DNA of 64,000 nucleotides from Roseovarius litorisediminis. Lineage in GTDB: Bacteria > Pseudomonadota > Alphaproteobacteria > Rhodobacterales > Rhodobacteraceae. The notes under the pieces were generated by a model, which worked only from the letters and a program-made list of their open reading frames with translations, made no database searches and was not told the origin of the DNA. This document shows positions 1 to 64,000 of the stretch, piece after piece. Location: positions 620,001 through 684,000 of the forward strand of contig NZ_FWFL01000001.1 of NCBI RefSeq assembly GCF_900172295.1. The letters run 5' to 3'. Both the position numbers and the translations under genes were made by a program. How positions within the stretch are numbered: the stretch's first letter is position 1; every line of letters starts with the position of its first letter.

Positions 1-25
1 GCCGACTGGTTGGGCTGATCCGTAC

Positions 26-2044
26 CTACTGAGAATTCCACAGCCGCGCACCGGTGATCTGGCGCGCGGTCACAACTTTTACCCCCTTTTGCGTGTCAAA
101 AAGCGCCACAGCCCCGGATTGGCGCAGTTTTTTCGGGTGCAGTACCGTACAAGGCAGATTTTTATCTGCCGTTTTGGGGGGATCGACATTCAACACCACC
201 CATTCACCCTTGTCGCACACCAGCAATGCCGCCGCTTCCCGTTTGCCACGTAGCGCTGTAACCGGTATCGCCCCGGGTGCACGCTTGGGCCAGCGGGCCG
301 CCGCGGCCTTTTGCAGGGCGGCATCCCCGTCGTTCTCCAGCCAGTTCATCGCAACAAAACCTGTCCCACGCTCTTTGCTCAGGGCGCGCCCCTGATCGGT
401 CATCACCCCTACCAGCGACCCGTCTTCGGAAATCAGCACATCCGGGCGTTCGCTTTGTGTCCAAAGCACAATCGCCAATGTGGCAGGAATCATGCCGGCA
501 ATCCGTAACCTGCCCTGCCAAAGGATCACCACAAGCATACCAAGCGCCAAAACCGGCAGAACCAGCGGTTCGGGGCTGAAAACGGCGCCGCGCGCCCCCT
601 CCAGCCCGGACACCCAGTGCGCGACCCCCAGAATCCACCGCAGCCCCAACCCCATCAGCCACAACGCGGCCGCATCAAGACCGAAAGGCAAAAGGCAGGC
701 CGCCAGAACGGCCGCTGGCATTACCAGAACCCCCATCAACGGCACGCTCAGAAGATTGGCGATCAACCCGAAATGCGCAAACTGGTTGAAATGCGCCGCG
801 GCAACCGGGGCCGTGGCCGCCCCTGCCACGAAAGACGAGATCACAACCGCGCTGACCGGCCGCATCCATCCCGGCCCAAGCGGTACCTCGTGATCCCGCA
901 GCCAGCCAAACACGGCGACAAGCGCCGTGGTGGCTGCGAATGACATCTGAAACCCGGGGCCCAGCAGGGCCTCGGGGCGCAGGCAAAGCACGATCACCGC
1001 CGCCACCGCTACCGCCCGCAGGCTGAAAACCCGACGGTCGAACATCACCGCCATCAGCGCCACGGCAACCATGACAAAGGCCCGTTCAGTGGCCACATTT
1101 CCCCCTGACAGGGCAAGGTATCCGGCCGCAGCGACAAGTGCCACAAAGGCCGATATCTTCTTGGCAGGGACGCGCAGACCAACAAAGGGAACAGCGGCAA
1201 ATCCCAGACGTACGGCTGCAAAGACAAAACCTGCCAACAGCCCCATGTGAAGGCCGGAAATGGCCAGAAGATGCGCAAGGTTGGAAATTCGCAACGTCTC
1301 CAGCGTGTCCTGCCCCATTCCTGCACGATCACCGGTCATGATGGCAGCGGCAAAGGCCCCAACTTCCCCCGACAGAATGCTTTGCACATGGGCCGAAAGC
1401 GCCATCCTTGCCTTGAACAGAACCTGTGTGCCGTCGGGGGGGGCAATCGCCAGAACCGGCGTGCGCGTGTACCCAACCCCACCCAGTTTCAGAAACCAGG
1501 CATGGCGCTGAAAATCGAATCCCCCCGGCTCTACCGGGCCGCCGGGTGGGGACACATGCGCCGTCATGATAACCCGCAAACCCGGCTCAGGGGTGATGAA
1601 TCCCTGCGGCCCATGCAGGGCAATCCGCACCCGTTCCGGTCTGCTTTCTGGTGGGACATCGCGCAAAACAACGCGATCCAGCGTCAGGCGTAGCGCGTCC
1701 GATGCTGATCGGTCGATATTCACGATACGCCCTTCCACCGGCCCGTAATAGCGCCAGCCCAGCACTGGCTCAGCCATCTTATGGGCGCGAAATCCGGCAA
1801 GTGAAAACCCTGCAGCGCACAGCGCCAGCGCCCATAGAATCGGCGTGACGGTCGCGTTGGTCCGCGGCACCATCGCGGCCAGCCCCAATGCCGCTGCCGC
1901 GCCCCCTAACAGATGCCCGACCGAGGGCTCGGACCTGATGGTAAAATACAGCCCCACACCGCACCCCAGACATACCGGCACCCAGGGAAACAGATGGCCG
2001 CGTTGGGCCATCCAGATGCTCAGCAGGTTTTGCCAGACGCCCAA
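26..2044 (-). CDS. comEC: ComEC/Rec2 family DNA-uptake channel
   Basis: A 672-aa polytopic membrane protein of the ComEC/Rec2 competence family, which forms the inner-membrane channel that takes single-stranded DNA into the cytoplasm. The N-terminal third has hydrophobic segments and a soluble OB-like part. The central Competence domain carries the family hallmark SNLAHLLAISGLHMGL (about residues 255-270), followed by many membrane helices. The C-terminus (about 530-672) is a short soluble region; the full metallo-beta-lactamase domain of longer ComEC proteins is degenerate or absent. The start chosen is TTG at 2044, preceded by GGAGGGG about 9 nt upstream and an in-frame stop; an ATG at 2011 is the alternative. 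In Rhodobacter, ComEC is needed by recipients of gene transfer agent DNA, which is relevant because a GTA-type lysis pair lies 6-7 kb away. Confidence 0.93.
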   Translation of the reverse strand: MGVWQNLLSIWMAQRGHLFPWVPVCLGCGVGLYFTIRSEPSVGHLLGGAAAALGLAAMVPRTNATVTPILWALALCAAGFSLAGFRAHKMAEPVLGWRYYGPVEGRIVNIDRSASDALRLTLDRVVLRDVPPESRPERVRIALHGPQGFITPEPGLRVIMTAHVSPPGGPVEPGGFDFQRHAWFLKLGGVGYTRTPVLAIAPPDGTQVLFKARMALSAHVQSILSGEVGAFAAAIMTGDRAGMGQDTLETLRISNLAHLLAISGLHMGLLAGFVFAAVRLGFAAVPFVGLRVPAKKISAFVALVAAAGYLALSGGNVATERAFVMVAVALMAVMFDRRVFSLRAVAVAAVIVLCLRPEALLGPGFQMSFAATTALVAVFGWLRDHEVPLGPGWMRPVSAVVISSFVAGAATAPVAAAHFNQFAHFGLIANLLSVPLMGVLVMPAAVLAACLLPFGLDAAALWLMGLGLRWILGVAHWVSGLEGARGAVFSPEPLVLPVLALGMLVVILWQGRLRIAGMIPATLAIVLWTQSERPDVLISEDGSLVGVMTDQGRALSKERGTGFVAMNWLENDGDAALQKAAAARWPKRAPGAIPVTALRGKREAAALLVCDKGEWVVLNVDPPKTADKNLPCTVLHPKKLRQSGAVALFDTQKGVKVVTARQITGARLWNSQ

Positions 2045-2124
2045 CTCTTGTCACCCCTCCAGCGGGCCGATAGACAGTTCTGAACGCTACGCCCCACATC
2101 GTTACCGAAAGGTTAATTTACCCC

Positions 2125-3534
2125 ATGTCCCAACAGGTCGTGACCCGTTTTGCCCCCTCGCCCACCGGTTATCTGCATATCGGCGGCGCGCGCACCGCGC
2201 TTTTCAACTGGCTTTACGCGCGCGGGCGCGGTGGAAAATTCCTGCTGCGGATCGAAGACACCGACCGCGCCCGTTCAACGCCTGAGGCAACCCAGGCAAT
2301 TCTGGATGGGATGACCTGGCTGGGACTGGATCACGATGGCGAGGCAATCAGCCAGTTTCAGCGCGCCGACCGCCACGCCGAGGTGGCACGCGACCTGCTG
2401 GCACAGGGAAAAGCCTACAAGTGTTTCTCGACACAGGACGAAATCCAGGCCTTTCGCGATGCCGCCCGCGCCGAAGGCCGCTCGACCCTGTTCCACAGCC
2501 CCTGGCGTGATTCCACACCAGATCAACACCCCGATGCGCCATATGTCATCCGTATCAAAGCCCCGCGCGATGGCAGCACGGTGATCCGGGATCAGGTTCA
2601 GGGCGATGTCACCATCCGCAACGATCAGCTTGACGACATGGTACTTTTGCGCAGCGACGGCACGCCGGTCTACATGCTTGCCGTGGCGGTGGATGATCAT
2701 GATATGGGGGTTACCCATGTCATCCGGGGCGACGATCACCTGAACAACGCCGCGCGACAAATGATGATCTACACAGCAATGGATTGGCCCCTGCCGGTCT
2801 ATGCCCATATCCCGCTGATCCACGGGCCCGATGGCAAAAAGCTGTCCAAACGCCACGGCGCGCTTGGCGTCGAGGAATACCAGCACATGGGCTATCCGGC
2901 AGCAGGCATGCGCAACTACCTCGCCCGGCTTGGCTGGAGCCATGGTGATGACGAATTTTTTACCGACGCACAGGCCCGGGAATGGTTTGACCTGTCGGGT
3001 ATCGGCAAATCCCCGGCACGGTTTGACTTCAAGAAGCTTGAAAATCTGTGCGGCCAGCATATCGCGGCTTCAGAAGATGCTGCACTGCTGCATGAACTGG
3101 TTGGATTCCTTGCCGCAACGGACCAACCTGCGCTGTCTGACGATAAAATTATTCTGTTGGAACAAGGAATGTACTGCCTAAAGGAACGCGCAAAGACATT
3201 CCCCGAACTAATTGATAAAGCAGAATTTATCCTCACTTCCAGACCAGTGGTTCCGGATGAGAAAGCCGCAGCCCTGCTTGATTCTGTATCCCGTGGTATA
3301 CTGAAGGAATTGACGCCGCAGTTGCAAAATGCTAGTTGGTCTCGCGAAGATCTAGAAGCGATTGCAATGCAGTTCGCTGAAGATAATAGTATTAAATTTG
3401 GAAAGCTTGCCGGCCCGCTTCGGGCCGCGCTGGCCGGACGGACTGCGACACCAAGTGTGTTTGACATGATGTTGGTTCTCGGACGTGGCGAGACGATTGC
3501 CCGGCTTACTGACGCTGCCTGCGAGAATGTTTAA
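2125..3534 (+). CDS. gltX: Glutamyl-tRNA synthetase
   Basis: A class I aminoacyl-tRNA synthetase charging tRNA-Glu (469 aa, usual length). The HIGH-type motif is seen as [19 protein letters not shown] near the N-terminus, and the KMSKS-type motif as KKLSKRHGA near residue 240. The C-terminal third is the anticodon-binding helical domain. Many Rhodobacterales carry two GltX paralogues, and the sequence does not say which this is. The gene is divergent from comEC and is followed after about 70 bp by gltA. Bases from roughly 3130 to 3410, encoding the anticodon-binding domain, are clearly richer in A/T and use codons such as ATT, TTG, AAA, CTA and AAT that are rare in the rest of the gene. Confidence 0.96.
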
Positions 3535-3607
3535 CCTTCTCGAAAGGCCAACTGAAATATGTAGCCCAGTGCGCTGAATGCGCGGGCTTAGAGAGGGAGA
3601 CCGCCTC

Positions 3608-4903
3608 ATGGCAGACAGCACGAAATCCGCAACGCTTGAGATTGACGGCAAAAAATACGAATTGCCGATTTTTTCACCCACTGCGGGCCCGGATGTTGTC
3701 GACATCCGCAAGCTCTATGCGCAGGCAGGGGTTTTCACCTACGACCCGGGCTTTACCTCGACCGCGGCCTGTGACAGCACCATTACCTATATCGACGGTG
3801 ACAAGGGCGAACTGCTGCACCGCGGCTACCCGATTGATCAACTGGCAAGCAAATCGCATTATCTCGAAGTTTGTTATCTGCTGCTTTACGGTGAACTGCC
3901 ATCACCCGCCCACCTCGAGGATTTTGAATCTCGGGTGACCAGCCACACAATGATCCACGAGCAGATGATGTACCTTTTCCGCGGGTTCCGCCGTGATGCG
4001 CACCCGATGGCGATCATGGTGGGTGTGGTCGGTGCAATGTCAGCCTTCTATCACGACTCAACAGACATCAACGACCCCTGGCAGCGCGAAGTGGCCTCGA
4101 TCCGGATGATCGCCAAGATGCCAACCATTGCAGCGATGGCTTATAAATACACCATCGGGCAACCCTTCGAATATCCGCGTAATGATCTGGATTATGCCTC
4201 GAACTTCCTCAAGATGTGCTTTGCTGTCCCGGCCGAGGATTACGAAGTGAATCCGATCCTGGCCCGTGCCATGGACCGGATTTTCACCCTGCATGCCGAC
4301 CACGAACAAAATGCGTCGACGTCCACGGTCCGTCTGGCGTCCAGTTCGGGGGCAAACCCGTTTGCCTGTATCGCCGCTGGTATTGCCTGCCTTTGGGGCC
4401 CGGCACATGGGGGCGCAAATCAGGCTTGTCTTGAAATGCTCAAGAAAATTGGCACCCCCGATCGGATTCCCGAATTCATTGCGCGTGCCAAGGACAAGGA
4501 TGATCCGTTCCGCCTGATGGGCTTTGGCCACCGGGTCTACAAAAACTTTGACCCCCGCGCGACGGTGCTGAAACAGTCCGCCGACGAAGTTCTTGAATTG
4601 ATGGGGATTGATGACAACCCGATCCTGCAGGTCGCCAAAGAACTTGAAAAACAGGCGCTGGCCGACCCGTATTTCTCCGAGAAAAAGCTGTTCCCGAATG
4701 TCGATTTCTATTCCGGCATCATTCTGGAAGCGATGGGTTTCCCGACCTCGATGTTCACGCCCATCTTCGCGCTCAGCCGTACGGTCGGCTGGATTTCGCA
4801 GTGGAAAGAAATGATCGGTGATCCACAACTGAAAATCGGCCGCCCTCGTCAGCTCTATAATGGGTCTACGATGCGCGATTACGTGGATATCGAAAACCGC
4901 TGA
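3608..4903 (+). CDS. gltA: Citrate synthase (type II)
   Basis: Condenses oxaloacetate and acetyl-CoA to citrate at the entry of the TCA cycle. It has 431 aa from the ATG at 3608, which follows the purine-rich GAGAGGGAGA; the reading frame is open upstream to 3578 but that extension has no ribosome site. Active-site regions are visible: [15 protein letters not shown] (catalytic His), [15 protein letters not shown], and [14 protein letters not shown] with the second catalytic His and the following Asp. The N-terminal beta-rich segment with Cys is typical of the hexameric, NADH-sensitive Gram-negative form. A strong hairpin at 4922-4956 ends the unit. Confidence 0.97.
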
Positions 4904-4921
4904 GAATCACAGTTTACGCAG

Positions 4922-4956
4922 AACAAAGGCCGGCCCTGATTGGGTCGGCCTTTGTT
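4922..4956. terminator. Bidirectional hairpin between gltA and the hydratase gene
   Basis: AACAAAGGCCG (4922-4932) pairs with CGGCCTTTGTT (4946-4956). The stem continues inward with GCCC/GGGU to leave a five-base loop, giving about 15 base pairs. It lies between two convergent genes and is followed by TTTGTTGTT in the plus direction, so it probably terminates gltA and possibly the opposite operon. Confidence 0.8.
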
Positions 4957-4999
4957 GTTCCGGATACTTATCCAAGTTCGGGCCGCTAGCAGGGCAGGT

Positions 5000-5779
5000 T
5001 TACCGCCCTTCGTATTTCGCGGGGCGCTTTTCCAGAAAAGCAACGACGCCCTCTTTGAAATCACGGGATTTTCCACAGGCTCCCTGCAGCTTGGCTTCAA
5101 AATCCAGCTGGGTGTCAAACCCGTTGTCCCAACTGCCGCGTATCGCCTGTTTCACATGCCCGTAGGCCAGCGTCGGCCCCTTGGCCAGATGCGTGGCACG
5201 GGCCCGCCATTTGCCGTCAAACGCGTCGTCCTCAACGGACTCCCAGATCATTCCCCAGTCGCTGGCTTGCCGCGCGCTGATCGGTTCGGCAAAAAGCGCG
5301 GCCCCCATCGCCTTGGCGGTGCCCATCTGGCGAGGCAGCCAATAGGTGCCGCCTGCATCCGGGATCAGGCCGATCCGGGTAAAGGCCTGCAGGAAATAGG
5401 CGCTTTCGGTGGCTATCACCACATCCGCCGCCAGCGCCAGGTTCGCCCCGGCTCCTGCGGCCGGGCCATTGACCGCGCTGATCGTCGGAACCGGGCAATC
5501 GGTAATTGCACGCAGCATCGGAACATATTCATCGCGCAGAACCCGCTCCAGGTCCATCGCGGCGACATTCCCGCCGTCACTCAGATCCTGGCCCGAACAG
5601 AATGCTTTTCCGTTGCCGGTCATGACCAGAACGCGGGCCTCCCTGGCCGCAAATATGGCCGCGTCCCGGATCTCAGCCCGCATCTGCGCGTTGAGGGCAT
5701 TCATCTTGTCCGGACGATTCAGGCTCAGGACAGCGATATCATCCTCGATGAACAGGGAAATGGTTTGATAGTCTTTCAT
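5000..5779 (-). CDS. Enoyl-CoA hydratase/isomerase family, PaaG-like
   Basis: A crotonase-fold enzyme of 259 aa. The oxyanion-hole segment GKAFCSGQDLSDGG and the block NGPAAGAGANLALAADVVIA followed by RIGLIPDAGGTYWLPR are typical of PaaG, the ring 1,2-epoxyphenylacetyl-CoA isomerase. The Asp in PDAGG sits where PaaG has its catalytic acid, while the Glu used by true hydratases is not obvious there. Other crotonases share parts of this pattern and no paa genes are nearby, so the substrate is uncertain. It is the last gene of the leftward argC-ccm run, 75 bp after ccmH, and in Rhodobacterales it commonly follows ccmH. Fatty or aromatic acyl-CoA metabolism is inferred. Confidence 0.85.
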   Translation of the reverse strand: MKDYQTISLFIEDDIAVLSLNRPDKMNALNAQMRAEIRDAAIFAAREARVLVMTGNGKAFCSGQDLSDGGNVAAMDLERVLRDEYVPMLRAITDCPVPTISAVNGPAAGAGANLALAADVVIATESAYFLQAFTRIGLIPDAGGTYWLPRQMGTAKAMGAALFAEPISARQASDWGMIWESVEDDAFDGKWRARATHLAKGPTLAYGHVKQAIRGSWDNGFDTQLDFEAKLQGACGKSRDFKEGVVAFLEKRPAKYEGR

Positions 5780-5854
5780 TCGGGCGCGCCTTCCAGGATA
5801 AAATCTGTGTCAATCAAACCCCAATACCGCCCTGCGTAAAAGAGAAACGACACG

Positions 5855-6307
5855 TCAGTTTTTCATGATTTCGCGTAATCTTGCCTTTTCGTCGTCGCTC
5901 AGGCTCGCATCCCCGCCTTCAACCGACCTGGAGCGCCTTCGCAAATAGACAACAGCAATCAAGCCGCCCAAAAGCAGCATCAATGGACCCGCCCCCCAGA
6001 GGATCAGGTTTGAGCCGCCCGACTGGGGTTTCAGCAGTACATATTCACCGTAGCGGTCCACAATGAACGCAACGGCCTCTTCATCCGTATCGCCTGCAAC
6101 AAGTCTTTCGCGCACCAGCAGGCGCAGATCGCGGGCAAGCTGCGCACTTGAATCGTCGATGTTTTCGTTGCGGCAAACCAGACAGCGTAATCCCTGGCTC
6201 AGTTCTCGCGCCCGCGCTTCAAGCGCGGGATCGTCCAGAATTTCGTCAGGCTGAACCGCAAAAACCGGGGCCGCAATCAGACACAGGCACAAAACCAGCC
6301 GTTTCAT
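5855..6307 (-). CDS. ccmH: Cytochrome c maturation thioredoxin-like protein CcmH
   Basis: A 150-aa periplasmic protein with an N-terminal signal peptide (MKRLVLCLCLIAAPVFAV). The CcmH/CycL signature LRCLVCRNENIDDSSA contains the redox CxxC that keeps apocytochrome cysteines reduced for haem ligation. One membrane helix follows at about residues 103-123 and a short charged tail ends the protein. Its ATG overlaps the ccmF stop by four bases (ATGA), so the two are translationally coupled. This is the short CcmH; the TPR partner CcmI is not in the window. Confidence 0.95.
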   Translation of the reverse strand: MKRLVLCLCLIAAPVFAVQPDEILDDPALEARARELSQGLRCLVCRNENIDDSSAQLARDLRLLVRERLVAGDTDEEAVAFIVDRYGEYVLLKPQSGGSNLILWGAGPLMLLLGGLIAVVYLRRRSRSVEGGDASLSDDEKARLREIMKN

Positions 6308-8271
6308 TCCGCGGGCACTCCGACCGCGGCCGCCTTGTGGCTGCCCGCCGCCACACGGTAGCGCCGGTCACTCAAGGAAAGCGCACCACCAAACGCCATC
6401 AGGATGGCGCCCCCCCAGATCCAGTTGGCCAGAGGTTTGTAATAGGTCCGGATCGCCCATCCGCCGTTGCCCTGCGGGTCCCCCACCACGACATACACGT
6501 CGCGCAGGAAACCATTGTCGATGGCGGCCTCGGTGGTCGGCATACCCGCTACCGGATAAATCCGTTTTTCCGGGTAAAGCGTATTGATCAGACTGTCGCC
6601 ACGCCGAAGCGAAACCTCTCCCATCGTCGAGATATAGTTGGGCCCCTCGACGCGCGCGACATTGTCCAGCGACAGGGTAAAGCCCGCAACTTCGAATGCC
6701 TCACCGGGCTGCACCACCCGGATATCTTCTACCGACCACGCCATCATGCCCGCGATACCCGCAATTGTGATACCTAGCCCCCCATGGGCCACGGATTTCC
6801 CCCAATCGGCCCTTGGCAGGCGCCTGAGGCGCGCCAGACGGCCTGAACCGCGCCCCGTGCGGCTCCACAGATCCACGGCCGAGCCTGACACCAGCCACGC
6901 CGCCAGAAACAGGCCAACCGGCCCAAGGGCAGACCGCCCGGTCTGCAAGGCCCAGGCCAGTGCCCCGATGGCGATCGCCAGAACAAAGGCGCCCCTCAGC
7001 TGTCGGATCACCCGGCCCAGATTCGCCCGCTTCCACGGCAGCATGGCTCCTACCGGCAGGATCAACCCCAGCAGCAGCATGAAAGGCGTGAACGCCATGT
7101 TGAAAAACGGCGCCCCGACTGACAGTTTCCGATCAAAGAACAATTCAGCCACTAGAGGCCAGATAGTACCCGTGAAGACAACAAAAGCGGAGACGCCCAG
7201 CAGAATGTTGTTTATCACCAGCATGGATTCGCGGCTGACCAGCCCAAAGACACCTTTGGCCTGCATGACATTAGCCCGCGCCGCAAACAGCGTCAGCGCG
7301 CCCAGCATGAACACAGCAAGTATCGCCAGCAGGAAAACACCCCGCTCCGGATCACTGGCAAAGGCATGCACCGAGGTGATGATACCCGAGCGGGTGATAA
7401 ACGCGCCAACCATCGAAAAACCGAAGGCGATGATCGCTAGCAAAACAGTCCAGCTTTTGAGCGATTCGCGTTTTTCCACCACGATCGAGGAATGCAACAA
7501 GGCCGCAGCGATCAGCCAAGGCATGAAACTGGCGTTTTCCACCGGGTCCCAGAACCAGAAACCGCCCCAGCCCAGCTCGTAATAGGCCCACCAGCTGCCC
7601 AGACCGATACCGATCGTCAGGAATATCCATGCCGCCAACGTATAGGGCCGCACCCAGCGTCCCCATGCTGCGTCGACCCGACCTTCGATCAGGGCGGCCA
7701 CCGCGAATGAAAAAGTCATCGAAAGGCCGACATAGCCCAGATAAAGGAACGGCGGATGAAATGCCAAACCCGGATCCTGCAACAGCGGATTCAGGTCATT
7801 GCCGTCAAAGGGTGGCACTGCCAGCCGCAAGAACGGATTGGATGTGAACAAAATAAAGGCGAAAAAAGCCGCCCCGATCATGCCCTGCACTGCCAGAACA
7901 CGCGCCTTCAGGCTGGGTGGCAGATTGCTGCCGAACCAGGCGACCGAACCGCCGAATAGCGCCACGATCAACACCCACAACAACATGGATCCTTCGTGAT
8001 TGCCCCACACACCAGTGATCTTGTACAGCAGCGGCTTGGCCGTATGACTGTTCAGCGTCACCAGCTTGAGTGAGAAATCAGAGGTCAGAAAAGCCCAGGT
8101 CAGCGATGCAAAGGCCCCCGCTGTCAGCAGAAACTGCAAGGTCGCGGCAGGTTCAGCCGCGGCCATCCAGCCGGGCCAGCGCTTGTGTGCACCGTAAAGG
8201 GGAACGACCACCTGAAAGCAGGCGGTCACAAAGGCGAGGATAAGGGCGAAGTGGCCAAGTTCTGTAATCAT
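6304..8271 (-). CDS. ccmF: Haem lyase subunit CcmF
   Basis: A 655-aa polytopic inner-membrane protein that attaches haem from CcmE to apocytochromes c together with CcmH. The WWD haem-binding signature is seen as WGGFWFWDPVENASFMPWL near residue 235, with the conserved periplasmic histidines around it. The start at 8271 (MITELGHFA) is preferred to the upstream in-frame codon because it gives the normal N-terminus entering the first membrane helix directly. The gene lies downstream of the holin gene on the same strand with a 75-bp gap containing a GC-rich hairpin. It overlaps ccmH by four bases. Confidence 0.96.
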   Translation of the reverse strand: MITELGHFALILAFVTACFQVVVPLYGAHKRWPGWMAAAEPAATLQFLLTAGAFASLTWAFLTSDFSLKLVTLNSHTAKPLLYKITGVWGNHEGSMLLWVLIVALFGGSVAWFGSNLPPSLKARVLAVQGMIGAAFFAFILFTSNPFLRLAVPPFDGNDLNPLLQDPGLAFHPPFLYLGYVGLSMTFSFAVAALIEGRVDAAWGRWVRPYTLAAWIFLTIGIGLGSWWAYYELGWGGFWFWDPVENASFMPWLIAAALLHSSIVVEKRESLKSWTVLLAIIAFGFSMVGAFITRSGIITSVHAFASDPERGVFLLAILAVFMLGALTLFAARANVMQAKGVFGLVSRESMLVINNILLGVSAFVVFTGTIWPLVAELFFDRKLSVGAPFFNMAFTPFMLLLGLILPVGAMLPWKRANLGRVIRQLRGAFVLAIAIGALAWALQTGRSALGPVGLFLAAWLVSGSAVDLWSRTGRGSGRLARLRRLPRADWGKSVAHGGLGITIAGIAGMMAWSVEDIRVVQPGEAFEVAGFTLSLDNVARVEGPNYISTMGEVSLRRGDSLINTLYPEKRIYPVAGMPTTEAAIDNGFLRDVYVVVGDPQGNGGWAIRTYYKPLANWIWGGAILMAFGGALSLSDRRYRVAAGSHKAAAVGVPAE

Positions 8272-8336
8272 GACCCAAGTATAGGGCGCAGTGCCAGCCG
8301 GGCCAACGTCAATCTCGCCCACAAATCGATCACTTT

Positions 8337-8359
8337 GTCGCGGGGGTCAGCCCCGCGAC
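8337..8359 (-). terminator. GC-rich hairpin across the holin stop codon
   Basis: GTCGCGGGG (8337-8345) and CCCCGCGAC (8351-8359) form a perfect nine-pair stem with a five-base loop that contains the holin stop codon. There is no T-run after it in the leftward direction, so it may be an mRNA processing or stability element rather than a true intrinsic terminator. It separates the lysis pair from ccmF. Confidence 0.45.
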
Positions 8360-8922
8360 TTGTGCCAGTCATCCAGTGCCGGGTTTTCGCCCGGTGTGAA
8401 AGCTGCCAGGGCCAGCTTTGCATCCGGCCCGGTATCTGCCACGCCGGGGCTGCCGGCACGCAGTTTGCGCAGGGCGGTGATGTTTTCAACAACCTGCGGT
8501 GCGCGCGCCATCGTTACCGCGACAGAGCGTTGAAACTCCTGCCCTTTCGCCTGATGTCGCGCCCCAAAGTAAAACGATACAATTGCACCAAGAAGCCACC
8601 AAAGCGGTTCGGGCACCAGCGCAATGCCCTGCATCCGCTCGGCAAACCAGATCGGATCGGTCATGGCCGAGACAAACAGCGCCAGCGTCCCAAGTGCCAT
8701 GGCCGGGCGTGGCAGGCGGTTGACCGCATCCATGACACGGTCGAACCAACCGCGCTGATTGCTATGAAACTCTTGCCCGTATTGCGTCACGACCTGTTTT
8801 TTGAACTCTGCCTGTCGCCCGGCCCCGGCCTCGGTGTTTTCACGAAACACTTCGGCTGTGTCCGCCACGATGTTGCGCGCCCCGCCAAAAACGACCGTCA
8901 GAACCCGCTCGATCAATCCCAT
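8347..8922 (-). CDS. GTA-type 3-TM holin
   Basis: A 191-aa protein starting MGLIERVLTVVFGGARN, resembling the GTA_holin_3TM family. Holins permeabilise the inner membrane so that an endolysin reaches the wall. An amphipathic N-terminal part is followed by hydrophobic stretches around ALGTLALFVSAMTDPIW and PLWWLLGAIVSFYFG, then a charged C-terminus. The ATG at 8922 overlaps the end of the endolysin gene by ten bases. In Rhodobacter capsulatus the equivalent pair (rcc00555/rcc00556) lies away from the capsid cluster and is required for release of gene transfer agent particles. Here too no capsid genes are nearby. Equivalence is inferred from family, order and context. Confidence 0.85.
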   Translation of the reverse strand: MGLIERVLTVVFGGARNIVADTAEVFRENTEAGAGRQAEFKKQVVTQYGQEFHSNQRGWFDRVMDAVNRLPRPAMALGTLALFVSAMTDPIWFAERMQGIALVPEPLWWLLGAIVSFYFGARHQAKGQEFQRSVAVTMARAPQVVENITALRKLRAGSPGVADTGPDAKLALAAFTPGENPALDDWHKSRG

Positions 8923-9524
8923 GCCGCTGTCCTTTTCTGAAATTCGGCGTCTTGCAGATGAAACCGTAGCGAAATGAACTCTTCCGCGCGGCGGATCCAT
9001 CCGCCTTTGCCCCCGGCCCGTGATCGGGCGTATTTGCGGCTGGCTGCGCGCCGGTCGGCCAGGCCGAAATAGTAATTGCGCCGGGCAATGCCGTACGCAT
9101 CGGCAATATGATCGGGGGCTTCCGTGGCCGCAGTATCGGCAGCCTGGATGGTTTGCGGTCCAATCACGCCGTCCACGTCCACCGCCTGCCCCATCTGGCG
9201 CAAAAGCCGCTGCAGGATTTTCACCGCATTGGCGCCGGCGTTGACATACATATCGAACACGCTGGCCTGCAACACTTGCGGCAGCTCTGCGATGCGCGGT
9301 TGGTTAAAATAGTGGGTGATGAATATGTTTTCGGCCCGGGCGCGGGTCAGGTGTTTGACATCCTCGACACTCACCCGCCCATCCCCGGTCAGGTCCAGCC
9401 CCAGTCGGCGCATCGTGTGAAATGTCACGCCGTATTTGGTAGCCCCGCCCGGATCGTCGGGGTCATCAACAAAGCCGCCTTCACGGGCGACAATCTCTTT
9501 TGCAATCTCTGAAACGCTTCGCAT
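8913..9524 (-). CDS. Holin-associated N-acetylmuramidase (GH108 endolysin)
   Basis: A 203-aa peptidoglycan hydrolase. The GH108 signature is visible as AREGGFVDDPDDPGGATKYG, with the catalytic Glu in EGG, near residue 15. A C-terminal peptidoglycan-binding-3-like half includes VDGVIGPQTIQAAD. No signal peptide is seen, so it needs the holin for export, as in the R. capsulatus GTA endolysin. The holin gene overlaps its 3' end. The start at 9524 follows only a weak GGCGG-type ribosome site. The paired TTAA motifs at 9576-9591 sit 52-67 bp upstream and might be regulatory. Confidence 0.9.
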   Translation of the reverse strand: MRSVSEIAKEIVAREGGFVDDPDDPGGATKYGVTFHTMRRLGLDLTGDGRVSVEDVKHLTRARAENIFITHYFNQPRIAELPQVLQASVFDMYVNAGANAVKILQRLLRQMGQAVDVDGVIGPQTIQAADTAATEAPDHIADAYGIARRNYYFGLADRRAASRKYARSRAGGKGGWIRRAEEFISLRFHLQDAEFQKRTAAWD

Positions 9525-9575
9525 CTGGCCATCCGCCTGCTACCTCAATCGGGCAACAGGCTGCGACCGGTTCGG

Positions 9576-9591
9576 TTAACGGCTGGCTTAA
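9576..9591. promoter_or_regulatory. Paired TTAA motif upstream of the endolysin (possible CtrA site)
   Basis: TTAA at 9576-9579 and 9588-9591 are separated by eight bases; the CtrA consensus is TTAA-N7-TTAA, so the spacing is one base long. On the minus strand one half reads GTTAACC. The second TTAA includes the ccmE stop codon. A weak candidate by itself, interesting because GTA lysis genes are CtrA-dependent in Rhodobacter. Confidence 0.3.
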
Positions 9592-10034
9592 CTACCGTCC
9601 GGTTCCTTGTAGACGCCCTGTTCCTTCAGCGCATCAACGACCTCTTTCGGCATGTAATCTTCATCATGTTTCGCAAGAATTTCAGTGGCCTTGAAGACAC
9701 CGTTAACGTAAGTTCCGGTGCCGACCATTCCCTGATTTTCCTCAAAGAGATCTGGCAGAACACCCTTGTAGGTAACAGGCACCACACCGCCGCCATCCGT
9801 CACGCTAAAGCTGATGACTTCCCCCTCGCCACGTATCAGGCTGCCCTCTTCCACAAGACCCCCGATACGAAACACCTCGTTCGGCGCCGGCGGTTCGGCG
9901 ATGACCTGACTGGGCGAGCGAAAGAAATTGATCCCGTCACGCATCGCGTATCCAATCAACGCAGTGGCCGCGATCAAGGCCACGGCCGCAAGTGATATCA
10001 CCTGAACCCGGCGTTTTTTCTTAAGCGATTTCAC
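9588..10034 (-). CDS. ccmE: Haem chaperone CcmE
   Basis: A periplasmic haem chaperone of 148 aa (CycJ of Rhodobacter) that binds haem covalently and passes it to CcmF. It has a basic N-terminus (KSLKKKRRVQVI), one membrane anchor (about 12-30), and an OB-fold domain. The haem-binding motif is AKHDEDYMP, in which the His makes the covalent bond and the Tyr is the axial ligand. A GTG at 10034 with GAGG seven bases upstream is preferred; an ATG at 10049 has no ribosome site. It follows argC closely, so argC and ccmE are co-transcribed. Confidence 0.95.
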   Translation of the reverse strand: MKSLKKKRRVQVISLAAVALIAATALIGYAMRDGINFFRSPSQVIAEPPAPNEVFRIGGLVEEGSLIRGEGEVISFSVTDGGGVVPVTYKGVLPDLFEENQGMVGTGTYVNGVFKATEILAKHDEDYMPKEVVDALKEQGVYKEPDGS

Positions 10035-10052
10035 TCCTCTACCTCGCATTCT

Positions 10053-11081
10053 TCAAGGAAATACCGGGGCAAGCATCAGGCCCGCCGTCTCATCTTCACC
10101 TAACATCAGATTTGCATTCTGCAAGGCCTGCCCGCTAGAGCCCTTGGTCAGGTTGTCCAGTGCCGCCACAACTATCACCCGGCCCGGCAGCCGATCAGCG
10201 ACAACGCCAATATGACAGAAATTACTGCCCCGGACATGCCGGGTGCTGGGTGTCTGACCCAAGGGCAGTACCACAACAAAGGGCTCATCATCATAGGCCG
10301 CATTCAACGTATCCAGCACAGTCTGCGCGTCGCCTTTCACATAGGCGGTCGCCAGAATGCCCCGGTTTGCGGGAATCAGATGCGGCGTGAACTGGATTTT
10401 CACCTCTCGGCCTGCAACCGCCGAAAACTCCTGGTCGAATTCGCCCAGATGCCGGTGCGTGCCGCCCACGGCATAGGCGTGATAGCCTTCGGAAAGTTCG
10501 GCATGCAGCAGGTTTTCTTTCAAACTGCGCCCGGCCCCGGACACACCGCATTTCAGGTCAAGGATGATCTCGTCCAGATCAATCACCCCCGCCGCGATCA
10601 GCGGCCGAAGAATATATTGCCCGGTTGCCGCGTTGCAGCCCGTCCCAGCCACAAGGCGGGCGCTGGCAATCTCGTTCCGATAAAACTCGGTCAGGCCGTA
10701 TATCGCCTCTTTCTGCATCTCTGTCGCCGCATGCGGGTTGCCGTACCATTTTTCATAAGCCGACGGGTCGCGCAGCCGGAAATCAGCGGAAAGATCGATG
10801 ATTTTCAGATCCTTCGGCAGAGCGCTGATAACTTCCTGGCTGGTCTTGTGCGGCAAGGCGCAAAAACACAGGTCAATCCCGGCGAAATCAATTTCATCGA
10901 TTGTCACCAGTTCAGGCAAATCCAGATGGCGCAGATGGGGAAACACATCCGCCATGGCCTGCCCGGCCTTGGAATTGGCGGCAAGCGCTGAAATTTCCAT
11001 AGTGGGATGGGTGGCAATAAGCCGGACCAGTTCGGCGCCGGTATATCCGCTGGCGCCCAGAATTGCGATTTTATGGGTCAT
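10053..11081 (-). CDS. argC: N-acetyl-gamma-glutamyl-phosphate reductase
   Basis: The third enzyme of arginine biosynthesis, reducing N-acetylglutamyl-5-phosphate to the semialdehyde with NADPH. It has 342 aa from the ATG at 11081. The nucleotide-binding glycine motif [15 protein letters not shown] is at the N-terminus and the active-site Cys is in [14 protein letters not shown]. It is the first gene of the leftward argC-ccmE-endolysin-holin-ccmF-ccmH run, an arrangement of argC and ccmE also known in Rhodobacter. A perfect CtrA-type box lies 36-51 bp upstream of the start. Confidence 0.96.
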
Positions 11082-11116
11082 GTCAGACGTCTGCTTTCTG
11101 CAAGTGTTGTGTGCAT

Positions 11117-11132
11117 TTAAGAGAGTTTTAAC
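11117..11132. promoter_or_regulatory. TTAA-N7-TTAAC box before argC (CtrA-like)
   Basis: TTAA (11117-11120), seven bases, then TTAAC (11128-11132) matches the full CtrA consensus. It lies in the 36-51 bp upstream of the argC start, a typical promoter position. CtrA control would bring the downstream endolysin/holin genes under the regulator that controls GTA release in Rhodobacter. Such a box can arise by chance in a window of this size. Confidence 0.4.
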
Positions 11133-11164
11133 GCCACGGCAATGCGACGTGGGCACTCATCCAC

Positions 11165-11210
11165 CCTGAGGTGGCCTCTGGGCCACGGCCTGCAGGATCA
11201 GGCCCTCAGG
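11165..11210 (-). other. Three-way-junction RNA fold at the murI 3' end
   Basis: The outer stem CCTGAG (11165-11170) with CTCAGG (11205-11210) encloses two adjacent hairpins. One is GTGGCC/GGCCAC (11171-11176/11181-11186) with a four-base loop. The other is GGCCTG/CAGGCC (11187-11192/11199-11204) with a six-base loop. No base is left unpaired at the junction. The fold begins inside the murI stop codon on the transcript. It may protect or terminate the murI mRNA. Confidence 0.5.
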
Positions 11211-12018
11211 CAGATTGAAACGTGATCTGTCGTCGTAGAAACTGCGTCGCCCGCGCTGACACGAGTTTGGGATCGCCGGTTGTCAGGAACTTGCGCTCAA
11301 CACCATTGCCCAGCATGTTGGGGTGCCGGTCAAGGTAATCCGCCAGGCTTTCCGCCACCAGATTGGCCTGACTGTAAACCGCCACATCAACCCCAAGCGC
11401 GTCCTGGAATATATCCAGCATCAGCGGATAATGGGTGCAGCCCAGAATTGCCGCCTGCGGGTCAGGCATTTTGCGTTTCAACGCATCCACATGGCTGCGT
11501 ACCAGTGCCTCGGCCAGGATCATGTCACCTTCTTCAATGGCATCCACCACGCCGCCGCAGGCCTGCGCCTCGACATCCACACCGATAGCCCGAAACGCCA
11601 GTTCGCGTTGAAACGCCCGGCTGCTGACAGTGGCAGGCGTGGCAAACAGGGCCACATGTTTCACCGCCACTTCGCGCGGCGGAGAGTTGTCGCCCCACTG
11701 GCGTTCGGTCAGTGCCTCGATCAGGGGTACAAACACACCCAATACCCGCTTGTCGGAAGGAATCCAGCTTTCCTGCATCCGTCGCAGTGCCGCCGCCGAG
11801 GCCGTATTGCAGGCCAGAATCACCAGATCACAGCCCGCTTCCCACAGCCGCTCAACCGCTTTGGTGGTCAGTTGATAAACATCCTCGGCGTCGCGCACGC
11901 CGTAAGGCGCATGGGCATTGTCGCCCAGATAGACAAACGGCACCTCTGGCAGCCGCTTTTCCACCGCGTCCAGAACGGTCAGGCCGCCGAGACCACTGTC
12001 AAAGATACCCACTGCCAT
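11206..12018 (-). CDS. murI: Glutamate racemase
   Basis: Converts L- to D-glutamate for peptidoglycan (270 aa, usual length). Both catalytic cysteines are visible in [14 protein letters not shown] and [12 protein letters not shown]. The N-terminal substrate-binding segment is [16 protein letters not shown] and the next conserved block is [11 protein letters not shown]. The gene sits alone between the oxidoreductase gene upstream (180 bp away) and argC downstream. The transcript's 3' end carries the unusual branched fold at 11165-11210. Confidence 0.96.
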
Positions 12019-12197
12019 CTGTCAGGCCCCAAGGCTGCTATTAAATTGCGAATCCCTGATCAAAGGGATCATTCTGTCCTGAAGAAAGCTCATACGCCCT
12101 GCGGCGCAAGAATTCCATCCGGGATTTTGCAACCTTTATCCTGGCGACAAGCGGCAATAACAGCGTGTCAACGGCCACGATACAGGAATTCTGCCGC

Positions 12198-15100
12198 TTA
12201 TTCCGCCGCCTGCGCCGAAGGCTTGCCACCTGCGTTGATTACCGACAGCAATTCCTCGCGACGTTTGGCGGCTTTCGCTGCATTGGCAGACTTCACCGGG
12301 CCAAACCCACGGATTTGCAGAGGCAGTTCAGCCAGCGCAAGCAACGCATCCCGGGTATCAGGCCCCAGCAGTGGCATTACTGCCCTGATGTCTTTTTCAT
12401 ACTGCTTGATCAGCGCGCGTTCCATTCGCCGTTCAGACGAATAACCAAACACATCCAGTGGTGTACCGCGCAGGGGCTTCATCCGTGCCAGCCATTTCAA
12501 TGGCCCCGCCATCCACGGCCCGAACGCGCGCTTTCTGGGCCGCCCATCCGCGCCGACCTTTGCCAAAATAGGCGGGGCCAGATGAAACGACATGCGAAAA
12601 TCGCCGTCAAATTCCTTCGCCGCCTTCTCCCGGCTGCTCAGCAAAAGCCGCGCCACCTCGTATTCATCCTTGTAGGACAGCAGTTTGTGATAGCCCTTGG
12701 CCACGGCCTCTTGCAGGGCCGGATCCCTGACAGCCTCGACCAGTTTGCGATAGCGTTTGGCCAGTCGCTTGCCCTGATAGGCCACAAGGTGATCGGCGCG
12801 AAAGGCAATCTTATCCTCCAGCGATTTGGGCAGCTCAACAACGTTCGGCGCCAGCAGCTTTGCGACCTGATCAGGATGCACTGCCGCCCAGCGACCGATT
12901 TCAAAGGCCCGCAGGTTCTGTGCCACGGCAGCCCCGTTCAGCGTGATGGCCTGTGTGATCGCGTCATGGCTCAGCGGGATCAGCCCGCGCTGCCATGCCG
13001 CGCCAAATATCATCATGTTCGAGAAAATAGAATCGCCCATCGCCGTCTTGGCCAGATCTGAGGCATCAAACAGTTGCACCGCCTCACCCAACCGCGCCTC
13101 AAGCGCAAGTTCCAACCGGTCGGCGGGCAGTCTGAATTCGGTGTCGCGGGTGAAATCGCCGGTAATGATCTCATGACGGTTCACCACCGCCCCGGTACGG
13201 CCGCGCTTCGTCAGGCCCAGCGTTTTGGCCCCTGCCGACACCACCAGATCCCCGCCAATCAGCGCATCGCATTCACCCGTGGCCACGCGGATGGCATTGA
13301 TGTCCTCGGGGCGTTCTGCCAGGCGACAATGGATATGCACAGCGCCACCTTTTTGCGCCAGCCCGGCCATTTCCATCATACCCGCGCCCTTACCGTCGAT
13401 CTGTGCCGCCTGCGCCAGCACCGCGCCAATGGTCACCACGCCGGTACCTCCCACACCTGTGATGACCACATTATGGGTGCCGTTGATCTGGGGCAGGTTC
13501 GGAAGTGGCAGATTAGGCAGGTCCAGGTCAATCGCCTGTTCCTTGCGGATTTTCGCACCTTCCAGCGTTACAAAAGACGGGCAAAACCCCTTGAGGCAGC
13601 TAAAATCTTTGTTGCAACTGGACTGATCAATCGCTCGTTTGCGCCCCAGTTCGGTTTCTACCGGCACGATCGACACACAGTTCGACTGCACCCCGCAATC
13701 GCCGCAGCCCTCGCAGACATCCGTGTTGATGAAAACCCGTTTGTCGGGGTCAGGAAACAGCCCACGCTTGCGGCGGCGGCGCTTTTCCGCGGCACAGGTC
13801 TGAATGTATATGATCGCCGAAACGCCTTCGACTTCGCGCAGGCGTTTCTGCACATCCATTAGTTCGGAACGTTCTTTTATTTCAATGCCCTGAGGGAATG
13901 CTTTAAAGTCGATATCTTCCTTTTCGTCATAAACGACAGACAGGTTATTCACCCCCATCGCCTTAAGTTCGGCGGCAATACGCGGCGCATCCAATCCACC
14001 TTCATTAGGCTGCCCGCCCGTCATAGCCACGGCATCGTTATAGAGGATCTTGTAGGTAATATTGGTGCCCGCCGCCAAGGCCGCCCGAATGGCCTGCACG
14101 CCGGAATGGTTGTAGGTGCCGTCGCCAAGATTCTGAAACACATGCTTGCGGTTTGAAAACGGTGCCTCGCCGATCCAGTTGGCCCCCTCACCACCCATAT
14201 GGGTAAAGCCGGTTGTCTCGCGGTCCATCCACTGCACCATATAGTGACATCCGATTCCCGCATAAGCGCGGCTGCCTTCTGGCAGTTTGGTGGAACTGTT
14301 ATGCGGGCAGCCCGAACAGAAATAGGGCGTGCGGGTGGCAATCTCTTTGACATTGTCGTTGCGGCGCGCCTCACTCAACGCCTCCAGCCCGGCTTTCACG
14401 GCCTCGGTCCCGCGCCCCTCTTCGATCAGGATCTGCCCCAGTTTTTCGGCAATCATGATGGGGTCCAGCGCCCCGCGCGTGGGAAACAGCTCTTCGCCGT
14501 GCATCGAGCCGGCGCCGCCGCCCTTGTGCCAACCGTAAACCCTGCGGCCCTTGCGATCATCAAAGATCGCTTCCTTGATCTGAACCTCGATCAGTTTGCG
14601 CTTTTCCTCGACCACCACGATCAGGTCCAGCCCTTCGGCCCAGTCGTGAAAGCCCTTCATGTCCAGCGGAAAAGTCTGACCTACCTTGTAGGTTGTTATC
14701 CCCAGTCGCTCGGCCTCAGCCGCATCCACCCCCAGCAGATCCAGCGCATGCACCAGATCCAGCCAGTTCTTGCCCGCGGCGACCAAGCCGATCTTGGCAC
14801 CGGGCTTACCCCAAACCCGCTTGTCCATCTTGTTGGCATGGCTGAACGCCTCGGCGGCAAAGCGTTTATGGTCAATCATCCGCGCTTCTTGCGCGTGTGG
14901 GGTATCGCCCATACGAATGTTCAACCCGCCCTCGGGCATATCGAATTCGGGCGTTACAAACTGCATCCGGTCTGTGCGACCATCGACAACCGATGTGGCC
15001 TCGACCGTATCTTTCATCGTTTTCAACCCGACCCAAAGGCCGGAAAACCGCGACAGGGCAAAACCATACAGGCCATAGTCGATGATTTCCTGCACCCCTG

Positions 15101-15620
15101 CCGGACTGACAACCGGCATATAGGCATCCACCATCGCCCATTCGCTTTGGTGCAGCACGGTCGAGCTTTCGCCGGTATGGTCATCCCCCATCGCCATCAA
15201 CACACCACCATGGGCGCTGGTGCCTGCCATATTGGCATGACGCATCACATCACCGGTGCGGTCCACGCCGGGGCCCTTGCCGTACCAAAGGCCGAATACG
15301 CCATCATATTTGCCTTCGCCGCGCAACTCGGCCTGTTGACTGCCCCACAGCGCTGTTGCGGCCAGATCTTCGTTCAGCCCCTCCTCGAAGCGCACATGCG
15401 CTTCGGCCAGCTGTTTTGCGGCCCGGTTCATCTGCATATCCACCGCCCCGAGGGGCGATCCCCGATACCCGGTCACATATCCTGCCGTGTTCAGCCCGGC
15501 CAAACGGTCCCGCGCGGATTGGACCAGCATCAGCCGCACCAGCGCCTGGGTTCCGTTCAACAATACCTGGGGTTTTTCCAGATCGAACCGATCATTCAAT
15601 GATACCTGTTGCGTGCTCAT
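12198..15620 (-). CDS. Indolepyruvate:ferredoxin oxidoreductase, fused subunits
   Basis: A 1140-aa fused IorA/IorB-type enzyme that oxidatively decarboxylates aryl-pyruvates from aromatic amino acids with TPP, CoA and ferredoxin. In order: a pyrimidine-binding domain; a TPP domain with GIGCHYMVQWMD; a ferredoxin-like cysteine cluster CEGCGDCGVQSNC with further Cys residues downstream; a gamma domain with ITGVGGTGVVTIGAVLAQAA; and a helical C-terminal extension. The ATG at 15620 is chosen because AGGGG lies eight bases upstream; the ATG at 15629 overlaps that site. A divergent LysR gene follows the promoter region at 15621-15790, which holds two inverted repeats. Confidence 0.94.
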   Translation of the reverse strand: MSTQQVSLNDRFDLEKPQVLLNGTQALVRLMLVQSARDRLAGLNTAGYVTGYRGSPLGAVDMQMNRAAKQLAEAHVRFEEGLNEDLAATALWGSQQAELRGEGKYDGVFGLWYGKGPGVDRTGDVMRHANMAGTSAHGGVLMAMGDDHTGESSTVLHQSEWAMVDAYMPVVSPAGVQEIIDYGLYGFALSRFSGLWVGLKTMKDTVEATSVVDGRTDRMQFVTPEFDMPEGGLNIRMGDTPHAQEARMIDHKRFAAEAFSHANKMDKRVWGKPGAKIGLVAAGKNWLDLVHALDLLGVDAAEAERLGITTYKVGQTFPLDMKGFHDWAEGLDLIVVVEEKRKLIEVQIKEAIFDDRKGRRVYGWHKGGGAGSMHGEELFPTRGALDPIMIAEKLGQILIEEGRGTEAVKAGLEALSEARRNDNVKEIATRTPYFCSGCPHNSSTKLPEGSRAYAGIGCHYMVQWMDRETTGFTHMGGEGANWIGEAPFSNRKHVFQNLGDGTYNHSGVQAIRAALAAGTNITYKILYNDAVAMTGGQPNEGGLDAPRIAAELKAMGVNNLSVVYDEKEDIDFKAFPQGIEIKERSELMDVQKRLREVEGVSAIIYIQTCAAEKRRRRKRGLFPDPDKRVFINTDVCEGCGDCGVQSNCVSIVPVETELGRKRAIDQSSCNKDFSCLKGFCPSFVTLEGAKIRKEQAIDLDLPNLPLPNLPQINGTHNVVITGVGGTGVVTIGAVLAQAAQIDGKGAGMMEMAGLAQKGGAVHIHCRLAERPEDINAIRVATGECDALIGGDLVVSAGAKTLGLTKRGRTGAVVNRHEIITGDFTRDTEFRLPADRLELALEARLGEAVQLFDASDLAKTAMGDSIFSNMMIFGAAWQRGLIPLSHDAITQAITLNGAAVAQNLRAFEIGRWAAVHPDQVAKLLAPNVVELPKSLEDKIAFRADHLVAYQGKRLAKRYRKLVEAVRDPALQEAVAKGYHKLLSYKDEYEVARLLLSSREKAAKEFDGDFRMSFHLAPPILAKVGADGRPRKRAFGPWMAGPLKWLARMKPLRGTPLDVFGYSSERRMERALIKQYEKDIRAVMPLLGPDTRDALLALAELPLQIRGFGPVKSANAAKAAKRREELLSVINAGGKPSAQAAE

Positions 15621-15669
15621 GGTGTGCATCCCCTGTTGTACGGAGTTTGATCTTAATATAGTGCAATAT

Positions 15670-15709
15670 TAGGTCAAAATTCCTGACCTACCAAGGAGAA
15701 AATTTGGTA
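15670..15709. promoter_or_regulatory. Two adjacent inverted repeats between the oxidoreductase and LysR genes
   Basis: TAGGTCA (15670-15676) pairs with TGACCTA (15684-15690) around seven bases. Overlapping its end, TACCAA (15689-15694) pairs with TTGGTA (15704-15709) around nine bases. The position 50-90 bp upstream of the oxidoreductase start and 80-120 bp upstream of lysR suits operators for a divergent promoter. The first could serve the LysR protein or an AsnC-type regulator. Confidence 0.4.
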
Positions 15710-15790
15710 TCCAAGCCGTAAAGCATGTAAACACGCGGGGGTTATCTGCTATTGCGTCTTGAGCGCGGTAAGGAATAGAAAGTTTCACGT

Positions 15791-16696
15791 ATGGATTGGG
15801 ACAAACTCAGAATATTTCACGCTGTGGCAGACGTCGGCAGCCTGACACACGCGGGCGATCAACTGCACCTGTCGCAATCTGCCGTGTCACGACAGATTCG
15901 TGCGCTCGAAGATTCGCTGAACGCCACCCTGTTTCACCGCCACGCGCGCGGGCTGATTCTGACGGAACAGGGCGAACTTTTGTTCGATGCGACCCGCGCC
16001 ATGATGAAACGGCTGGACACGGCCACCGCCCGCATCCGCGACAGCGAAGAAGAAGTCTTTGGCGAATTGCGTGTCACCACCACTATCGGCTTTGGCACCC
16101 TATGGCTGGCCCCTCGCCTGCCTCAGCTTTATGAAAAGTTTCCGGACCTCAAGATCGACCTGATGCTTGAGGAACGCGTGCTTGACCTGCCCATGCGCGA
16201 GGCCGATGTCGCCATCCGCATGAAAGAGCCCAGCCAGGCCGACCTGATTCGCAAACGGTTGATGAGTGTGCATATGCGCCTCTATGCGTCGCCAAAATAT
16301 CTGGCGGAACGCGGCACACCCGAAACGCTGTCCGATTTGAACGAGCACCGGCTGATTTGCCAGAACCCGCGCTCGGCCCAGGTAGGCGCAGGTGCCACGC
16401 TCGTGCAGGAAATCATGTCCTATGACATCCCTCCGTTGCTGACGATCAACAACTATTTTGGCGTATTGCAGGGGACGCTCAACAACCTTGGAATAGGTGT
16501 ACTGCCAGACTATCTGACCCAGGATTTCCCCGATCTGGTGCGGGTCCTGCCAGAAGTCGAGTCCATCGAAGTTCCCGTTTTTCTCGCCTACCCCGAGGAG
16601 CTGCGGCACTCAAAACGTATTGCAGCATTTCGTGACTTCGTTCAGGAAGAAATTTTTGCCTATCGCAAAAAGCTTAAAGAACAATCTGTTAGCTGA
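15791..16696 (+). CDS. LysR family transcriptional regulator
   Basis: A 301-aa LysR-type regulator. The N-terminal winged helix-turn-helix spans about residues 4-63, with the recognition segment LSQSAVSRQIRALEDSL. The C-terminal half is the effector-binding domain (VTTTIGFGTLWLAPRLPQL onward). It is divergent from the indolepyruvate oxidoreductase gene and is the likely candidate to regulate it, although the effector is unknown. The ribosome site before the ATG is weak; AAGGA lies about 17 bases upstream. Confidence 0.92.
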   Translation: MDWDKLRIFHAVADVGSLTHAGDQLHLSQSAVSRQIRALEDSLNATLFHRHARGLILTEQGELLFDATRAMMKRLDTATARIRDSEEEVFGELRVTTTIGFGTLWLAPRLPQLYEKFPDLKIDLMLEERVLDLPMREADVAIRMKEPSQADLIRKRLMSVHMRLYASPKYLAERGTPETLSDLNEHRLICQNPRSAQVGAGATLVQEIMSYDIPPLLTINNYFGVLQGTLNNLGIGVLPDYLTQDFPDLVRVLPEVESIEVPVFLAYPEELRHSKRIAAFRDFVQEEIFAYRKKLKEQSVS

Positions 16697-16759
16697 TTTT
16701 TTAGGCAAGCCATGCACATATCGCATAGCGGAAATGCTGCAAGTGCGGCATTATTTCCC

Positions 16760-16788
16760 TTGAACGACTCGAAACGCATCCCTAATTC
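16760..16788 (+). promoter_or_regulatory. Sigma-70-like promoter of the candidate sRNA
   Basis: TTGAAC (16760-16765), a 17-base spacer and TAATTC (16783-16788) form a housekeeping-type promoter in the gap after the LysR gene. Initiation about seven bases downstream would give an 80-nt transcript ending at the strong terminator at 16847-16875. Confidence 0.45.
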
Positions 16789-16794
16789 CACTCT

Positions 16795-16875
16795 TGATGG
16801 TGACAGCCACATGGTGCGTCGCCTTCATACCTCCCTGTTGGACTATGGCCGAGCTTAGTGCTCGGCCTTTTTTTT
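16795..16875 (+). ncRNA. Candidate ~80-nt small RNA with CCUCCC motif
   Basis: Bounded by a promoter-like sequence and an excellent intrinsic terminator, with no convincing ORF. The 5' part can form a stem GGUGAC/GUCGCC. Between it and the terminator stem is a single-stranded stretch with CAUACCUCCCUG, whose CCUCCC is complementary to a Shine-Dalgarno sequence. Alphaproteobacterial stress sRNAs of the cuckoo/CcsR type use exposed CCUCC motifs, but this one has a single copy and the family match is not established. It could also be only the 3' UTR of the LysR gene. Confidence 0.45.
16847..16875 (+). terminator. Intrinsic terminator
   Basis: GGCCGAGC (16847-16854), loop TTAGT, GCTCGGCC (16860-16867), then eight T. 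A textbook rho-independent terminator for the LysR gene and/or the candidate sRNA. Confidence 0.92.
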
Positions 16876-16905
16876 GCATTGCCCGCTTATTTGGCAGAAC
16901 GCTGA

Positions 16906-17271
16906 TTATTCCAGCTGCACGATTGCCAGCTGAACATCCTCAGACCCAATAACTGTTGTCTTGTGCCCTGATCCGGATACATCTTCCATCCGCCAGATTG
17001 CACCGGCACCAAATTCTCTTACTTCGCCATCTCCGGCCTCTACCCGCAACCAACCTGACAGGCAAAACGCAACCTGACGGCGGGGCGACGGGTGCTTTGC
17101 CCCGCCCCACCCCGCGGGCAACACCAGATACAGAAGATTTTTGCAGGCTTCTTTGTCAGATATCGGCATGACAGGCGCAGGCGGTGCAAAGTCACCTTCA
17201 TTCAAAGCAATTTCAACATCCTTAAAATGCGAAACACCCTGCGCGTCTTCGGTAAGATGCAATAACTGCAT
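16906..17271 (-). CDS. Cupin-fold protein of unknown function
   Basis: A 121-aa single-domain protein with cupin character: beta-rich, with the segment KHPSPRRQVAFCLSGWLRVEAGDG resembling cupin motif 1 and FGAGAIWRMEDVSGSGHKTTV resembling motif 2. Metal-binding histidines appear reduced, one in each motif. The remaining ligands are not obvious, so it may bind a small molecule without catalysis. It is followed leftward by the sRNA terminator and preceded by 170 bp with no gene before the PLP lyase. I do not recognise a specific family. Confidence 0.75.
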   Translation of the reverse strand: MQLLHLTEDAQGVSHFKDVEIALNEGDFAPPAPVMPISDKEACKNLLYLVLPAGWGGAKHPSPRRQVAFCLSGWLRVEAGDGEVREFGAGAIWRMEDVSGSGHKTTVIGSEDVQLAIVQLE

Positions 17272-17443
17272 TACTGGCCCCCCGGGGGTATAAATTCCAA
17301 GAAATCAACACCGCCAGCTGGAACAGTGGAACGGCATTCTGTCAATCAGGCGCCCGCATCAGAGCGCTGGCAAGCCAGCCCCTGCAAGCGGCTAAACCAA
17401 GCCGCGCGCGCCTGAAATTCGGTTGCCGAAACCGCCTTTACGA

Positions 17444-18469
17444 TCACGCCTCTTCACTGATGACGCACAGCACACGGGCCTCCGCACCCAACTCCATGGC
17501 CATTACGGCCGCAAGCCCCGCGCCCCCCGATGTGGTGGTCGCTGCCCCCTGTTCGGCCAGCACAGGCAACACCGCAAAAGCCTCTTCCTCGGTGATGGTC
17601 ACGAATTCATCGGCATCCCGCGCCAGCCCCTTCAGCGCAATCAGCGACGGCTCTTTGCAATCCAGCCGCCCCATGTCCGATACCGGACCTTCGGTATTCA
17701 CACATTTGCCCTCGCGGATACTGACCTGCAGTGCCGGGGCAAATTCCGGCTCGACCACGATGATCTTTGGCGCATCGCCCCAGACCTTGCGGAAATACGC
17801 CGCCCCGGCCCCGGCCAGTCCGCCAACACCGGCCTGCAAAAAAATATGCGTCGGCACATCCGGTATTTGTTCGGCTGCTTCGGCCGCCATCGCCAGATAG
17901 CCTTCCATCAGACGATGTGGAATGTCGAAATATCCCGGCCACGAGGTGTCAGAAAGCAACGTCCAGCCGTTATCTTCGGCCGCCTGCATCGCCGCGTCCA
18001 TGCTGCCCTGATAGTCCGATCCGGCACGCACGACGATCGCCCCCTTGTCGCGCAACCGCACGGCAAAACTTTCCGGCACCGTTTCTGCCAGATAGACCGC
18101 CGATTTGGCGCCAAAGGCCCGCGCACCCGCGGCAACTGATAGCCCGTGATTTCCAGCACTGGCCGTGACAAATGTCTGGCCCTGCAGCGCCTTTGTCAGA
18201 TCATCGGCGCCACTGTTGGCGGCCCTGTGTGCAATCACATATGCCGCCCCAAGCGCCTTGAAGCTTCCCAGATTCATGCGCTGGCGTTCATCCTTGGCCC
18301 AGACCTGCGCACCCAGACCTTCAATTCGGATTACCGGCGTTTGCGCTGCCGCCGGGCATTGCTTGAGCAACCCCAAAGGTGCGGCGGCATCCACGCTGGG
18401 AGCGGGCGCGCCTGAAAGCACGGCCTCGCTCAGGCCCTTGCCCCGCCAGGGGTTCTGCAAATTCTCCAT
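17444..18469 (-). CDS. PLP-dependent ammonia-lyase (diaminopropionate ammonia-lyase-like)
   Basis: A fold-type II PLP enzyme of 341 aa. The Schiff-base lysine is in [32 protein letters not shown] is the substrate-binding loop and [15 protein letters not shown] the phosphate-binding glycine loop. The arrangement resembles diaminopropionate ammonia-lyase (YgeX/DpaL), which makes pyruvate and ammonia from 2,3-diaminopropionate, and also threonine dehydratases. The start at 18469 follows GGAGGGATC; the longer upstream frame has no ribosome site. It is divergent from purL. Exact substrate uncertain. Confidence 0.82.
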
Positions 18470-18605
18470 GATCCCTCCAGATTTTCGCCCAACAGAAGAC
18501 CATAAGCCACAATTGGTCAAGCGAGCATTACACAGCCCCTTCCCCCCCGCCGCGCGATACCCTAAAGAGACGCCAAACATAGCCACCTTGGGGGATAGTT
18601 TTCAT

Positions 18606-20771
18606 ATGCAGGATCCGGCAATCACTCCCGAACTGATTGAGGCCCACGGGCTCAAGCCCGACGAATACGAACGTATCCTCGAAATCATCGGCCGCGAACC
18701 GACGTTCACCGAGTTGGGCATTTTCTCGGCCATGTGGAACGAACATTGTTCCTACAAGTCATCCAAGAAATGGCTCCGCACGCTGCCGACCGAGGGTCCT
18801 CAGGTCATCTGCGGCCCCGGTGAAAACGCAGGTATCGTCGATATCGGCGATGGCCAGTGCGTGGTTTTCAAAATGGAAAGCCACAACCACCCCAGCTATA
18901 TTGAACCCTATCAGGGCGCCGCCACCGGCGTGGGCGGCATCCTCCGGGACGTCTTTACCATGGGCGCGCGCCCGGTCGCCTCGATGAACTCGCTCTCGTT
19001 TGGTGAACCGGACCACCCCAAAACCCGCCAGCTGGTGCACGGCGTTGTCGCGGGTGTTGGCGGCTACGGCAACTGCTTTGGCGTGCCCTGCGCGGGTGGC
19101 GAGGTGCGGTTTGACCCGGCCTATAATGGCAACTGTCTGGTCAATGCTTTTGCTGCGGGCATCGCGGACACTGACAAGATTTTCTATTCCGCGGCCTCGG
19201 GCGTCGGCATGCCTGTCGTCTACCTTGGCGCCAAAACCGGCCGCGATGGTGTTGGCGGCGCGACCATGGCCAGTGCCGAATTCGACGATTCAATCGAGGA
19301 AAAGCGCCCTACCGTTCAGGTCGGTGACCCGTTCACTGAAAAACGCCTGATGGAAGCCACGCTGGAACTGATGCAGACCGGCGCCGTGATCTCGATTCAG
19401 GATATGGGCGCGGCGGGCCTGACCTGCTCCGCCGTTGAAATGGGCGACAAGGGCGGGCTTGGCGTCAAACTCAACCTCGACCGCGTCCCGCAGCGCGAAG
19501 ACAACATGACCGCCTATGAAATGATGCTGTCGGAATCGCAAGAACGCATGCTCATGGTCCTGCGCCCCGAAAAAGAAGCCCAGGCGCGCGCAGTATTCGA
19601 AAAATGGGACCTCGATTTCGCCATTGTCGGAGAAACAATTGCCGAAGACCGATTCCTGATCATGCACGGCAACCAGATCAAGGCAGACCTGCCGCTGGCC
19701 ACTCTGTCGGGCTCCGCGCCTGAATACGACCGCCCGTGGGTTGAACCGGCCCCGGCCACGCCGCTTGATGCCGACACCGTCCCGCAGATTGATCCGATTG
19801 ACGCGCTCAAGGCGCTGATTGCATCGCCCAACTACTGCTCACGCGAATGGGTGTATGAACAATATGACACCATGGTCATGGCCGATACGGCCCGCACGCC
19901 CGGTCAGGGCGCTGGCCTGGTGCGTGTACATGGCACCGACAAGTTGCTGGCCTTCACTTCGGATGTCACACCACGCTACGTCAAGGCCAACCCGGCAATG
20001 GGCGGCAAACAGGCTGTGGCCGAGGCCTATCGCAACCTTACTGCCCTGGGCGCCGTGCCGCTGGCCACAACCGACAACATGAACTTCGGCAACCCGGAAA
20101 AACCCGAAATCATGGGCCAGTTTGTATGCGCAATCAAAGGTATAGGGGCCGCAGTTAAAGCTCTTGATATGCCCATCGTTTCAGGCAATGTCTCGCTTTA
20201 CAACGAAACCGATGGCACCGCGATCCTGCCCACGCCCACCATTGGCGCCGTGGGTCTGATCCGCGATCCAGAAACCGCTATCACAGGTCAGGCCCGCGAC
20301 GGGCATGTTGCGCTGGTGGTCGGTGAAACTACCGGTCATCTGGGCCAGTCCGCCCTTCTGGCCGAGGTCTTCAACCGGGTCGAGGGCGACGCACCCGCCG
20401 TTGATCTTGATGCCGAAAAACGCCATGGCGATTTCATCCGGGCGAACCATGCCCTGATCAAGGCCTGTACCGACCTCTCGGATGGCGGCCTTGCGCTGGC
20501 CGCGTTTGAAATGGCCGAAACAGCTGGCGTCGGCGTGCATCTTGATAGCGAAGACACCGCCACACTGTTTGGCGAAGATCAGGCGCGCTATCTTGTGGCC
20601 TGTAATTTTGATCAGGCCGAGGCACTGATGTCTGCGGCGGCCGAGGCAGGTATCGTGATCCATTCGGTGGGCAAATTCACCGGCGATTCCGTGCAGTTGG
20701 GCCACTCGCGCGCGCCACTGTCAGGCCTTTCGCAGATCTTCCGCAGCAGCTTTGGCGCAACCTTTGGCTGA
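18606..20771 (+). CDS. purL: Phosphoribosylformylglycinamidine synthase II
   Basis: The small-type PurL (721 aa) that, with PurQ and PurS, converts FGAR to FGAM using ATP and glutamine-derived ammonia in purine synthesis. [18 protein letters not shown] holds the active-site His. [19 protein letters not shown] and the block [12 protein letters not shown] are conserved AIR-synthase-type nucleotide motifs, repeated in a second half. The long upstream open frame is not used: the ATG at 18606 gives the family N-terminus. It is divergent from the PLP lyase; purQ and purS are not in the window. Confidence 0.97.
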
Positions 20772-20851
20772 TGATCACATTTTCATCAGCCCAATAGCGC
20801 GCATCGAAACTCTGTGTCAGTCTCATCAGCAATCGCACGAAAGGATTACTG

Positions 20852-21400
20852 ATGCTCCGCAACCTGCTGGCCGCCATTCTTCTCCTGTTCCCGCTTGCCC
20901 TGCACGCCCAGGATACAACCGCCCCTGAACAACAGGTTCAGCCCGAGGCCGCAATGACACTCGACCGGCTTGATAAAATCATCCGTGCGCTCGATCCCGA
21001 TGCCAAATCCAACGGCCACGTCTGGCAACTGATGATCTCGGACACGGCCATCCTGATTGTTACCGATGAAACCGCAAATCGCATGCGGGCCATCACCCCC
21101 ATCCGCAAATCGGCCGACATATCACCCGAGGAAATGACCCGCATGATGCAGGCCAATTTCGATTCCGCCCTCGATGCGCGCTATGCCATAGCGCAGGAAA
21201 CGCTCTGGGCCGCTTTCATCCATCCCCTGTCTCCGCTCGAGAAGGATGAATTCATCTCCGGGCTGGGTCAGGTGGTCAACCTCGCGCAAAGCTACGGCAC
21301 GCTTTATTCCGGCGGCGCGCTGCAATATGGTGGCGGCGACAGCGGTGCGATACAACGCAAACTGATCGACGACCTTCTAAAAAAAGGTCAGGAAATTTAA
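20852..21400 (+). CDS. Exported hypothetical protein
   Basis: A 182-aa protein with a clear Sec signal peptide (MLRNLLAAILLLFPLALHA, cleavage about 19-20). The mature part is alpha/beta with no motif I can name; a segment around VWQLMISDTAILIVTDETANRMRAI repeats in style the small chaperone-like YbjN fold, but that is only an impression. It lies 80 bp after purL with a good ribosome site (AAAGGA). It may belong to the same transcript or have its own promoter. Confidence 0.72.
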   Translation: MLRNLLAAILLLFPLALHAQDTTAPEQQVQPEAAMTLDRLDKIIRALDPDAKSNGHVWQLMISDTAILIVTDETANRMRAITPIRKSADISPEEMTRMMQANFDSALDARYAIAQETLWAAFIHPLSPLEKDEFISGLGQVVNLAQSYGTLYSGGALQYGGGDSGAIQRKLIDDLLKKGQEI

Positions 21401-21447
21401 CCCCTCAGGTGCCAATTTCTTATCCCCCAAACTATCCTAGGGAGGGC

Positions 21448-21470
21448 GTTGAAATTTCTTGAATTTCAAC
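21448..21470. promoter_or_regulatory. Perfect inverted repeat upstream of bolA
   Basis: GTTGAAATT (21448-21456), five bases TCTTG, AATTTCAAC (21462-21470). AT-rich and 150 bp upstream of the bolA start. It could be an operator for an iron or redox regulator, or the terminator of the upstream gene; no T-run follows. The octamer ATCCTAGG also occurs twice nearby (21434-21441 and 21595-21602). Confidence 0.4.
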
Positions 21471-21623
21471 TTGGCGGACAGCGTCCCTCATTTCCCAGAT
21501 ATACTGCGCGGCGCTGCCGTTCCGCTTGAATTCACCACCAGAGACCCAAAGCGATCCACGCTGCATCTTGCACTCGCCCCGGCCCCGCTCTACATCCTAG
21601 GAAACCAGCCAAGGAGACGCCTT

Positions 21624-21860
21624 ATGGCCCTGACCGCCTCTGATATCGAAGAGCTGATCCGCGAAACCCTGCCCAATGCCAAGATTACGGTTGAGGGTGA
21701 CGACGGTGTGCATTTCGCGGCCCATGTGATCGACGAAAGCTTTCGCGGCATGAACCGCGTCCAGCAGCAACGCGCCGTTTATGCCGCCCTCAAGGGCAAG
21801 ATGGACGGGCCCAAGGGCGAAGTGCACGCGCTCGCCCTGACCACCAAGGCACCAGAGTAA
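21624..21860 (+). CDS. bolA: BolA family protein
   Basis: A 78-aa BolA-like protein. The class I alpha-beta KH-like fold is visible with the conserved C-terminal block FRGMNRVQQQRAVYAALKG and the invariant His in GEVHALALTT. BolA proteins bind [2Fe-2S] clusters jointly with monothiol glutaredoxins and act in iron and redox signalling. The ATG at 21624 follows AAGGAGACGC; the upstream extension in the same frame has no ribosome site. A monothiol glutaredoxin gene lies 256 bp downstream in the same direction with one small ORF between, which supports a BolA-Grx module. Confidence 0.95.
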   Translation: MALTASDIEELIRETLPNAKITVEGDDGVHFAAHVIDESFRGMNRVQQQRAVYAALKGKMDGPKGEVHALALTTKAPE

Positions 21861-21862
21861 CC

Positions 21863-22093
21863 ATGGCCTGGGCGCTCCTTGGTCTTCTGGTGGTCGCTGT
21901 GGTGGCGGCCATAGCCGAGGCATTGCTGCGCCGCCGTACCAAACGCCCTCTGTCGCGCCACGCGGTTCACCGCCGCCCCGAGAACAAACCGCCGCTTGGC
22001 ATGGAAGCCACCGACATCGCGCTGATGACCCAAGCCATGAAACGAAACGCCCGCCTAGCCGACAAATACGACGGAAAATGGCCTTGGCAGTGA
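21863..22093 (+). CDS. Small membrane-anchored hypothetical protein
   Basis: A 76-aa protein starting two bases after the bolA stop. An N-terminal transmembrane segment (about residues 2-20, WALLGLLVVAVVAAIAEAL) is followed by a basic cytoplasmic region (RRRTKRPLSRHAVHRRP) and a soluble tail ending KYDGKWPWQ. It ends 24 bp before grxD. Translational coupling to bolA and conserved placement between bolA and grxD suggest a real gene, although the function is unknown. Confidence 0.7.
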   Translation: MAWALLGLLVVAVVAAIAEALLRRRTKRPLSRHAVHRRPENKPPLGMEATDIALMTQAMKRNARLADKYDGKWPWQ

Positions 22094-22116
22094 TGCAAAT
22101 TAACCCGGAGATTGAC

Positions 22117-22485
22117 ATGACGACAACCGACGCCAAAACCCAGATCGACGAGACCGTAAAAGCCAATGACGTGGTGCTCTATATGAAGGGTACCAAGGAT
22201 ATGCCGCAATGCGGGTTCTCAAGCCGCGTGGCTGGCGTGCTCAATTTCATGGGTGTCGAATTTGCTGATGTGAACGTTCTGGCCGACGAGGCGATCCGCC
22301 AGGGAATCAAGGACTATTCCGACTGGCCCACCGTTCCGCAGCTTTACGTCAAAGGCGAATTTGTCGGCGGATGTGACATCATCACCGAAATGACCCTCTC
22401 GGGCGAACTTGACACGCTGTTTGACCAAAACGGCGTCCCCTACGACAAAGCCGCCGCCGACAAGATCCGCGAAGCCAACGCCTGA
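22117..22485 (+). CDS. grxD: Monothiol glutaredoxin (Grx4 type)
   Basis: A 122-aa glutaredoxin with the monothiol active site MPQCGFSSRV and the conserved WPTVPQLYVKGEFVGGCDI glutathione-binding region. CGFS glutaredoxins carry glutathione-ligated [2Fe-2S] clusters and partner with BolA. The start at ATG 22117 follows CCCGGAGATTGAC; upstream frame extension into the preceding gene is not used. A strong terminator follows at 22512. Confidence 0.96.
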   Translation: MTTTDAKTQIDETVKANDVVLYMKGTKDMPQCGFSSRVAGVLNFMGVEFADVNVLADEAIRQGIKDYSDWPTVPQLYVKGEFVGGCDIITEMTLSGELDTLFDQNGVPYDKAAADKIREANA

Positions 22486-22511
22486 CCACAGGCCCGGTCT
22501 TGAACAAAAAG

Positions 22512-22535
22512 GCCCTGCTTCCGCAGGGCTTTTTT
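22512..22535 (+). terminator. Intrinsic terminator after grxD
   Basis: GCCCTGC (22512-22518), loop TTCC, GCAGGGC (22523-22529) followed by a run of T. Ends the bolA-grxD unit. Confidence 0.92.
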
Positions 22536-22666
22536 TGTGGATGAATATCATCTCACGGCACCTGTCGGACCTCAAAATCAGCACCCGTCCAGGTTCAAGG
22601 CGCATCGCGTCGCCGCTCAGCGAATATTTATGGCCTGAAAAAATTCAGCGGCTCCGGGCGTGCAGG

Positions 22667-23617
22667 CTATTCCCATTCCATCTGTTCAAACACCCGGCCA
22701 GCGTTTTTCTTGGCCAACTCCTCAAACGTATCAAGGTGGGTATAGGGCGTCTGATCGACATAATAGGCATCGGTCAGTTCGCCGCCCGCGTCGATATGGT
22801 CGCGGATCTTGCCACGCAGATAGATCAAATAGTCACGGGTATAGCGGCGCACCTGCGCCATGTTGGTGGGATGGCCGTGGCCGGGAATGACATAGGTGGC
22901 GCCCAGGGCCTCGAATTCATTCTCCCATGTCTCAAGCCAGTCGGCGGTGATCGTGTCGGCAAAGATCGGCAGCATGCGTTCGTGAAACGCCATATCGCCC
23001 GAGATCACCAGGCTTTGCTCGGGCAGCCAGACAACGATATCGCCAGGGCTGTGGGCGGGGCCAAGGTGGCGCGCCTCGATGCGGAAATCACCCATTTCAA
23101 CAATATATTCGTCGCTGAAGGTTTCGGTCGGGACCTGCACGGTGGTGCCCTCGGCCTTGTCGCGATTGTAGCCCTTCATCGCCTGAAGGTTGGGGCCGCC
23201 GTTCTCCTCAACTTCGTGGGCGGCATCGACATGCGCGACAATCGGCACGCCCTGTTCAGCCCAGTAGGAATTCCCAAGCGTGGCGTGGCCCTGCCCGTTT
23301 TCGTTGAACACCAGTTTTACCGGCTGGTCGGTGATGCGCTTGATCTCGTCATGCAGGGCCTTTGCCAGGGCATAGGCGGCGCTGCCGTTGATCACGACAA
23401 CCCCGTCGCCGGTGACGATAAAGCTCAGGTTGTTGTTATGGCCCGAGTTTTCATAAGTGGGCGGCGCGGTGGCCCCGATCGCGGACCAGACGCCGGGGAT
23501 CACCTCGACCGGTTCGTCGTAAAGCAGCGAGCCGGGATATTTATCGGCAATGTTTTCACTGGAGATGGCGGTGCTGGCGGTGAATAGCACCAGGGCGGTA
23601 AGCGTATAGCGGAACAT
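22667..23617 (-). CDS. Exported metallo-beta-lactamase-fold protein with degenerate HxHxDH motif
   Basis: A 316-aa protein with a Sec signal peptide (MFRYTLTALVLFTASTAIS). The MBL fold is recognisable from the later metal-ligand blocks: LGPAHSPGDIVVWLP (His), VISGDMAFH (bridging Asp) and VIPGHGHPT (His). The first motif, normally HxHxDH, reads NENGQGHATLGN, keeping only the last His. Nearby text matches quinoprotein-associated/SoxH-like zinc hydrolases otherwise. It begins two bases after the upstream MBL gene ends, with AGGT as the ribosome site, so the two are coupled. The catalytic state is unknown. Confidence 0.85.
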   Translation of the reverse strand: MFRYTLTALVLFTASTAISSENIADKYPGSLLYDEPVEVIPGVWSAIGATAPPTYENSGHNNNLSFIVTGDGVVVINGSAAYALAKALHDEIKRITDQPVKLVFNENGQGHATLGNSYWAEQGVPIVAHVDAAHEVEENGGPNLQAMKGYNRDKAEGTTVQVPTETFSDEYIVEMGDFRIEARHLGPAHSPGDIVVWLPEQSLVISGDMAFHERMLPIFADTITADWLETWENEFEALGATYVIPGHGHPTNMAQVRRYTRDYLIYLRGKIRDHIDAGGELTDAYYVDQTPYTHLDTFEELAKKNAGRVFEQMEWE

Positions 23618-23619
23618 GG

Positions 23620-24534
23620 TTAAACCTCGCTGATAAAACGAAAGACACCGTCCTTGCGCGTGACACGGCCAAGACCGCCATGCGGCAGGTGGAATCCGAC
23701 CATCGGAATCTGATCTGTGGCCAGTTGGTCCAGCAGGCGTTGCCGGGTTGCCGCCCCCAATTCCGTATCCTGATCCGATCCGCTGGCCCAGTCGGGGCGT
23801 TCAAACGCCACATGGGCGTTGGCAATGGCATCGCCCACCACCATCACCGCGTCATTGCCATTGCGCACCTCGAATGACGTGTGACCTGGGGTGTGGCCAT
23901 ATGTGGCGTGGGACATGATTCCGGGCAACACCTCTTGTCCGGCAGTAAAGAATTCACAGGCGTCTTCGATAGCTTCCAGACGACGGGCGGCCCCCACGGC
24001 AAAAGCTGCGCGCGCCTCGCCGATGGTGTTTACGGTGTCTGGATCGCGCCAGTAGTCCCATTCAACCTGGTTGATCAGATAACTGGCGTTGGTAAAAACA
24101 GGATCGTCGAAATCATCCAGCACCCCCCAGAGATGATCGGGATGGGCATGGGTAAAGACCACATGAGTAATATCGTCAGGCGCCACATCAAGCGCATCAA
24201 GCGTATCAACCAGATCCCCCGCACTTGGCATGAAACCCGAACCTGAACCGGCATCGAACAGAATGGTACGGTCAGCGTCCTGTAACAGGGTAACGTTGCA
24301 AGGCGGGTGCACTTCGTCGCGAGAGACACCGTGGCGCATCAGGATGTCAGCCAGTTCTTCCTCGGGCAAACCGCCGAACATGAAATCGCCCGGCAACACC
24401 AGATTGCCATCGCTTACAGTGGTGATGCGGATGCCACCCAGATCAAACCTGTCGGCGGCAAAGGTCCGGGCTGCGATGCTGCCAAAAACGGTGGCGCCCA
24501 GCATGGTCAGAACCTGTCGTCTGTCGGGGGTCAT
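23620..24534 (-). CDS. Tat-exported MBL-fold metallo-hydrolase
   Basis: A 304-aa MBL-fold hydrolase with an N-terminal twin-arginine signal (DRRQVLTMLGATVFGS). A complete metal site is present: THAHPDHLWG (HxHxDH), GHTPGHTSFEV, VVGDAIANAH and GFHLPHGGLG. Resembles the class with lactonase or aryl-hydrolase members; substrate unknown. The ATG at 24534 with AGGT six to seven bases upstream is preferred over an upstream TTG. It is the first gene of a two-gene operon with the degenerate MBL protein and is divergent from a cupin gene. A relative with the same export type lies at 33164. Confidence 0.9.
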   Translation of the reverse strand: MTPDRRQVLTMLGATVFGSIAARTFAADRFDLGGIRITTVSDGNLVLPGDFMFGGLPEEELADILMRHGVSRDEVHPPCNVTLLQDADRTILFDAGSGSGFMPSAGDLVDTLDALDVAPDDITHVVFTHAHPDHLWGVLDDFDDPVFTNASYLINQVEWDYWRDPDTVNTIGEARAAFAVGAARRLEAIEDACEFFTAGQEVLPGIMSHATYGHTPGHTSFEVRNGNDAVMVVGDAIANAHVAFERPDWASGSDQDTELGAATRQRLLDQLATDQIPMVGFHLPHGGLGRVTRKDGVFRFISEV

Positions 24535-24851
24535 TGGCAAACCTCATATAAATTCCATTAAGTGAATATGATGCTGAAATAACACGTAAACACAAGGACT
24601 ATTTGTGACAGAGGTGACGGTGGCCTGCCTGAATTCACCGTTTTCTCAATTGAAAGGCGCCGGGCGCGGGGTGCCGCCTGACGATATCCGGGCCGGTCGG
24701 TCGTCCAGAGCCTGCAAATCTATATGACACGAGGCCGCACAGCTTTCTGTCTAACAGCCTGCAGGGAACAGGAACAGCGTTTGCACGCTGCCTGCCCTGT
24801 CGCATAGAGTGGGGCGTCTGATGACGGACGGGACTGGCAAAAGGATTTCCA
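24535..24851. other. Intergenic region between divergent MBL and cupin genes
   Basis: About 317 bp with no convincing ORF. The part next to the MBL gene (24540-24610) is AT-rich and likely holds its promoter; the rest is GC-rich with no clear dyad. Nothing further is recognised. Confidence 0.6.
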
Positions 24852-25259
24852 ATGGATATCAAACAAAGCGGCGCACGGCCATCCGAGGCAGGGTCAGAGG
24901 CTTATTTTACCGGGACGGTCCGGATTGATCCGGTCTTGTCGGCGCCCGATCCGGCGCGGGTGCGGTCTGTGGTTGTGACGTTTGAACCGGGCGCGCGGAC
25001 TGCCTGGCATACCCATCCGCTGGGTCAGACGCTGCTTGTGCTTTCGGGGCTGGGGCTGGCGCAGACATGGGGTGGCCCGGTGCAGGTAATCCGCCCCGGT
25101 GACACCGTGTGGTTCGAGCCGGGCGAGAAACATTGGCACGGGGCCGCACCCGATGTCGCGATGGTCCATCTGGCGATTCAGGAAGCACTGGATGGCTCGC
25201 CGGTGGATTGGCTGGAAAAGGTCTCGGACACGCAATATGGCGTGGCACCCGGGCCTTGA
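24852..25259 (+). CDS. Small cupin (RmlC-like) protein
   Basis: A 135-aa single-domain cupin. Motif 1 is [16 protein letters not shown] and motif 2 is [14 protein letters not shown], giving the usual His set for a metal site. Such short cupins often accompany carboxymuconolactone decarboxylase-type or quercetinase-like enzymes; no partner is adjacent here. The start follows AAGGATTTCC. It is divergent from the MBL pair. The substrate is unknown. Confidence 0.86.
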
Positions 25260-25346
25260 AAACAGGGCCCACTCTACCGGCCAAACCACGCATCAAATAA
25301 AGCCGTTCAAAAGGTTTGGATTAAACGGGGCACGGCGAAACGTTAA

Positions 25347-25367
25347 AGCGTCGCATCGCCCGACGCT
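25347..25367 (-). terminator. Hairpin after the CBS gene
   Basis: AGCGTCG (25347-25353) and CGACGCT (25361-25367) pair around seven bases. Read leftward the hairpin is upstream of nothing and directly follows the CBS gene end, with TTTAACG after the stem, so it is a plausible end of the DUF1538 operon transcript. Confidence 0.5.
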
Positions 25368-25376
25368 GTGAAACCC

Positions 25377-25769
25377 TTATCCGGCATAGCTCAGCACCAG
25401 ATCCCGCAGCGACACGAAACCCAGAAGCCCGGTATCGCCATGTACCAGTGCCCGCCGCCTGCCAAGCTGTGTCAGCAACCGCACGGCGTATTTTACGTTC
25501 ATGTCCGGAACAATGGTCAGGACCGGCTTTTCCATGACCTGATAGACAGAGGTGCGTTCGAATGATCGGTTTTCTGCGATCACCCTCGAGGCAATCTCGT
25601 TGACCGTCAGAAAACCGTATTCGTCTCCGGGATGCCGCCGGTCGATGATCAGCGAGCTGACCTTGTTTTCGCGCATCATTGCTAGTGCCTCATGGATGTT
25701 GGCAAAGCCGTCGATCCGGTGCAGATCGGTGCGCATGAGCGTATCAACCCTGACGAATGTCTCTTCCAT
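25377..25769 (-). CDS. Two-CBS-domain protein
   Basis: A 130-aa protein made of a tandem pair of CBS domains (about residues 8-60 and 70-128), for example IHEALAMMRENKVSSLIIDRR and VKYAVRLLTQLGRRRALVHGD. CBS pairs bind adenine nucleotides and report energy state to attached or partner proteins. The ATG at 25769 shares bases with the stop of the PII-like gene (TGATG) and has GGAGG upstream, so it is coupled to it. It is the last gene of the DUF1538 operon. The role is inferred to be regulatory input to the transporter. Confidence 0.9.
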   Translation of the reverse strand: MEETFVRVDTLMRTDLHRIDGFANIHEALAMMRENKVSSLIIDRRHPGDEYGFLTVNEIASRVIAENRSFERTSVYQVMEKPVLTIVPDMNVKYAVRLLTQLGRRRALVHGDTGLLGFVSLRDLVLSYAG

Positions 25770-26122
25770 CACAGATCCTCCTTGCTGATATCCTGCATGA
25801 TGCTCTGCATCTGACCTTTCATGCCGATAGCGTCCTCGATGTCGATCTGAAAGGTAACCCCCGCACCTGGCGTTTCCTCGAATCCGCAGGCCGCGGCAAT
25901 TGCTTCCAGAATGTCTCGGCTGATGTGTTCTTCGACCAGAAACAGCACCACATCGCGTTGCCCGGCCAAATTCAGACCAAGAAATGTCTTTTGCGGCGTC
26001 AGCCCCTCGCCACGGGCACCTGTGATCACGGTGCACCCCGTGGCCCCCTCTGAGCGGGCGGCTTCGATGGCCTTGTCGGTCAGTTCGTCCTGGGTCATCA
26101 CGATGAGCAGTTTGAATTTCAT
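25769..26122 (-). CDS. PII-like signalling protein
   Basis: A 117-aa protein with the ferredoxin-like PII fold: strand FKLLIVMTQDELTDKAIEAARSEGA, then the turn GATGCTVITGARGEG, and a hydrophobic core VVLFLVEEH. The T-loop region (about residues 35-56) lacks the RGAEY uridylylation segment of GlnB/GlnK, and the C-terminus is QIDIEDAIGMKG. It is therefore a PII-like protein rather than a nitrogen PII. Start and stop overlap both neighbours, with GGAGG as ribosome site. It presumably binds the DUF1538 membrane proteins; the ligand is unknown. Confidence 0.85.
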   Translation of the reverse strand: MKFKLLIVMTQDELTDKAIEAARSEGATGCTVITGARGEGLTPQKTFLGLNLAGQRDVVLFLVEEHISRDILEAIAAACGFEETPGAGVTFQIDIEDAIGMKGQMQSIMQDISKEDL

Positions 26123-26928
26123 CACGGGCCTCCTTCGGGAGTGGAAGTGGTGGGAATTGGTTTCTGTCGCCGTTTCTCTAGCCAGGTGCCGATTTGGGCA
26201 TAGCCCATAACCGTAATCATTGGAAACAGGCTCGCAAGCGCGATCAGACCGAACCCGTCAAGCAGCGCCGAACGGCCCGGCACGTTCGACGCCAGCCCCA
26301 ACCCAAGCGCCGCCACCAGCGGTACGGTTACGGTTGATGTCGTCACCCCGCCTGAATCGTAAGCCAGAGGCACAATCATACGCGGAGCAAACATGGTTTG
26401 AACCACAACAATGGCGTAACCGACGATCATATACACATAAAGCGGCGTGCCGCTGACGATGCGGAACGTGCCCACCGACAGGCTTAACGCGACACCGACG
26501 GCGACCGCGACACGCAGGCCGAAAGCCCCGACCGAGCCGCCCGAAACATCTTGCGCCTTTATCGCCACTGCAATCAACGAAGGCTCGGCGATGGTGGTGG
26601 CAAAGCCGATGGCAAAGGCAAAAAGGTAGGTCCAGTAGTAATCCGCCCACCCCGGCACGACACCCGGACCACCGCCGATAAAGGCAGGGTCAGTCAGTTG
26701 TCTTGCCATTTCGCGGCCCAGCGGGAACAGCGCTCGTTCCAGGCCGAACAGGAAAAACGTCAACCCCACCACCACATAAAACAAACCGAACAGCACCTTG
26801 CGAAGATGTGGCAGCTTACGGCGGAGTATGCCCAGTTGAAAACCCAGCAGCACCACCACGATGGGGGCGACATCCTTCAGAATGCTGATGAAAACCTGGC
26901 TCAGTTCTGTGACCATCGACCAGATCAT
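26122..26928 (-). CDS. DUF1538 membrane protein, second subunit
   Basis: A 268-aa polytopic membrane protein of the DUF1538 family. The conserved blocks are [31 protein letters not shown] and [18 protein letters not shown], matching those of the preceding gene, so the two are paralogues. From memory, a pair of DUF1538 proteins in Halomonas (UmpA/UmpB) was reported as a two-component Na+(K+)/H+ antiporter. The ATG overlaps the stop of the upstream subunit by four bases (ATGA). A basic, proline-rich C-terminal tail ([16 protein letters not shown]) faces the PII-like gene in the operon order. Confidence 0.9.
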
Positions 26929-27665
26929 GCCGCCACCACCAATCCGAACAGCAACACGAAAATGATCGGCATCAGGCTGGCAAACGCAATCAGACCAAAG
27001 CCGTCAATCATCGGGTTGCGCCCCTTGATCGCGTGCGCCAGCCCGACCCCCAATGAGGTGACAAGCGGCACGGTGATGGTCGAGGTCGTCACCCCGCCTG
27101 AATCATAAGCGATGCCGATAATCGCGCGCGGGGCGATAGGCGTGAGCGCCACAACCACAATATAGCCGCCAATGATCAGCCAGTGAATCGGCCAGCCCTT
27201 GAGAATACGAAACACACCGATAACCAGCGAAGCCCCGACCGAGGCCGCCACCGTATAGCGCAGCGCATTGGCATGGGCTTTCTGGCTGGCCGGATCACTC
27301 TCGATCACCCCCGCTGCGGCCATGACACGTGTGGCCTCTTCGCCCACGGCGATCAGCGCCGGTTCGGCCACGGTCGTGCCAAACCCCAACCAGAACGAAA
27401 AAATCAGCAGCAGCGGCAGTGATCCGCGCGCGGCCAGTGCATTGGCCAGGGTTTCACCCAATGGAAACAACGCCATTTCCAGCCCGCGGATGAACAGCGT
27501 CAGCCCTAGCAGGACAAAGGCAAAGCCAATCGCAAGATCAGAGATGTTTTCGAAGGGCTGACGCAGCACCACCATCTGGAAGAACGCCACGATGATCAAA
27601 ATTGGAGCAATATCCCGGGCGGTTCCGCTAAACTGTTTGTATAGCGCACGAATTGTGCCCGTCAT
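26925..27665 (-). CDS. DUF1538 membrane protein, first subunit
   Basis: A 246-aa polytopic membrane protein, first gene of the operon, with a good ribosome site (GGGAAAG). DUF1538 blocks are [30 protein letters not shown] and [18 protein letters not shown]. The repeated EP in the membrane (AEPALIAV) and the DSGG loop are the acidic or polar sites most likely used for ion movement. It probably forms a heteromer with the second subunit. Function as a cation/proton antiporter is inferred from family reports, not from this sequence. Confidence 0.9.
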
Positions 27666-27919
27666 CTGTCTTTCCCTGGCCCGATAGACCTGTTTTCAAT
27701 CGATCATGCACGTATGACAGCCAGGCAACAAGCCAGAACTTTTCTTGCAGGGCACCGATCTGGTATCGATTCTTTTTGCCCGCCTCAGCCGCTCATGGCC
27801 GCCTTTCGTGCAAAACGCGGCGACAGCCCGGAACCAGCCCAAACCCACCAATTTACTGCAGAGCGACCCATGTCCGCTAAACAACAAATGGCTACTTTAC
27901 ACACATCGCCACAGCGCAC

Positions 27920-28084
27920 TTATTTGGCCATGACTGCCACAAGTTTCGCGATTGCTGCCGCGTCGAGTTGCGGCGTGCCTAAGTCACCCCACCAGCCATT
28001 GAACGTGTCTTTAAAACGGTCGCAAAAGGCCTGCAGTCCCCTGTCGCCACCGCCCGTGACAGCTCTTTCTTGGATGTCTGGCAT
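27920..28084 (-). pseudogene. 54-aa ORF, likely internally deleted dehydrogenase remnant
   Basis: A short frame whose ATG overlaps the SDR stop (TGATG). It starts MPDIQERAVT and continues into GLQAFCDRFKDTFNGWWGDL. The latter part resembles, from memory, the C-terminal region of 3-hydroxyacyl-CoA dehydrogenase NAD-binding proteins such as carnitine 3-dehydrogenase. The start is like the beginning of a normal gene, so the ORF looks like an N-terminus joined to a C-terminus by an in-frame deletion. It could instead be a genuine small protein. See the matching remnant at 28824-28931. Confidence 0.4.
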
Positions 28085-28827
28085 CAGAATAACCCCGGAT
28101 TGAGCGGCGAAGCGGATGTCATGCCACCGTCGATCGTAAAAAGCTGACCTGTGGCAAAATCAGCCTCGTCCGACGCCAACCAAACCGCCATGGATGCGAC
28201 ATCGGCAGGCTTGCCAAAGCGCCGGGTTGCGTGGCGGGCAAGTGCGTCCGCGCGTGCCTTGGCGGGATCCTGTGCAAGATCAAAGCCTGCTTCCAACATC
28301 CCGGTCTCAATCCATCCCGGGCAGATCGCATTACACCGCACGCCGGGGCCATGATCAACCGCGATCGAGCGCGTCAGCCCGTGAACAAACGCCTTTGACG
28401 CGTTGTAAAGCGCCATGGAGGGATCGGCGACACTGCCGGAAATGGAGCCGATATTGATGATCGAGCCACCAGTCGTCATCTGCGGGATAAACGCACGGCA
28501 AACGTTGAAAACGCCGCGTGCGTTTGCCCCCATGACCAAGTCCCAATCCGAATCCGTGCTGTCCACCACGGTCTTTTCAACCTGAACGCCGGCATTGTTT
28601 ACCAAGGTATCGATGGGTCCGATCTCGTCGCACACCGATTGAACATCCAAGGCATGTGCGACGTCCAGTTCAAACCAGCCGACACCGTTGGGCAGATCAG
28701 CGGGCCGCGGGCCGCGACCACATGTTATCACCCTCGACCCTTCGCTTATAAAGGCGTCGACGATCCCACGACCGATCCCTTGCCGTCCGCCTGTCACAAA
28801 GGCGCGTTTGCCAGCCAGCCGCATCAT
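28084..28827 (-). CDS. SDR family oxidoreductase
   Basis: A classical short-chain dehydrogenase of 247 aa. The cofactor glycine motif is TGGRQGIGRGI, the NNAG stabilising motif is LVNNAGVQ, the serine is in INIGSISGS and the active-site pair is in ALYNASKAF (Tyr-x3-Lys). The residue after the second strand (CGRG) hints at NADP or NAD without decision. Two ATG codons in tandem are possible starts (28827, 28824). It is bracketed by remnants of overlapping neighbours on both sides, so it may be the survivor of a larger operon. Substrate unknown. Confidence 0.92.
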   Translation of the reverse strand: MMRLAGKRAFVTGGRQGIGRGIVDAFISEGSRVITCGRGPRPADLPNGVGWFELDVAHALDVQSVCDEIGPIDTLVNNAGVQVEKTVVDSTDSDWDLVMGANARGVFNVCRAFIPQMTTGGSIINIGSISGSVADPSMALYNASKAFVHGLTRSIAVDHGPGVRCNAICPGWIETGMLEAGFDLAQDPAKARADALARHATRRFGKPADVASMAVWLASDEADFATGQLFTIDGGMTSASPLNPGLF

Positions 28828-28931
28828 TGTTGAACCGCCGCCGCGCAAGCGTCCAAAGCGACACCCTCGCCAGCACCCAATTCCGCGTTGACCAACATTT
28901 TCATCTGCATCTGCAACCCTTCCCTAAAATC
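28824..28931 (-). pseudogene. 35-codon C-terminal remnant upstream of the SDR gene
   Basis: An open stretch ending in a TGA that overlaps the SDR start (ATGATG). It begins after an in-frame TAG and reads like the tail of a larger enzyme, with LGAGEGVALDACAAAV. No full-length gene precedes it, so it looks like what is left of a deleted upstream gene that was translationally coupled to the SDR gene. Which family it came from is not known. Confidence 0.35.
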
Positions 28932-28997
28932 CTACCTGGCGGACAGACCGCCCTGCGCCGCCCATCTGCGGCAGAGCAGACAACGGGCGTTTTTGGC

Positions 28998-30047
28998 TTA
29001 GTCGATGCCAAAGATCACATTGTATGACGTCTGGGCGCTACCGCGGTTGATCACCTCGATCACGTGATCCCCAGACTGCCAAAGCTGGCCGCGGTATTCT
29101 TGTGCTGCCGTCATCTGATCAAGCAGGAAAGACTGGTCGGGGTTAAAGATCTGATAGGACATACCTTCGCCTTGTGCAGCGACCCGAACATATAGGTTCT
29201 GCCCGCTGGCGGCCCCAAGCACATACCGACGAGACTCGCCTGGCTCTAACGACCCTGTCAGCTCGGTTCCTGTGCTTCCCGACGGAAATCGCACGACGAC
29301 TGTCGACGTACTATCGCCGGACAAAACTGTCGAAGAGGGCTTGCCACTTCCCTCAATCAGAAAATCGCCTGCGGCCCACCCCTCATAGCCGGGGTCGGCC
29401 AGTGTTGCGACGCGACACCAACGACGGCCTTCCGACATCCGGCAACCAAGGTTGCGCAGGTTTTGTCCACTGTTCAGACGGGCCACAAGCCCTGCGCCTG
29501 CAGACGGGCCTGCACGCAGGTTCAACATTCCGCCACCCGACGTTGCCACCTGATAGAAATCAGGCCCACCTTGCAGCCCGTCAGCATAGTCGGCCTGTAC
29601 GGTATCATCGATTTCGCCATCAATGCTGATCGCGATCATATAGTCCGATCTCTCATTGCGGCGTGCAGCACTCCGCATCATGTAGACCGAGACGGTATAT
29701 TCGCCCGAGGTGGGTAGGGGCCCGTCGAAGAGATTAAGATCTGGCACCATGGGCCCGGTGAACTGGCTATTGGCCAGCGCCTGATCGCCAGGTCCGCTGC
29801 CCGGCTCATAAATATTGAAATAGGTGGCGGAGTTGGATGGCTCCAGCCGCACTTTCATCTGCTGGCCTGCCTCTGCACCAACTTTGTATAGGACGCTGTC
29901 ATAGCCTGTAATGGAATCATTGATCGTTGTGCCGGACGTGCCCGCAGCAAAGCGCACTTGCTCGGTGCGCATCTCATCTTGCGCATTTGCAGCCAGAGGC
30001 ACCAATAGTGCCATCGCCGTTGCTAACATCACTAATATGGGTTTCAT
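28998..30047 (-). CDS. Exported SH3-domain protein
   Basis: A 349-aa protein with a Sec signal peptide (MKPILVMLATAMALLVPLAANA). Two beta-sandwich domains resembling bacterial pre-peptidase C-terminal domains (about 25-170 and 255-349) flank a bacterial SH3 domain (about 190-245, with LNLRAGPSAGAGLVARLNSG and WCRVATL). SH3 domains of this kind bind cell wall. The ATG at 30047 is chosen because AGGAGG precedes it; the upstream extension does not give a signal peptide. Probably a periplasmic or surface binding protein; no enzyme site is seen. Confidence 0.85.
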   Translation of the reverse strand: MKPILVMLATAMALLVPLAANAQDEMRTEQVRFAAGTSGTTINDSITGYDSVLYKVGAEAGQQMKVRLEPSNSATYFNIYEPGSGPGDQALANSQFTGPMVPDLNLFDGPLPTSGEYTVSVYMMRSAARRNERSDYMIAISIDGEIDDTVQADYADGLQGGPDFYQVATSGGGMLNLRAGPSAGAGLVARLNSGQNLRNLGCRMSEGRRWCRVATLADPGYEGWAAGDFLIEGSGKPSSTVLSGDSTSTVVVRFPSGSTGTELTGSLEPGESRRYVLGAASGQNLYVRVAAQGEGMSYQIFNPDQSFLLDQMTAAQEYRGQLWQSGDHVIEVINRGSAQTSYNVIFGID

Positions 30048-30358
30048 GGAGGAACCTCCTTTTGGTTTTTCTAAAAATGCAGCGATCAGAATACTGCAAT
30101 TTAGCATAAATCCCGCCTGGCACAAAAAGCTAGCTTAGTCCGTTGTGCGAAGGATTGCGACGAGCGCCCGATACGAACTTGATTTATAAGTTGGATTCCC
30201 TCTACGCCATAGAGCAACCCGAACCCTCTTGTGATTTCTCTAAGGCAGGAATCTCCGCTTCAATTTGAGATAACCCAGCTTCTGCGCAATCGCACACAAC
30301 TTCCGCTCTCCGTCCGTTGCTGCCCGCAGCGCTGTTTACAGCATTTGTTACTAATGGG

Positions 30359-30372
30359 ATGTACCGGCTGCT
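30359..30372 (+). repeat. Left subterminal inverted repeat of the IS
   Basis: ATGTACCGGCTGCT, the exact reverse complement of 31698-31711. Subterminal rather than terminal repeats are characteristic of the IS1111 group. Confidence 0.92.
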
Positions 30373-30423
30373 TCACCCAGCAGGTTAGGCTTTGCCTATT
30401 TCTGCAAATCAGGAGAAGCAGTC

Positions 30424-31482
30424 ATGAAATCCAAAAGCCCAGAAGACATCGCAGTCATTGGCGTCGATATCGGCAAGGACACCTTTCACCTCGTTGGGTT
30501 TGATCACGCGGGTGAGCGCATTTTACGCAAGAAGATTAAGCGGTTGGCGTTGAAGCCGACGTTCGAGAAATTTGCACGCTGCGTAGTTGGCATGGAAGCA
30601 TGCATGAGCGCGCACTTTGTCAGTCGAATGCTGCGAAGGCTCGGTTTTGAGCCTCGGATCATCCCGGCGATCTACGTAAAGCCTTTCAACAAGGGACAAA
30701 AGAACGATTACAACGATGCGGAGGCAATCGCAGAGGCAGCGATGAGGCCAAACCTGCGTACGGTCACCGAGAAGAGCCAGGACCAGTTGGACCTACAGGC
30801 ATTGCATCGCGTGCGTTCCAGGCTGGTGGCCCGCCGCACCGCGACGATCAATCAGATCCGGGCGTTCCTGATTGAGCAAGGCATCACCGTGCGGTCGGGA
30901 CGGCATGCACTGCAGAGCTCGTTTGAGGCGATCCTCGAAAACCGGCGCGATGAAATCTCATCACGCATGCGCGCGATCCTGATGGGTCTCTATGGCGATT
31001 GGCTTTGGGTCGATGAGCGGATCAAGGCAATCTCGTCGAAGATCGAGGAGATCAGCCGATCGGAGGAGAACAGCGTCAACATCATGACCATTCCTGGGAT
31101 CGGCCCGCTTATCTCGACGGCCATCGTTGCCGCCATTGGCAAGGGCGAGGTGTTTGATCGAGGTCGGGACTTTGCAGCTTGGGTGGGCCTGGTGCCGCGC
31201 CAGTTCAATACCGGCGGGAAGACTATCCTTGGTCGGATCAGCAAACGCGGCAACAGCTATCTGAGGATGCTGCTGGTGCAGGCCGCCAATGTCATTCTGA
31301 TGCGCCCACATCGTTGGGACAGCTTGGGATTAGGCCCATGGCTTCGGGGCGTTGTAGCACGCATGCCGCACAATAAGGCTGCGGTCGCCTTGGCCAACAA
31401 ACTCGCCCGCACCGCCTGGAGCGTTCTGCGCTACGGATCGAAGTACGAGGTTGAGAGAGACGAGGCTTTGGCCGCGATCTAG
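30424..31482 (+). CDS. IS110 family transposase, IS1111 group
   Basis: A 352-aa transposase. The N-terminal RuvC-like DEDD catalytic domain shows GVDIGKDTFHL (first Asp), VVGMEACMSAHF (Glu) and KNDYNDAEAIAEAA (last Asps). The C-terminal transposase-20 domain shows MTIPGIGPLISTAIVAAIG and ISKRGNSYLRMLLVQAA with its catalytic Ser region (RGNS). These residues appear intact, so the enzyme is probably active. The start follows AGGAGAAGCAGTC. These enzymes act with an element-encoded bridge/seeker RNA that directs recombination. Confidence 0.95.
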   Translation: MKSKSPEDIAVIGVDIGKDTFHLVGFDHAGERILRKKIKRLALKPTFEKFARCVVGMEACMSAHFVSRMLRRLGFEPRIIPAIYVKPFNKGQKNDYNDAEAIAEAAMRPNLRTVTEKSQDQLDLQALHRVRSRLVARRTATINQIRAFLIEQGITVRSGRHALQSSFEAILENRRDEISSRMRAILMGLYGDWLWVDERIKAISSKIEEISRSEENSVNIMTIPGIGPLISTAIVAAIGKGEVFDRGRDFAAWVGLVPRQFNTGGKTILGRISKRGNSYLRMLLVQAANVILMRPHRWDSLGLGPWLRGVVARMPHNKAAVALANKLARTAWSVLRYGSKYEVERDEALAAI

Positions 31483-31697
31483 CGGCCAAGACCCAACGGA
31501 GTTCGCGAAGGAGAACAGCATGGAACGGAGAAACTACGCCCCCAGAATCTGAGAGCCCAAATGGTCGTCACCGATCTGGTTAGTAATGAGATCAAGGCGC
31601 GTGCGTAACCCACAATGGCCACGGCCCGCGAGCCGATAAACAGGCCGAATACATATGAGCGACTACCGCAAGCCACGCCAAAATCTCAGTTGCGAAC
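31483..31697 (+). ncRNA. Predicted bridge (seeker) RNA region of the IS
   Basis: No ORF of interest. Two stem-loop units repeat the same plan. Unit 1: AGAGCCCA (31552-31559) is complementary to the right flank TGGGCTCT (31717-31724). GTTAGTAATGAG (31579-31590) matches the left flank GTTACTAATGGG (30347-30358) at 10 of 12 bases, and a small hairpin GGT-CGTC-ACC lies between. Unit 2: GTAACCCA (31605-31612) is partly complementary to the element's left end. ATACATATGAG (31649-31659) matches its right end (31710-31720) at 9 of 11, with GGCC/GGCC and CGGC/GCCG hairpins between. Both resemble target- and donor-binding loops. RNA ends are not determined. Confidence 0.6.
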
Positions 31698-31711
31698 AGC
31701 AGCCGGTACAT
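31698..31711 (-). repeat. Right subterminal inverted repeat of the IS
   Basis: AGCAGCCGGTACAT, perfectly complementary to the left copy at 30359-30372. The putative right end of the element lies within the following nine bases. Confidence 0.92.
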
Positions 31712-31720
31712 ACAAATGGG

Positions 31721-32056
31721 CTCTTTTTCCTCTTTCGCTGCATCGTGCGCGAAGGTCGGTTTTTCCATTTTGGGTCAGTTTGTGACGTGAAGGTCAAAGT
31801 TATCTGAGGTTTCACAGCTCGGGGTTCACCAGGCGAACCGGGATTCGAAAAAGCGCGACAGGCTGGCTACATTTCGGCCCGCCGCAATCCAAGCCCACAG
31901 CACGCCAAAGGCCGCGTGCGGACGCCGACAAGCCTTGCGACATCGTCCTTCATTCTGCGGGATTCCTCGCCAAGACGTACGTTTTGTACGCCTGCCTTTG
32001 CATTCGGGCCCTGTCGCGTACGAAATCCACGTACAAACTGTACGCTTCGTACGCCC
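31721..32056. other. Gene-free stretch right of the IS, including GTAC-rich repeat cluster
   Basis: About 336 bp with no convincing gene. The first 120 bp are AT-rich and continue the sequence interrupted by the IS. From 31975 to 32055 there are many GTAC tetramers at nine-base spacing. See the repeat feature below. Confidence 0.6.
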
Positions 32057-32074
32057 CTATCCCCCCGCCGTACG
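31975..32074 (-). repeat. GTAC-rich 9-bp repeat cluster (copy C)
   Basis: Seven GTAC tetramers occur in about 100 bp. On the minus strand three units follow with exact nine-base period: GTACGAAGC, GTACAGTTT and GTACGTGGA (32052-32026). The last two closely match the repeat at 39424 and 61675. On the plus strand GTACGTTTTGTACGCC (31977) recurs with two changes at 32040. The cluster lies just after the araC stop codon and partly over its last codons. Confidence 0.7.
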
Positions 32075-32986
32075 CCGCAATCTGGCCGGTGTTTCGCCAA
32101 AGCGCCGCTTGAACGCTCGTGTAAAGGCCGCATCCGAGCCATAGCCCACCGCCTCGGTAATCTCGGAAATCGGTGTTTCGGTCCGGACCAGCAATTTGCG
32201 CGCCTGCAGCATCCGCCATTCAGTCAGATAAGTAGCAGGTGGCTTTCCCATAACATCATGAAATCTTGTGGCAAATGATGTGCGTGACATGCCTGCCTCA
32301 CGCGCCAGCAGTGTCAGGTCTACGTTGGCGGCGTGGTTTTCGTGGATATAGGTCAGCGCCCGGTTCAACCGTGCATCGTGCATCGTCGCCAGCACCCCTT
32401 GCACCGGCGAATGATCGGCCATCCAGGCGCGTAACAGACTGACAAACAACACTTCCCCCATTCTGTCTGCCACCGCCGACGCCCCCGGCGCATCGCCCGT
32501 TTGCTCATTTGTGATCAGATCCACGACGATCCGGAACAACCCGGCCCCATCACGCGCAAAGACATCGCGCACCACAATCAGGTCCGGCAGTTCCGCGAAC
32601 ATAGGATGATCCAGCGTACCGTCCCACTCGAAATGTCCGCATAACATCCGTGTAGACGGATGGGCGGGTTTTTCGTTAGGGCTATCCATGAGGCGTTTCA
32701 TCACCTCCGGTCCCGGCTCGGCCCGGGCATCAGCGGTTTCCAGCATGGCGTGAGGCGCCCCATGGGGCAACAGCACCGCGTCCCCTGCCCTCAATTCGGT
32801 ATCGCGCCCGTCGTGACGCAGAACGCAACGGCCCTCCAGAACCATGTGAAGTGGCCCATTGGTGCAGGTCGGCGCCTCAAGCCCCCACCCCGGCGCCATA
32901 TCCCGCACGAAATACACACAGGCACGCAGGCGGACCAACCGCAATACGTCGCTCAGGGCGTCGGTGGCATCCGGGGCATTGTTCAT
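32057..32986 (-). CDS. AraC family transcriptional regulator
   Basis: A 309-aa AraC-type regulator with an N-terminal cupin-like sensor (LHMVLEGRCVLRHDGRDTELRAGDAVLLPHG) and a C-terminal double HTH. The first HTH is VDLTLLAREAGMSRTSFATRF and the second ISEITEAVGYGSDAAFTRAF followed by RFGETPARLRR. Divergent, over 177 bp, from a Tat-exported MBL hydrolase that it probably controls; the ligand is unknown. The 3' end overlaps the GTAC repeat cluster. Confidence 0.94.
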   Translation of the reverse strand: MNNAPDATDALSDVLRLVRLRACVYFVRDMAPGWGLEAPTCTNGPLHMVLEGRCVLRHDGRDTELRAGDAVLLPHGAPHAMLETADARAEPGPEVMKRLMDSPNEKPAHPSTRMLCGHFEWDGTLDHPMFAELPDLIVVRDVFARDGAGLFRIVVDLITNEQTGDAPGASAVADRMGEVLFVSLLRAWMADHSPVQGVLATMHDARLNRALTYIHENHAANVDLTLLAREAGMSRTSFATRFHDVMGKPPATYLTEWRMLQARKLLVRTETPISEITEAVGYGSDAAFTRAFKRRFGETPARLRRTAGG

Positions 32987-33163
32987 ATCCGGTTCTCCAA
33001 AGCTGAAATCTGGATCAAATCTTTTACCTTTACAGGGCTTGGGGCAAGCCCGGGCACTGCACCTGTGAACGCAGGATCAATTCTTTTGAACAGACGCATA
33101 TACCCTGTCCGGCAGATCACCTTCAGGTTGGCACTATCGAACCGCAACTTACAGGAACAGATC

Positions 33164-34135
33164 ATGACCAACCTCAAAACCACCCGCCGCACCTTTCTGA
33201 CTTCGGCCCTGGCGACAAGCGCGGCCACACCTTTGATCGGACTGGCAGCGCCAGCACGGGCCGCAGCCGAACTGGCGCCGTTTCGTGCCTTGTACCGCTT
33301 TTCAATCGGGGCCATGCGGATCACGATCATCGACGATGCCCGTTTTACATTTCCGGCCCCCATGTTTGCGATGAACCAGCCAGAAGGCAGCATGGCCAAA
33401 TTTTTGGCCAACTACGGCCTGCCAACCGATACCGTGTCGGCGCATATGCAAATCACCCTGGTAGAAACAGGTAGTCACAAGGTACTGCTGGACGCCGGTA
33501 TGGGGGACATCACCTTTCCTGGGAACGATCCCGACAACGGGCGCCTTTTGGCTGGTCTGGCTTCAATCGGGGTGACGCCGGATGACATTACCGATGTTAT
33601 CATCAGCCACGGCCACCCCGACCATATCGGCGGCTGCACGCTGGACGGTCAGCCCTGTTTCCCGAATGCCATTTATCACATCCCACCGGACGAACTGGAA
33701 TTCTGGACCCAGAAACCGGGCGACGAGCAAAATTTCATGAACACGATGATCGCCGTAGGCAATGCCAAGCTGTCTCCATTGCAAGGCCTCATCAAGACAT
33801 ATGGTGATGGCGATAAAATTGTACCGGGAATCGCCGCCGTAGCGGCCCCTGGTCACACTCTGGGTCATCACGCCTTTCTGCTGGAAGACGGTGGTGCAAG
33901 CCTGCTGCACCTGATGGATGCCGCAGTGCATTACCTAGTGGGCCCGCAAGAGCCGGACTGGGCACTGGCGGTCGAAATGGCCCCCGACATTGCAGCTGCG
34001 ACACGCCGGAAACTGTTCAGGACAGCCGCGGACTCGAAAACGCTGGTCGCCGGTTATCATTTTCCATTCCCCGGAATTGGCCGGATCATTGAAACTGGCG
34101 ATGCATGGCGCTTTGTGCCAATGCAAGTCGCCTGA
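33164..34135 (+). CDS. Tat-exported MBL-fold metallo-hydrolase
   Basis: A 323-aa MBL-fold protein with a twin-arginine leader (TTRRTFLTSALATSAA). The metal site is complete: SHGHPDHIGGC (HxHxDH), APGHTLGHHAFLL, HLMDAAVHYL and AGYHFPFPG. It resembles the exported MBL protein at 23620 and lactonase-type members of the family. The ATG at 33164 follows CAGGAACAG; the long upstream frame is an artefact. Divergent from an AraC regulator, so probably induced by its ligand. Substrate unknown. Confidence 0.9.
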   Translation: MTNLKTTRRTFLTSALATSAATPLIGLAAPARAAAELAPFRALYRFSIGAMRITIIDDARFTFPAPMFAMNQPEGSMAKFLANYGLPTDTVSAHMQITLVETGSHKVLLDAGMGDITFPGNDPDNGRLLAGLASIGVTPDDITDVIISHGHPDHIGGCTLDGQPCFPNAIYHIPPDELEFWTQKPGDEQNFMNTMIAVGNAKLSPLQGLIKTYGDGDKIVPGIAAVAAPGHTLGHHAFLLEDGGASLLHLMDAAVHYLVGPQEPDWALAVEMAPDIAAATRRKLFRTAADSKTLVAGYHFPFPGIGRIIETGDAWRFVPMQVA

Positions 34136-34265
34136 TCCTTCGGGCAAGCCCGTACCACTCACGGCCCTCTCGCGTCCGACTTTCTGTCGGGCGCGTATTG
34201 CTTTGCAGGATGCCACAGGCATGCAACGCGAAATAAGGCTACAATACTTATGCTCACAAAGTTAC

Positions 34266-34294
34266 GATCAGCTTAGATTAAGCCGAATCTGATC
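34266..34294. promoter_or_regulatory. Dyad upstream of the RND operon
   Basis: GATCAG (34266-34271) and CTGATC (34289-34294) form the outer arms, and AGATT/AATCT (34275-34279/34286-34290) a nested pair that shares bases with the right arm. It sits 26-54 bp upstream of the adaptor gene and could be an operator of a local repressor; no regulator gene adjoins. Confidence 0.35.
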
Positions 34295-34319
34295 TTGCAG
34301 AAGGGGTAGTTTTATTTCC

Positions 34320-35348
34320 ATGCGCTTTTTTCATCTCGCTGCTTTCATCATGGTTTTGACCTCACCTTCCGCCGCGCAAGAGGCGCTAAAACCTGTCAAA
34401 TTGATTACGGTTCAGTCAACGTCCAGCGCAATTTCCCGCCAGTTTTTTGGTCAGGTCGTGGCGCGGGAAACCGTTGATCTGGCGTTTCAGGTGGGGGGGC
34501 AAATCGTGGAATTTCCGGTGATCGAAGGTGATCCCTTGTCCAAGGGCAGCCTGATTGCGCGGCTTGATCTGGAGCCTTTTGAACTGGCCCTGGCACAAGC
34601 CCGGCTGGAAAAGGAACAGGCCGACAGAAATCTTGCCCGCCTGCAAAAGCTGGAAGGCAATACCGTGGCACAAGTCAGTGTGGATGATGCCAAAACCCAG
34701 GCCGGCCTGGCGGCGATTGCCCTGCGCAATGCTGAGCGTTCTCTGGAAGAAGCCACACTTTACGCCCCCTATGATGCGCTGGTGGCTGTGCGGGACGTGG
34801 CAAATTTCACCACCATTTCGGCGGGAACGCCCGTAGTGCGTCTGCATGATATGTCAGAGCTTCGAATTGAAATTGATGTCCCCGAAATCCTGTTTCAGCG
34901 CGCCGGAAAAGATCCTAACGTCAAGGTCTATGCCAGCTTTCCGACCAGTGACCGGAAGTTTCCTTTGGAAGTGCGCGAATTCAACGCTGAAACCTCTCAG
35001 GTTGGTCAAACATTCCGCCTGACCTTTGGATTGGATCTGCCGGACAGTATGCGGGTATTGCCCGGATCGTCAGTGACAGTGTTTGCTACCATTCTGGAAG
35101 GCAAGGAAAGCATCGCCCTGCCCTCGTCTGCGGTGATGATCGGCAATGATGGGGCCACGTCGGTCATGCTTTACTCTGGCGCGGAAACCGGCACCGTCAT
35201 GCGGCGCCCCGTCACGCTTGAGGCCGCCCAGAACGGGCAGTTTCGCGTTTTGGACGGCCTGACCCCGGGGGAGCAGGTTGTCGCGGCAGGTGGCAACGCA
35301 TTGCACGACGGGCAAAACGTGCGCCGGTTTACCGGTTTCCCGAATTAG
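34320..35348 (+). CDS. RND efflux periplasmic adaptor (membrane fusion protein)
   Basis: A 342-aa adaptor with an N-terminal signal (MRFFHLAAFIMVLTSPSAA). The lipoyl half is seen at VDLAFQVGGQIVEFPVIEGD. A short alpha hairpin follows (FELALAQARLEKEQADRNLA, then VDDAKTQAGLAAIALRNAER), then the second lipoyl half and the beta-barrel (EATLYAPYDALVAVRD; LRIEIDVPE). No lipid-attachment Cys is present. The RND permease gene follows nine bases later. The adaptor links permease to an outer-membrane channel, which is not encoded nearby. Ribosome site AAGGGG lies rather far upstream. Confidence 0.92.
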   Translation: MRFFHLAAFIMVLTSPSAAQEALKPVKLITVQSTSSAISRQFFGQVVARETVDLAFQVGGQIVEFPVIEGDPLSKGSLIARLDLEPFELALAQARLEKEQADRNLARLQKLEGNTVAQVSVDDAKTQAGLAAIALRNAERSLEEATLYAPYDALVAVRDVANFTTISAGTPVVRLHDMSELRIEIDVPEILFQRAGKDPNVKVYASFPTSDRKFPLEVREFNAETSQVGQTFRLTFGLDLPDSMRVLPGSSVTVFATILEGKESIALPSSAVMIGNDGATSVMLYSGAETGTVMRRPVTLEAAQNGQFRVLDGLTPGEQVVAAGGNALHDGQNVRRFTGFPN

Positions 35349-35357
35349 GAGCGCACC

Positions 35358-38300
35358 ATGTCAGTCGCCCGTGTCTCTATCGACAAGCCTGTTGTTACCT
35401 GGCTCATTATCCTGGGTTGTCTGTTTGGTGGCCTGTGGGGATTTAGCGCCCTTGGCCGACTGGAAGACCCGGCTTTTACAATCAAGAACGCTGTAATCTC
35501 GACGCGCTATCCCGGAGCATCCGCTGAACAAGTGGCGCGGGAAGTGTCTGAGCCTCTTGAATCCGCCATTCAGAAGATGGGCGAAGTCGATACCATCACA
35601 TCGGTCAATCAGCCGGGCAGTTCGCTGATCGAGATTGAAATCAAGGCAACCTATGATGGCTCGGAACTGCCTCAGGTCTGGGACAAACTCAGAAGCCGGG
35701 TGCGTGATGCAGCGCGCGCTTTGCCCGATGGTGTCTCGTCGCCCTTGGTCAACGATTCATTCGGGGACGTCTTTGGTATCTATTATGCCGTGACGGCGCC
35801 GGGATTTTCGGACGCAGAGCGCCACCGGCTTGCCACGTTCTTACGCCGGGAAATTCTGGCTGTTCCGGGTGTCGCGGATGTCGACGTGTCCGGGCTTCCC
35901 GACGAGGCCATTTTTGTTGAACCCAATCTGGCGCTGGCCGCCAATCAGAACATCCCTCCTTCGGCCATCGTCAACGCAATAGCGACAGCAGATTCCGTCA
36001 CCGATTCCGGTAAACTTGAAAACCATGGCACCCGCAGCCTGATTCAGAGGCCCGAGGGATCCGATACGGTGGAATCCATCGCCGGTCTGTCAATCGGGGT
36101 TGGCGGCGAGGTGCTGAACCTGTTCGATTTCGCCGAAGTGCACCGCGGTCGCCAAGACGACCCCAGCCTGATCGTCCGGTTCGACGGCACCGAGGCGTTC
36201 ACCCTTGGGATTGCAGGCCTGGCAACCGAAAACATCGTGGAAGTCGGCAAACGGGTAGATGCCCATCTGGCACAGCTTGACCCCGAGATCCCCTATGGCG
36301 TTGACCTGCATCCCATCTACCAGCAGCACGTTGTCGTTGATGAAGCCAGCACCGACTTTCTGGTAAACCTTGCAATGTCAGTTGCCATTGTCGTTATCGT
36401 TCTGGCGATTTTCATGGGCTGGCGGGCGGCGGTTGTGGTCGGCTCTACTCTTTTGCTGACCGTGGTTGGCACGTTGTTTTTCATGGCAATATTTTCAATC
36501 GAGATGGAACGGATTTCGCTGGGCGCGCTGATCATTGCGATGGGCATGCTAGTGGACAATGCCATCGTGGTGGCCGAGGGCATGCAGGTTTCCATGCAGC
36601 GTGGAAAATCCTCGCGGGAGGCCGCAGATGAGGCCGCTTCGAAAACCCAGATCCCTTTATTGGGGGCCACCGTAATCGGAATCATGGCCTTTGCCGGGAT
36701 TGGTCTCAGCCCGGATTCAACCGGTGAATTCCTGTTCTCGCTTTTCGCCGTGATTGGCATCTCGCTGCTGCTGAGTTGGGGGCTTGCCCTGACCGCCACC
36801 CCACTGCTGGCACATTATTTCTTCAAACAAGTTAAAGGCGCGGATGATCAGCCGGATGCCTATGGCGGCCTGATGTTTCGCATCTACGCGACGGTGTTGC
36901 GCGGGGCGCTGCGGCAGCGCTGGCTGGTGGTTCTGGGGTTGATGGCGGTGACAATCGCCTGCTTTGCAGGCTTCGGCCAGATCAAGCAGCAATTCTTTCC
37001 CAATTCCAACACACCGCTTTTCTTTGTGCATTACAAATTGCCGCAAGGCACTTCGATTGAAACGACATCGGCCCATATGATGCGCCTTGAAAAATGGCTC
37101 TCAGGACGTGAGGACGTGGTTTCAACAACAACCTACGTTGGTCAGGGGGCGACCCGCTTCATGCTGACCTATGCGGCGGAAAAGCCCAACCCGTCATACG
37201 GGCATATGATCATACGGACCGAAAATCTGGATCAGATTCCGCCCCTGCGCGCCGAACTAGAAAGCTTTGCCGCCGAAACCCTGCCCGAGGGTGAATTTCG
37301 CGTAAAACGTCTGGTTTTTGGCCCTGGCGGCGGTGATCCGATACAGGTGCGATTCTCGGGAAGCGACCCTGCTGTGTTGCGAACGCTTGGGGCCGAGGCC
37401 GCCCGGCGCATGGCAGCGGACAGCGACAACATTCGCGACCTGCGCACCAACTGGCGTGAACAGGAACTGGTACTCAAACCCATTTACGCAACCGATCGGG
37501 CGCAAACCGCCGGGATCACCCGCGATGACATCGCCGACACAATCCGTTTCGCGACCGAAGGGATCACTGGTGGCGTGCTGCGGGAAGATGAACGCCTGAT
37601 CCCGATCATTGTCCGACAGGCGAAAGACTCGGACACCGGCCTTGTCGATCATCTGGTCTGGTCCACCTCAGCAAATAGCTTTGTGCCCCTCGAGCAGGTG
37701 ATCGACGGCATGACGTTCGAGGCACAGAACACTCTGGTGCATCGGCGCGACCGCCTGAAAACGCTGACGGTCAGCGCCGATATTCCACCTGACCTTACAG
37801 CCGCCACGGTACATGCAGAAATACGCAATACCATCGAGGCCATGGAGATTCCTCTTGGCTACAAGATGGAATGGGGCGGCGAATTCGAAAGCGCGCGCGA
37901 TGCCAACAAAAGCCTTGCTGCGCAACTGCCCGCCAGCATTCTGATCATGGTGCTGATCTCGATCCTGCTTTTCACTGCCTTGCGACAGCCGCTGATCATC
38001 TGGCTGCTGGTCCCCATGTCGGTCAACGGCGTGGTTCTGGGCCTGCTGGGCACGGGCCTGCCGTTTACCTTTACCGCGCTGCTGGGGCTTCTCAGCCTGT
38101 CGGGTATGTTGTTGAAAAATGGCATTGTTCTGGTCGAAGAGATCGACATCGTGCGCCGCGAGGGAAAAGCGCTGCGCGAGGCGATTGTCGAGGCCTGCGT
38201 CTCTCGTGTCCGCCCGGTGGTGCTGGCGGCGGCGACAACCATTCTGGGCATGGCACCGTTGCTGGGTGATGCGTTCTTTGTTTCGATGGCCGTCACCATT

Positions 38301-38420
38301 ATGGGCGGTCTGGCCTTTGCGTCGGTCCTGACATTGATCGCGGCGCCTGTTTTCTATGACATCCTGTTCTCTCGCGATGAGCGTGCCGCAAACAAAGCCA
38401 CGGCCACGGTGGCGGCATGA
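35358..38420 (+). CDS. RND efflux permease (AcrB/HAE-1 type)
   Basis: A 1020-aa RND pump. The N-terminal hallmark is DKPVVTWLIILGCLFGGLWG, there are two large periplasmic loops, and TM clusters lie near residues 325-530 and 855-1010. The TM4 proton-relay motif, usually two adjacent Asp, reads GMLVDNAIVVAEG, so the second Asp is replaced by Asn. A second-half block is LLGLLSLSGMLLKNGIVLVEEID. It forms an operon with the adaptor and ends three bases before a convergent permease gene. Substrate unknown. Confidence 0.95.
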   Translation: MSVARVSIDKPVVTWLIILGCLFGGLWGFSALGRLEDPAFTIKNAVISTRYPGASAEQVAREVSEPLESAIQKMGEVDTITSVNQPGSSLIEIEIKATYDGSELPQVWDKLRSRVRDAARALPDGVSSPLVNDSFGDVFGIYYAVTAPGFSDAERHRLATFLRREILAVPGVADVDVSGLPDEAIFVEPNLALAANQNIPPSAIVNAIATADSVTDSGKLENHGTRSLIQRPEGSDTVESIAGLSIGVGGEVLNLFDFAEVHRGRQDDPSLIVRFDGTEAFTLGIAGLATENIVEVGKRVDAHLAQLDPEIPYGVDLHPIYQQHVVVDEASTDFLVNLAMSVAIVVIVLAIFMGWRAAVVVGSTLLLTVVGTLFFMAIFSIEMERISLGALIIAMGMLVDNAIVVAEGMQVSMQRGKSSREAADEAASKTQIPLLGATVIGIMAFAGIGLSPDSTGEFLFSLFAVIGISLLLSWGLALTATPLLAHYFFKQVKGADDQPDAYGGLMFRIYATVLRGALRQRWLVVLGLMAVTIACFAGFGQIKQQFFPNSNTPLFFVHYKLPQGTSIETTSAHMMRLEKWLSGREDVVSTTTYVGQGATRFMLTYAAEKPNPSYGHMIIRTENLDQIPPLRAELESFAAETLPEGEFRVKRLVFGPGGGDPIQVRFSGSDPAVLRTLGAEAARRMAADSDNIRDLRTNWREQELVLKPIYATDRAQTAGITRDDIADTIRFATEGITGGVLREDERLIPIIVRQAKDSDTGLVDHLVWSTSANSFVPLEQVIDGMTFEAQNTLVHRRDRLKTLTVSADIPPDLTAATVHAEIRNTIEAMEIPLGYKMEWGGEFESARDANKSLAAQLPASILIMVLISILLFTALRQPLIIWLLVPMSVNGVVLGLLGTGLPFTFTALLGLLSLSGMLLKNGIVLVEEIDIVRREGKALREAIVEACVSRVRPVVLAAATTILGMAPLLGDAFFVSMAVTIMGGLAFASVLTLIAAPVFYDILFSRDERAANKATATVAA

Positions 38421-38423
38421 CAG

Positions 38424-39458
38424 TTACATCACAAAATCAAAGGCATACCCCGCCACAAGCGAACCCGATACCGCCAGTATCAGATACAGGAAAAAGGGTA
38501 TGAACCGTAAAACCGGAAATATCGCCATGGCCCCCCAGATGCTGACCACTCCGCCCGACACAAGAAAGCCCATGGCAGCCCCCGGTGACATTCCGTGGTC
38601 CAGCAGGCTGCGGGTCAATGGCAGGGCAGCGTATCCGTCGACATAGGCAGGGGCACCCACCAAGACGGCAAGCGGAATAGCCCACCACGCATCATCCCCC
38701 AGATACACGCCAAGCGCTTCTGGGTGCAAAAACTGATTCAGAAAATGCTCGGCCGCAAAGGCCGGGATCAGGCAGATCAGGATCAGTTTCATAGTGGCAA
38801 TAAACTGTTTACGAAACATCGCTCGGCGAGACGCGTCAGCCCAGACGTTGATTTTAAACGCAAGGGATTCTCCGCAACGCGCTGCTGAAATTGTGGCAAC
38901 TAAACGATTGTTCTGTAAGGGGTTTACGTACCATCCACGATTAAAGAAAAACCCCGCAACTACCCCGGCCCACAGGCCCAGGCCAAAGGCAGCCAAGGTT
39001 TTACCAAATGCAAATGCAAATCCTAGCGTGGCCGCTGTGGTGGCCAGCATGGCCGGATCTGTGACCGGCGAAGACAGCCAGAAGGCCATCACGGGCGCCA
39101 GGGGCACGCCTGCCGCCAATAGCCCTGTCATGAGTGGCAGGACAGTGACCCCGCAAACCGGCGTCACCGCCCCGATGGCGGATGCGGCAACAATGGTCCA
39201 GCCCAAACGCCCCTCAAAGACCTTTGCGATATGACCATCGGCGCCGCTGGCCATGATCCATGCCGCCAACACAATACCCGGAACAACCAGCGGTGCGACA
39301 GAGAAAAGCCCTTTGACCACAAAGACCCCCGCCCCCCACATCGCCATTGGCATCACCAAGGTTAAACCGGCCAGAACAACGGCAAGGCCACCCCACAGAA
39401 AATTGTATCTTCTGCGATGATGCGTAAGGTCTGTAAGGTTTGTACGTGAAAACACCAC
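38424..39458 (-). CDS. UPF0718/ArsP-type permease
   Basis: A 344-aa membrane permease of the DUF318 (YraQ/ArsP) type. The family signature is visible twice: TPVCGVTVLPLMTGLLAAGVP with SPVTDPAMLATTAATLG, and in the second half YVDGYAALPLTRSLLDHGMSP with GAAMGFLVSGGVVS. The start is a GTG at 39458 with GGAG upstream. A 9-bp repeat triplet lies in its first codons. Divergent from a LysR regulator that likely controls it. ArsP members export organoarsenicals, but this subgroup's substrate is unknown. Confidence 0.87.
   Translation of the reverse strand: MVFSRTNLTDLTHHRRRYNFLWGGLAVVLAGLTLVMPMAMWGAGVFVVKGLFSVAPLVVPGIVLAAWIMASGADGHIAKVFEGRLGWTIVAASAIGAVTPVCGVTVLPLMTGLLAAGVPLAPVMAFWLSSPVTDPAMLATTAATLGFAFAFGKTLAAFGLGLWAGVVAGFFFNRGWYVNPLQNNRLVATISAARCGESLAFKINVWADASRRAMFRKQFIATMKLILICLIPAFAAEHFLNQFLHPEALGVYLGDDAWWAIPLAVLVGAPAYVDGYAALPLTRSLLDHGMSPGAAMGFLVSGGVVSIWGAMAIFPVLRFIPFFLYLILAVSGSLVAGYAFDFVM
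39424..39450. repeat. 9-bp repeat triplet (copy A)
   Basis: GTAAGGTCT, GTAAGGTTT and GTACGTGAA follow one another with exact nine-base period. Copy B at 61675-61701 has the same first two units and the third as GTACGTGTA; copy C at 32052-32026 (minus strand) is a diverged version. Copy A falls within the first codons of the permease gene and about 96 bp before the LysR start. Confidence 0.85.
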
Positions 39459-39545
39459 AAAATCTCCTGCTGCTGATTTGCAGTATGCATGTTCAGAAAT
39501 TAGTCGTAAAACGAATACCTCCTATATCTACTATGAGTAATTTGA

Positions 39546-40406
39546 ATGGATACTCTTGATAGCGATCTGCTGCGCACCTTCCTTGCAATCGCTGATGCAG
39601 GCTCAGTGACAGACGGGGCGGCCCGCATCTTTCGATCACAATCCGCAGCCAGCCTGCAGATCAAACGGCTGGAAGAAACGCTTGGACAACCTGTGTTCGA
39701 CCGGCACGGGCGCGGTGTGACACTGACCGAAGCCGGGGAGCAGCTGATACCCGTCGCACGGGAGGTGACCAGCAGATTGGATCAAACCCTGAGAAGCCTT
39801 CGTGCCGATGGTATGACCGGCAGCCTGCGTATCGGAGTGCCAGATGACCACAGCCACAGGTTTCTGGCGCAGATTATCGCCGAATTTGCGCAATCACACC
39901 CTTCGGTAGAACTGCACGTAACCTGCGATCTGAGTGCACGGTTTCCGCAGGCCCTGGCGAACGGAGCGCTTGATCTAGCCGTCTATGAAGTTGAGCGCCC
40001 GGACAACCCGGATAGCGTACTCTGGCGCGACCAGACATATTGGGTCGCCTCGCGGCATCATGATCTGCTAACACAAGACGTGCTGCCTGTGGCCTTGTTT
40101 GACCGGGACTGCTGGTGGCGGGACGCGGCACTTGAGGCGTTGAACCGGCTTGGTCGCCCGTATCGTGTGATCTTTTCCAGCCAGAGCGTAACCGGTGTCG
40201 CCGCCGCGATCGAGGCCGGTATTGCCATTGGCCTGCTGGGAGAAAGCAGCCTTAACGATACTCTGGTGCAGCTCACACCAGAACAGGGGTTTGCCGTGAT
40301 GCCGGTTTCAAACCTTGTGCTGGGCACAGCCGGAACAGGTGAAACCCCGGCGCGAAAAGGCATGACCGACGCAATCCGCCGTGCCTTTCAGAATGAGCGG
40401 TTCTAA
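39546..40406 (+). CDS. LysR family transcriptional regulator
   Basis: A 286-aa LysR-type regulator. The winged HTH (about residues 5-65) has VTDGAARIFRSQSAASLQIKRL, and the effector domain begins LRIGVPDDHSHRFLAQIIAEF. It is divergent from the UPF0718-type permease across an 87-bp gap, the classical LysR arrangement, so it probably regulates that permease. Its stop lies inside an inverted repeat shared with the convergent ureohydrolase gene. The ribosome site is weak. Confidence 0.92.
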   Translation: MDTLDSDLLRTFLAIADAGSVTDGAARIFRSQSAASLQIKRLEETLGQPVFDRHGRGVTLTEAGEQLIPVAREVTSRLDQTLRSLRADGMTGSLRIGVPDDHSHRFLAQIIAEFAQSHPSVELHVTCDLSARFPQALANGALDLAVYEVERPDNPDSVLWRDQTYWVASRHHDLLTQDVLPVALFDRDCWWRDAALEALNRLGRPYRVIFSSQSVTGVAAAIEAGIAIGLLGESSLNDTLVQLTPEQGFAVMPVSNLVLGTAGTGETPARKGMTDAIRRAFQNERF

Positions 40407-40454
40407 AGCGTTTCGGCTTATTTTTCTGAACCAGCAATGCGTCGAAACCCTTTA
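40404..40454. terminator. Inverted repeat between convergent lysR and agmatinase genes
   Basis: TAAAGCGTTTCG (40404-40415) and CGAAACCCTTTA (40443-40454) are complementary except for one pair, around 27 bases. Both stop codons are within or next to it. Similar CGTTTCG-containing palindromes are common between Alphaproteobacterial genes, so this may be a repeat family acting as a bidirectional terminator. Confidence 0.5.
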
Positions 40455-41423
40455 GCCGGTTTTTCGCCGTGCCCAGCCCCAGAGACACAAAAGCTCCGTC
40501 GCCACATGCGCACCGGCAACGGCCGTGGCCCCGGTTGTATCAAAGGGCGGCGAGACTTCGACGATATCGCCGCCAACCATGTTGATCCCGGCAATATCGC
40601 GCAGAAGGATGGCCGCCTGCGCTGTTGAAAGCCCGCCCCAGACCGGTGTGCCGGTGCCGGGGGCAAAGGCGGGATCCAGACAATCGATATCGAAGGTTAC
40701 ATATACCTGAGAATCGCCCAGTATCTCCTTGATCTTCCTGGCTGTTTCCACGGGTCCACGTTCATGAACCTCGCGCGCATCAATGATGTTAACCCCCATT
40801 GTGTCGGTATTTACGGTTCTAATACCCACCTGAACCGAACGTTTGGGGTCAATCAGCCCCAGCTTGATCGCCTTGTAGAACATGGTGCCATGGTCGATCC
40901 GCTCCATGTTGTCATCCACCCAGGTGTCGGTATGGGCATCAAATTGCAACAGCGCCAGGGGGCCGAATTTTTCAGCATAGGCCTTGAGGATAGGAAACGA
41001 GATATAGTGATCCCCGCCCAGACAGATACTGGCAGCGCCTGCATCCAGTATCCCGCGAATATGGGCCGTCAACGCATCGGGAAAATCACTGACCATGGCA
41101 TAGTCAAAGGCCAGGTCGCCGTAATCCACAATGTCCAGCTCGGTCATCGGGTCGTACCCGTCCCAACCATATGGGGCATCGAAAGGCTGCAGGGTGCTGG
41201 CCTCGCGAATGGCGCGCGGCCCCAGACGGGTGCCCGTGCGGTTCGTCACGGCCTGATCAAACGGAACACCGGTGATAGCTATATCAACACCTGTCAGGTC
41301 CTTGGTATAGCGCCGTCGCAAGAATGAAGTTGCGCCACCAAATGCGTTTTCGCTGCTTTCACCACGCAAGCTTTCGCGTGTAAATGCCTGATCTACCTGA
41401 TTTTTAGCGTCTTCAAGTGCCAT
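40452..41423 (-). CDS. speB: Agmatinase/ureohydrolase
   Basis: A 323-aa ureohydrolase (arginase/agmatinase/guanidinobutyrase family). The binuclear Mn site is complete: CLGGDHYISFP, LLQFDAHTDTWVDD and FDIDCLDPAFAPG. The start at 41423 (MALEDAKNQ) is preferred over the longer frame, which extends without a ribosome site. Agmatinase makes putrescine and urea from agmatine; other guanidino substrates are possible because members of this branch are mixed. Downstream of and probably in an operon with an M20 amidohydrolase. Confidence 0.9.
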   Translation of the reverse strand: MALEDAKNQVDQAFTRESLRGESSENAFGGATSFLRRRYTKDLTGVDIAITGVPFDQAVTNRTGTRLGPRAIREASTLQPFDAPYGWDGYDPMTELDIVDYGDLAFDYAMVSDFPDALTAHIRGILDAGAASICLGGDHYISFPILKAYAEKFGPLALLQFDAHTDTWVDDNMERIDHGTMFYKAIKLGLIDPKRSVQVGIRTVNTDTMGVNIIDAREVHERGPVETARKIKEILGDSQVYVTFDIDCLDPAFAPGTGTPVWGGLSTAQAAILLRDIAGINMVGGDIVEVSPPFDTTGATAVAGAHVATELLCLWGWARRKTG

Positions 41424-41481
41424 GGTACTGATGCCCTTTTTGAGGATCGGGGTGGGAGGGTGGACGATGCTCAGAAGGGCA

Positions 41482-42645
41482 TCAACCCAACGGCTGGGCC
41501 CGCTCGACAAGGCGGGCAAAAAACGACGCGCCCACAGGGGCAATCTCATCGTTGAAATCAAAGGCCGGGTGATGCCATGTCGCGCCATCGCCCTGTCCGA
41601 TAAAAAGATAAGATCCGGGGCGCGCATTGAGCATATAGGAAAAATCCTCGGCCCCCATTTCACGTACGTGCCGGTCGTTGACGGCCTCTGCACCCGAAAT
41701 TTCCCGCGCCACCTGAACCGCGAGTTCGGTACAGGCAGGATCGTTGACCGTGGCCGGATAGCCCTCTTCATAGCGCAACTCGGCCCCTACCCCATAGGCG
41801 GCGGCCTGCCCCCCGACGATGTCCTGCATCCGCTGACGCACCATCGCTTTGACCTCCGGATCAAAACTGCGCACGGTACCATTCACATAAGCCGTTTCCG
41901 GCACGATGTTCTCGGCGCTGCCAGTATGAATCTGGGTGACCGAGATTACCAGATCATTCAGCGCAAAATTGTTGCGGCTGACGATCGTCTGAATCGCCTG
42001 CACCATCCCCACAGCGGCCACAACCGGGTCGCGGGTTTCGTGCGGCATCGCACCATGCCCGCCCACACCCGTGATGTCGATGTGAAAGGTATCGACCGCA
42101 GCCATGATCGGGCCCGGTGCGGTGTGAAAACTACCCGGCGCGTGTCCCGGGGCCGTGTGCAGGGCATAGAGCTGCTCAATCCCGTAGCGTTCCAATATAC
42201 CGTCGTCGACCATCACCTGCCCGCCGCCGGGCCCCTCTTCGGCTGGCTGAAAGATCAGCGCCACGCGCCCCCGAAAATTACGGGTCTCGGCAAGGTATCT
42301 TGCCGCCCCCAGCAGCATGGTAGTGTGGCCGTCATGGCCACAGGCGTGCATCTTGCCTGGTATTTTTGAGCTCCATTCCGCCCCTGTTGCCTCGTCAATG
42401 GGAAGGGCGTCCATATCTGCACGCAGACCAATCACCGGCCCGTCACCCTGTCCTTCGATCACTGCGACAATACCGGTGGTGGCGATGCCTTCCTCAATCT
42501 GTTCAATTCCAAATTCGCGCAAACGCTCTGCCACAAAACGCGCGGTTTCATAGCAGTCGAACCCCAATTCGGGTTTTTCATGAAGATGTCGGCGCCAGAC
42601 GGTCATATCATCGGCAAACCCGGAAATGCGGTTGATCACAGCCAT
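41482..42645 (-). CDS. M20 family amidohydrolase
   Basis: A 387-aa M20D metallopeptidase (HipO/amidohydrolase type) that hydrolyses N-acyl amino acids or related amides. The first metal motif is KMHACGHDGHTTMLLGAARY and the catalytic pair is in LIFQPAEEGPGGGQV; a second His is in ALHTAPGHAPG. The dimerisation insert is central. The ATG at 42645 has AGGAAG upstream. It precedes speB by 58 bp in the same direction and is divergent from mazG. The two hydrolases may work on one nitrogen source. Confidence 0.92.
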   Translation of the reverse strand: MAVINRISGFADDMTVWRRHLHEKPELGFDCYETARFVAERLREFGIEQIEEGIATTGIVAVIEGQGDGPVIGLRADMDALPIDEATGAEWSSKIPGKMHACGHDGHTTMLLGAARYLAETRNFRGRVALIFQPAEEGPGGGQVMVDDGILERYGIEQLYALHTAPGHAPGSFHTAPGPIMAAVDTFHIDITGVGGHGAMPHETRDPVVAAVGMVQAIQTIVSRNNFALNDLVISVTQIHTGSAENIVPETAYVNGTVRSFDPEVKAMVRQRMQDIVGGQAAAYGVGAELRYEEGYPATVNDPACTELAVQVAREISGAEAVNDRHVREMGAEDFSYMLNARPGSYLFIGQGDGATWHHPAFDFNDEIAPVGASFFARLVERAQPLG

Positions 42646-42707
42646 GTCTGGACTTCCTTTTGTTTGACCGTCAGGGTCCACTCAACCCCAAAGTTGAAAG
42701 GTGCGCA

Positions 42708-43523
42708 ATGCCAGATGACTCGCTGATTCACGATCCCAAGGGCGGCATGCCCCGTCTGGTTGAAATCATGCGCCGCCTGCGCGACCCCGATACCGGCTGC
42801 CCCTGGGATATCGAGCAGGACTTCACCACAATCGCACCCTACACGATCGAAGAGGCCTACGAGGTCGCCGATGCGATTGAACGCAAGAACTGGCAGGAAC
42901 TGCGTGGTGAACTGGGGGATCTTCTGTTGCAGGCCGTATTTCATGCGCAGATCGCTGACGACAAGGGGTTGTTCGATTTCAACGATGTGGTGACTGACAT
43001 CGCCGACAAGATGGTCGCGCGCCATCCGCATGTCTTTGGCGATGAAAGCCGTGAAAAATCAGCCGAGCAGCAGACCCGCGACTGGGAGACGATCAAGGCC
43101 GCCGAACGCGCCGCAAAGGCACAGATCGGCGTACTGGATGGGGTCGCGGTGGGCCTGCCTGCCCTGCTGCGGGCGGTCAAGTTGCAAAAACGTGCGGCAA
43201 GGGTGGGATTTGACTGGCCCGACGCCAGCCATGTGCTGGACAAGATCACCGAAGAGGCCGCCGAGTTGCGCGAGGCATCCGAACATCTGTCCCACGAAAA
43301 AGTGGAAGAGGAATTTGGCGATCTGTTGTTTGTAATGGCAAATCTGGCGCGTCACATGAAGGTCTGCCCCGAAGAGGCTCTGCGCGCCGCCAATGCCAAA
43401 TTCACCCGCCGGTTCGGGCGGGTCGAGGCCTTGCTGGCCGAGCGCGGCAAGACGCCCGGGCAATCGGATCTGGCTGAAATGGATGCGCTGTGGGATGCGG
43501 CCAAGGCAGAAGAACGGCGTTAG
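42708..43523 (+). CDS. mazG: Nucleoside triphosphate pyrophosphohydrolase MazG
   Basis: A 271-aa two-domain MazG that hydrolyses (d)NTPs to NMP and PPi, cleaning the nucleotide pool. The first domain has RLRDPDTGCPWDIEQDF and the metal-binding ExxE TIEEAYEVADAIE then GELGDLLLQAVFHA; the second domain repeats it as ITEEAAELREA and EEEFGDLLFVMANLARH. The ATG at 42708 with AAAGG nearby is chosen; the upstream frame is not used. Convergent with ileS, with a long inverted repeat in the gap. Confidence 0.96.
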   Translation: MPDDSLIHDPKGGMPRLVEIMRRLRDPDTGCPWDIEQDFTTIAPYTIEEAYEVADAIERKNWQELRGELGDLLLQAVFHAQIADDKGLFDFNDVVTDIADKMVARHPHVFGDESREKSAEQQTRDWETIKAAERAAKAQIGVLDGVAVGLPALLRAVKLQKRAARVGFDWPDASHVLDKITEEAAELREASEHLSHEKVEEEFGDLLFVMANLARHMKVCPEEALRAANAKFTRRFGRVEALLAERGKTPGQSDLAEMDALWDAAKAEERR

Positions 43524-43568
43524 ACCTCTGCTATCGGGCCCGCGAAACCGTTGGATGCCTCCGGCGGG

Positions 43569-43630
43569 GGTATTTCCAGCAAGAAGAAAATGAAAGCGCT
43601 GCAGGCGTTTTCTTCTTGCCAAAAATATCC
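43569..43630. terminator. Long inverted repeat between mazG and ileS
   Basis: GCAAGAAGAAAA (43579-43590) pairs perfectly with TTTTCTTCTTGC (43608-43619), and the arms extend outward imperfectly to GGTATTT and AAAAATATCC. The 17-base spacer holds GCGCTGCAGGCG. Between two convergent genes, probably a bidirectional terminator; this GGTATTTTTG..AAGAAG style of repeat is frequent in Rhodobacterales intergenic regions. Confidence 0.6.
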
Positions 43631-43665
43631 AAATCCCGTCCGTGAAGCTGCGCTGTCTTGGCGGC

Positions 43666-46602
43666 TCAGCTCAAGGCGTCGTTACAGCGCGCACAGGTGC
43701 CGGGGTGGGCATGGTGACCCACATCTGGCAGAATTTTCCAGCAACGCTGACATTTTTCGCCTTCGGCCGGCTCGAACACAACCCCAATGCCATCCACTTC
43801 CGGCAGGCGGAAAGCCTCGGTCGGGCTGGGGTCTGCGGTCAACGAGATGTCAGAGGTTATACAGACATCCTCGAACACCACTGTTTTCAACAGGGCCAGC
43901 AACTCGGGGTCGCGCACATGGACCACCGGGGCGGCCTCAAGCGAGGCACCGATCACTTTGTCGGTGCGCTGCACCTCCAGTGCGGCAGTGACCACCCGGC
44001 GGGCCTGACGGACCTGGGCCCATTTTGCTGCCAGCGGCTCGTCCAGCCAGTCGGCAGGCGTGTCAGGGATATCCATGAGATGCAGGCTGTTGTCCTCACC
44101 CGGGAACCGCTCAAGCCAGACCTCTTCCATGGTGAAGACCAGAACCGGGGCCAGCCAAGTGGTCAACCGGTGGAACAGGATGTCCAACACGGTGCGCGCA
44201 GCGCGGCGGCGCGGTGTATCGCCATCGGTATAAAGCGCATCCTTGCGGATATCGAAGTAAAAGGCGCTGAGTTCGACAGTGGCGAAGGTAAACAGCGCCT
44301 GAAACACCCCCTGGAAATCATAAGCAGCATAGCCAGTACGCACGCGGTGATCCAGCTCGGCCAGACGGTGCAGCACCCAGCGTTCCAGCTCAGGCATATC
44401 AGCGGGGTCAACCCGGTCGGATTCGTCAAAATGCGCCAGTGCGCCCAGCAGGAACCGCATGGTATTGCGCAGACGGCGATAGCTGTCGGCGGTGCCTTTC
44501 AGGATTTCGGGCCCGATCCGCTGGTCATTGGTATAATCGGTTTGCGCCACCCATAGCCGCAGGATATCGGCGCCATATTGTTTTACCACCTCTTCGGGCA
44601 CGATGGTGTTACCGATGGATTTGGACATTTTCACGCCCTTTGCATCCAGCGTAAAACCATGGGTCAACACGCCGCGATAGGGTGCGTGGCCGATGGTGCC
44701 GCAGGCCTGCAGCATCGAGGAATGAAACCAGCCGCGGTGCTGGTCTGTGCCTTCAAGATAGAGGTCAGCCATGCCGTCCTCGGAGCCGTCTTCGCGGTCG
44801 CGCAGGACAAAGGCATGGGTCGAGCCGCTATCGAACCAGACGTCAAGGATATCGTCGACCTTGTTCCAGTCATCATGGCTGTAATCATTGCCAAGGAACC
44901 GTTCCTTGGCCCCGTCCTTGTACCACGCATCCGCCCCTTCGGCCTCGAACGCCTCAAGGATGCGGGCATTCACGGCCTCGTCGCGCAGCAGGTAGTCGGC
45001 GTCGGTCGGCAGCGCGCCCACTTTGGTAAAGCAGGTCAGCGGCACACCCCAGGCACGTTGACGCGACAGCACCCAGTCGGGCCGTGCTTCGATCATCGAA
45101 TAAAGCCGGTTGCGCCCGGTCTTGGGCGTCCATGTCACCAACTGGTCAATGGAATTGAGCGCACGTTCGCGGATCGTGGTGCCATAGTCGTCCTGCCCGT
45201 CGCCGATGGGGCGGTCGATGGCGGCAAACCATTGCGGCGTGTTGCGATAGATCACCGGCGCCTTGGACCGCCAGGAATGTGGATAGCTGTGCTTGATCTT
45301 GCCACGCGCCAGCAACCCGCCCACTTCGATCAGCTTGTCGATCACGGCCTTGTTGGCGTCACCCTCTTTGCCCTTGCGGTTGAGGATGTATTTGCCCCCA
45401 AAGAACGGCAGATCGGGGCGGAAAGAACCGTCATCCAGCACGTTGTAGGTGATGACCTGTTCCAGCATACCCAAATCACGATACAGTTCATATTCCTCCA
45501 TCCCGTGGGAGGGAGCGCAGTGAACGAACCCGGTGCCTTCTTCATCCGTGACGAAATCAGCCGCGCGGAAATCGCGAAGATCGTCCCATTCGCCATTGCC
45601 ACCTTCGGCACCGGCCAGGGGGTGTTGCAGTGATAGTGTGGAAAGCTCATCTGCCGTCACATCGCGTACGCGGACATACATGCCGTCCTCAAGACGGGCG
45701 CGGGTCATTACATCCCCGGCCAGCTTGTCGGCCAGAATGAAGCGGTCGCCGACATTGGCCCAGCTTTCATCCGGCGTGCCCGTGACTTCGTAAAGGCCGT
45801 AAGCGAAGTTTTCGCCATAAACCACGGCCTTGTTGCTTGGTATGGTCCAGGGGGTGGTCGTCCAGATGACAACATAGGCGCCAACCAAATCACGATTTTG
45901 AAGTTTTGCGCCGCTCCCTGCGACCGGATCAACAACCTTGAACTTCACCCAGATCGTAAAACTTTCCTTGTCGTGATATTCGACCTCGGCCTCGGCCAGC
46001 GCCGTCTGTTCAATCGGCGACCACATCACGGGTTTCGACCCCTGATAAAGCGTGCCGGTCATCAGGAACTTCTGGAATTCCTCGGCGATGATGCGCTCGG
46101 CGCGGAAATCCATTGTCAGGTAGGGTTTCGACCATTTGCCGGTGACGCCCAAGCGCTTGAATTCGTCGCGCTGGATGTCGATCCAGCCTTCGGCGAATTT
46201 GCGGCATTCCTGACGGAAGTCGACGATATTCACGTCGTCCTTGTTCTGGCCTTTGGCACGGTATTGTTCCTCGATCTTCCACTCGATGGGCAGGCCATGA
46301 CAATCCCAGCCGGGAATATAGCGAGCGTCCTTGCCCATCATCTGCTGGCTGCGCACCACCATATCCTTGAGGATCTTGTTCAGCGCGTGGCCGATATGCA
46401 GGTGGCCGTTGGCATAGGGCGGGCCATCATGCAGGGTAAAGGGCGCACGCCCTTCGGCCTTGTCGCGCAGGCGGTCGTAGATACCGATACGGTTCCAGCG
46501 TTCCAGCCATTCAGGCTCGCGTTTGGGCAGGCCAGCGCGCATCGGGAAATCGGTCTGCGGCAGGTTCAGCGTGTCTTTGTAATCGGGTGTTTCGGCGCAC
46601 AT
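43666..46602 (-). CDS. ileS: Isoleucyl-tRNA synthetase
   Basis: Class I synthetase charging tRNA-Ile (978 aa). The HIGH motif is in PPYANGHLHIGHALNK near residue 60 and KMSKS in GVKMSKSIGNTIV. The editing domain lies between the two catalytic halves. A C-terminal zinc-binding tail shows CQRCWKILPDVG with a further CARCNDAL. The start at 46602 (MCAETPDYKDT) is a plausible ATG. No T-box-like leader is seen; the 100 bp upstream contain only the hairpin at 46672-46702. Confidence 0.97.
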   Translation of the reverse strand: MCAETPDYKDTLNLPQTDFPMRAGLPKREPEWLERWNRIGIYDRLRDKAEGRAPFTLHDGPPYANGHLHIGHALNKILKDMVVRSQQMMGKDARYIPGWDCHGLPIEWKIEEQYRAKGQNKDDVNIVDFRQECRKFAEGWIDIQRDEFKRLGVTGKWSKPYLTMDFRAERIIAEEFQKFLMTGTLYQGSKPVMWSPIEQTALAEAEVEYHDKESFTIWVKFKVVDPVAGSGAKLQNRDLVGAYVVIWTTTPWTIPSNKAVVYGENFAYGLYEVTGTPDESWANVGDRFILADKLAGDVMTRARLEDGMYVRVRDVTADELSTLSLQHPLAGAEGGNGEWDDLRDFRAADFVTDEEGTGFVHCAPSHGMEEYELYRDLGMLEQVITYNVLDDGSFRPDLPFFGGKYILNRKGKEGDANKAVIDKLIEVGGLLARGKIKHSYPHSWRSKAPVIYRNTPQWFAAIDRPIGDGQDDYGTTIRERALNSIDQLVTWTPKTGRNRLYSMIEARPDWVLSRQRAWGVPLTCFTKVGALPTDADYLLRDEAVNARILEAFEAEGADAWYKDGAKERFLGNDYSHDDWNKVDDILDVWFDSGSTHAFVLRDREDGSEDGMADLYLEGTDQHRGWFHSSMLQACGTIGHAPYRGVLTHGFTLDAKGVKMSKSIGNTIVPEEVVKQYGADILRLWVAQTDYTNDQRIGPEILKGTADSYRRLRNTMRFLLGALAHFDESDRVDPADMPELERWVLHRLAELDHRVRTGYAAYDFQGVFQALFTFATVELSAFYFDIRKDALYTDGDTPRRRAARTVLDILFHRLTTWLAPVLVFTMEEVWLERFPGEDNSLHLMDIPDTPADWLDEPLAAKWAQVRQARRVVTAALEVQRTDKVIGASLEAAPVVHVRDPELLALLKTVVFEDVCITSDISLTADPSPTEAFRLPEVDGIGVVFEPAEGEKCQRCWKILPDVGHHAHPGTCARCNDALS

Positions 46603-46671
46603 CGGTGGCGTCCTTTGTCTACTGGTCTTGTCAGGGTGTCAGGGGGCGGCGCGCTGGTACATACGCCTTTT

Positions 46672-46702
46672 CCCGGCGGCTCGAATATATCAGAGCGCCG
46701 GG
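46672..46702 (-). other. Hairpin in the ileS leader
   Basis: CCCGGCG (46672-46678) and CGCCGGG (46696-46702) pair; inside, CTC and GAG add three pairs past one bulged G. It is 70-100 bp upstream of ileS on the transcript side. No U-run follows, so it is not an ordinary terminator. It may be a leader stability element. Confidence 0.4.
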
Positions 46703-46872
46703 CATGTAATTCGAATAATGATCGCCAGTATCCGTGTCATGCAGGCCTTATAGGCCGCTGTCCCGGCGGCGTCCAGAGCCGCGTGCAGGGTGCGCCAGAT
46801 TGTCAGGTGCACAGGCCAAGAGACTAGCCTGGGTTGGCCTGCGAGCGGGTATAAAGGCATGGTATAGCGGGT

Positions 46873-47098
46873 TTGAGAATCGGGATCGCAGGACCCGGCA
46901 TTGGCGGGCTGGCCGCGGCAGCGGTACTGGCACGGGATGGCCATGCTGTCACGGTGCATGATCAGTTTGAGGCGCCCCGGCCGGTTGGCTCGGGTCTGTT
47001 TATTCGGCCGGTCGGTCAGGCGGTGCCTGACCGGGTCGGCGCCGGGGCGGCTGGTCTGCGGTGATCTGGCCGCGCCAATGCGGGGGCGCGACATCTGA
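46873..47098 (+). pseudogene. Remnant of an FAD-dependent monooxygenase
   Basis: The N-terminal FAD-binding part of a flavin monooxygenase is intact: GIAGPGIGGLAAAAVLARDG (GxGxxG) and APRPVGSGLFIRPVGQAVPD. The frame then stops at 47064. A one-base shift allows a further stretch to about 47098 with GDLAAPMRGRDI, after which nothing of the family follows. The start would be a TTG without good ribosome site. It is a truncated, frameshifted gene with most of its length deleted before the haemoglobin gene. Confidence 0.7.
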
Positions 47099-47137
47099 GG
47101 TCTTGCAAGGACGTGTCTGGATGGGCAAGTAAAGGGA

Positions 47138-47548
47138 ATGAGTAACGCCCTGCCCCCACGGTTTGACATCACACGCGCGCAGATCGAGCGGGTTGTCGCC
47201 ACCTTTTACGAGGCAATTCGCCGCCACCCCGGTTTGGGGCCGGTGTTTGCCGCGCATGTTACGGACTGGCCCAGGCACGAAGCCAAGATCGCAAATTTCT
47301 GGGCAAATTCCATCCTGCACGAGCGGTGCTATGATGGCAGCCCGATGGCGGCGCATGTGGCCGCACGCAATGTAAGGCCGGGCATGTTTTCAACCTGGCT
47401 TGACCTGTTTGACTCTGTACTCAGGGCCGAATTGAACCCCGATCAGGCCGCCGCCTGGTCGGCCCTGGCGCATCGTATCGGCCGCAGTCTGCGCGCCGGG
47501 TTGGTGGACCGCGAGACGTTGCCTGGCGGCATACCAAAACTGCGTTAG
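47138..47548 (+). CDS. Group III truncated haemoglobin
   Basis: A 136-aa 2-on-2 globin. The segments FYEAIRRHPGLGPVFAAHV, WPRHEAKIANFWANSIL (distal pocket, with the conserved Trp) and FSTWLDLFDSVLRAEL fit group III truncated globins; the proximal His is in GSPMAAHVAARNV. These proteins handle NO, oxygen or sulphide stress, though the role is seldom known. It ends overlapping the stop of the convergent DUF2339 gene by four bases. Just upstream is a decayed monooxygenase. Confidence 0.9.
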   Translation: MSNALPPRFDITRAQIERVVATFYEAIRRHPGLGPVFAAHVTDWPRHEAKIANFWANSILHERCYDGSPMAAHVAARNVRPGMFSTWLDLFDSVLRAELNPDQAAAWSALAHRIGRSLRAGLVDRETLPGGIPKLR

Positions 47549-50280
47549 GTTTCGGGCGTACCCCTTTGCCATTGCTGCGTCATTATCCGATCTAGCCATC
47601 CAAGGCCCGCCAGCCCAAGACCCAACCCCATGAACGAGGCCACCCGGATCAGTCCGGTCAGGCCGGACATGTCAATCAGGAAAACCTTGGCAATGGTCAG
47701 GGCCACGCCCGCCATCGCGATTTTACGCAGCAAATCGGAACGACGCGAGAAGGCCACAAAAAGCAACACGACCGAAACCAGCAAAAGGGCCACGGTGTAG
47801 GTATAAAGCTCGGGCTGGGTGACACCAGACACGCTCAGATCATCGCCCTGCCAGAAACGGCGAATTTCAAGACCGGTGTAATAGCTGGCAAACCCCGCTG
47901 AAATCACCACAAGGGTTGCCCGCAACCAACGGTGCAGATGTTCCAGCTTCCACGCCGCAACGGCAAATGTAAGTGCCAGTGGCAGATACGCCACCGCAAG
48001 GCTGTCAAAGACCAATGGACCAGACACGGTTTCACCTCCGGAGATCAACGGGTTTGCCATAGTGCTCTGCAGCAAGACAAAGACCGCGCCAATTGCGCCG
48101 AATATCAATGCCAGACCGATTCTGATCAGGCGGAGCACACGATGACCGGCCCGAAGCCGGTAAAGCTGATTGGCAGAAGAAATGAACCAGACCGTCGCCA
48201 GCAGGCCAAAGCCCCAGTGACTGCCAAGTTCGTTTTCACCGAAAATCCGGAACAGCAGAACACAGGCAAAGACCGCAGCAATGGTCCATATCGCACTTTC
48301 GACGATCACTCTGGTCGCCGTATCTGCGCGGTGCGACAGAGTGAACCAAGTTGTGGTCAGCAGCACAAGCGTACCTGTATAGGCCAGCAATACCTGCATC
48401 AGCGGCGCGTCATCGGCGGCCCAGATGAATCCCGGATCAATCACCAGCCGATAGCCAATCACCACCGCGCCGGTCTGGATGAACCAGCCCAAAAGCGGCA
48501 GATCGTAACGGCGATCAACCAGCGCTGTACCCAGCAGCATAACCGCCAGTGCCAGTGTCAGCGCGGTTTTTGTCAGGATCAGGAAGAGCGCCAGCGCGAT
48601 CAGGGTGAGCGCGGCAATGGCAAAAAGGGCGGTGCGCAGCCTGCGTTCGGCGCGGTCAGGGCCATGGGCGGTGCGTTCGGCCAAAAGTGTCATGGCGGCG
48701 GCCAGGGCAATCGCGTGCAGCGCCCACAGGTAGCTGCCCAGGACCGGCGCCGGCGCCCACAGAAACTCGAATGTGAAAACTACAGCAGGTCCGAAGGCCG
48801 CAGCGCCCAAAGCCCATATGATCGCCGGGGCCGAATTTTCCCACTGCGTGACCGCCTGTTGCATTCGCCAGAACACCAGCAGCGATCCGGCGGCCCCCAG
48901 AACCGTGAGGATAGTGACGGTGAGAGGTGGTGCGGTTTCAGGGCCGCGTTCGATCATCGCCTGAAATGCGGTATAAAGCGGCCCATTGGTCAGGGCCTGA
49001 TGGGCAATAACGGTCAACAGGCCCGCAGCGGGCACCAGCGACAGATCCTCGAGTGCGGAGGCATGGCGCATCCACATGGTTGTGGCCACCAACAGGATCG
49101 CCAGCATGAAAAGCGCCAGCCAGACCGTATCGGCCGTAGCGGCCTGCGAAGCGACATAGGCCCCGGCAACGGTTGTGGCGGGCACCATGGCGATGGCCAG
49201 GCGGGTTGGAAACTCGGGAAACGGGCGGGTGCCGGTTATTGCGCCCAACAAAGAGGTGCCGCCGTGGGCCGGAACTATCCGGCGCTCCGGCACGATCAAC
49301 GCCAGCCCCGTGACAAGCGGCATGAAGACCAAAAAATGCAGCTCTCCGGCACCGCCAAGGTACAAGATGCTCGACGCCAGCACCGTGGCCAACAAGACAA
49401 TGGCCGAAACCCACGCCCAGCGTTTGACCGAGTCCACCGCCAGCCCGGCCAGCGCGATCAGGGCGAAGTAATAGTAAAACAGCCAGGGCGCATCCGATTG
49501 CCCATCCAGCAGGAACGGCGCGGCAGTGGCGCCGATAATGCCACCCGCAGCCAGAAACGGGCCGTAGAACCAGCCCAGCACTATGGCCAGAGCACAGACG
49601 ATCACAAGTCCGGCAAGGGCCGTGCCCGGTGAAATCAGACCGTACAACACATGCGCTGCCATCACTCCGGCAAACAGCGCCACCAGACCGGCCCCTGACA
49701 GGGTTGACGGCAGGTACTGGCTTGTTCCCTGGGTTTCGTCACCATAGCGGCGGCGAATCCCCTCTCCGCCCGCAATCAGTGCCGTCCCAAGGCCAAGCGC
49801 CCCCATGACGCGCCAGAACGGGGTCAAAAGACCTTTTTCGACGCCATATTGAACCATGAACACGCCTGCCAGCGCCAGCGACACCCCGGCCACGGCCAGT
49901 GCCCAATTGTCCCGCAACCAGTCCCCCAGGGCGGCAGCCTTGTCAGCGCGAAAGACATAAGCGCGGGGCGTTTCGCCCTCATTTTCGATCACATCGTCAG
50001 GCGGCGTGACAATGCGTTTGGCCTGGGGCCGGGCCTTGGGTTGCGACACAGAGGGTTGCGGTTCCTGTTCTGCGGTCGTGTAAGCGGTTTTGTCTGCATC
50101 CGCGGGGGGGCTCGACAGAGGCCCCTGCTCTGGCGCGGCGATATGGGGCGAGACCTCTTTCAAGGCTTCTTCAAGCCTGCCAACGCGGGTTTTCAGACGG
50201 GCGTGCGAAACCAGCAGATAGGGCACGCCAAACAGGATGACGAGACCAAAAAGTCCAGCGAGGTTAAGCAGAAATTCCAT
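47545..50280 (-). CDS. DUF2339 polytopic membrane protein
   Basis: A 911-aa protein with more than twenty membrane segments of the DUF2339 type. An N-terminal anchor is followed by a coiled and charged region (about 25-90, VGRLEEALKEV and acidic/Pro-rich text), then the repeated hydrophobic core. The ATG at 50280 is chosen over a TTG at 50286, but neither has a strong ribosome site. It is the last gene of a run with ycjF, a GNAT enzyme and ycjX. The function is unknown; it may act in envelope maintenance. Confidence 0.85.
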   Translation of the reverse strand: MEFLLNLAGLFGLVILFGVPYLLVSHARLKTRVGRLEEALKEVSPHIAAPEQGPLSSPPADADKTAYTTAEQEPQPSVSQPKARPQAKRIVTPPDDVIENEGETPRAYVFRADKAAALGDWLRDNWALAVAGVSLALAGVFMVQYGVEKGLLTPFWRVMGALGLGTALIAGGEGIRRRYGDETQGTSQYLPSTLSGAGLVALFAGVMAAHVLYGLISPGTALAGLVIVCALAIVLGWFYGPFLAAGGIIGATAAPFLLDGQSDAPWLFYYYFALIALAGLAVDSVKRWAWVSAIVLLATVLASSILYLGGAGELHFLVFMPLVTGLALIVPERRIVPAHGGTSLLGAITGTRPFPEFPTRLAIAMVPATTVAGAYVASQAATADTVWLALFMLAILLVATTMWMRHASALEDLSLVPAAGLLTVIAHQALTNGPLYTAFQAMIERGPETAPPLTVTILTVLGAAGSLLVFWRMQQAVTQWENSAPAIIWALGAAAFGPAVVFTFEFLWAPAPVLGSYLWALHAIALAAAMTLLAERTAHGPDRAERRLRTALFAIAALTLIALALFLILTKTALTLALAVMLLGTALVDRRYDLPLLGWFIQTGAVVIGYRLVIDPGFIWAADDAPLMQVLLAYTGTLVLLTTTWFTLSHRADTATRVIVESAIWTIAAVFACVLLFRIFGENELGSHWGFGLLATVWFISSANQLYRLRAGHRVLRLIRIGLALIFGAIGAVFVLLQSTMANPLISGGETVSGPLVFDSLAVAYLPLALTFAVAAWKLEHLHRWLRATLVVISAGFASYYTGLEIRRFWQGDDLSVSGVTQPELYTYTVALLLVSVVLLFVAFSRRSDLLRKIAMAGVALTIAKVFLIDMSGLTGLIRVASFMGLGLGLAGLGWLDRIMTQQWQRGTPET

Positions 50281-50315
50281 CAGCAAACTGTCTTAAATTT
50301 CGCGGCTAGACGACG

Positions 50316-51314
50316 TTAGCCTGTTGAAAACAGACCCGCAAGCGCGCGTTTGACCAGCCCAGTAACCGACGGGCGTTTGGCGCGGGTAAAGGGCAAGGGG
50401 CGGCAGACCTCCATTGCGGCGACACCGACACGGGCGGTAAGGGCGCCGTTTACCACGCCCTCGCCAAACCGGCGGGACAATTTGGACAACACCCCGCCCC
50501 CGGCGACAGAGCCGATCAAGTCATCGCCCACGGCCACCGCACCTGTGGCCACAAGATGCGTCATGACAGCACGCGCCAGTCGCCAACTGCCCAAGGTGCC
50601 CGAGCGGCCGCCATAAACTTCGGCAATGCGGCGAATCATCCGCAGATTGGCCGTCAGGGCGGTTACAACGTCGGCCAATGCCAGCGGGACAATGGCCGTG
50701 ACTGTGGCCACCTGACGCGAAGCGGCCTCGATCTCGCGCATGGCGACGGCATCAAGCGGGGTCAGAAGTTCGGTTTCCGCAAGGCCCAGCAGACCTGCGG
50801 CATCAAACTGTTCGGGGCCATATTCCGCCAGCCGGTCACGACCCCAGCGGGTATCCTCGCGACCCTTGTATAGCTGGGTCAGCCGGGTAACGACCGCCCG
50901 CGCCTGCCCCAGGTCCTGCTGTGACAGGGCCGCGCTGGCGGCGCGGTGCAGACTGTCAATTTTGCCAAGGCGTGAAAATGCAGCCAGTTCGCGCAGGGCA
51001 ATGACCAGCAAAACCAGGGCAAAAGCGGTGATCAGCCCGGTCACCGCATAACCCAGCAGCGGTGAGCGCGCGATCAGACCGGTAACAAAGTCCCATGCCG
51101 CCACAGAAATCATCACCCCCATGAGGGTCAGCAGCAAAGACCAGAAAAGCCGCGCCAGACGCGAAGGGTTCCGCGCGGCAAGCAAGGCCACTGTCTGCAT
51201 CGCTCGGCCCGAAGGCGGCGGTGTGACATCGTCATCGGGCACCGGCGGGGCGGCATCCGGTGCAGGCGCGGGGGCGACCCCTTCAAGGTCAATCAGGATC
51301 GGGCCTTGGGTCAT
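50316..51314 (-). CDS. ycjF: YcjF family membrane protein
   Basis: A 332-aa protein of the YcjF (TIGR01620/DUF697) type. A Pro-rich cytoplasmic N-terminus is followed by two membrane helices at about 56-110 (LFWSLLLTLMGVMISVAAW and YAVTGLITAFALVLLVIAL). A conserved C-terminal helical domain has ADVVTALTANLRMIRRIAEVYGG and a final amphipathic helix. In Proteobacteria it is paired with the GTPase-like YcjX. Its ATG overlaps the GNAT stop by four bases, and it precedes the DUF2339 gene by 36 bp. Confidence 0.92.
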   Translation of the reverse strand: MTQGPILIDLEGVAPAPAPDAAPPVPDDDVTPPPSGRAMQTVALLAARNPSRLARLFWSLLLTLMGVMISVAAWDFVTGLIARSPLLGYAVTGLITAFALVLLVIALRELAAFSRLGKIDSLHRAASAALSQQDLGQARAVVTRLTQLYKGREDTRWGRDRLAEYGPEQFDAAGLLGLAETELLTPLDAVAMREIEAASRQVATVTAIVPLALADVVTALTANLRMIRRIAEVYGGRSGTLGSWRLARAVMTHLVATGAVAVGDDLIGSVAGGGVLSKLSRRFGEGVVNGALTARVGVAAMEVCRPLPFTRAKRPSVTGLVKRALAGLFSTG

Positions 51315-51772
51315 GTCATTGCCTTTTCTGGTGCCGGTTTATGTGGTGGCCAGACCATCAGGATGTCCGGCAGGCTTTCATCATTGCCAACGCCGGAACT
51401 GCGGGACACTTCGGCAAAGCCCTGCGCGGCATAGAACTGACGGGCCGGTTTGTTGGCCTGCACGACGTAAAGCTCAAGCCGGTCGGCGCAGGATTTGGCA
51501 TCGTCCAGCAGGAGCCGTCCCAACCCCTTGCCGCGCGCCCGCGGATGCACATAGATCGCATGGACACGTGCACCGTCACGCGCAATAAACCCGGCCGGAC
51601 CCCGCCCGTCACGGATCAGTCTGACCCAGCCCCGCCGAACCACCTTTGTCAGAAGCCCAAGGTCCGTCCTGCGGCTGCGCACCTGCGGCAGCCACGGCGT
51701 ATCCCGGGTAAAAGACCACAGAATCGCCGCCAGCTGCGGCACGTGCCTGAGCCGGGCGGGCGACGGGCTCAT
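51311..51772 (-). CDS. GNAT family N-acetyltransferase
   Basis: A 153-aa single-domain GNAT. The acetyl-CoA-binding motif A is IYVHPRARGKGLGRLLLDDA and motif B is ELYVVQANKPARQFYAAQGF. It is placed precisely between ycjX and ycjF with four-base overlaps on both sides, so it is translationally coupled and likely to modify one of these proteins or a metabolite of the same process. Substrate unknown. Confidence 0.92.
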   Translation of the reverse strand: MSPSPARLRHVPQLAAILWSFTRDTPWLPQVRSRRTDLGLLTKVVRRGWVRLIRDGRGPAGFIARDGARVHAIYVHPRARGKGLGRLLLDDAKSCADRLELYVVQANKPARQFYAAQGFAEVSRSSGVGNDESLPDILMVWPPHKPAPEKAMT

Positions 51773-53184
51773 AACCTGTCCCCGATCAGAAACTGTGCGG
51801 CGCGATCCAGACGGATATGCGGCGGGCCTTCACCGGGTCTGAGGCTGAGTTTGGCAGGCGCAAAGGACATCACCTGATAATCGGCGTCCAGCCATTTTTC
51901 GGCGCCTTGGCGGGCGGGTGACAGCAGGCGCGCAGGGTCTTCAGGTAAGTCGCCGGGGTAAAAAGCCGCCTGTTTACCACTGTCCAGAAGCTGGCCGCGC
52001 ACGCAATCCAGCGGCCTGCCGTCATGGGTGATGGTTTGCTCGACCGTGGCGCGCAGGGCGGCGATAGCCATGGCCTGCGTATCCGCCCCGGCAAAATCGG
52101 CACGGTCGCGCGCCTCGCGGGTCAACGCCTGCATGATCGCGGCCAGACGGGCGTGCTGGGAATGATGCAGGTGATCGGCCTTGGTCGCCGCAAACAGGAT
52201 TTTTTCAACCCGGCGACCCAGAAAAAGCTGAGACAGAAAGGCGTTCCGTCCAGGGCGAAAGGCGCTAAGAATATCTGTCATGGCACGGCGCATATCCTCG
52301 ACCGCCTGGGGGCCTTTGTGGATGGCACCAAGGGCATCTACCAGCACCACCTGCCGGTCAATGCGGGCAAAATGATCGCGAAAGAAGGGTTTGACCACCT
52401 GCGATTTATAGGCCTCGAACCGCCGCTCCATCTCACGCCAAAGCGATTTTCGGGGCGGTGACGCGGGTGCCGAGAGTGGCGCAAAGGTGATCGCCGGAGA
52501 GCCCGCCAGATCGCCCGGCAGCAAGAAGCGCCCCGGCGTGCAGTCGTAAAAGCCCGCATCCCGCGCCGCATGCAGGTAGGCGGTAAAGCTTTCCGCCAGC
52601 AATCGGGCCGTAGGCTCGTCCAGCCTGGCGGTGGTATCGGTGGCCCGAGCATGCCTGAGATAGTCGGCCGCCTGCGCGCGCGAATCAAACCGCGACAGCA
52701 CCTCGGCGGACCACTGGGTATAGGTCTTGTCCAGCAGCGCCAGATCCAGCAGCCATTCCCCGGGATAGTCCACGATATCCAGATGCACGGTGCGCGGCCC
52801 GGAAAGGCCGGCCAGCAGGCCCGCCGGTCGCACCCGCAACGACAGGCGCAGTTCCGATACGGCCCGTGTGCTGTCGGGCCAATGGGGCGTGGCGGCGGTC
52901 AGCGACCCAAGATGCGCCTCAAAATCAAAACGGGGAACGGTATCGTCCGGTTGCGGCTGCAGGAACGCCGCTGAAATCCGGCCGTCTGACGCCGCCAGCA
53001 GGCCCGGCATCCGGCCCCTGTCCATCAGATTGGCCACCAGCGACGTGATAAACACCGTCTTGCCCGACCGCGCCAACCCGGTCACGCCAAGGCGAATCAC
53101 CGGTTCGAACAATGCCTCGGAAATCGTGTCGGTAACGGTTTCAACCCCGCGTGTCAGCCCGTCCGCTATCGTCGCTATTACCAA
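51769..53184 (-). CDS. ycjX: YcjX-like stress GTPase (DUF463)
   Basis: A 471-aa P-loop protein of the YcjX family. Walker A is in [20 protein letters not shown]; the DYPG block [16 protein letters not shown] is the switch/G3-like element, and TKADH lies in the G4 position. The start is a TTG at 53184 ([13 protein letters not shown]), because the family N-terminus starts there and no ATG is available; the frame extends further upstream only as an artefact. First gene of ycjX-GNAT-ycjF-DUF2339, divergent from truA. YcjX is associated with heat- and envelope-stress regulons. Confidence 0.9.
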
Positions 53185-53298
53185 GCCACTACCCCTTTGC
53201 GCCTTCTTGATGTTCAAGATAGGCGCGCCCGGACCTACATGCCAGAGGGGAGGTTTGGGGGATTGTTCCCCCGGTGTTGCCGGGCTATTGGACGCTTC

Positions 53299-54066
53299 AT
53301 GCCCAGATACGCCCTGAAAGTCGAATACCATGGTGCCCCTTTTGCCGGATGGCAAAAGCAGGTCGATCTGTCGACGGTACAGGGTGCGATCGAGGCCGCC
53401 CTGGACAAGCTGGAGCCGGGTCCCCACACGATTGCAGCGGCAGGGCGTACAGATGCGGGCGTACATGCGCTGGCGCAGGTAGCCCATTGCGATACGGTCA
53501 AGGACTGGAGCCCGTTTCGCCTGTCCGAGGCGTTGAATTTCCATCTCAAGCCACAGCCGGTGGCAATTGTCGGATGCGCAGTTGTGCCCGATGACTGGCA
53601 CGCGCGGTTTTCAGCGCTCGAGCGGCACTATTTCTTTCGCGTGCTGATGCGGCGTGCCCCGGCCACCCATGATCGGGGGCTGGTGTGGCAGGTGCCCCGG
53701 CTGCTGGATGCCGATGCGATGCGCCAAGGCGTTTCCTATCTGCTGGGCAAGCATGATTTCACCACCTTCCGGTCAACCATCTGTCAGGCAGCCAGCCCGG
53801 TAAAAACACTGGATTCGCTGGATATCGTCGAAGCCACGGGCCGGGGCGGGCCGGAAATGCATTTTCATATTCGGGCGCGCTCGTTCCTGCACAACCAGGT
53901 GCGCAGTTTTGTCGGTACGCTTGAACGTGTCGGTGACGGATCGTGGGCACCCGAGGATGTCAAAACCGCACTTGAGGCGCGTGATCGCGCCGCCTGCGGC
54001 CCGGTCTGCCCACCGTACGGCCTGTACCTGGCCGGTGTGAGCTATCCAGAAGATCCTTTTGGGTAA
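53299..54066 (+). CDS. truA: tRNA pseudouridine synthase A
   Basis: Makes pseudouridine at positions 38-40 of tRNA anticodon stems (255 aa). The catalytic Asp is in [16 protein letters not shown], and further signatures are [12 protein letters not shown] at the N-terminus and [17 protein letters not shown] near the C-terminus. The ATG at 53299 is chosen; the upstream part of the frame is not protein-like. The tRNA-Arg gene follows 56 bp downstream. Confidence 0.96.
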
Positions 54067-54121
54067 ACCAGCGATTTGCCTTTGATCTCGGTCTTTGTAG
54101 CGGGTAAAGCTGCGCACAAGC

Positions 54122-54198
54122 GGTCCCGTAGCTCAACTGGATAGAGCACCTGACTTCTAATCAGGATGTTGGGGGTTCGAGTCCTCCCGGGATCGCCA
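54122..54198 (+). tRNA. tRNA-Arg (anticodon TCT), CCA encoded
   Basis: All arms fold: acceptor GGTCCCG/CGGGATC with one G-U, D arm GCTC/GAGC, anticodon stem CCTGA/TCAGG with loop CTTCTAA (anticodon TCT), T arm GGGGG/CCTCC with TTCGAGT. The discriminator G and CCA are encoded. A short hairpin with T/C-rich tail follows at 54204-54226. Confidence 0.96.
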
Positions 54199-54203
54199 GA
54201 CTG

Positions 54204-54226
54204 GCCTTGCGAAACGTCAGCAAGGC
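54204..54226 (+). terminator. Hairpin after tRNA-Arg
   Basis: GCCTTGC (54204-54210) and GCAAGGC (54220-54226) pair around nine bases, followed by TTCGCTTCTTC. Probably ends the tRNA transcript; the T-run is interrupted. Confidence 0.55.
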
Positions 54227-54374
54227 TTCGCTTCTTCATCGAGACAGCAACCCAAAGCGAAAATTGCCCCAAATCCACTAGGCGCCCAGAGCGGGCGAAC
54301 CCTGTTGCCAGGAATCAAGGCGCACCGCGCCGCCGGGCAGCTAAGTTCACAAACCGGACATTACCCCCTTGCCC

Positions 54375-56192
54375 TCAATACCCGCTTTCCGAGGTCAGCA
54401 CAAAATGGTCGGGCTCTACCTTGATGTAAACTGACGCCTCAGGCTCATAGCCAACCGGATGAACCGGCGAAGGTATGGGCTTGAATATCATATCTTTTTC
54501 ATATTTTCGCTGACGCGGATCAGCAATCGGCACCGCCTTCAGCAATGCCCGCGTATAGGCGTGCTGCGGGTTTTCGAAAACCGCCGCCCTCGGCCCCTTT
54601 TCCACGATCCGGCCCAGATACATCACCGCCACATCATGGCTGATGCGTTCCACCACCGCCATGTCGTGGCTGATGAAAAGATAACTCAACCCCAGTTCGG
54701 CCTGCAGTTCCATCATCAGGTTCAGCACCCGTGCCTGCACGCTTACATCCAGCGCCGAGACCGCCTCATCGGCCACGATCAGCTTCGGGTTCAGTGCCAG
54801 CGCCCGGGCAATCGCCACTCTCTGCCTTTGCCCGCCGCTCAGCTCATGCGGAAACCGCCCGAGATAACTGCGCGGCAGTTCCACCCGGTCAAACAGCATC
54901 GCAACCCGGTCCTTGATCTCGCCACGGTGGACCAGCCCGTAGTTGCGCATCGGCTCGGCCACCTGATCGACCAGCTTCATCTGCGGATTAAGCGATGCAA
55001 ACGGATCCTGAAAAACCATCTGCATGTTCATCCTTGCCTGACGTAAACCGCGCGCGTCCAGCGCCATGATATCCACGCCATCCAGGTGCACCTGTCCCTC
55101 CAGCGGTTCGACCAGCCGCAGGATCGACCGCCCGGTGGTGGATTTGCCGCAGCCCGACTCGCCCACCAGCGACAGTGTGCGTCCCTTGTTCAGCGTAAAA
55201 GACACATCCTCGACCGCGTGCACATTGGCCACCGTCCGGCGGAAAAATCCGCCTCTGACAGCAAAGCGCGTTGTCAGCCCCTGAACCTTCAGGAGCACCT
55301 CTTCGCCGCCCCTGACCGGCACCGCACGCGTCTCTGACCCCATCAGCTTCATCGGCTCAGGCGCAGTTTTACCGCGCATCTCGCCCAGCCTGGGCACGGC
55401 GGCCAGCAACGCCTTGGTATACTCGTGCCGGGGCGCCTCGAATATTTGTTCAACCGGCCCTTCTTCCACCTTGCGACCGCGATGCATCACCACCACCCGG
55501 TCAGCCATCTGCGCCACCACGGCCATATCATGGGTTATAAATACCACCGCCGTGCCGGTCTCGCGTTTCAGCCGTTCAATCAGGGCCAGTATCTCGGCCT
55601 GAATGGTTACATCCAGCGCCGTTGTCGGCTCGTCCGCTATCAACAGACGTGGCCCGCAGGCCAGCGCCATGGCAATCACTACCCGTTGCCGCATGCCCCC
55701 CGACAATTCGTGCGGATATTGCTCCAGCCGCCGTTCGGGCTCGGGGATGCGTAGCTCTTGCAACAACGCCAGGGCCTTTACCCGGGCGGCATGCCGCCCC
55801 AACCCCTTGTGCAGGCGCAAGCCTTCGGTCAGTTGCCGTCCTACGGTGAACACCGGATTCAGTGCCGTCATCGGCTCCTGAAAGATCATGCCAATCTCAT
55901 TGCCCCGGATCGTCCGCATCAGGCCCTGCCCGGCCTGCGCCAGATCCACCTCGCCGCCCGCCTTGCGGTCAAAAATCAGACGTCCGCCCTTGATTTCACC
56001 GCCGCCAAACCCTTCCAGACGCATCAACGCCAGAGACGACACTGTTTTCCCGGCCCCGGATTCGCCCACAATACAGACCGTCTCACCCGCCTGCACCTTG
56101 AACGAGACATCCTCGACACCGACCACCGGGCCATCGCGGGTCTGGAATTCAACCCGCAGATTCTCGATCCGGGCAATCGGGTGGTCCAGCAT
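54375..56192 (-). CDS. Fused two-domain ABC transporter ATPase (DppD-DppF type)
   Basis: A 605-aa protein with two complete oligopeptide-type nucleotide-binding domains. The first has Walker A CIVGESGAGKTVSSLALM, signature HELSGGMRQR and Walker B LLIADEPTTALD. The second has SLVGESGCGKSTTGRS, HELSGGQRQR and LIVADEAVSALD. Both are followed by the Oligo_HPY-like tail. The usual separate DppD and DppF are thus fused. It is divergent from, and presumably works with, the substrate-binding protein and permeases at 56498-60160. The ATG at 56192 is used; a GTG at 56201 is possible. Confidence 0.94.
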   Translation of the reverse strand: MLDHPIARIENLRVEFQTRDGPVVGVEDVSFKVQAGETVCIVGESGAGKTVSSLALMRLEGFGGGEIKGGRLIFDRKAGGEVDLAQAGQGLMRTIRGNEIGMIFQEPMTALNPVFTVGRQLTEGLRLHKGLGRHAARVKALALLQELRIPEPERRLEQYPHELSGGMRQRVVIAMALACGPRLLIADEPTTALDVTIQAEILALIERLKRETGTAVVFITHDMAVVAQMADRVVVMHRGRKVEEGPVEQIFEAPRHEYTKALLAAVPRLGEMRGKTAPEPMKLMGSETRAVPVRGGEEVLLKVQGLTTRFAVRGGFFRRTVANVHAVEDVSFTLNKGRTLSLVGESGCGKSTTGRSILRLVEPLEGQVHLDGVDIMALDARGLRQARMNMQMVFQDPFASLNPQMKLVDQVAEPMRNYGLVHRGEIKDRVAMLFDRVELPRSYLGRFPHELSGGQRQRVAIARALALNPKLIVADEAVSALDVSVQARVLNLMMELQAELGLSYLFISHDMAVVERISHDVAVMYLGRIVEKGPRAAVFENPQHAYTRALLKAVPIADPRQRKYEKDMIFKPIPSPVHPVGYEPEASVYIKVEPDHFVLTSESGY

Positions 56193-56497
56193 GCGCGTCA
56201 CTTTTTGTCGTTCAGGAAAGTGTCACGACGGTATCCAGTTCAACCCTGCGCTGTCAAACGCCGGTTGGTGCCAAATAACACCTGTTTCATTCATCGGCCC
56301 AGACAAACCTTGCAATTTTGCCCATTCCGGTTTGTGATACCTCATCTTTTAAAGGTTGCCGCAATTCAGCGTTCTGTGTTTGGGCCACCCGCGCTGACAT
56401 TTCATATCTCATACAGATGTTCCGAAAACCGGGCGAACAGCATAAAATAAAGCGTTCGTCGTTCGGTCTGCCCGATATCAGGAGGTAGTTGATCCTT

Positions 56498-58201
56498 ATG
56501 GCCGTTAGAGAAATCCTGTTTGCTGTGGCATTTGCCACCAGCTTTGCACCGGCAACCTGGGCCAAGCGCGGGGCCGATGGCCACGTCAATGTCATTTACT
56601 GGCAGGCCCCCTCCATCTTGAACCCCTATCTTTCCGGCGGCACAAAAGAGCTGGAAGCCGCCAGTCTGGTGCTGGAACCGCTGGGACGTTTCAATGCGCA
56701 AGGCAATATGGTGCCTTACCTGGCCACTGATATCCCAACCGTGGAAAACGGCGGGGTCTCGGCTGATCTCAAATCCATCACTTGGCGCATCAAACCGGGA
56801 CTTGTCTGGTCCGATGGCACGCCCTTTACGGCCCATGACGCCAAATTTACCGCAGACTACTGCATGCATCCCGAAGGCGGCTGCGCCCAGTTGGCCAAAT
56901 ACGAGGGCGTGATCTTGGTCGAGGTCATTGATGACCTGACCGTCAAAGTGAATTTCGAGGATTCCACCCCCAACCCCTACGGCCCCTTCATGGGCGGTCA
57001 GGCCCCGATTCTGCAGGCGGCACAATTCGCCAACTGTCTTGGCGCCAAGGCCCCCGAATGCACCGACGCCAATTTTCACCCCATCGGCACCGGTCCATTC
57101 AAAGTGGATGAGTTTCGCCCAAACGATGTCATCTCGTTCTCGGCCAACCCCAATTATCGCGATCCAGCCAAACCCGCCTTTGCCAGCATGACTTTCAAGG
57201 GCGGCGGCGATGCAACTGCCGCAGGCCGTGCCGTTCTTGAAACCGGCGAGTTCGACTATGCTTGGAATCTGCAACTGGCACCGGATGTTCTGGCGAACAT
57301 GGCCAAGGCCGGCAAAGGCGTGCCTGTTTCCTCCTTCGGCTCGTTGGTTGAGCGCATCGAGATCAACCTGACCGACCCCTCGCCAAACCTCCCCGAAGGC
57401 GAACGCGCGACCGCCAAACATCCCCATCCCATCCTGTCGGATATGCGCGTGCGAAAGGCACTCAGCATGGCTATCGACCGCGAATTGCTGGTCGAAATCG
57501 GCTATGGTCAGGCTGGCCGCCCGACCTGCAACCTTGTACCGGCGCCTGCCATCTATGCGTCAAACAACACCGAATGCCTTTTGCAGGATGTCGACGGCGC
57601 CAGGGCCCTGCTGGATCAGGCCGGCTGGATCGACAGCAACGGCGACGGCATCCGCGAAAAAGACGGCCGCAAATTGTCGCTGCTCTTCCAGACTTCGACC
57701 AATGCCGTGCGTCAGGACTTTCAGGCCCTGATCAAACAATGGTGGCGCGACATCGGGGTTGAAACCGAATTGCGCAATATCTCTGCCTCGGTGTTCTTTG
57801 GCGGCGATCCGGGCAGCCCGGACACCTTCCAGAAGTTCTACGCCGATGTCGAAATGTACGCCAACAACTTTGACGGCACCGATCCGCAATCCTACTTGGC
57901 GCAATACACCTGTGACAAGGCTCCGCGCCCCGAAACCCAGTGGCAGGGCGAGAATATCAACCGCTACTGCAACCCCGACTATGACGCCCTGATCAAGGAG
58001 CTGACCCGCACCGCCGGTCTGGATAAACGCGGCGATATTGCCCGCAAACTGAATGACATGTTGACCCGAGACAGTTATGTCATCATCCCGTTGGTTGATC
58101 GCGGTCGTGTCTCGGCCCGGTCCAACACCCTTGGCGGCGTCAAACTGAACATGTGGGACAGCGAACTGTGGAATGCCGCCGACTGGTATCGTATCAAGTG
58201 A
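56498..58201 (+). CDS. Peptide/nickel-type ABC transporter substrate-binding protein
   Basis: A 567-aa SBP of the bacterial extracellular family 5. It has a signal peptide (about residues 1-22), and the N-terminal domain with QAPSILNPYLSGGTKELE. The family block is LKSITWRIKPGLVWSDGTPF with HDAKFTADYC. Disulphide-type Cys pairs are seen around YCMHPEGGCAQL. The ATG at 56498 has GGAGG 12 bases upstream. First gene of a +operon with two permeases; the ATPase is divergent. Probably imports oligopeptides, ligand not certain. Confidence 0.93.
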   Translation: MAVREILFAVAFATSFAPATWAKRGADGHVNVIYWQAPSILNPYLSGGTKELEAASLVLEPLGRFNAQGNMVPYLATDIPTVENGGVSADLKSITWRIKPGLVWSDGTPFTAHDAKFTADYCMHPEGGCAQLAKYEGVILVEVIDDLTVKVNFEDSTPNPYGPFMGGQAPILQAAQFANCLGAKAPECTDANFHPIGTGPFKVDEFRPNDVISFSANPNYRDPAKPAFASMTFKGGGDATAAGRAVLETGEFDYAWNLQLAPDVLANMAKAGKGVPVSSFGSLVERIEINLTDPSPNLPEGERATAKHPHPILSDMRVRKALSMAIDRELLVEIGYGQAGRPTCNLVPAPAIYASNNTECLLQDVDGARALLDQAGWIDSNGDGIREKDGRKLSLLFQTSTNAVRQDFQALIKQWWRDIGVETELRNISASVFFGGDPGSPDTFQKFYADVEMYANNFDGTDPQSYLAQYTCDKAPRPETQWQGENINRYCNPDYDALIKELTRTAGLDKRGDIARKLNDMLTRDSYVIIPLVDRGRVSARSNTLGGVKLNMWDSELWNAADWYRIK

Positions 58202-58254
58202 TCAGACCCCTCTGCGCCGACAAAACAACAGGCTGAAACACAAGGGCGCCGCGA

Positions 58255-59262
58255 ATGCTCACCTACACGATCCGACGACTGGTGCTGGCGGTACCGACGC
58301 TTTTGTTCATCAGTCTAGTGATCTTTCTGCTGCTTGAACTCGCCCCCGGCGATCCGATGGCCAATGTACCGCTGACCGTCCCGCCCGATGTTAAGGAAAA
58401 AATGCGCATCGCGCTTGGTCTGGGCGAGCCTACACACATCCGCTTTGGCAAATGGCTGTGGCAGTTCTTCGTGGTCGAGCCGATGGTGCTAAGCGACCAT
58501 ATTCTTGGCACCACCCTGGCCGAGGGTCAGCAACGCGTGCTCAGCTGGCAATTCCGCAGCCCTGTCATGGATGTCATCGTACAACGCATGCCCCAGACCC
58601 TATGGGTCGTGGGCATGTCCTATGTGGTGGGCATCCTCATTGCCCTGCCCATCGGCATCTACTCGGCCTACCGGCAGTATTCGGTCTTCGACCAGGTCGG
58701 CACCTTCATAACTATGGTCGGCTATTCGGTCCCGCCCTTCTTTTCCGGTGTTCTGGTGATTGTGATCTTCTCGGTTCACCTCGGCTGGCTGCCCTCGATC
58801 TATGACACCACCCTGCGCGTCACCAGCTGGGATACATTTGTTATGCAATTCAAGCAGATGATCATGCCGGTGATGGTTCTGGCCCTGCAGACCACCGCCC
58901 AGATCAGCCGCTACATGCGCGCCTCGATGCTGGACAATCTGGGGCAGGATTACGTGCGCACCGCCCGCGCCAAGGGCCTGGGCGAAACCACAGTTGTCAT
59001 GGTTCATGTGCTGCGCAACTCGATGATTCCGGTGATCACCGTGATCGCTTTGGGCGTGCCGCAAATCTTTGGTGGCGCCATCATCACCGAACAGATTTTC
59101 AAGGTTAACGGACTCGGCCAGCTGCTGATAACCGCCATTCAGGCCAACGACCTGCCCATGGTGCAGACCGTGACCTTCATGCTGGCCGTTCTGATCGTGG
59201 CCTTCAACATCATCGCCGATCTGCTCTACGCCGTGTTGGACCCAAGGATCCGCTATGACTGA
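58255..59262 (+). CDS. ABC transporter permease, DppB type
   Basis: A 335-aa permease of the DppB type. The N-terminal MLTYTIRRLVLAVPTLLFISL begins the first TM, and the EAA loop with ARAKGLGETTVVMVHVLRN is conserved, followed by GGAIITEQIFKVNGLGQ. It has an N-terminal insert between TM1 and TM2 (about 65-95). It overlaps the second permease gene by eight bases. Part of the peptide transporter. Confidence 0.94.
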   Translation: MLTYTIRRLVLAVPTLLFISLVIFLLLELAPGDPMANVPLTVPPDVKEKMRIALGLGEPTHIRFGKWLWQFFVVEPMVLSDHILGTTLAEGQQRVLSWQFRSPVMDVIVQRMPQTLWVVGMSYVVGILIALPIGIYSAYRQYSVFDQVGTFITMVGYSVPPFFSGVLVIVIFSVHLGWLPSIYDTTLRVTSWDTFVMQFKQMIMPVMVLALQTTAQISRYMRASMLDNLGQDYVRTARAKGLGETTVVMVHVLRNSMIPVITVIALGVPQIFGGAIITEQIFKVNGLGQLLITAIQANDLPMVQTVTFMLAVLIVAFNIIADLLYAVLDPRIRYD

Positions 59263-60160
59263 TCCTGCCATGCCCCCACCCCGCAGCCAGTGGTCCGAGA
59301 TCTGGGGCCAGTTCAAGCGCCATCGCGGCGCCCTGATTGGCGGCATCCTGTTTCTGCTGATCATCGCAATCGTCTTTCTGGGCCCGCTGATCTGGACGCT
59401 GGATGCCACCTATATCGACATTCGCGCGCGCAATCAGGGGCCCACATGGGCGCACCCCTTCGGCACAGATCAGCTGGGCCGCGATACACTGGCGCGGATG
59501 ATGGCAGGCGGCCAAACCTCAATCGCCGTGGGTCTGACAGCCATGGCGCTGGCACTGGCGCTCGGCGGTTTCATGGGCGTTATTGCAGGGTACTTCCGGC
59601 GGCTGGACGGCCCGCTGATGCGGCTGACCGATCTCTTCCTGTCCCTGCCGCTTTTGCCGCTGCTGCTGGTCATGGTCATGCTGTTCCGCGAAACGTTAAG
59701 CGCGACCTTCGGCCCCGAAACCGGCATCTTCTTTCTGATTGTCGTCGCTATCGGTGCCACCAGCTGGATGCCCACCGCCCGAATCGTCCGCGCTGATGTT
59801 CTGGCCCTGAAAGAGCGCGAGTTTGTACTGGCAGCACGCTCGATCGGGACGACAAATTTCGGGATGATCACCAGGCATATCCTGCCCAACATTCTTTCAC
59901 CGATCATGGTTTCGGCCACTCTGGGTATCGCCAACGCCATCATCACGGAATCCGCGCTTAGTTTCCTTGGGCTCGGCTTTCCGCCTGATTTTCCCACCTG
60001 GGGGCGGCTGCTGAACGATGCCACCCAATATCTTCAGGACTACCCCGAACGGGTGTTCTGGCCGGGCCTTGCGATATCGCTGACGGTGCTCAGCGTGAAC
60101 TATCTGGGCGACGGGCTGCGCGATGCGCTTGACCCGCGGACACGCATCCGGGGGCGGTGA
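59255..60160 (+). CDS. ABC transporter permease, DppC type
   Basis: A 301-aa permease of the DppC type. A cytoplasmic N-terminus precedes TM1 (GALIGGILFLLIIAIVFLG). The periplasmic block AHPFGTDQLGRDTLARMMAG is typical, as is the EAA loop AARSIGTTNFGMITRHILPN and the ending SFLGLGFPPDFPTWGRLL. It is translationally coupled to the DppB gene by an eight-base overlap and ends the operon. Confidence 0.94.
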   Translation: MTDPAMPPPRSQWSEIWGQFKRHRGALIGGILFLLIIAIVFLGPLIWTLDATYIDIRARNQGPTWAHPFGTDQLGRDTLARMMAGGQTSIAVGLTAMALALALGGFMGVIAGYFRRLDGPLMRLTDLFLSLPLLPLLLVMVMLFRETLSATFGPETGIFFLIVVAIGATSWMPTARIVRADVLALKEREFVLAARSIGTTNFGMITRHILPNILSPIMVSATLGIANAIITESALSFLGLGFPPDFPTWGRLLNDATQYLQDYPERVFWPGLAISLTVLSVNYLGDGLRDALDPRTRIRGR

Positions 60161-60338
60161 CACGCACCACCTAACCAGTCGCTGGCCAGGACCGCTCTCA
60201 AGGGGTAGTCGGCAACCGCCTGTTGCAGCGCGAGGCCTCGGCACACGCCCTTGCCCGGCCTGCAAAAAGCCCAATAAGCTACATTTTGCATGTGCCTTGT
60301 CCGAAACATCGGCTGAAACGTACAAATCGCGATGTGCC

Positions 60339-60366
60339 TTGCACTACCGGTCAGGGCAGCTAGGAT
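60339..60366 (+). promoter_or_regulatory. Sigma-70-like promoter of the DUF4177 gene
   Basis: TTGCAC (60339-60344), a 16-base spacer and TAGGAT (60361-60366) precede the ATG by 30 bp. The rest of the 235-bp gap after the permease has no other recognised feature. Confidence 0.35.
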
Positions 60367-60395
60367 ACAGCGCCCGTTAACTATTGGACATTTTT

Positions 60396-60773
60396 ATGCA
60401 GACTTATGAATACAAGGTCATTCCCGCTCCGTCAAAGGGACGCAAGGCGCCCGGACTCAAAAAACCAGAAGATCGATTTTCACGCACTTTAGAAGAGCTT
60501 ATGAACGAAATGGCCGTCGAAGGCTGGGAATATCAGCGTGCTGATGTCCTGCCCAGCGAAGAACGTCAGGGCCTGACCTCGTCGCACACGGTCTATCGCA
60601 GCGTTCTGGTGTTTCGCAGGGGTGTCATAGGGGAAGAAATCAAGGAAAACGCCCTTGAAAACCCGACGGGTGACCCCGAAATAAAGGGTGAGAAATCAGA
60701 TTCTTACGATGAGGAATTAACTTCGGACAACCCCAAGTCCGAGGGCGACGACACAACCAAAAGCGGCGATTGA
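60396..60773 (+). CDS. DUF4177 domain protein
   Basis: A 125-aa protein. The N-terminal part is a DUF4177 domain: YEYKVIPAPSKGRKAPG, then TLEELMNEMAVEGWEYQRAD and TVYRSVLVFRR. The tail from about residue 80 is acidic and polar and likely disordered (GEKSDSYDEELTSDNPKSEG). The ATG at 60396 is used; the in-frame TTG at 60384 lacks a ribosome site. The function of the family is unknown. Confidence 0.85.
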   Translation: MQTYEYKVIPAPSKGRKAPGLKKPEDRFSRTLEELMNEMAVEGWEYQRADVLPSEERQGLTSSHTVYRSVLVFRRGVIGEEIKENALENPTGDPEIKGEKSDSYDEELTSDNPKSEGDDTTKSGD

Positions 60774-61021
60774 TCACAGAACGGTCACAGCGCCCCTGAA
60801 CCAGGAAAAATCAGCTTGCTCACGAGGAATGAGAATTTTGTTTTTCTATATTGGAACCCCACAAAGCCAGATTCCTGAATGACATCAATTCACTAACCTG
60901 AAAACGCCATACCTGGCCACCAGCATGTCACCGCTGAAGACAAAATATTTTTCGCTTTGGCCCCCTTCAATTCACCGCGTTTTAGATTAAACTCTCGTCT
61001 CCGACTCGCAAAGGTTACCTT

Positions 61022-61645
61022 ATGTCCAAGTCTGATCCATTCGGTTTCGATATGTCCGTCTCTTCGGCCAAAAAGAAAAACCCCCGCGGCCGCCGCGGGA
61101 TGTCGGGGGCGTCCGAAACCTCGACCAGGGTGTGTGAACACGAGGGATGTCAGGAGGCGGGCAAATACCGCGCGCCCAAGGCACCGGATGTGCTGGACGA
61201 CTATTTCTGGTTCTGCAAGGACCACATCCGCGAGTATAATCTGAAGTGGAATTTTTTTGACGGCACAACAGAAGCCGAGATTAACGCTCAGATGTCAAAG
61301 GATAAAGTCTGGGAGCGCGAAACCAAAGAGTTCACCGACCCCGAAGCGCGGGCGTGGGCGCGGTTGGGGATTGAGGACCCGCATCAGGTGCTTGGCGTCA
61401 ATGCCACGCAGAATCCCGGCAAGACCCGCACAGGCAACCGTAAACTGCCCCCGACCGAACGGCGTGCGATTGAAATTCTGGAGGCCCAGGACAACTGGAC
61501 CAAGGCTGAAATTCGTAAATCTTACAAGGCATTGATCAAGGTTCTTCATCCTGATCTCAACGGCGGTGACCGTGCGCAGGAAGAACAGTTGCAGCAGGTT
61601 GTCTGGGCCTGGGATCAGGTCAAGGTCAGCAGGAACTTCAAGTAA
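61022..61645 (+). CDS. J-domain protein with N-terminal cysteine-containing region
   Basis: A 207-aa protein ending in a J domain: EIRKSYKALIKVLHPDLNGGDRA carries the HPD tripeptide required to stimulate DnaK, and the domain finishes with the protein itself. The N-terminal half has CEHEGCQEAGKYRAPKAPD and a later WFCKDH with spaced Cys and His, suggesting a bound metal. This arrangement, with a C-terminal J domain and no Gly/Phe region, is common in Rhodobacterales near cobS. A client is unknown. Confidence 0.88.
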   Translation: MSKSDPFGFDMSVSSAKKKNPRGRRGMSGASETSTRVCEHEGCQEAGKYRAPKAPDVLDDYFWFCKDHIREYNLKWNFFDGTTEAEINAQMSKDKVWERETKEFTDPEARAWARLGIEDPHQVLGVNATQNPGKTRTGNRKLPPTERRAIEILEAQDNWTKAEIRKSYKALIKVLHPDLNGGDRAQEEQLQQVVWAWDQVKVSRNFK

Positions 61646-61670
61646 TTCGCTCGAAGCGAACCGCCCGAAG

Positions 61671-61713
61671 TTTTGTAAGGTCTGTAAGGTTTGTACGTGT
61701 ATACCTTACAAAA
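61671..61713. repeat. 9-bp repeat triplet (copy B) inside an inverted repeat
   Basis: GTAAGGTCT, GTAAGGTTT and GTACGTGTA occupy 61675-61701 with exact nine-base spacing. TTTTGTAAGGT (61671-61681) and ACCTTACAAAA (61703-61713) form a perfect 11-bp inverted repeat around them. It falls in the 60-bp gap between the convergent J-domain and small membrane protein genes and covers the stop of the latter. Confidence 0.85.
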
Positions 61714-62152
61714 TTGATCTGTCTCGCCCCCTTCTTCGCCAATGCCGTGCCTTCACGTGTATGAGCGCCATAAAAAACAGCCAGACAACAAACCCCAATG
61801 GATATTCGACCAAATACGCAAATACAAAAACCGGACCGGCGATGATTGCCTTGATCGGTGCCAACAAAATGAAGACTAAAATCCCCGCAATGAAAATTGT
61901 GATTGCAGAGCCTAGATATGTGGCAAAAAGACCAGCCAAAAACGCCAAGAACCACCCCAACCATTTGGCGTGACCAAATAAAGGGGCCGCAACCACACCA
62001 CCACCGAAAGCCCCTATAAATGACAAGACGGGCAACCACATTTCAGCTTCGGCTGGAAAGCTGATCAGCATGGTGATAGCAACCGCCACCCCGCATAGCC
62101 CGACAAGCCCTGCAATCGCAATATTTCGACGTAACCCAATGTAAATAGGCAT
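61706..62152 (-). CDS. Small polytopic membrane protein
   Basis: A 148-aa hydrophobic protein with about four membrane segments (for example IAIAGLVGLCGVAVAITMLI and FLAFLAGLFATYLGSAITIF). It ends in a basic tail (RHWRRRGRDRSIL). No family is recognised. The ATG at 62152 with GAGG eight bases upstream is favoured over a TTG at 62182. Its stop lies in the inverted repeat of copy B. Confidence 0.7.
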   Translation of the reverse strand: MPIYIGLRRNIAIAGLVGLCGVAVAITMLISFPAEAEMWLPVLSFIGAFGGGVVAAPLFGHAKWLGWFLAFLAGLFATYLGSAITIFIAGILVFILLAPIKAIIAGPVFVFAYLVEYPLGFVVWLFFMALIHVKARHWRRRGRDRSIL

Positions 62153-62243
62153 GGAAACGGCCTCTGGCTTGATGCTTTCCAAAGACCGTTTATCAGATGT
62201 TTTGCGCTGATCCTGCAGGGCAGTTGTGCAATTTTTCAGCAGA

Positions 62244-62714
62244 TCAGGCAGGCTTGAATACCAATGACACCCCGTTCAGGCAGTGGCGTTTCCCGGTGGG
62301 GGCCGGACCATCGTCAAAAATATGGCCAAGATGGCTGCCACAGCGGCGGCAATGGCATTCCGTGCGGACAGAAAACAGCTTGCGATCGGCTTTGGTTGCA
62401 ATCGCACCGGGCAGTGCCTGCCAGAAACTTGGCCAGCCCGTGCCGCTGTCGTACTTGTGCTCGGACGAATACAGTGCCAGATCACAGCCCCGGCAATGAT
62501 AGACACCTTCGGCATAATTCTTGTCCAACGGTGAACTGCCCGCGCGCTCGGTACCTTCTTCGCGCATCACGTAATATTCAAGGTCATCCAGCATCGCGCG
62601 CCATTCGGCCTCGGTGCGGGCGACCTCGAACCGTTCTTCCGCGCGGGCACCAGCGCCCAGACCAAACAAGGTGCCGGTGGCCACACCCGCCTTCAAAAAG
62701 CTGCGTCTGTTCAT
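62244..62714 (-). CDS. msrB: Tat-exported methionine-R-sulfoxide reductase MsrB
   Basis: A 156-aa MsrB with a twin-arginine leader (MNRRSFLKAGVATGTLFGLG), hence periplasmic. It reduces methionine-R-sulfoxide in damaged proteins. The catalytic Cys is in KRHCLNGVSLVF, and the zinc cysteine pairs are HCRGCDLAL and CHCRRCGSHLG. GTGWPSFWQAL is a further signature. The ATG at 62714 follows AGGAG; the longer frame is not used. Divergent from cobS. Confidence 0.95.
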   Translation of the reverse strand: MNRRSFLKAGVATGTLFGLGAGARAEERFEVARTEAEWRAMLDDLEYYVMREEGTERAGSSPLDKNYAEGVYHCRGCDLALYSSEHKYDSGTGWPSFWQALPGAIATKADRKLFSVRTECHCRRCGSHLGHIFDDGPAPTGKRHCLNGVSLVFKPA

Positions 62715-63028
62715 CTGAAATCTCCTGTCAGCGTAAAGTTGAGATATGACCGGCAGGATAGCCCGGCAAGACCACCGCACTGCACAATCCGGTGAGCAGT
62801 GTTACCGCAGGGCCGTTCATGCCTTGCAAAAACACACACCCGAAAGGTGCCGCGCGGTTTCCGGTTGCCGGGCGGAATAACCTTTTCAGCGGGATTTTCC
62901 CGTCGATGCGATATAACCAGTCCCGGGCGTTGATAAGGCCACAGGATTGTTCCCCCTTCCCCTTGCCCTTGTTCGCAATATGTTGCACCACATAGCGCAA
63001 ATATCAGGATCGAATGAAGGACCCGGAA
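62715..63028. other. Divergent msrB/cobS intergenic region
   Basis: About 310 bp. No protein-like ORF. No cobalamin riboswitch features (no B12 box or kissing-loop pattern) were seen. The promoter of cobS is likely in the AT-richer last 60 bp but no strong match is evident. Confidence 0.55.
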
Positions 63029-64000
63029 ATGGCTGACGGAACTCTGGACATCAATGCGAAACCAACCGAAGAGGTTTCCGTCCGCGAAGTGTTCGGTATC
63101 GACACCGACATGATCGTGAAAGGCTTTGACCACCGGACCGAGCGTGTGCCCGATCTGGACACGACCTACAAATTTGACGCGGATACGACACTGGCGATCC
63201 TGGCGGGGTTTTCCCATAACCGCCGAGTGATGATTCAGGGCTATCACGGCACCGGCAAATCAACCCATATCGAACAGGTGGCCAGCCGGCTGAACTGGCC
63301 CACGGTGCGGGTAAATCTGGATAGCCACATCAGCCGGATCGACCTGATCGGCAAGGACGCGATCAAGCTGCGCGATGGCGTTCAGGTTACCGAATTCCAC
63401 GAGGGCATCCTGCCATGGGCCCTGCGCAATCCCACCGCCATTGTGTTCGATGAATACGACGCCGGTCGTGCCGATGTGATGTTCGTGATCCAGCGGGTGT
63501 TGGAAGCCGACGGCAAGCTGACGCTGCTGGACCAGAACGAGGTGATCACACCCAACCCGTATTTCCGCCTGTTTGCCACGGCCAACACTGTGGGTCTGGG
63601 CGACACGACGGGGCTGTATCACGGCACCCAGCAGATCAACCAGGGCCAGATGGACCGCTGGTCACTGGTCGCGACGCTGAACTATCTGTCGCATGACGCC
63701 GAAACCGCCATCGTGATCGCCAAGAACCCGGTGTTCAACACCGCCGATGGCCGCAAGACCATCAGCCGGATGGTGACGGTCGCCGATCTGTCGCGCACCG
63801 CCTTCATGAATGGTGAGCTGTCGACAGTGATGAGCCCCCGGACGGTGATCGCCTGGGCGCAGAATGCCACAATCTTCCGCAATGTCGGCTATGCCTTCCG
63901 CCTGACCTTCCTCAACAAATGCGATGAATTGGAACGCCAGACCGTGGCCGAGTTCTATCAGCGCTGCTTTGACGAGGAACTGCCGGAAAGCGCGGCGAGT
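63029..64000 (+). CDS. cobS: Cobaltochelatase subunit CobS (3' end outside)
   Basis: Translated directly: an AAA+ ATPase of the aerobic cobaltochelatase (CobNST), which inserts Co2+ into hydrogenobyrinic acid a,c-diamide in cobalamin synthesis. The N-terminus reads [20 protein letters not shown]. Walker A is [20 protein letters not shown], Walker B is [13 protein letters not shown] and sensor 1 is [11 protein letters not shown]. The start chosen is ATG 63029 with AAGGA seven to eight bases upstream; ATG 63014 is an alternative. The window holds 324 codons; family proteins are about 325-330 aa, so only a few residues are missing. Confidence 0.95.

Follow-up and report, generated by a model that had tools for sequence, protein, structure and literature searches.

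Ammonium and bicarbonate transporters are the classic targets of gating by PII proteins, and in the AmtB-GlnK system a PII trimer controls the membrane transporter via its T-loop. CBS domains can also control an ion pathway, as in the CBS-gated Mg2+ channel MgtE. In the described SbtA-SbtB complex, an SbtB trimer sits on the SbtA trimer with its T-loop in the cleft (PMC8352866). Within the DUF1538 family, UmpAB of Halomonas zhaodongensis is described as a heterodimer whose Na+(Li+,K+)/H+ antiport in E. coli vesicles depends on pH, and it works in E. coli from a clone without any umpAB-linked PII or CBS gene (PMC5484666). Such regulators are therefore dispensable for transport, which suits a role in control rather than in catalysis. 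UmpAB is also reported among several transporters in saltwater cable bacteria, and as a marker for them (PMC10030654, PMC12093952). The Halomonas report (PMC5484666) has no mention of PII, CBS, topology or antiparallel. It is the sole functional DUF1538 study that we found in the open-licence literature, and it covers the transporter alone. A text search of most of the open-licence papers that name DUF1538 gave neither a PII protein nor CBS, and no paper that we found in that literature describes DUF1538 with a PII or CBS partner. PII control of transporters as such is already known.

The DNA analysed here (the window, a stretch of 64,000 nt) carries a four-gene operon which we read, with a probability of roughly 60%, as encoding a PII-gated two-subunit cation/proton exchanger. 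The genes run on the minus strand from 27665 to 25377 in the order umpA-like (26925..27665, 246 aa), umpB-like (26122..26928, 268 aa), PII-like (25769..26122, 117 aa counted from its ATG) and CBS-pair gene (25377..25769, 130 aa). The preliminary description had reported four open reading frames joined by 4-base or TGATG overlaps, and both coordinates and overlaps were confirmed in the sequence: umpA and umpB share four bases (26925..26928), umpB and the PII-like gene overlap in a TGATG preceded by GGAGG (26120..26124), and the PII-like and CBS genes overlap in another TGATG (25767..25771), all on the minus strand. A GTG at 26125 is a possible alternative start of the PII-like gene. We favour the ATG at 26122 because 115 of 117 aligned relatives have Met1 (their starts were picked by a script that searched for Met), and it is with this start that both overlaps of the PII-like gene are TGATG.

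Tight packing of these genes is common among relatives, although the counts are approximate, the gene starts having been chosen by script. Spacing of at most 20 nt, overlaps included, was seen between umpA and umpB in 103 of 113 loci, between umpB and PII in 83/110 and between PII and CBS in 93/101, with a 4-base overlap in 69 of the latter. A promoter scan gave two hits against 1.4 expected, none of them upstream of umpA; a terminator scan gave seven against 3.9 expected, none taken as evidence; and an Rfam scan of the window had no match at the operon. Elsewhere in the window we noted a SorX small RNA match (16804-16873, plus strand; 47.5 bits, gathering score 46.6), two adjoining genes of the metallo-beta-lactamase fold (22667-24540, minus strand) and an IS110-family transposase (30424-31482, plus strand) about 2.8 kb upstream of the operon. 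Rhodobacterales (Aliiroseovarius and others) are among the best named relatives of UmpB. One other genome of the same family (G337) in the phylum sample has DUF1538 and at least 20 of the same-family genomes listed have none, so that the operon is patchy within the family.

The assignment of the transporter to the DUF1538/UmpAB pair, made in the preliminary description, held up in family searches. DUF1538 (PF07556; cut-off 22.6 bits) is matched over the full domain in both UmpA (2.8e-67, 226.6 bits) and UmpB (2.3e-64, 217 bits). Against the NCBIfam UmpA and UmpB models (the NF041627/NF041628 pair) the two proteins match over the full length, each scoring higher against its own model than against its partner's, at 347.2 bits for UmpA and 328.2 bits for UmpB; these scores fall short of the equivalog cut-offs (490 and 500), and the NF041628 cut-off was missed by all 32 relatives tested. 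Another transport family (Ion_trans and the like) was considered for DUF1538 and rejected, the only hit being a weak Na_Pi_cotrans match at 0.034, below the cut-off.

The AlphaFold2 model of UmpB (mean pLDDT 94.3) has seven helices, of which helices 3 and 6 are broken near E115 and D191, two residues that are invariant across the joint UmpA and UmpB alignment. UmpB was modelled on its own after we dropped an alignment (A3) that was to give the complex via the fusion protein of locus L083, in which the UmpB rows fell on the UmpA half, at about 50% identity to the fusion. Profiles of UmpB and UmpA found no match among PDB sequences up to E 10, and the UmpB model had no Foldseek match at E<=0.001 and a best Z of 5.5 with VIA. 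A likeness to the MgtE fold (VIA Z 4.6-5.4) was not used, unrelated rows scoring equally high. The absence of a convincing match among solved folds does not make the UmpB fold new.

Counts of Lys and Arg in the loops, made after short or truncated proteins had been removed, place UmpB N-out/C-in in 113 of 113 sequences, with a K/R-rich C-terminal tail inside. The UmpA signal is weaker: 99 of 110 sequences are N-in/C-out, nine tie and two are opposite (110 rows including the window, left from 113 locus rows once those of 200 aa or less were removed). By the positive-inside rule the two proteins would be oppositely oriented, implying that UmpA and UmpB form an antiparallel pair of homologous 7-helix proteins, a 7+7-helix exchanger. 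Natural UmpA-UmpB fusions occur in some genomes (seven open frames in a first count, more in the 140-locus survey described below), and their short linker, non-membrane by eye, fits the opposite topology.

Alternatively, PII may gate a transporter whose native substrate is not Na+ or K+ against H+ but, for example, another ion or a cation-coupled small solute; antiport in E. coli would then be a side activity. Known PII partners indeed carry other substrates, namely ammonium and bicarbonate, the NCBIfam cut-offs for antiporter subunits are not reached, and the antiport is known from the rescue screen of one laboratory, which has attributed similar activities to several unrelated families (PMC5996927, PMC6055358, PMC7221264). 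We nevertheless hold this to be rather unlikely, given the reported direct vesicle assays (PMC5484666), the reports that UmpAB marks saltwater cable bacteria (PMC10030654, PMC12093952), the conservation of the acidic membrane residues, and the K+ channel with a TrkA_N domain that lies directly upstream of umpA in one relative (L171:1267-2961).

The third gene encodes a protein with a PII fold. Pfam P-II (PF00543) matches it at 1.9e-7 and 31.8 bits (cut-off 25), a PII profile finds GlnB/GlnK structures (best 4.9e-5), and its AlphaFold2 model (pLDDT 84.1, low in the T-loop) shows the PII fold with an extra C-terminal helix. With Foldseek this model matches 223 PDB chains at E<=0.001; TTHA0516 (2cz4, E 6.9e-6), archaeal GlnK and CPII are the best matches.

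Nitrogen PII proteins (GlnB/GlnK) carry a RGAEY T-loop with a modifiable Tyr. The genome encodes two further P-II proteins that have RGAEY; the PII-like protein lacks it and so is a third, distinct PII. Its T-loop (R37-Q55) is altered and, in the alignment, about five residues shorter than theirs, which bears out the earlier statement that it is not a nitrogen PII. This different loop is nonetheless conserved: the mean top-residue frequency is 0.73 in the T-loop, 0.70-0.79 in the strands and 0.45 in the C-terminal helix, and residues G26, G29, G38, F47, G49, G100 and Q104 are identical in all 117 relatives. Conservation of the T-loop on a par with the core strands is what a partner-binding loop would be expected to show. 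Onto the same alignment we mapped Lys90, Arg101 and Arg103, which we take to be the phosphate-binding residues of nitrogen PII. The positions that align with the GDGK lysine (89/90) and with the first C-terminal arginine are never Lys or Arg among the 117 relatives: Lys90 aligns with Ile, Val or Ala and Arg101 with Gly (position 100, always Gly), and position 102 is mixed, being Lys in the window. Adenylate binding, which the preliminary description had expected of this protein, is therefore not supported so far.

We then asked how faithfully the genes stay together across 140 loci, made up of the best 80 named matches (and hence biased to close relatives), 40 own-phylum loci hand-picked from the strong matches among those listed, and 20 loci from two other phyla, those of Lunatibacter (Bacteroidota) and of a Desulfocapsaceae genome (Thermodesulfobacteriota). 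Two genomes of the Bacteroidota-phylum sample (G718, G794) were left out since their DUF1538 matches fell below the cut-off, and G498 was left out of the second of these two samples as the genome of L086, counted already. Within 900 nt after DUF1538 there is a PII domain in 79/80 named, 38/40 own-phylum and 20/20 other-phylum loci. It thus lies directly after DUF1538 in 137/140 loci, L240 being at a contig end. At one of the three exceptions (L069) the contig stops 666 nt past umpB; at the second (L133) the genome, G226, holds another umpAB with PII; and at the third (L152) a PII-CBS pair is present on a different contig of the genome, and a relative shows the same. Where PII is detached from DUF1538 (G221, G189), a PII-CBS pair is retained elsewhere in the genome. 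Distances among UmpB and among PII proteins correlate over 91 loci (rho 0.61, against a maximum of 0.18 in 200 permutations).

Whole genomes gave the same picture. A class sample comprised 115 genomes, with a single genome from each family as far as listed; DUF1538 occurs in 11 of them and a relative of the PII-like protein in 12. All 11 DUF1538 genomes have the PII relative alongside, two of them at or across contig breaks; the remaining genome, G009, has a PII relative (E 2.9e-4) and no DUF1538. Among 398 own-phylum genomes DUF1538 was found in 126, this PII type (E<=1e-9) in 125 and both in 120, that is, in 120 of the 131 genomes having either (Fisher p ~4e-87, a value that ignores relatedness of genomes). 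Of the six genomes with DUF1538 only (G374, G320, G338, G382, G275 and G347), G374 has two P-II matches directly beside a DUF1538 fragment, and the matches in G320, G338 and G382 are partial or lie at a contig edge. In G347 no PII or CBS was seen in the 1.2 kb from umpAB to the contig end, and this 84%-complete genome has only two strong P-II matches, both nitrogen-type. The PII type without DUF1538 was seen in five genomes, including the 99%-complete G132. The neighbourhood survey, set beforehand as a test of the association, thus came out in its favour: the PII-like gene stays with UmpAB across phyla, which supports treating it and the transporter as one unit.

These counts also speak to the possibility that the target of the PII-like and CBS proteins lies elsewhere and that they only share a transcript with umpAB. 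Extra PII-type copies do exist apart from DUF1538, and one near-complete genome has PII without it. We regard this as highly improbable in view of the adjacency over three phyla, the joint loss of DUF1538 and PII at the genome level, and the lack of any other recurring neighbour. In an all-against-all comparison of flanking ORFs, the DUF1538 cluster spans 137 loci, that of PII 136 and that of CBS 105; another three (in 92, 52 and 24 loci) were judged by their coordinates to be antisense shadows, and no cluster beyond these occurred in more than 10 of the 140 loci. The extra copies away from DUF1538 are a trait of some lineages: loci L160-L174 (families f135, f146, f157 and f171) come with a further PII-type gene, often near genes that by eye resemble argB, glutamate-cysteine ligase and flavoprotein genes. 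Near one extra copy, a few genes away, is a TrkA_N ion channel (L165:7016-8575), and in L013 a distant PII relative adjoins a membrane protein that resembles SbtA by eye.

The CBS gene behaves differently from the PII-like gene. Its product matches Pfam CBS at 1.8e-14 in two stretches, corresponding to two CBS repeats. The nucleotide-site motif of CBS domains is S/T-x-x-D; in 100 aligned rows the second repeat has S/T in 81 and D in 64, and the first repeat mostly has Leu (53/100) at the S/T place. CBS lies downstream of DUF1538 in 78/80 named, 24/40 own-phylum and 4/20 other-phylum loci. With 106/140 overall and few cases in the two other phyla, the earlier picture needs correcting on this point: the CBS gene is accessory to the module and does not belong to its core.

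Outside the window's own phylum a second PII domain often takes the place of CBS: 14 of the 20 loci have two or three PII domains after DUF1538 and no CBS. By a custom HMM, two PII domains lie in one ORF in L224, L227, L228, L232, L233, L234 and L239, and candidate three-domain ORFs of 369-381 aa (L231:6501-7643, L241:2824-3933 and L242:2888-4033) adjoin a fused DUF1538 protein. The three-domain reading comes from this HMM, by which the first domain of L242 is weak (0.012, partial), since Pfam at E<=0.01 reports a single P-II stretch in L231 (a 380-aa chain), as it does in L224. If this reading is right, the three chains would be single-chain versions of the PII trimer. One locus (L136) has two modules in series: a fused umpAB, PII, CBS and a second PII, followed by a second umpA and umpB.

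Such variation bears on whether the PII-like and CBS proteins might be constitutive structural or assembly subunits instead of signal-dependent switches. The near-constant presence of PII (137/140) and the loss of the presumed nucleotide-binding residues would both suit constitutive subunits. We find this improbable, because UmpAB is reported active with neither protein (PMC5484666), and because CBS is often missing or exchanged for a PII domain, which better fits a variable input module.

An exchanger that lies beside a PII-type sensor in several phyla is probably switched by it, and UmpAB would then be turned on and off by the PII-type sensor as follows. The antiparallel 7+7 exchanger would consist of UmpA and UmpB, each half placing acidic residues where its helices 3 and 6 are broken. 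Docked on its cytoplasmic face would be three PII-like subunits, replaced in some relatives by a single chain of three domains, so that the R37-Q55 T-loop might reach the cytoplasmic exit and throttle transport. Binding of a ligand in the PII-like cleft and at the second CBS site would set the state. We expect the control to be inhibitory, with an energy- or ion-related metabolite either lifting or imposing it, and matching threefold symmetry would predict a trimer of UmpAB dimers. We put at about even odds the broader proposal of a widespread, self-contained class of PII-controlled exchangers, built from antiparallel 7-helix paralogues of an unrecognised membrane fold and a PII ring with a ligand other than that of nitrogen PII, where the ring has evolved from one gene (with CBS) through two-domain to single-chain three-domain forms. 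If PII does gate a cation/proton exchanger, PII signalling would extend to pH and salt homeostasis. The module is small and testable in E. coli, and it would open both the PII ligand and the antiparallel-pair topology of a transporter family to direct tests.

Compared with the known systems, the window pair resembles Halomonas UmpAB in its paired homologous DUF1538 proteins with seven predicted membrane segments each and in its overlapping genes (PMC5484666), and differs in scoring below the equivalog cut-offs. The membrane domain of MgtE aligns with UmpB at Z 5.4 over 113 residues, within the noise level of the tool. CPII (5d4p and others) and TTHA0516 (2cz4) are the nearest folds to the PII-like protein (PII fold, Foldseek E ~1e-5), although they share only about 20% identity with it, and CPII, by its PDB title, binds ADP/AMP and bicarbonate. 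Unlike AmtB-GlnK, the window protein does not conserve the canonical RGAEY T-loop or ATP/2-oxoglutarate sensing. With SbtA-SbtB it shares a PII-like gene beside an inverted-repeat transporter and, probably, docking by the T-loop (PMC8352866); the transporter family differs, the inverted repeats of the window are by prediction separate proteins, and the C-terminal CGPxGC redox loop found in some SbtB is absent. Docking and gating by the PII-like protein would follow the same logic as in SbtA-SbtB and AmtB-GlnK, applied to an unrelated transporter.
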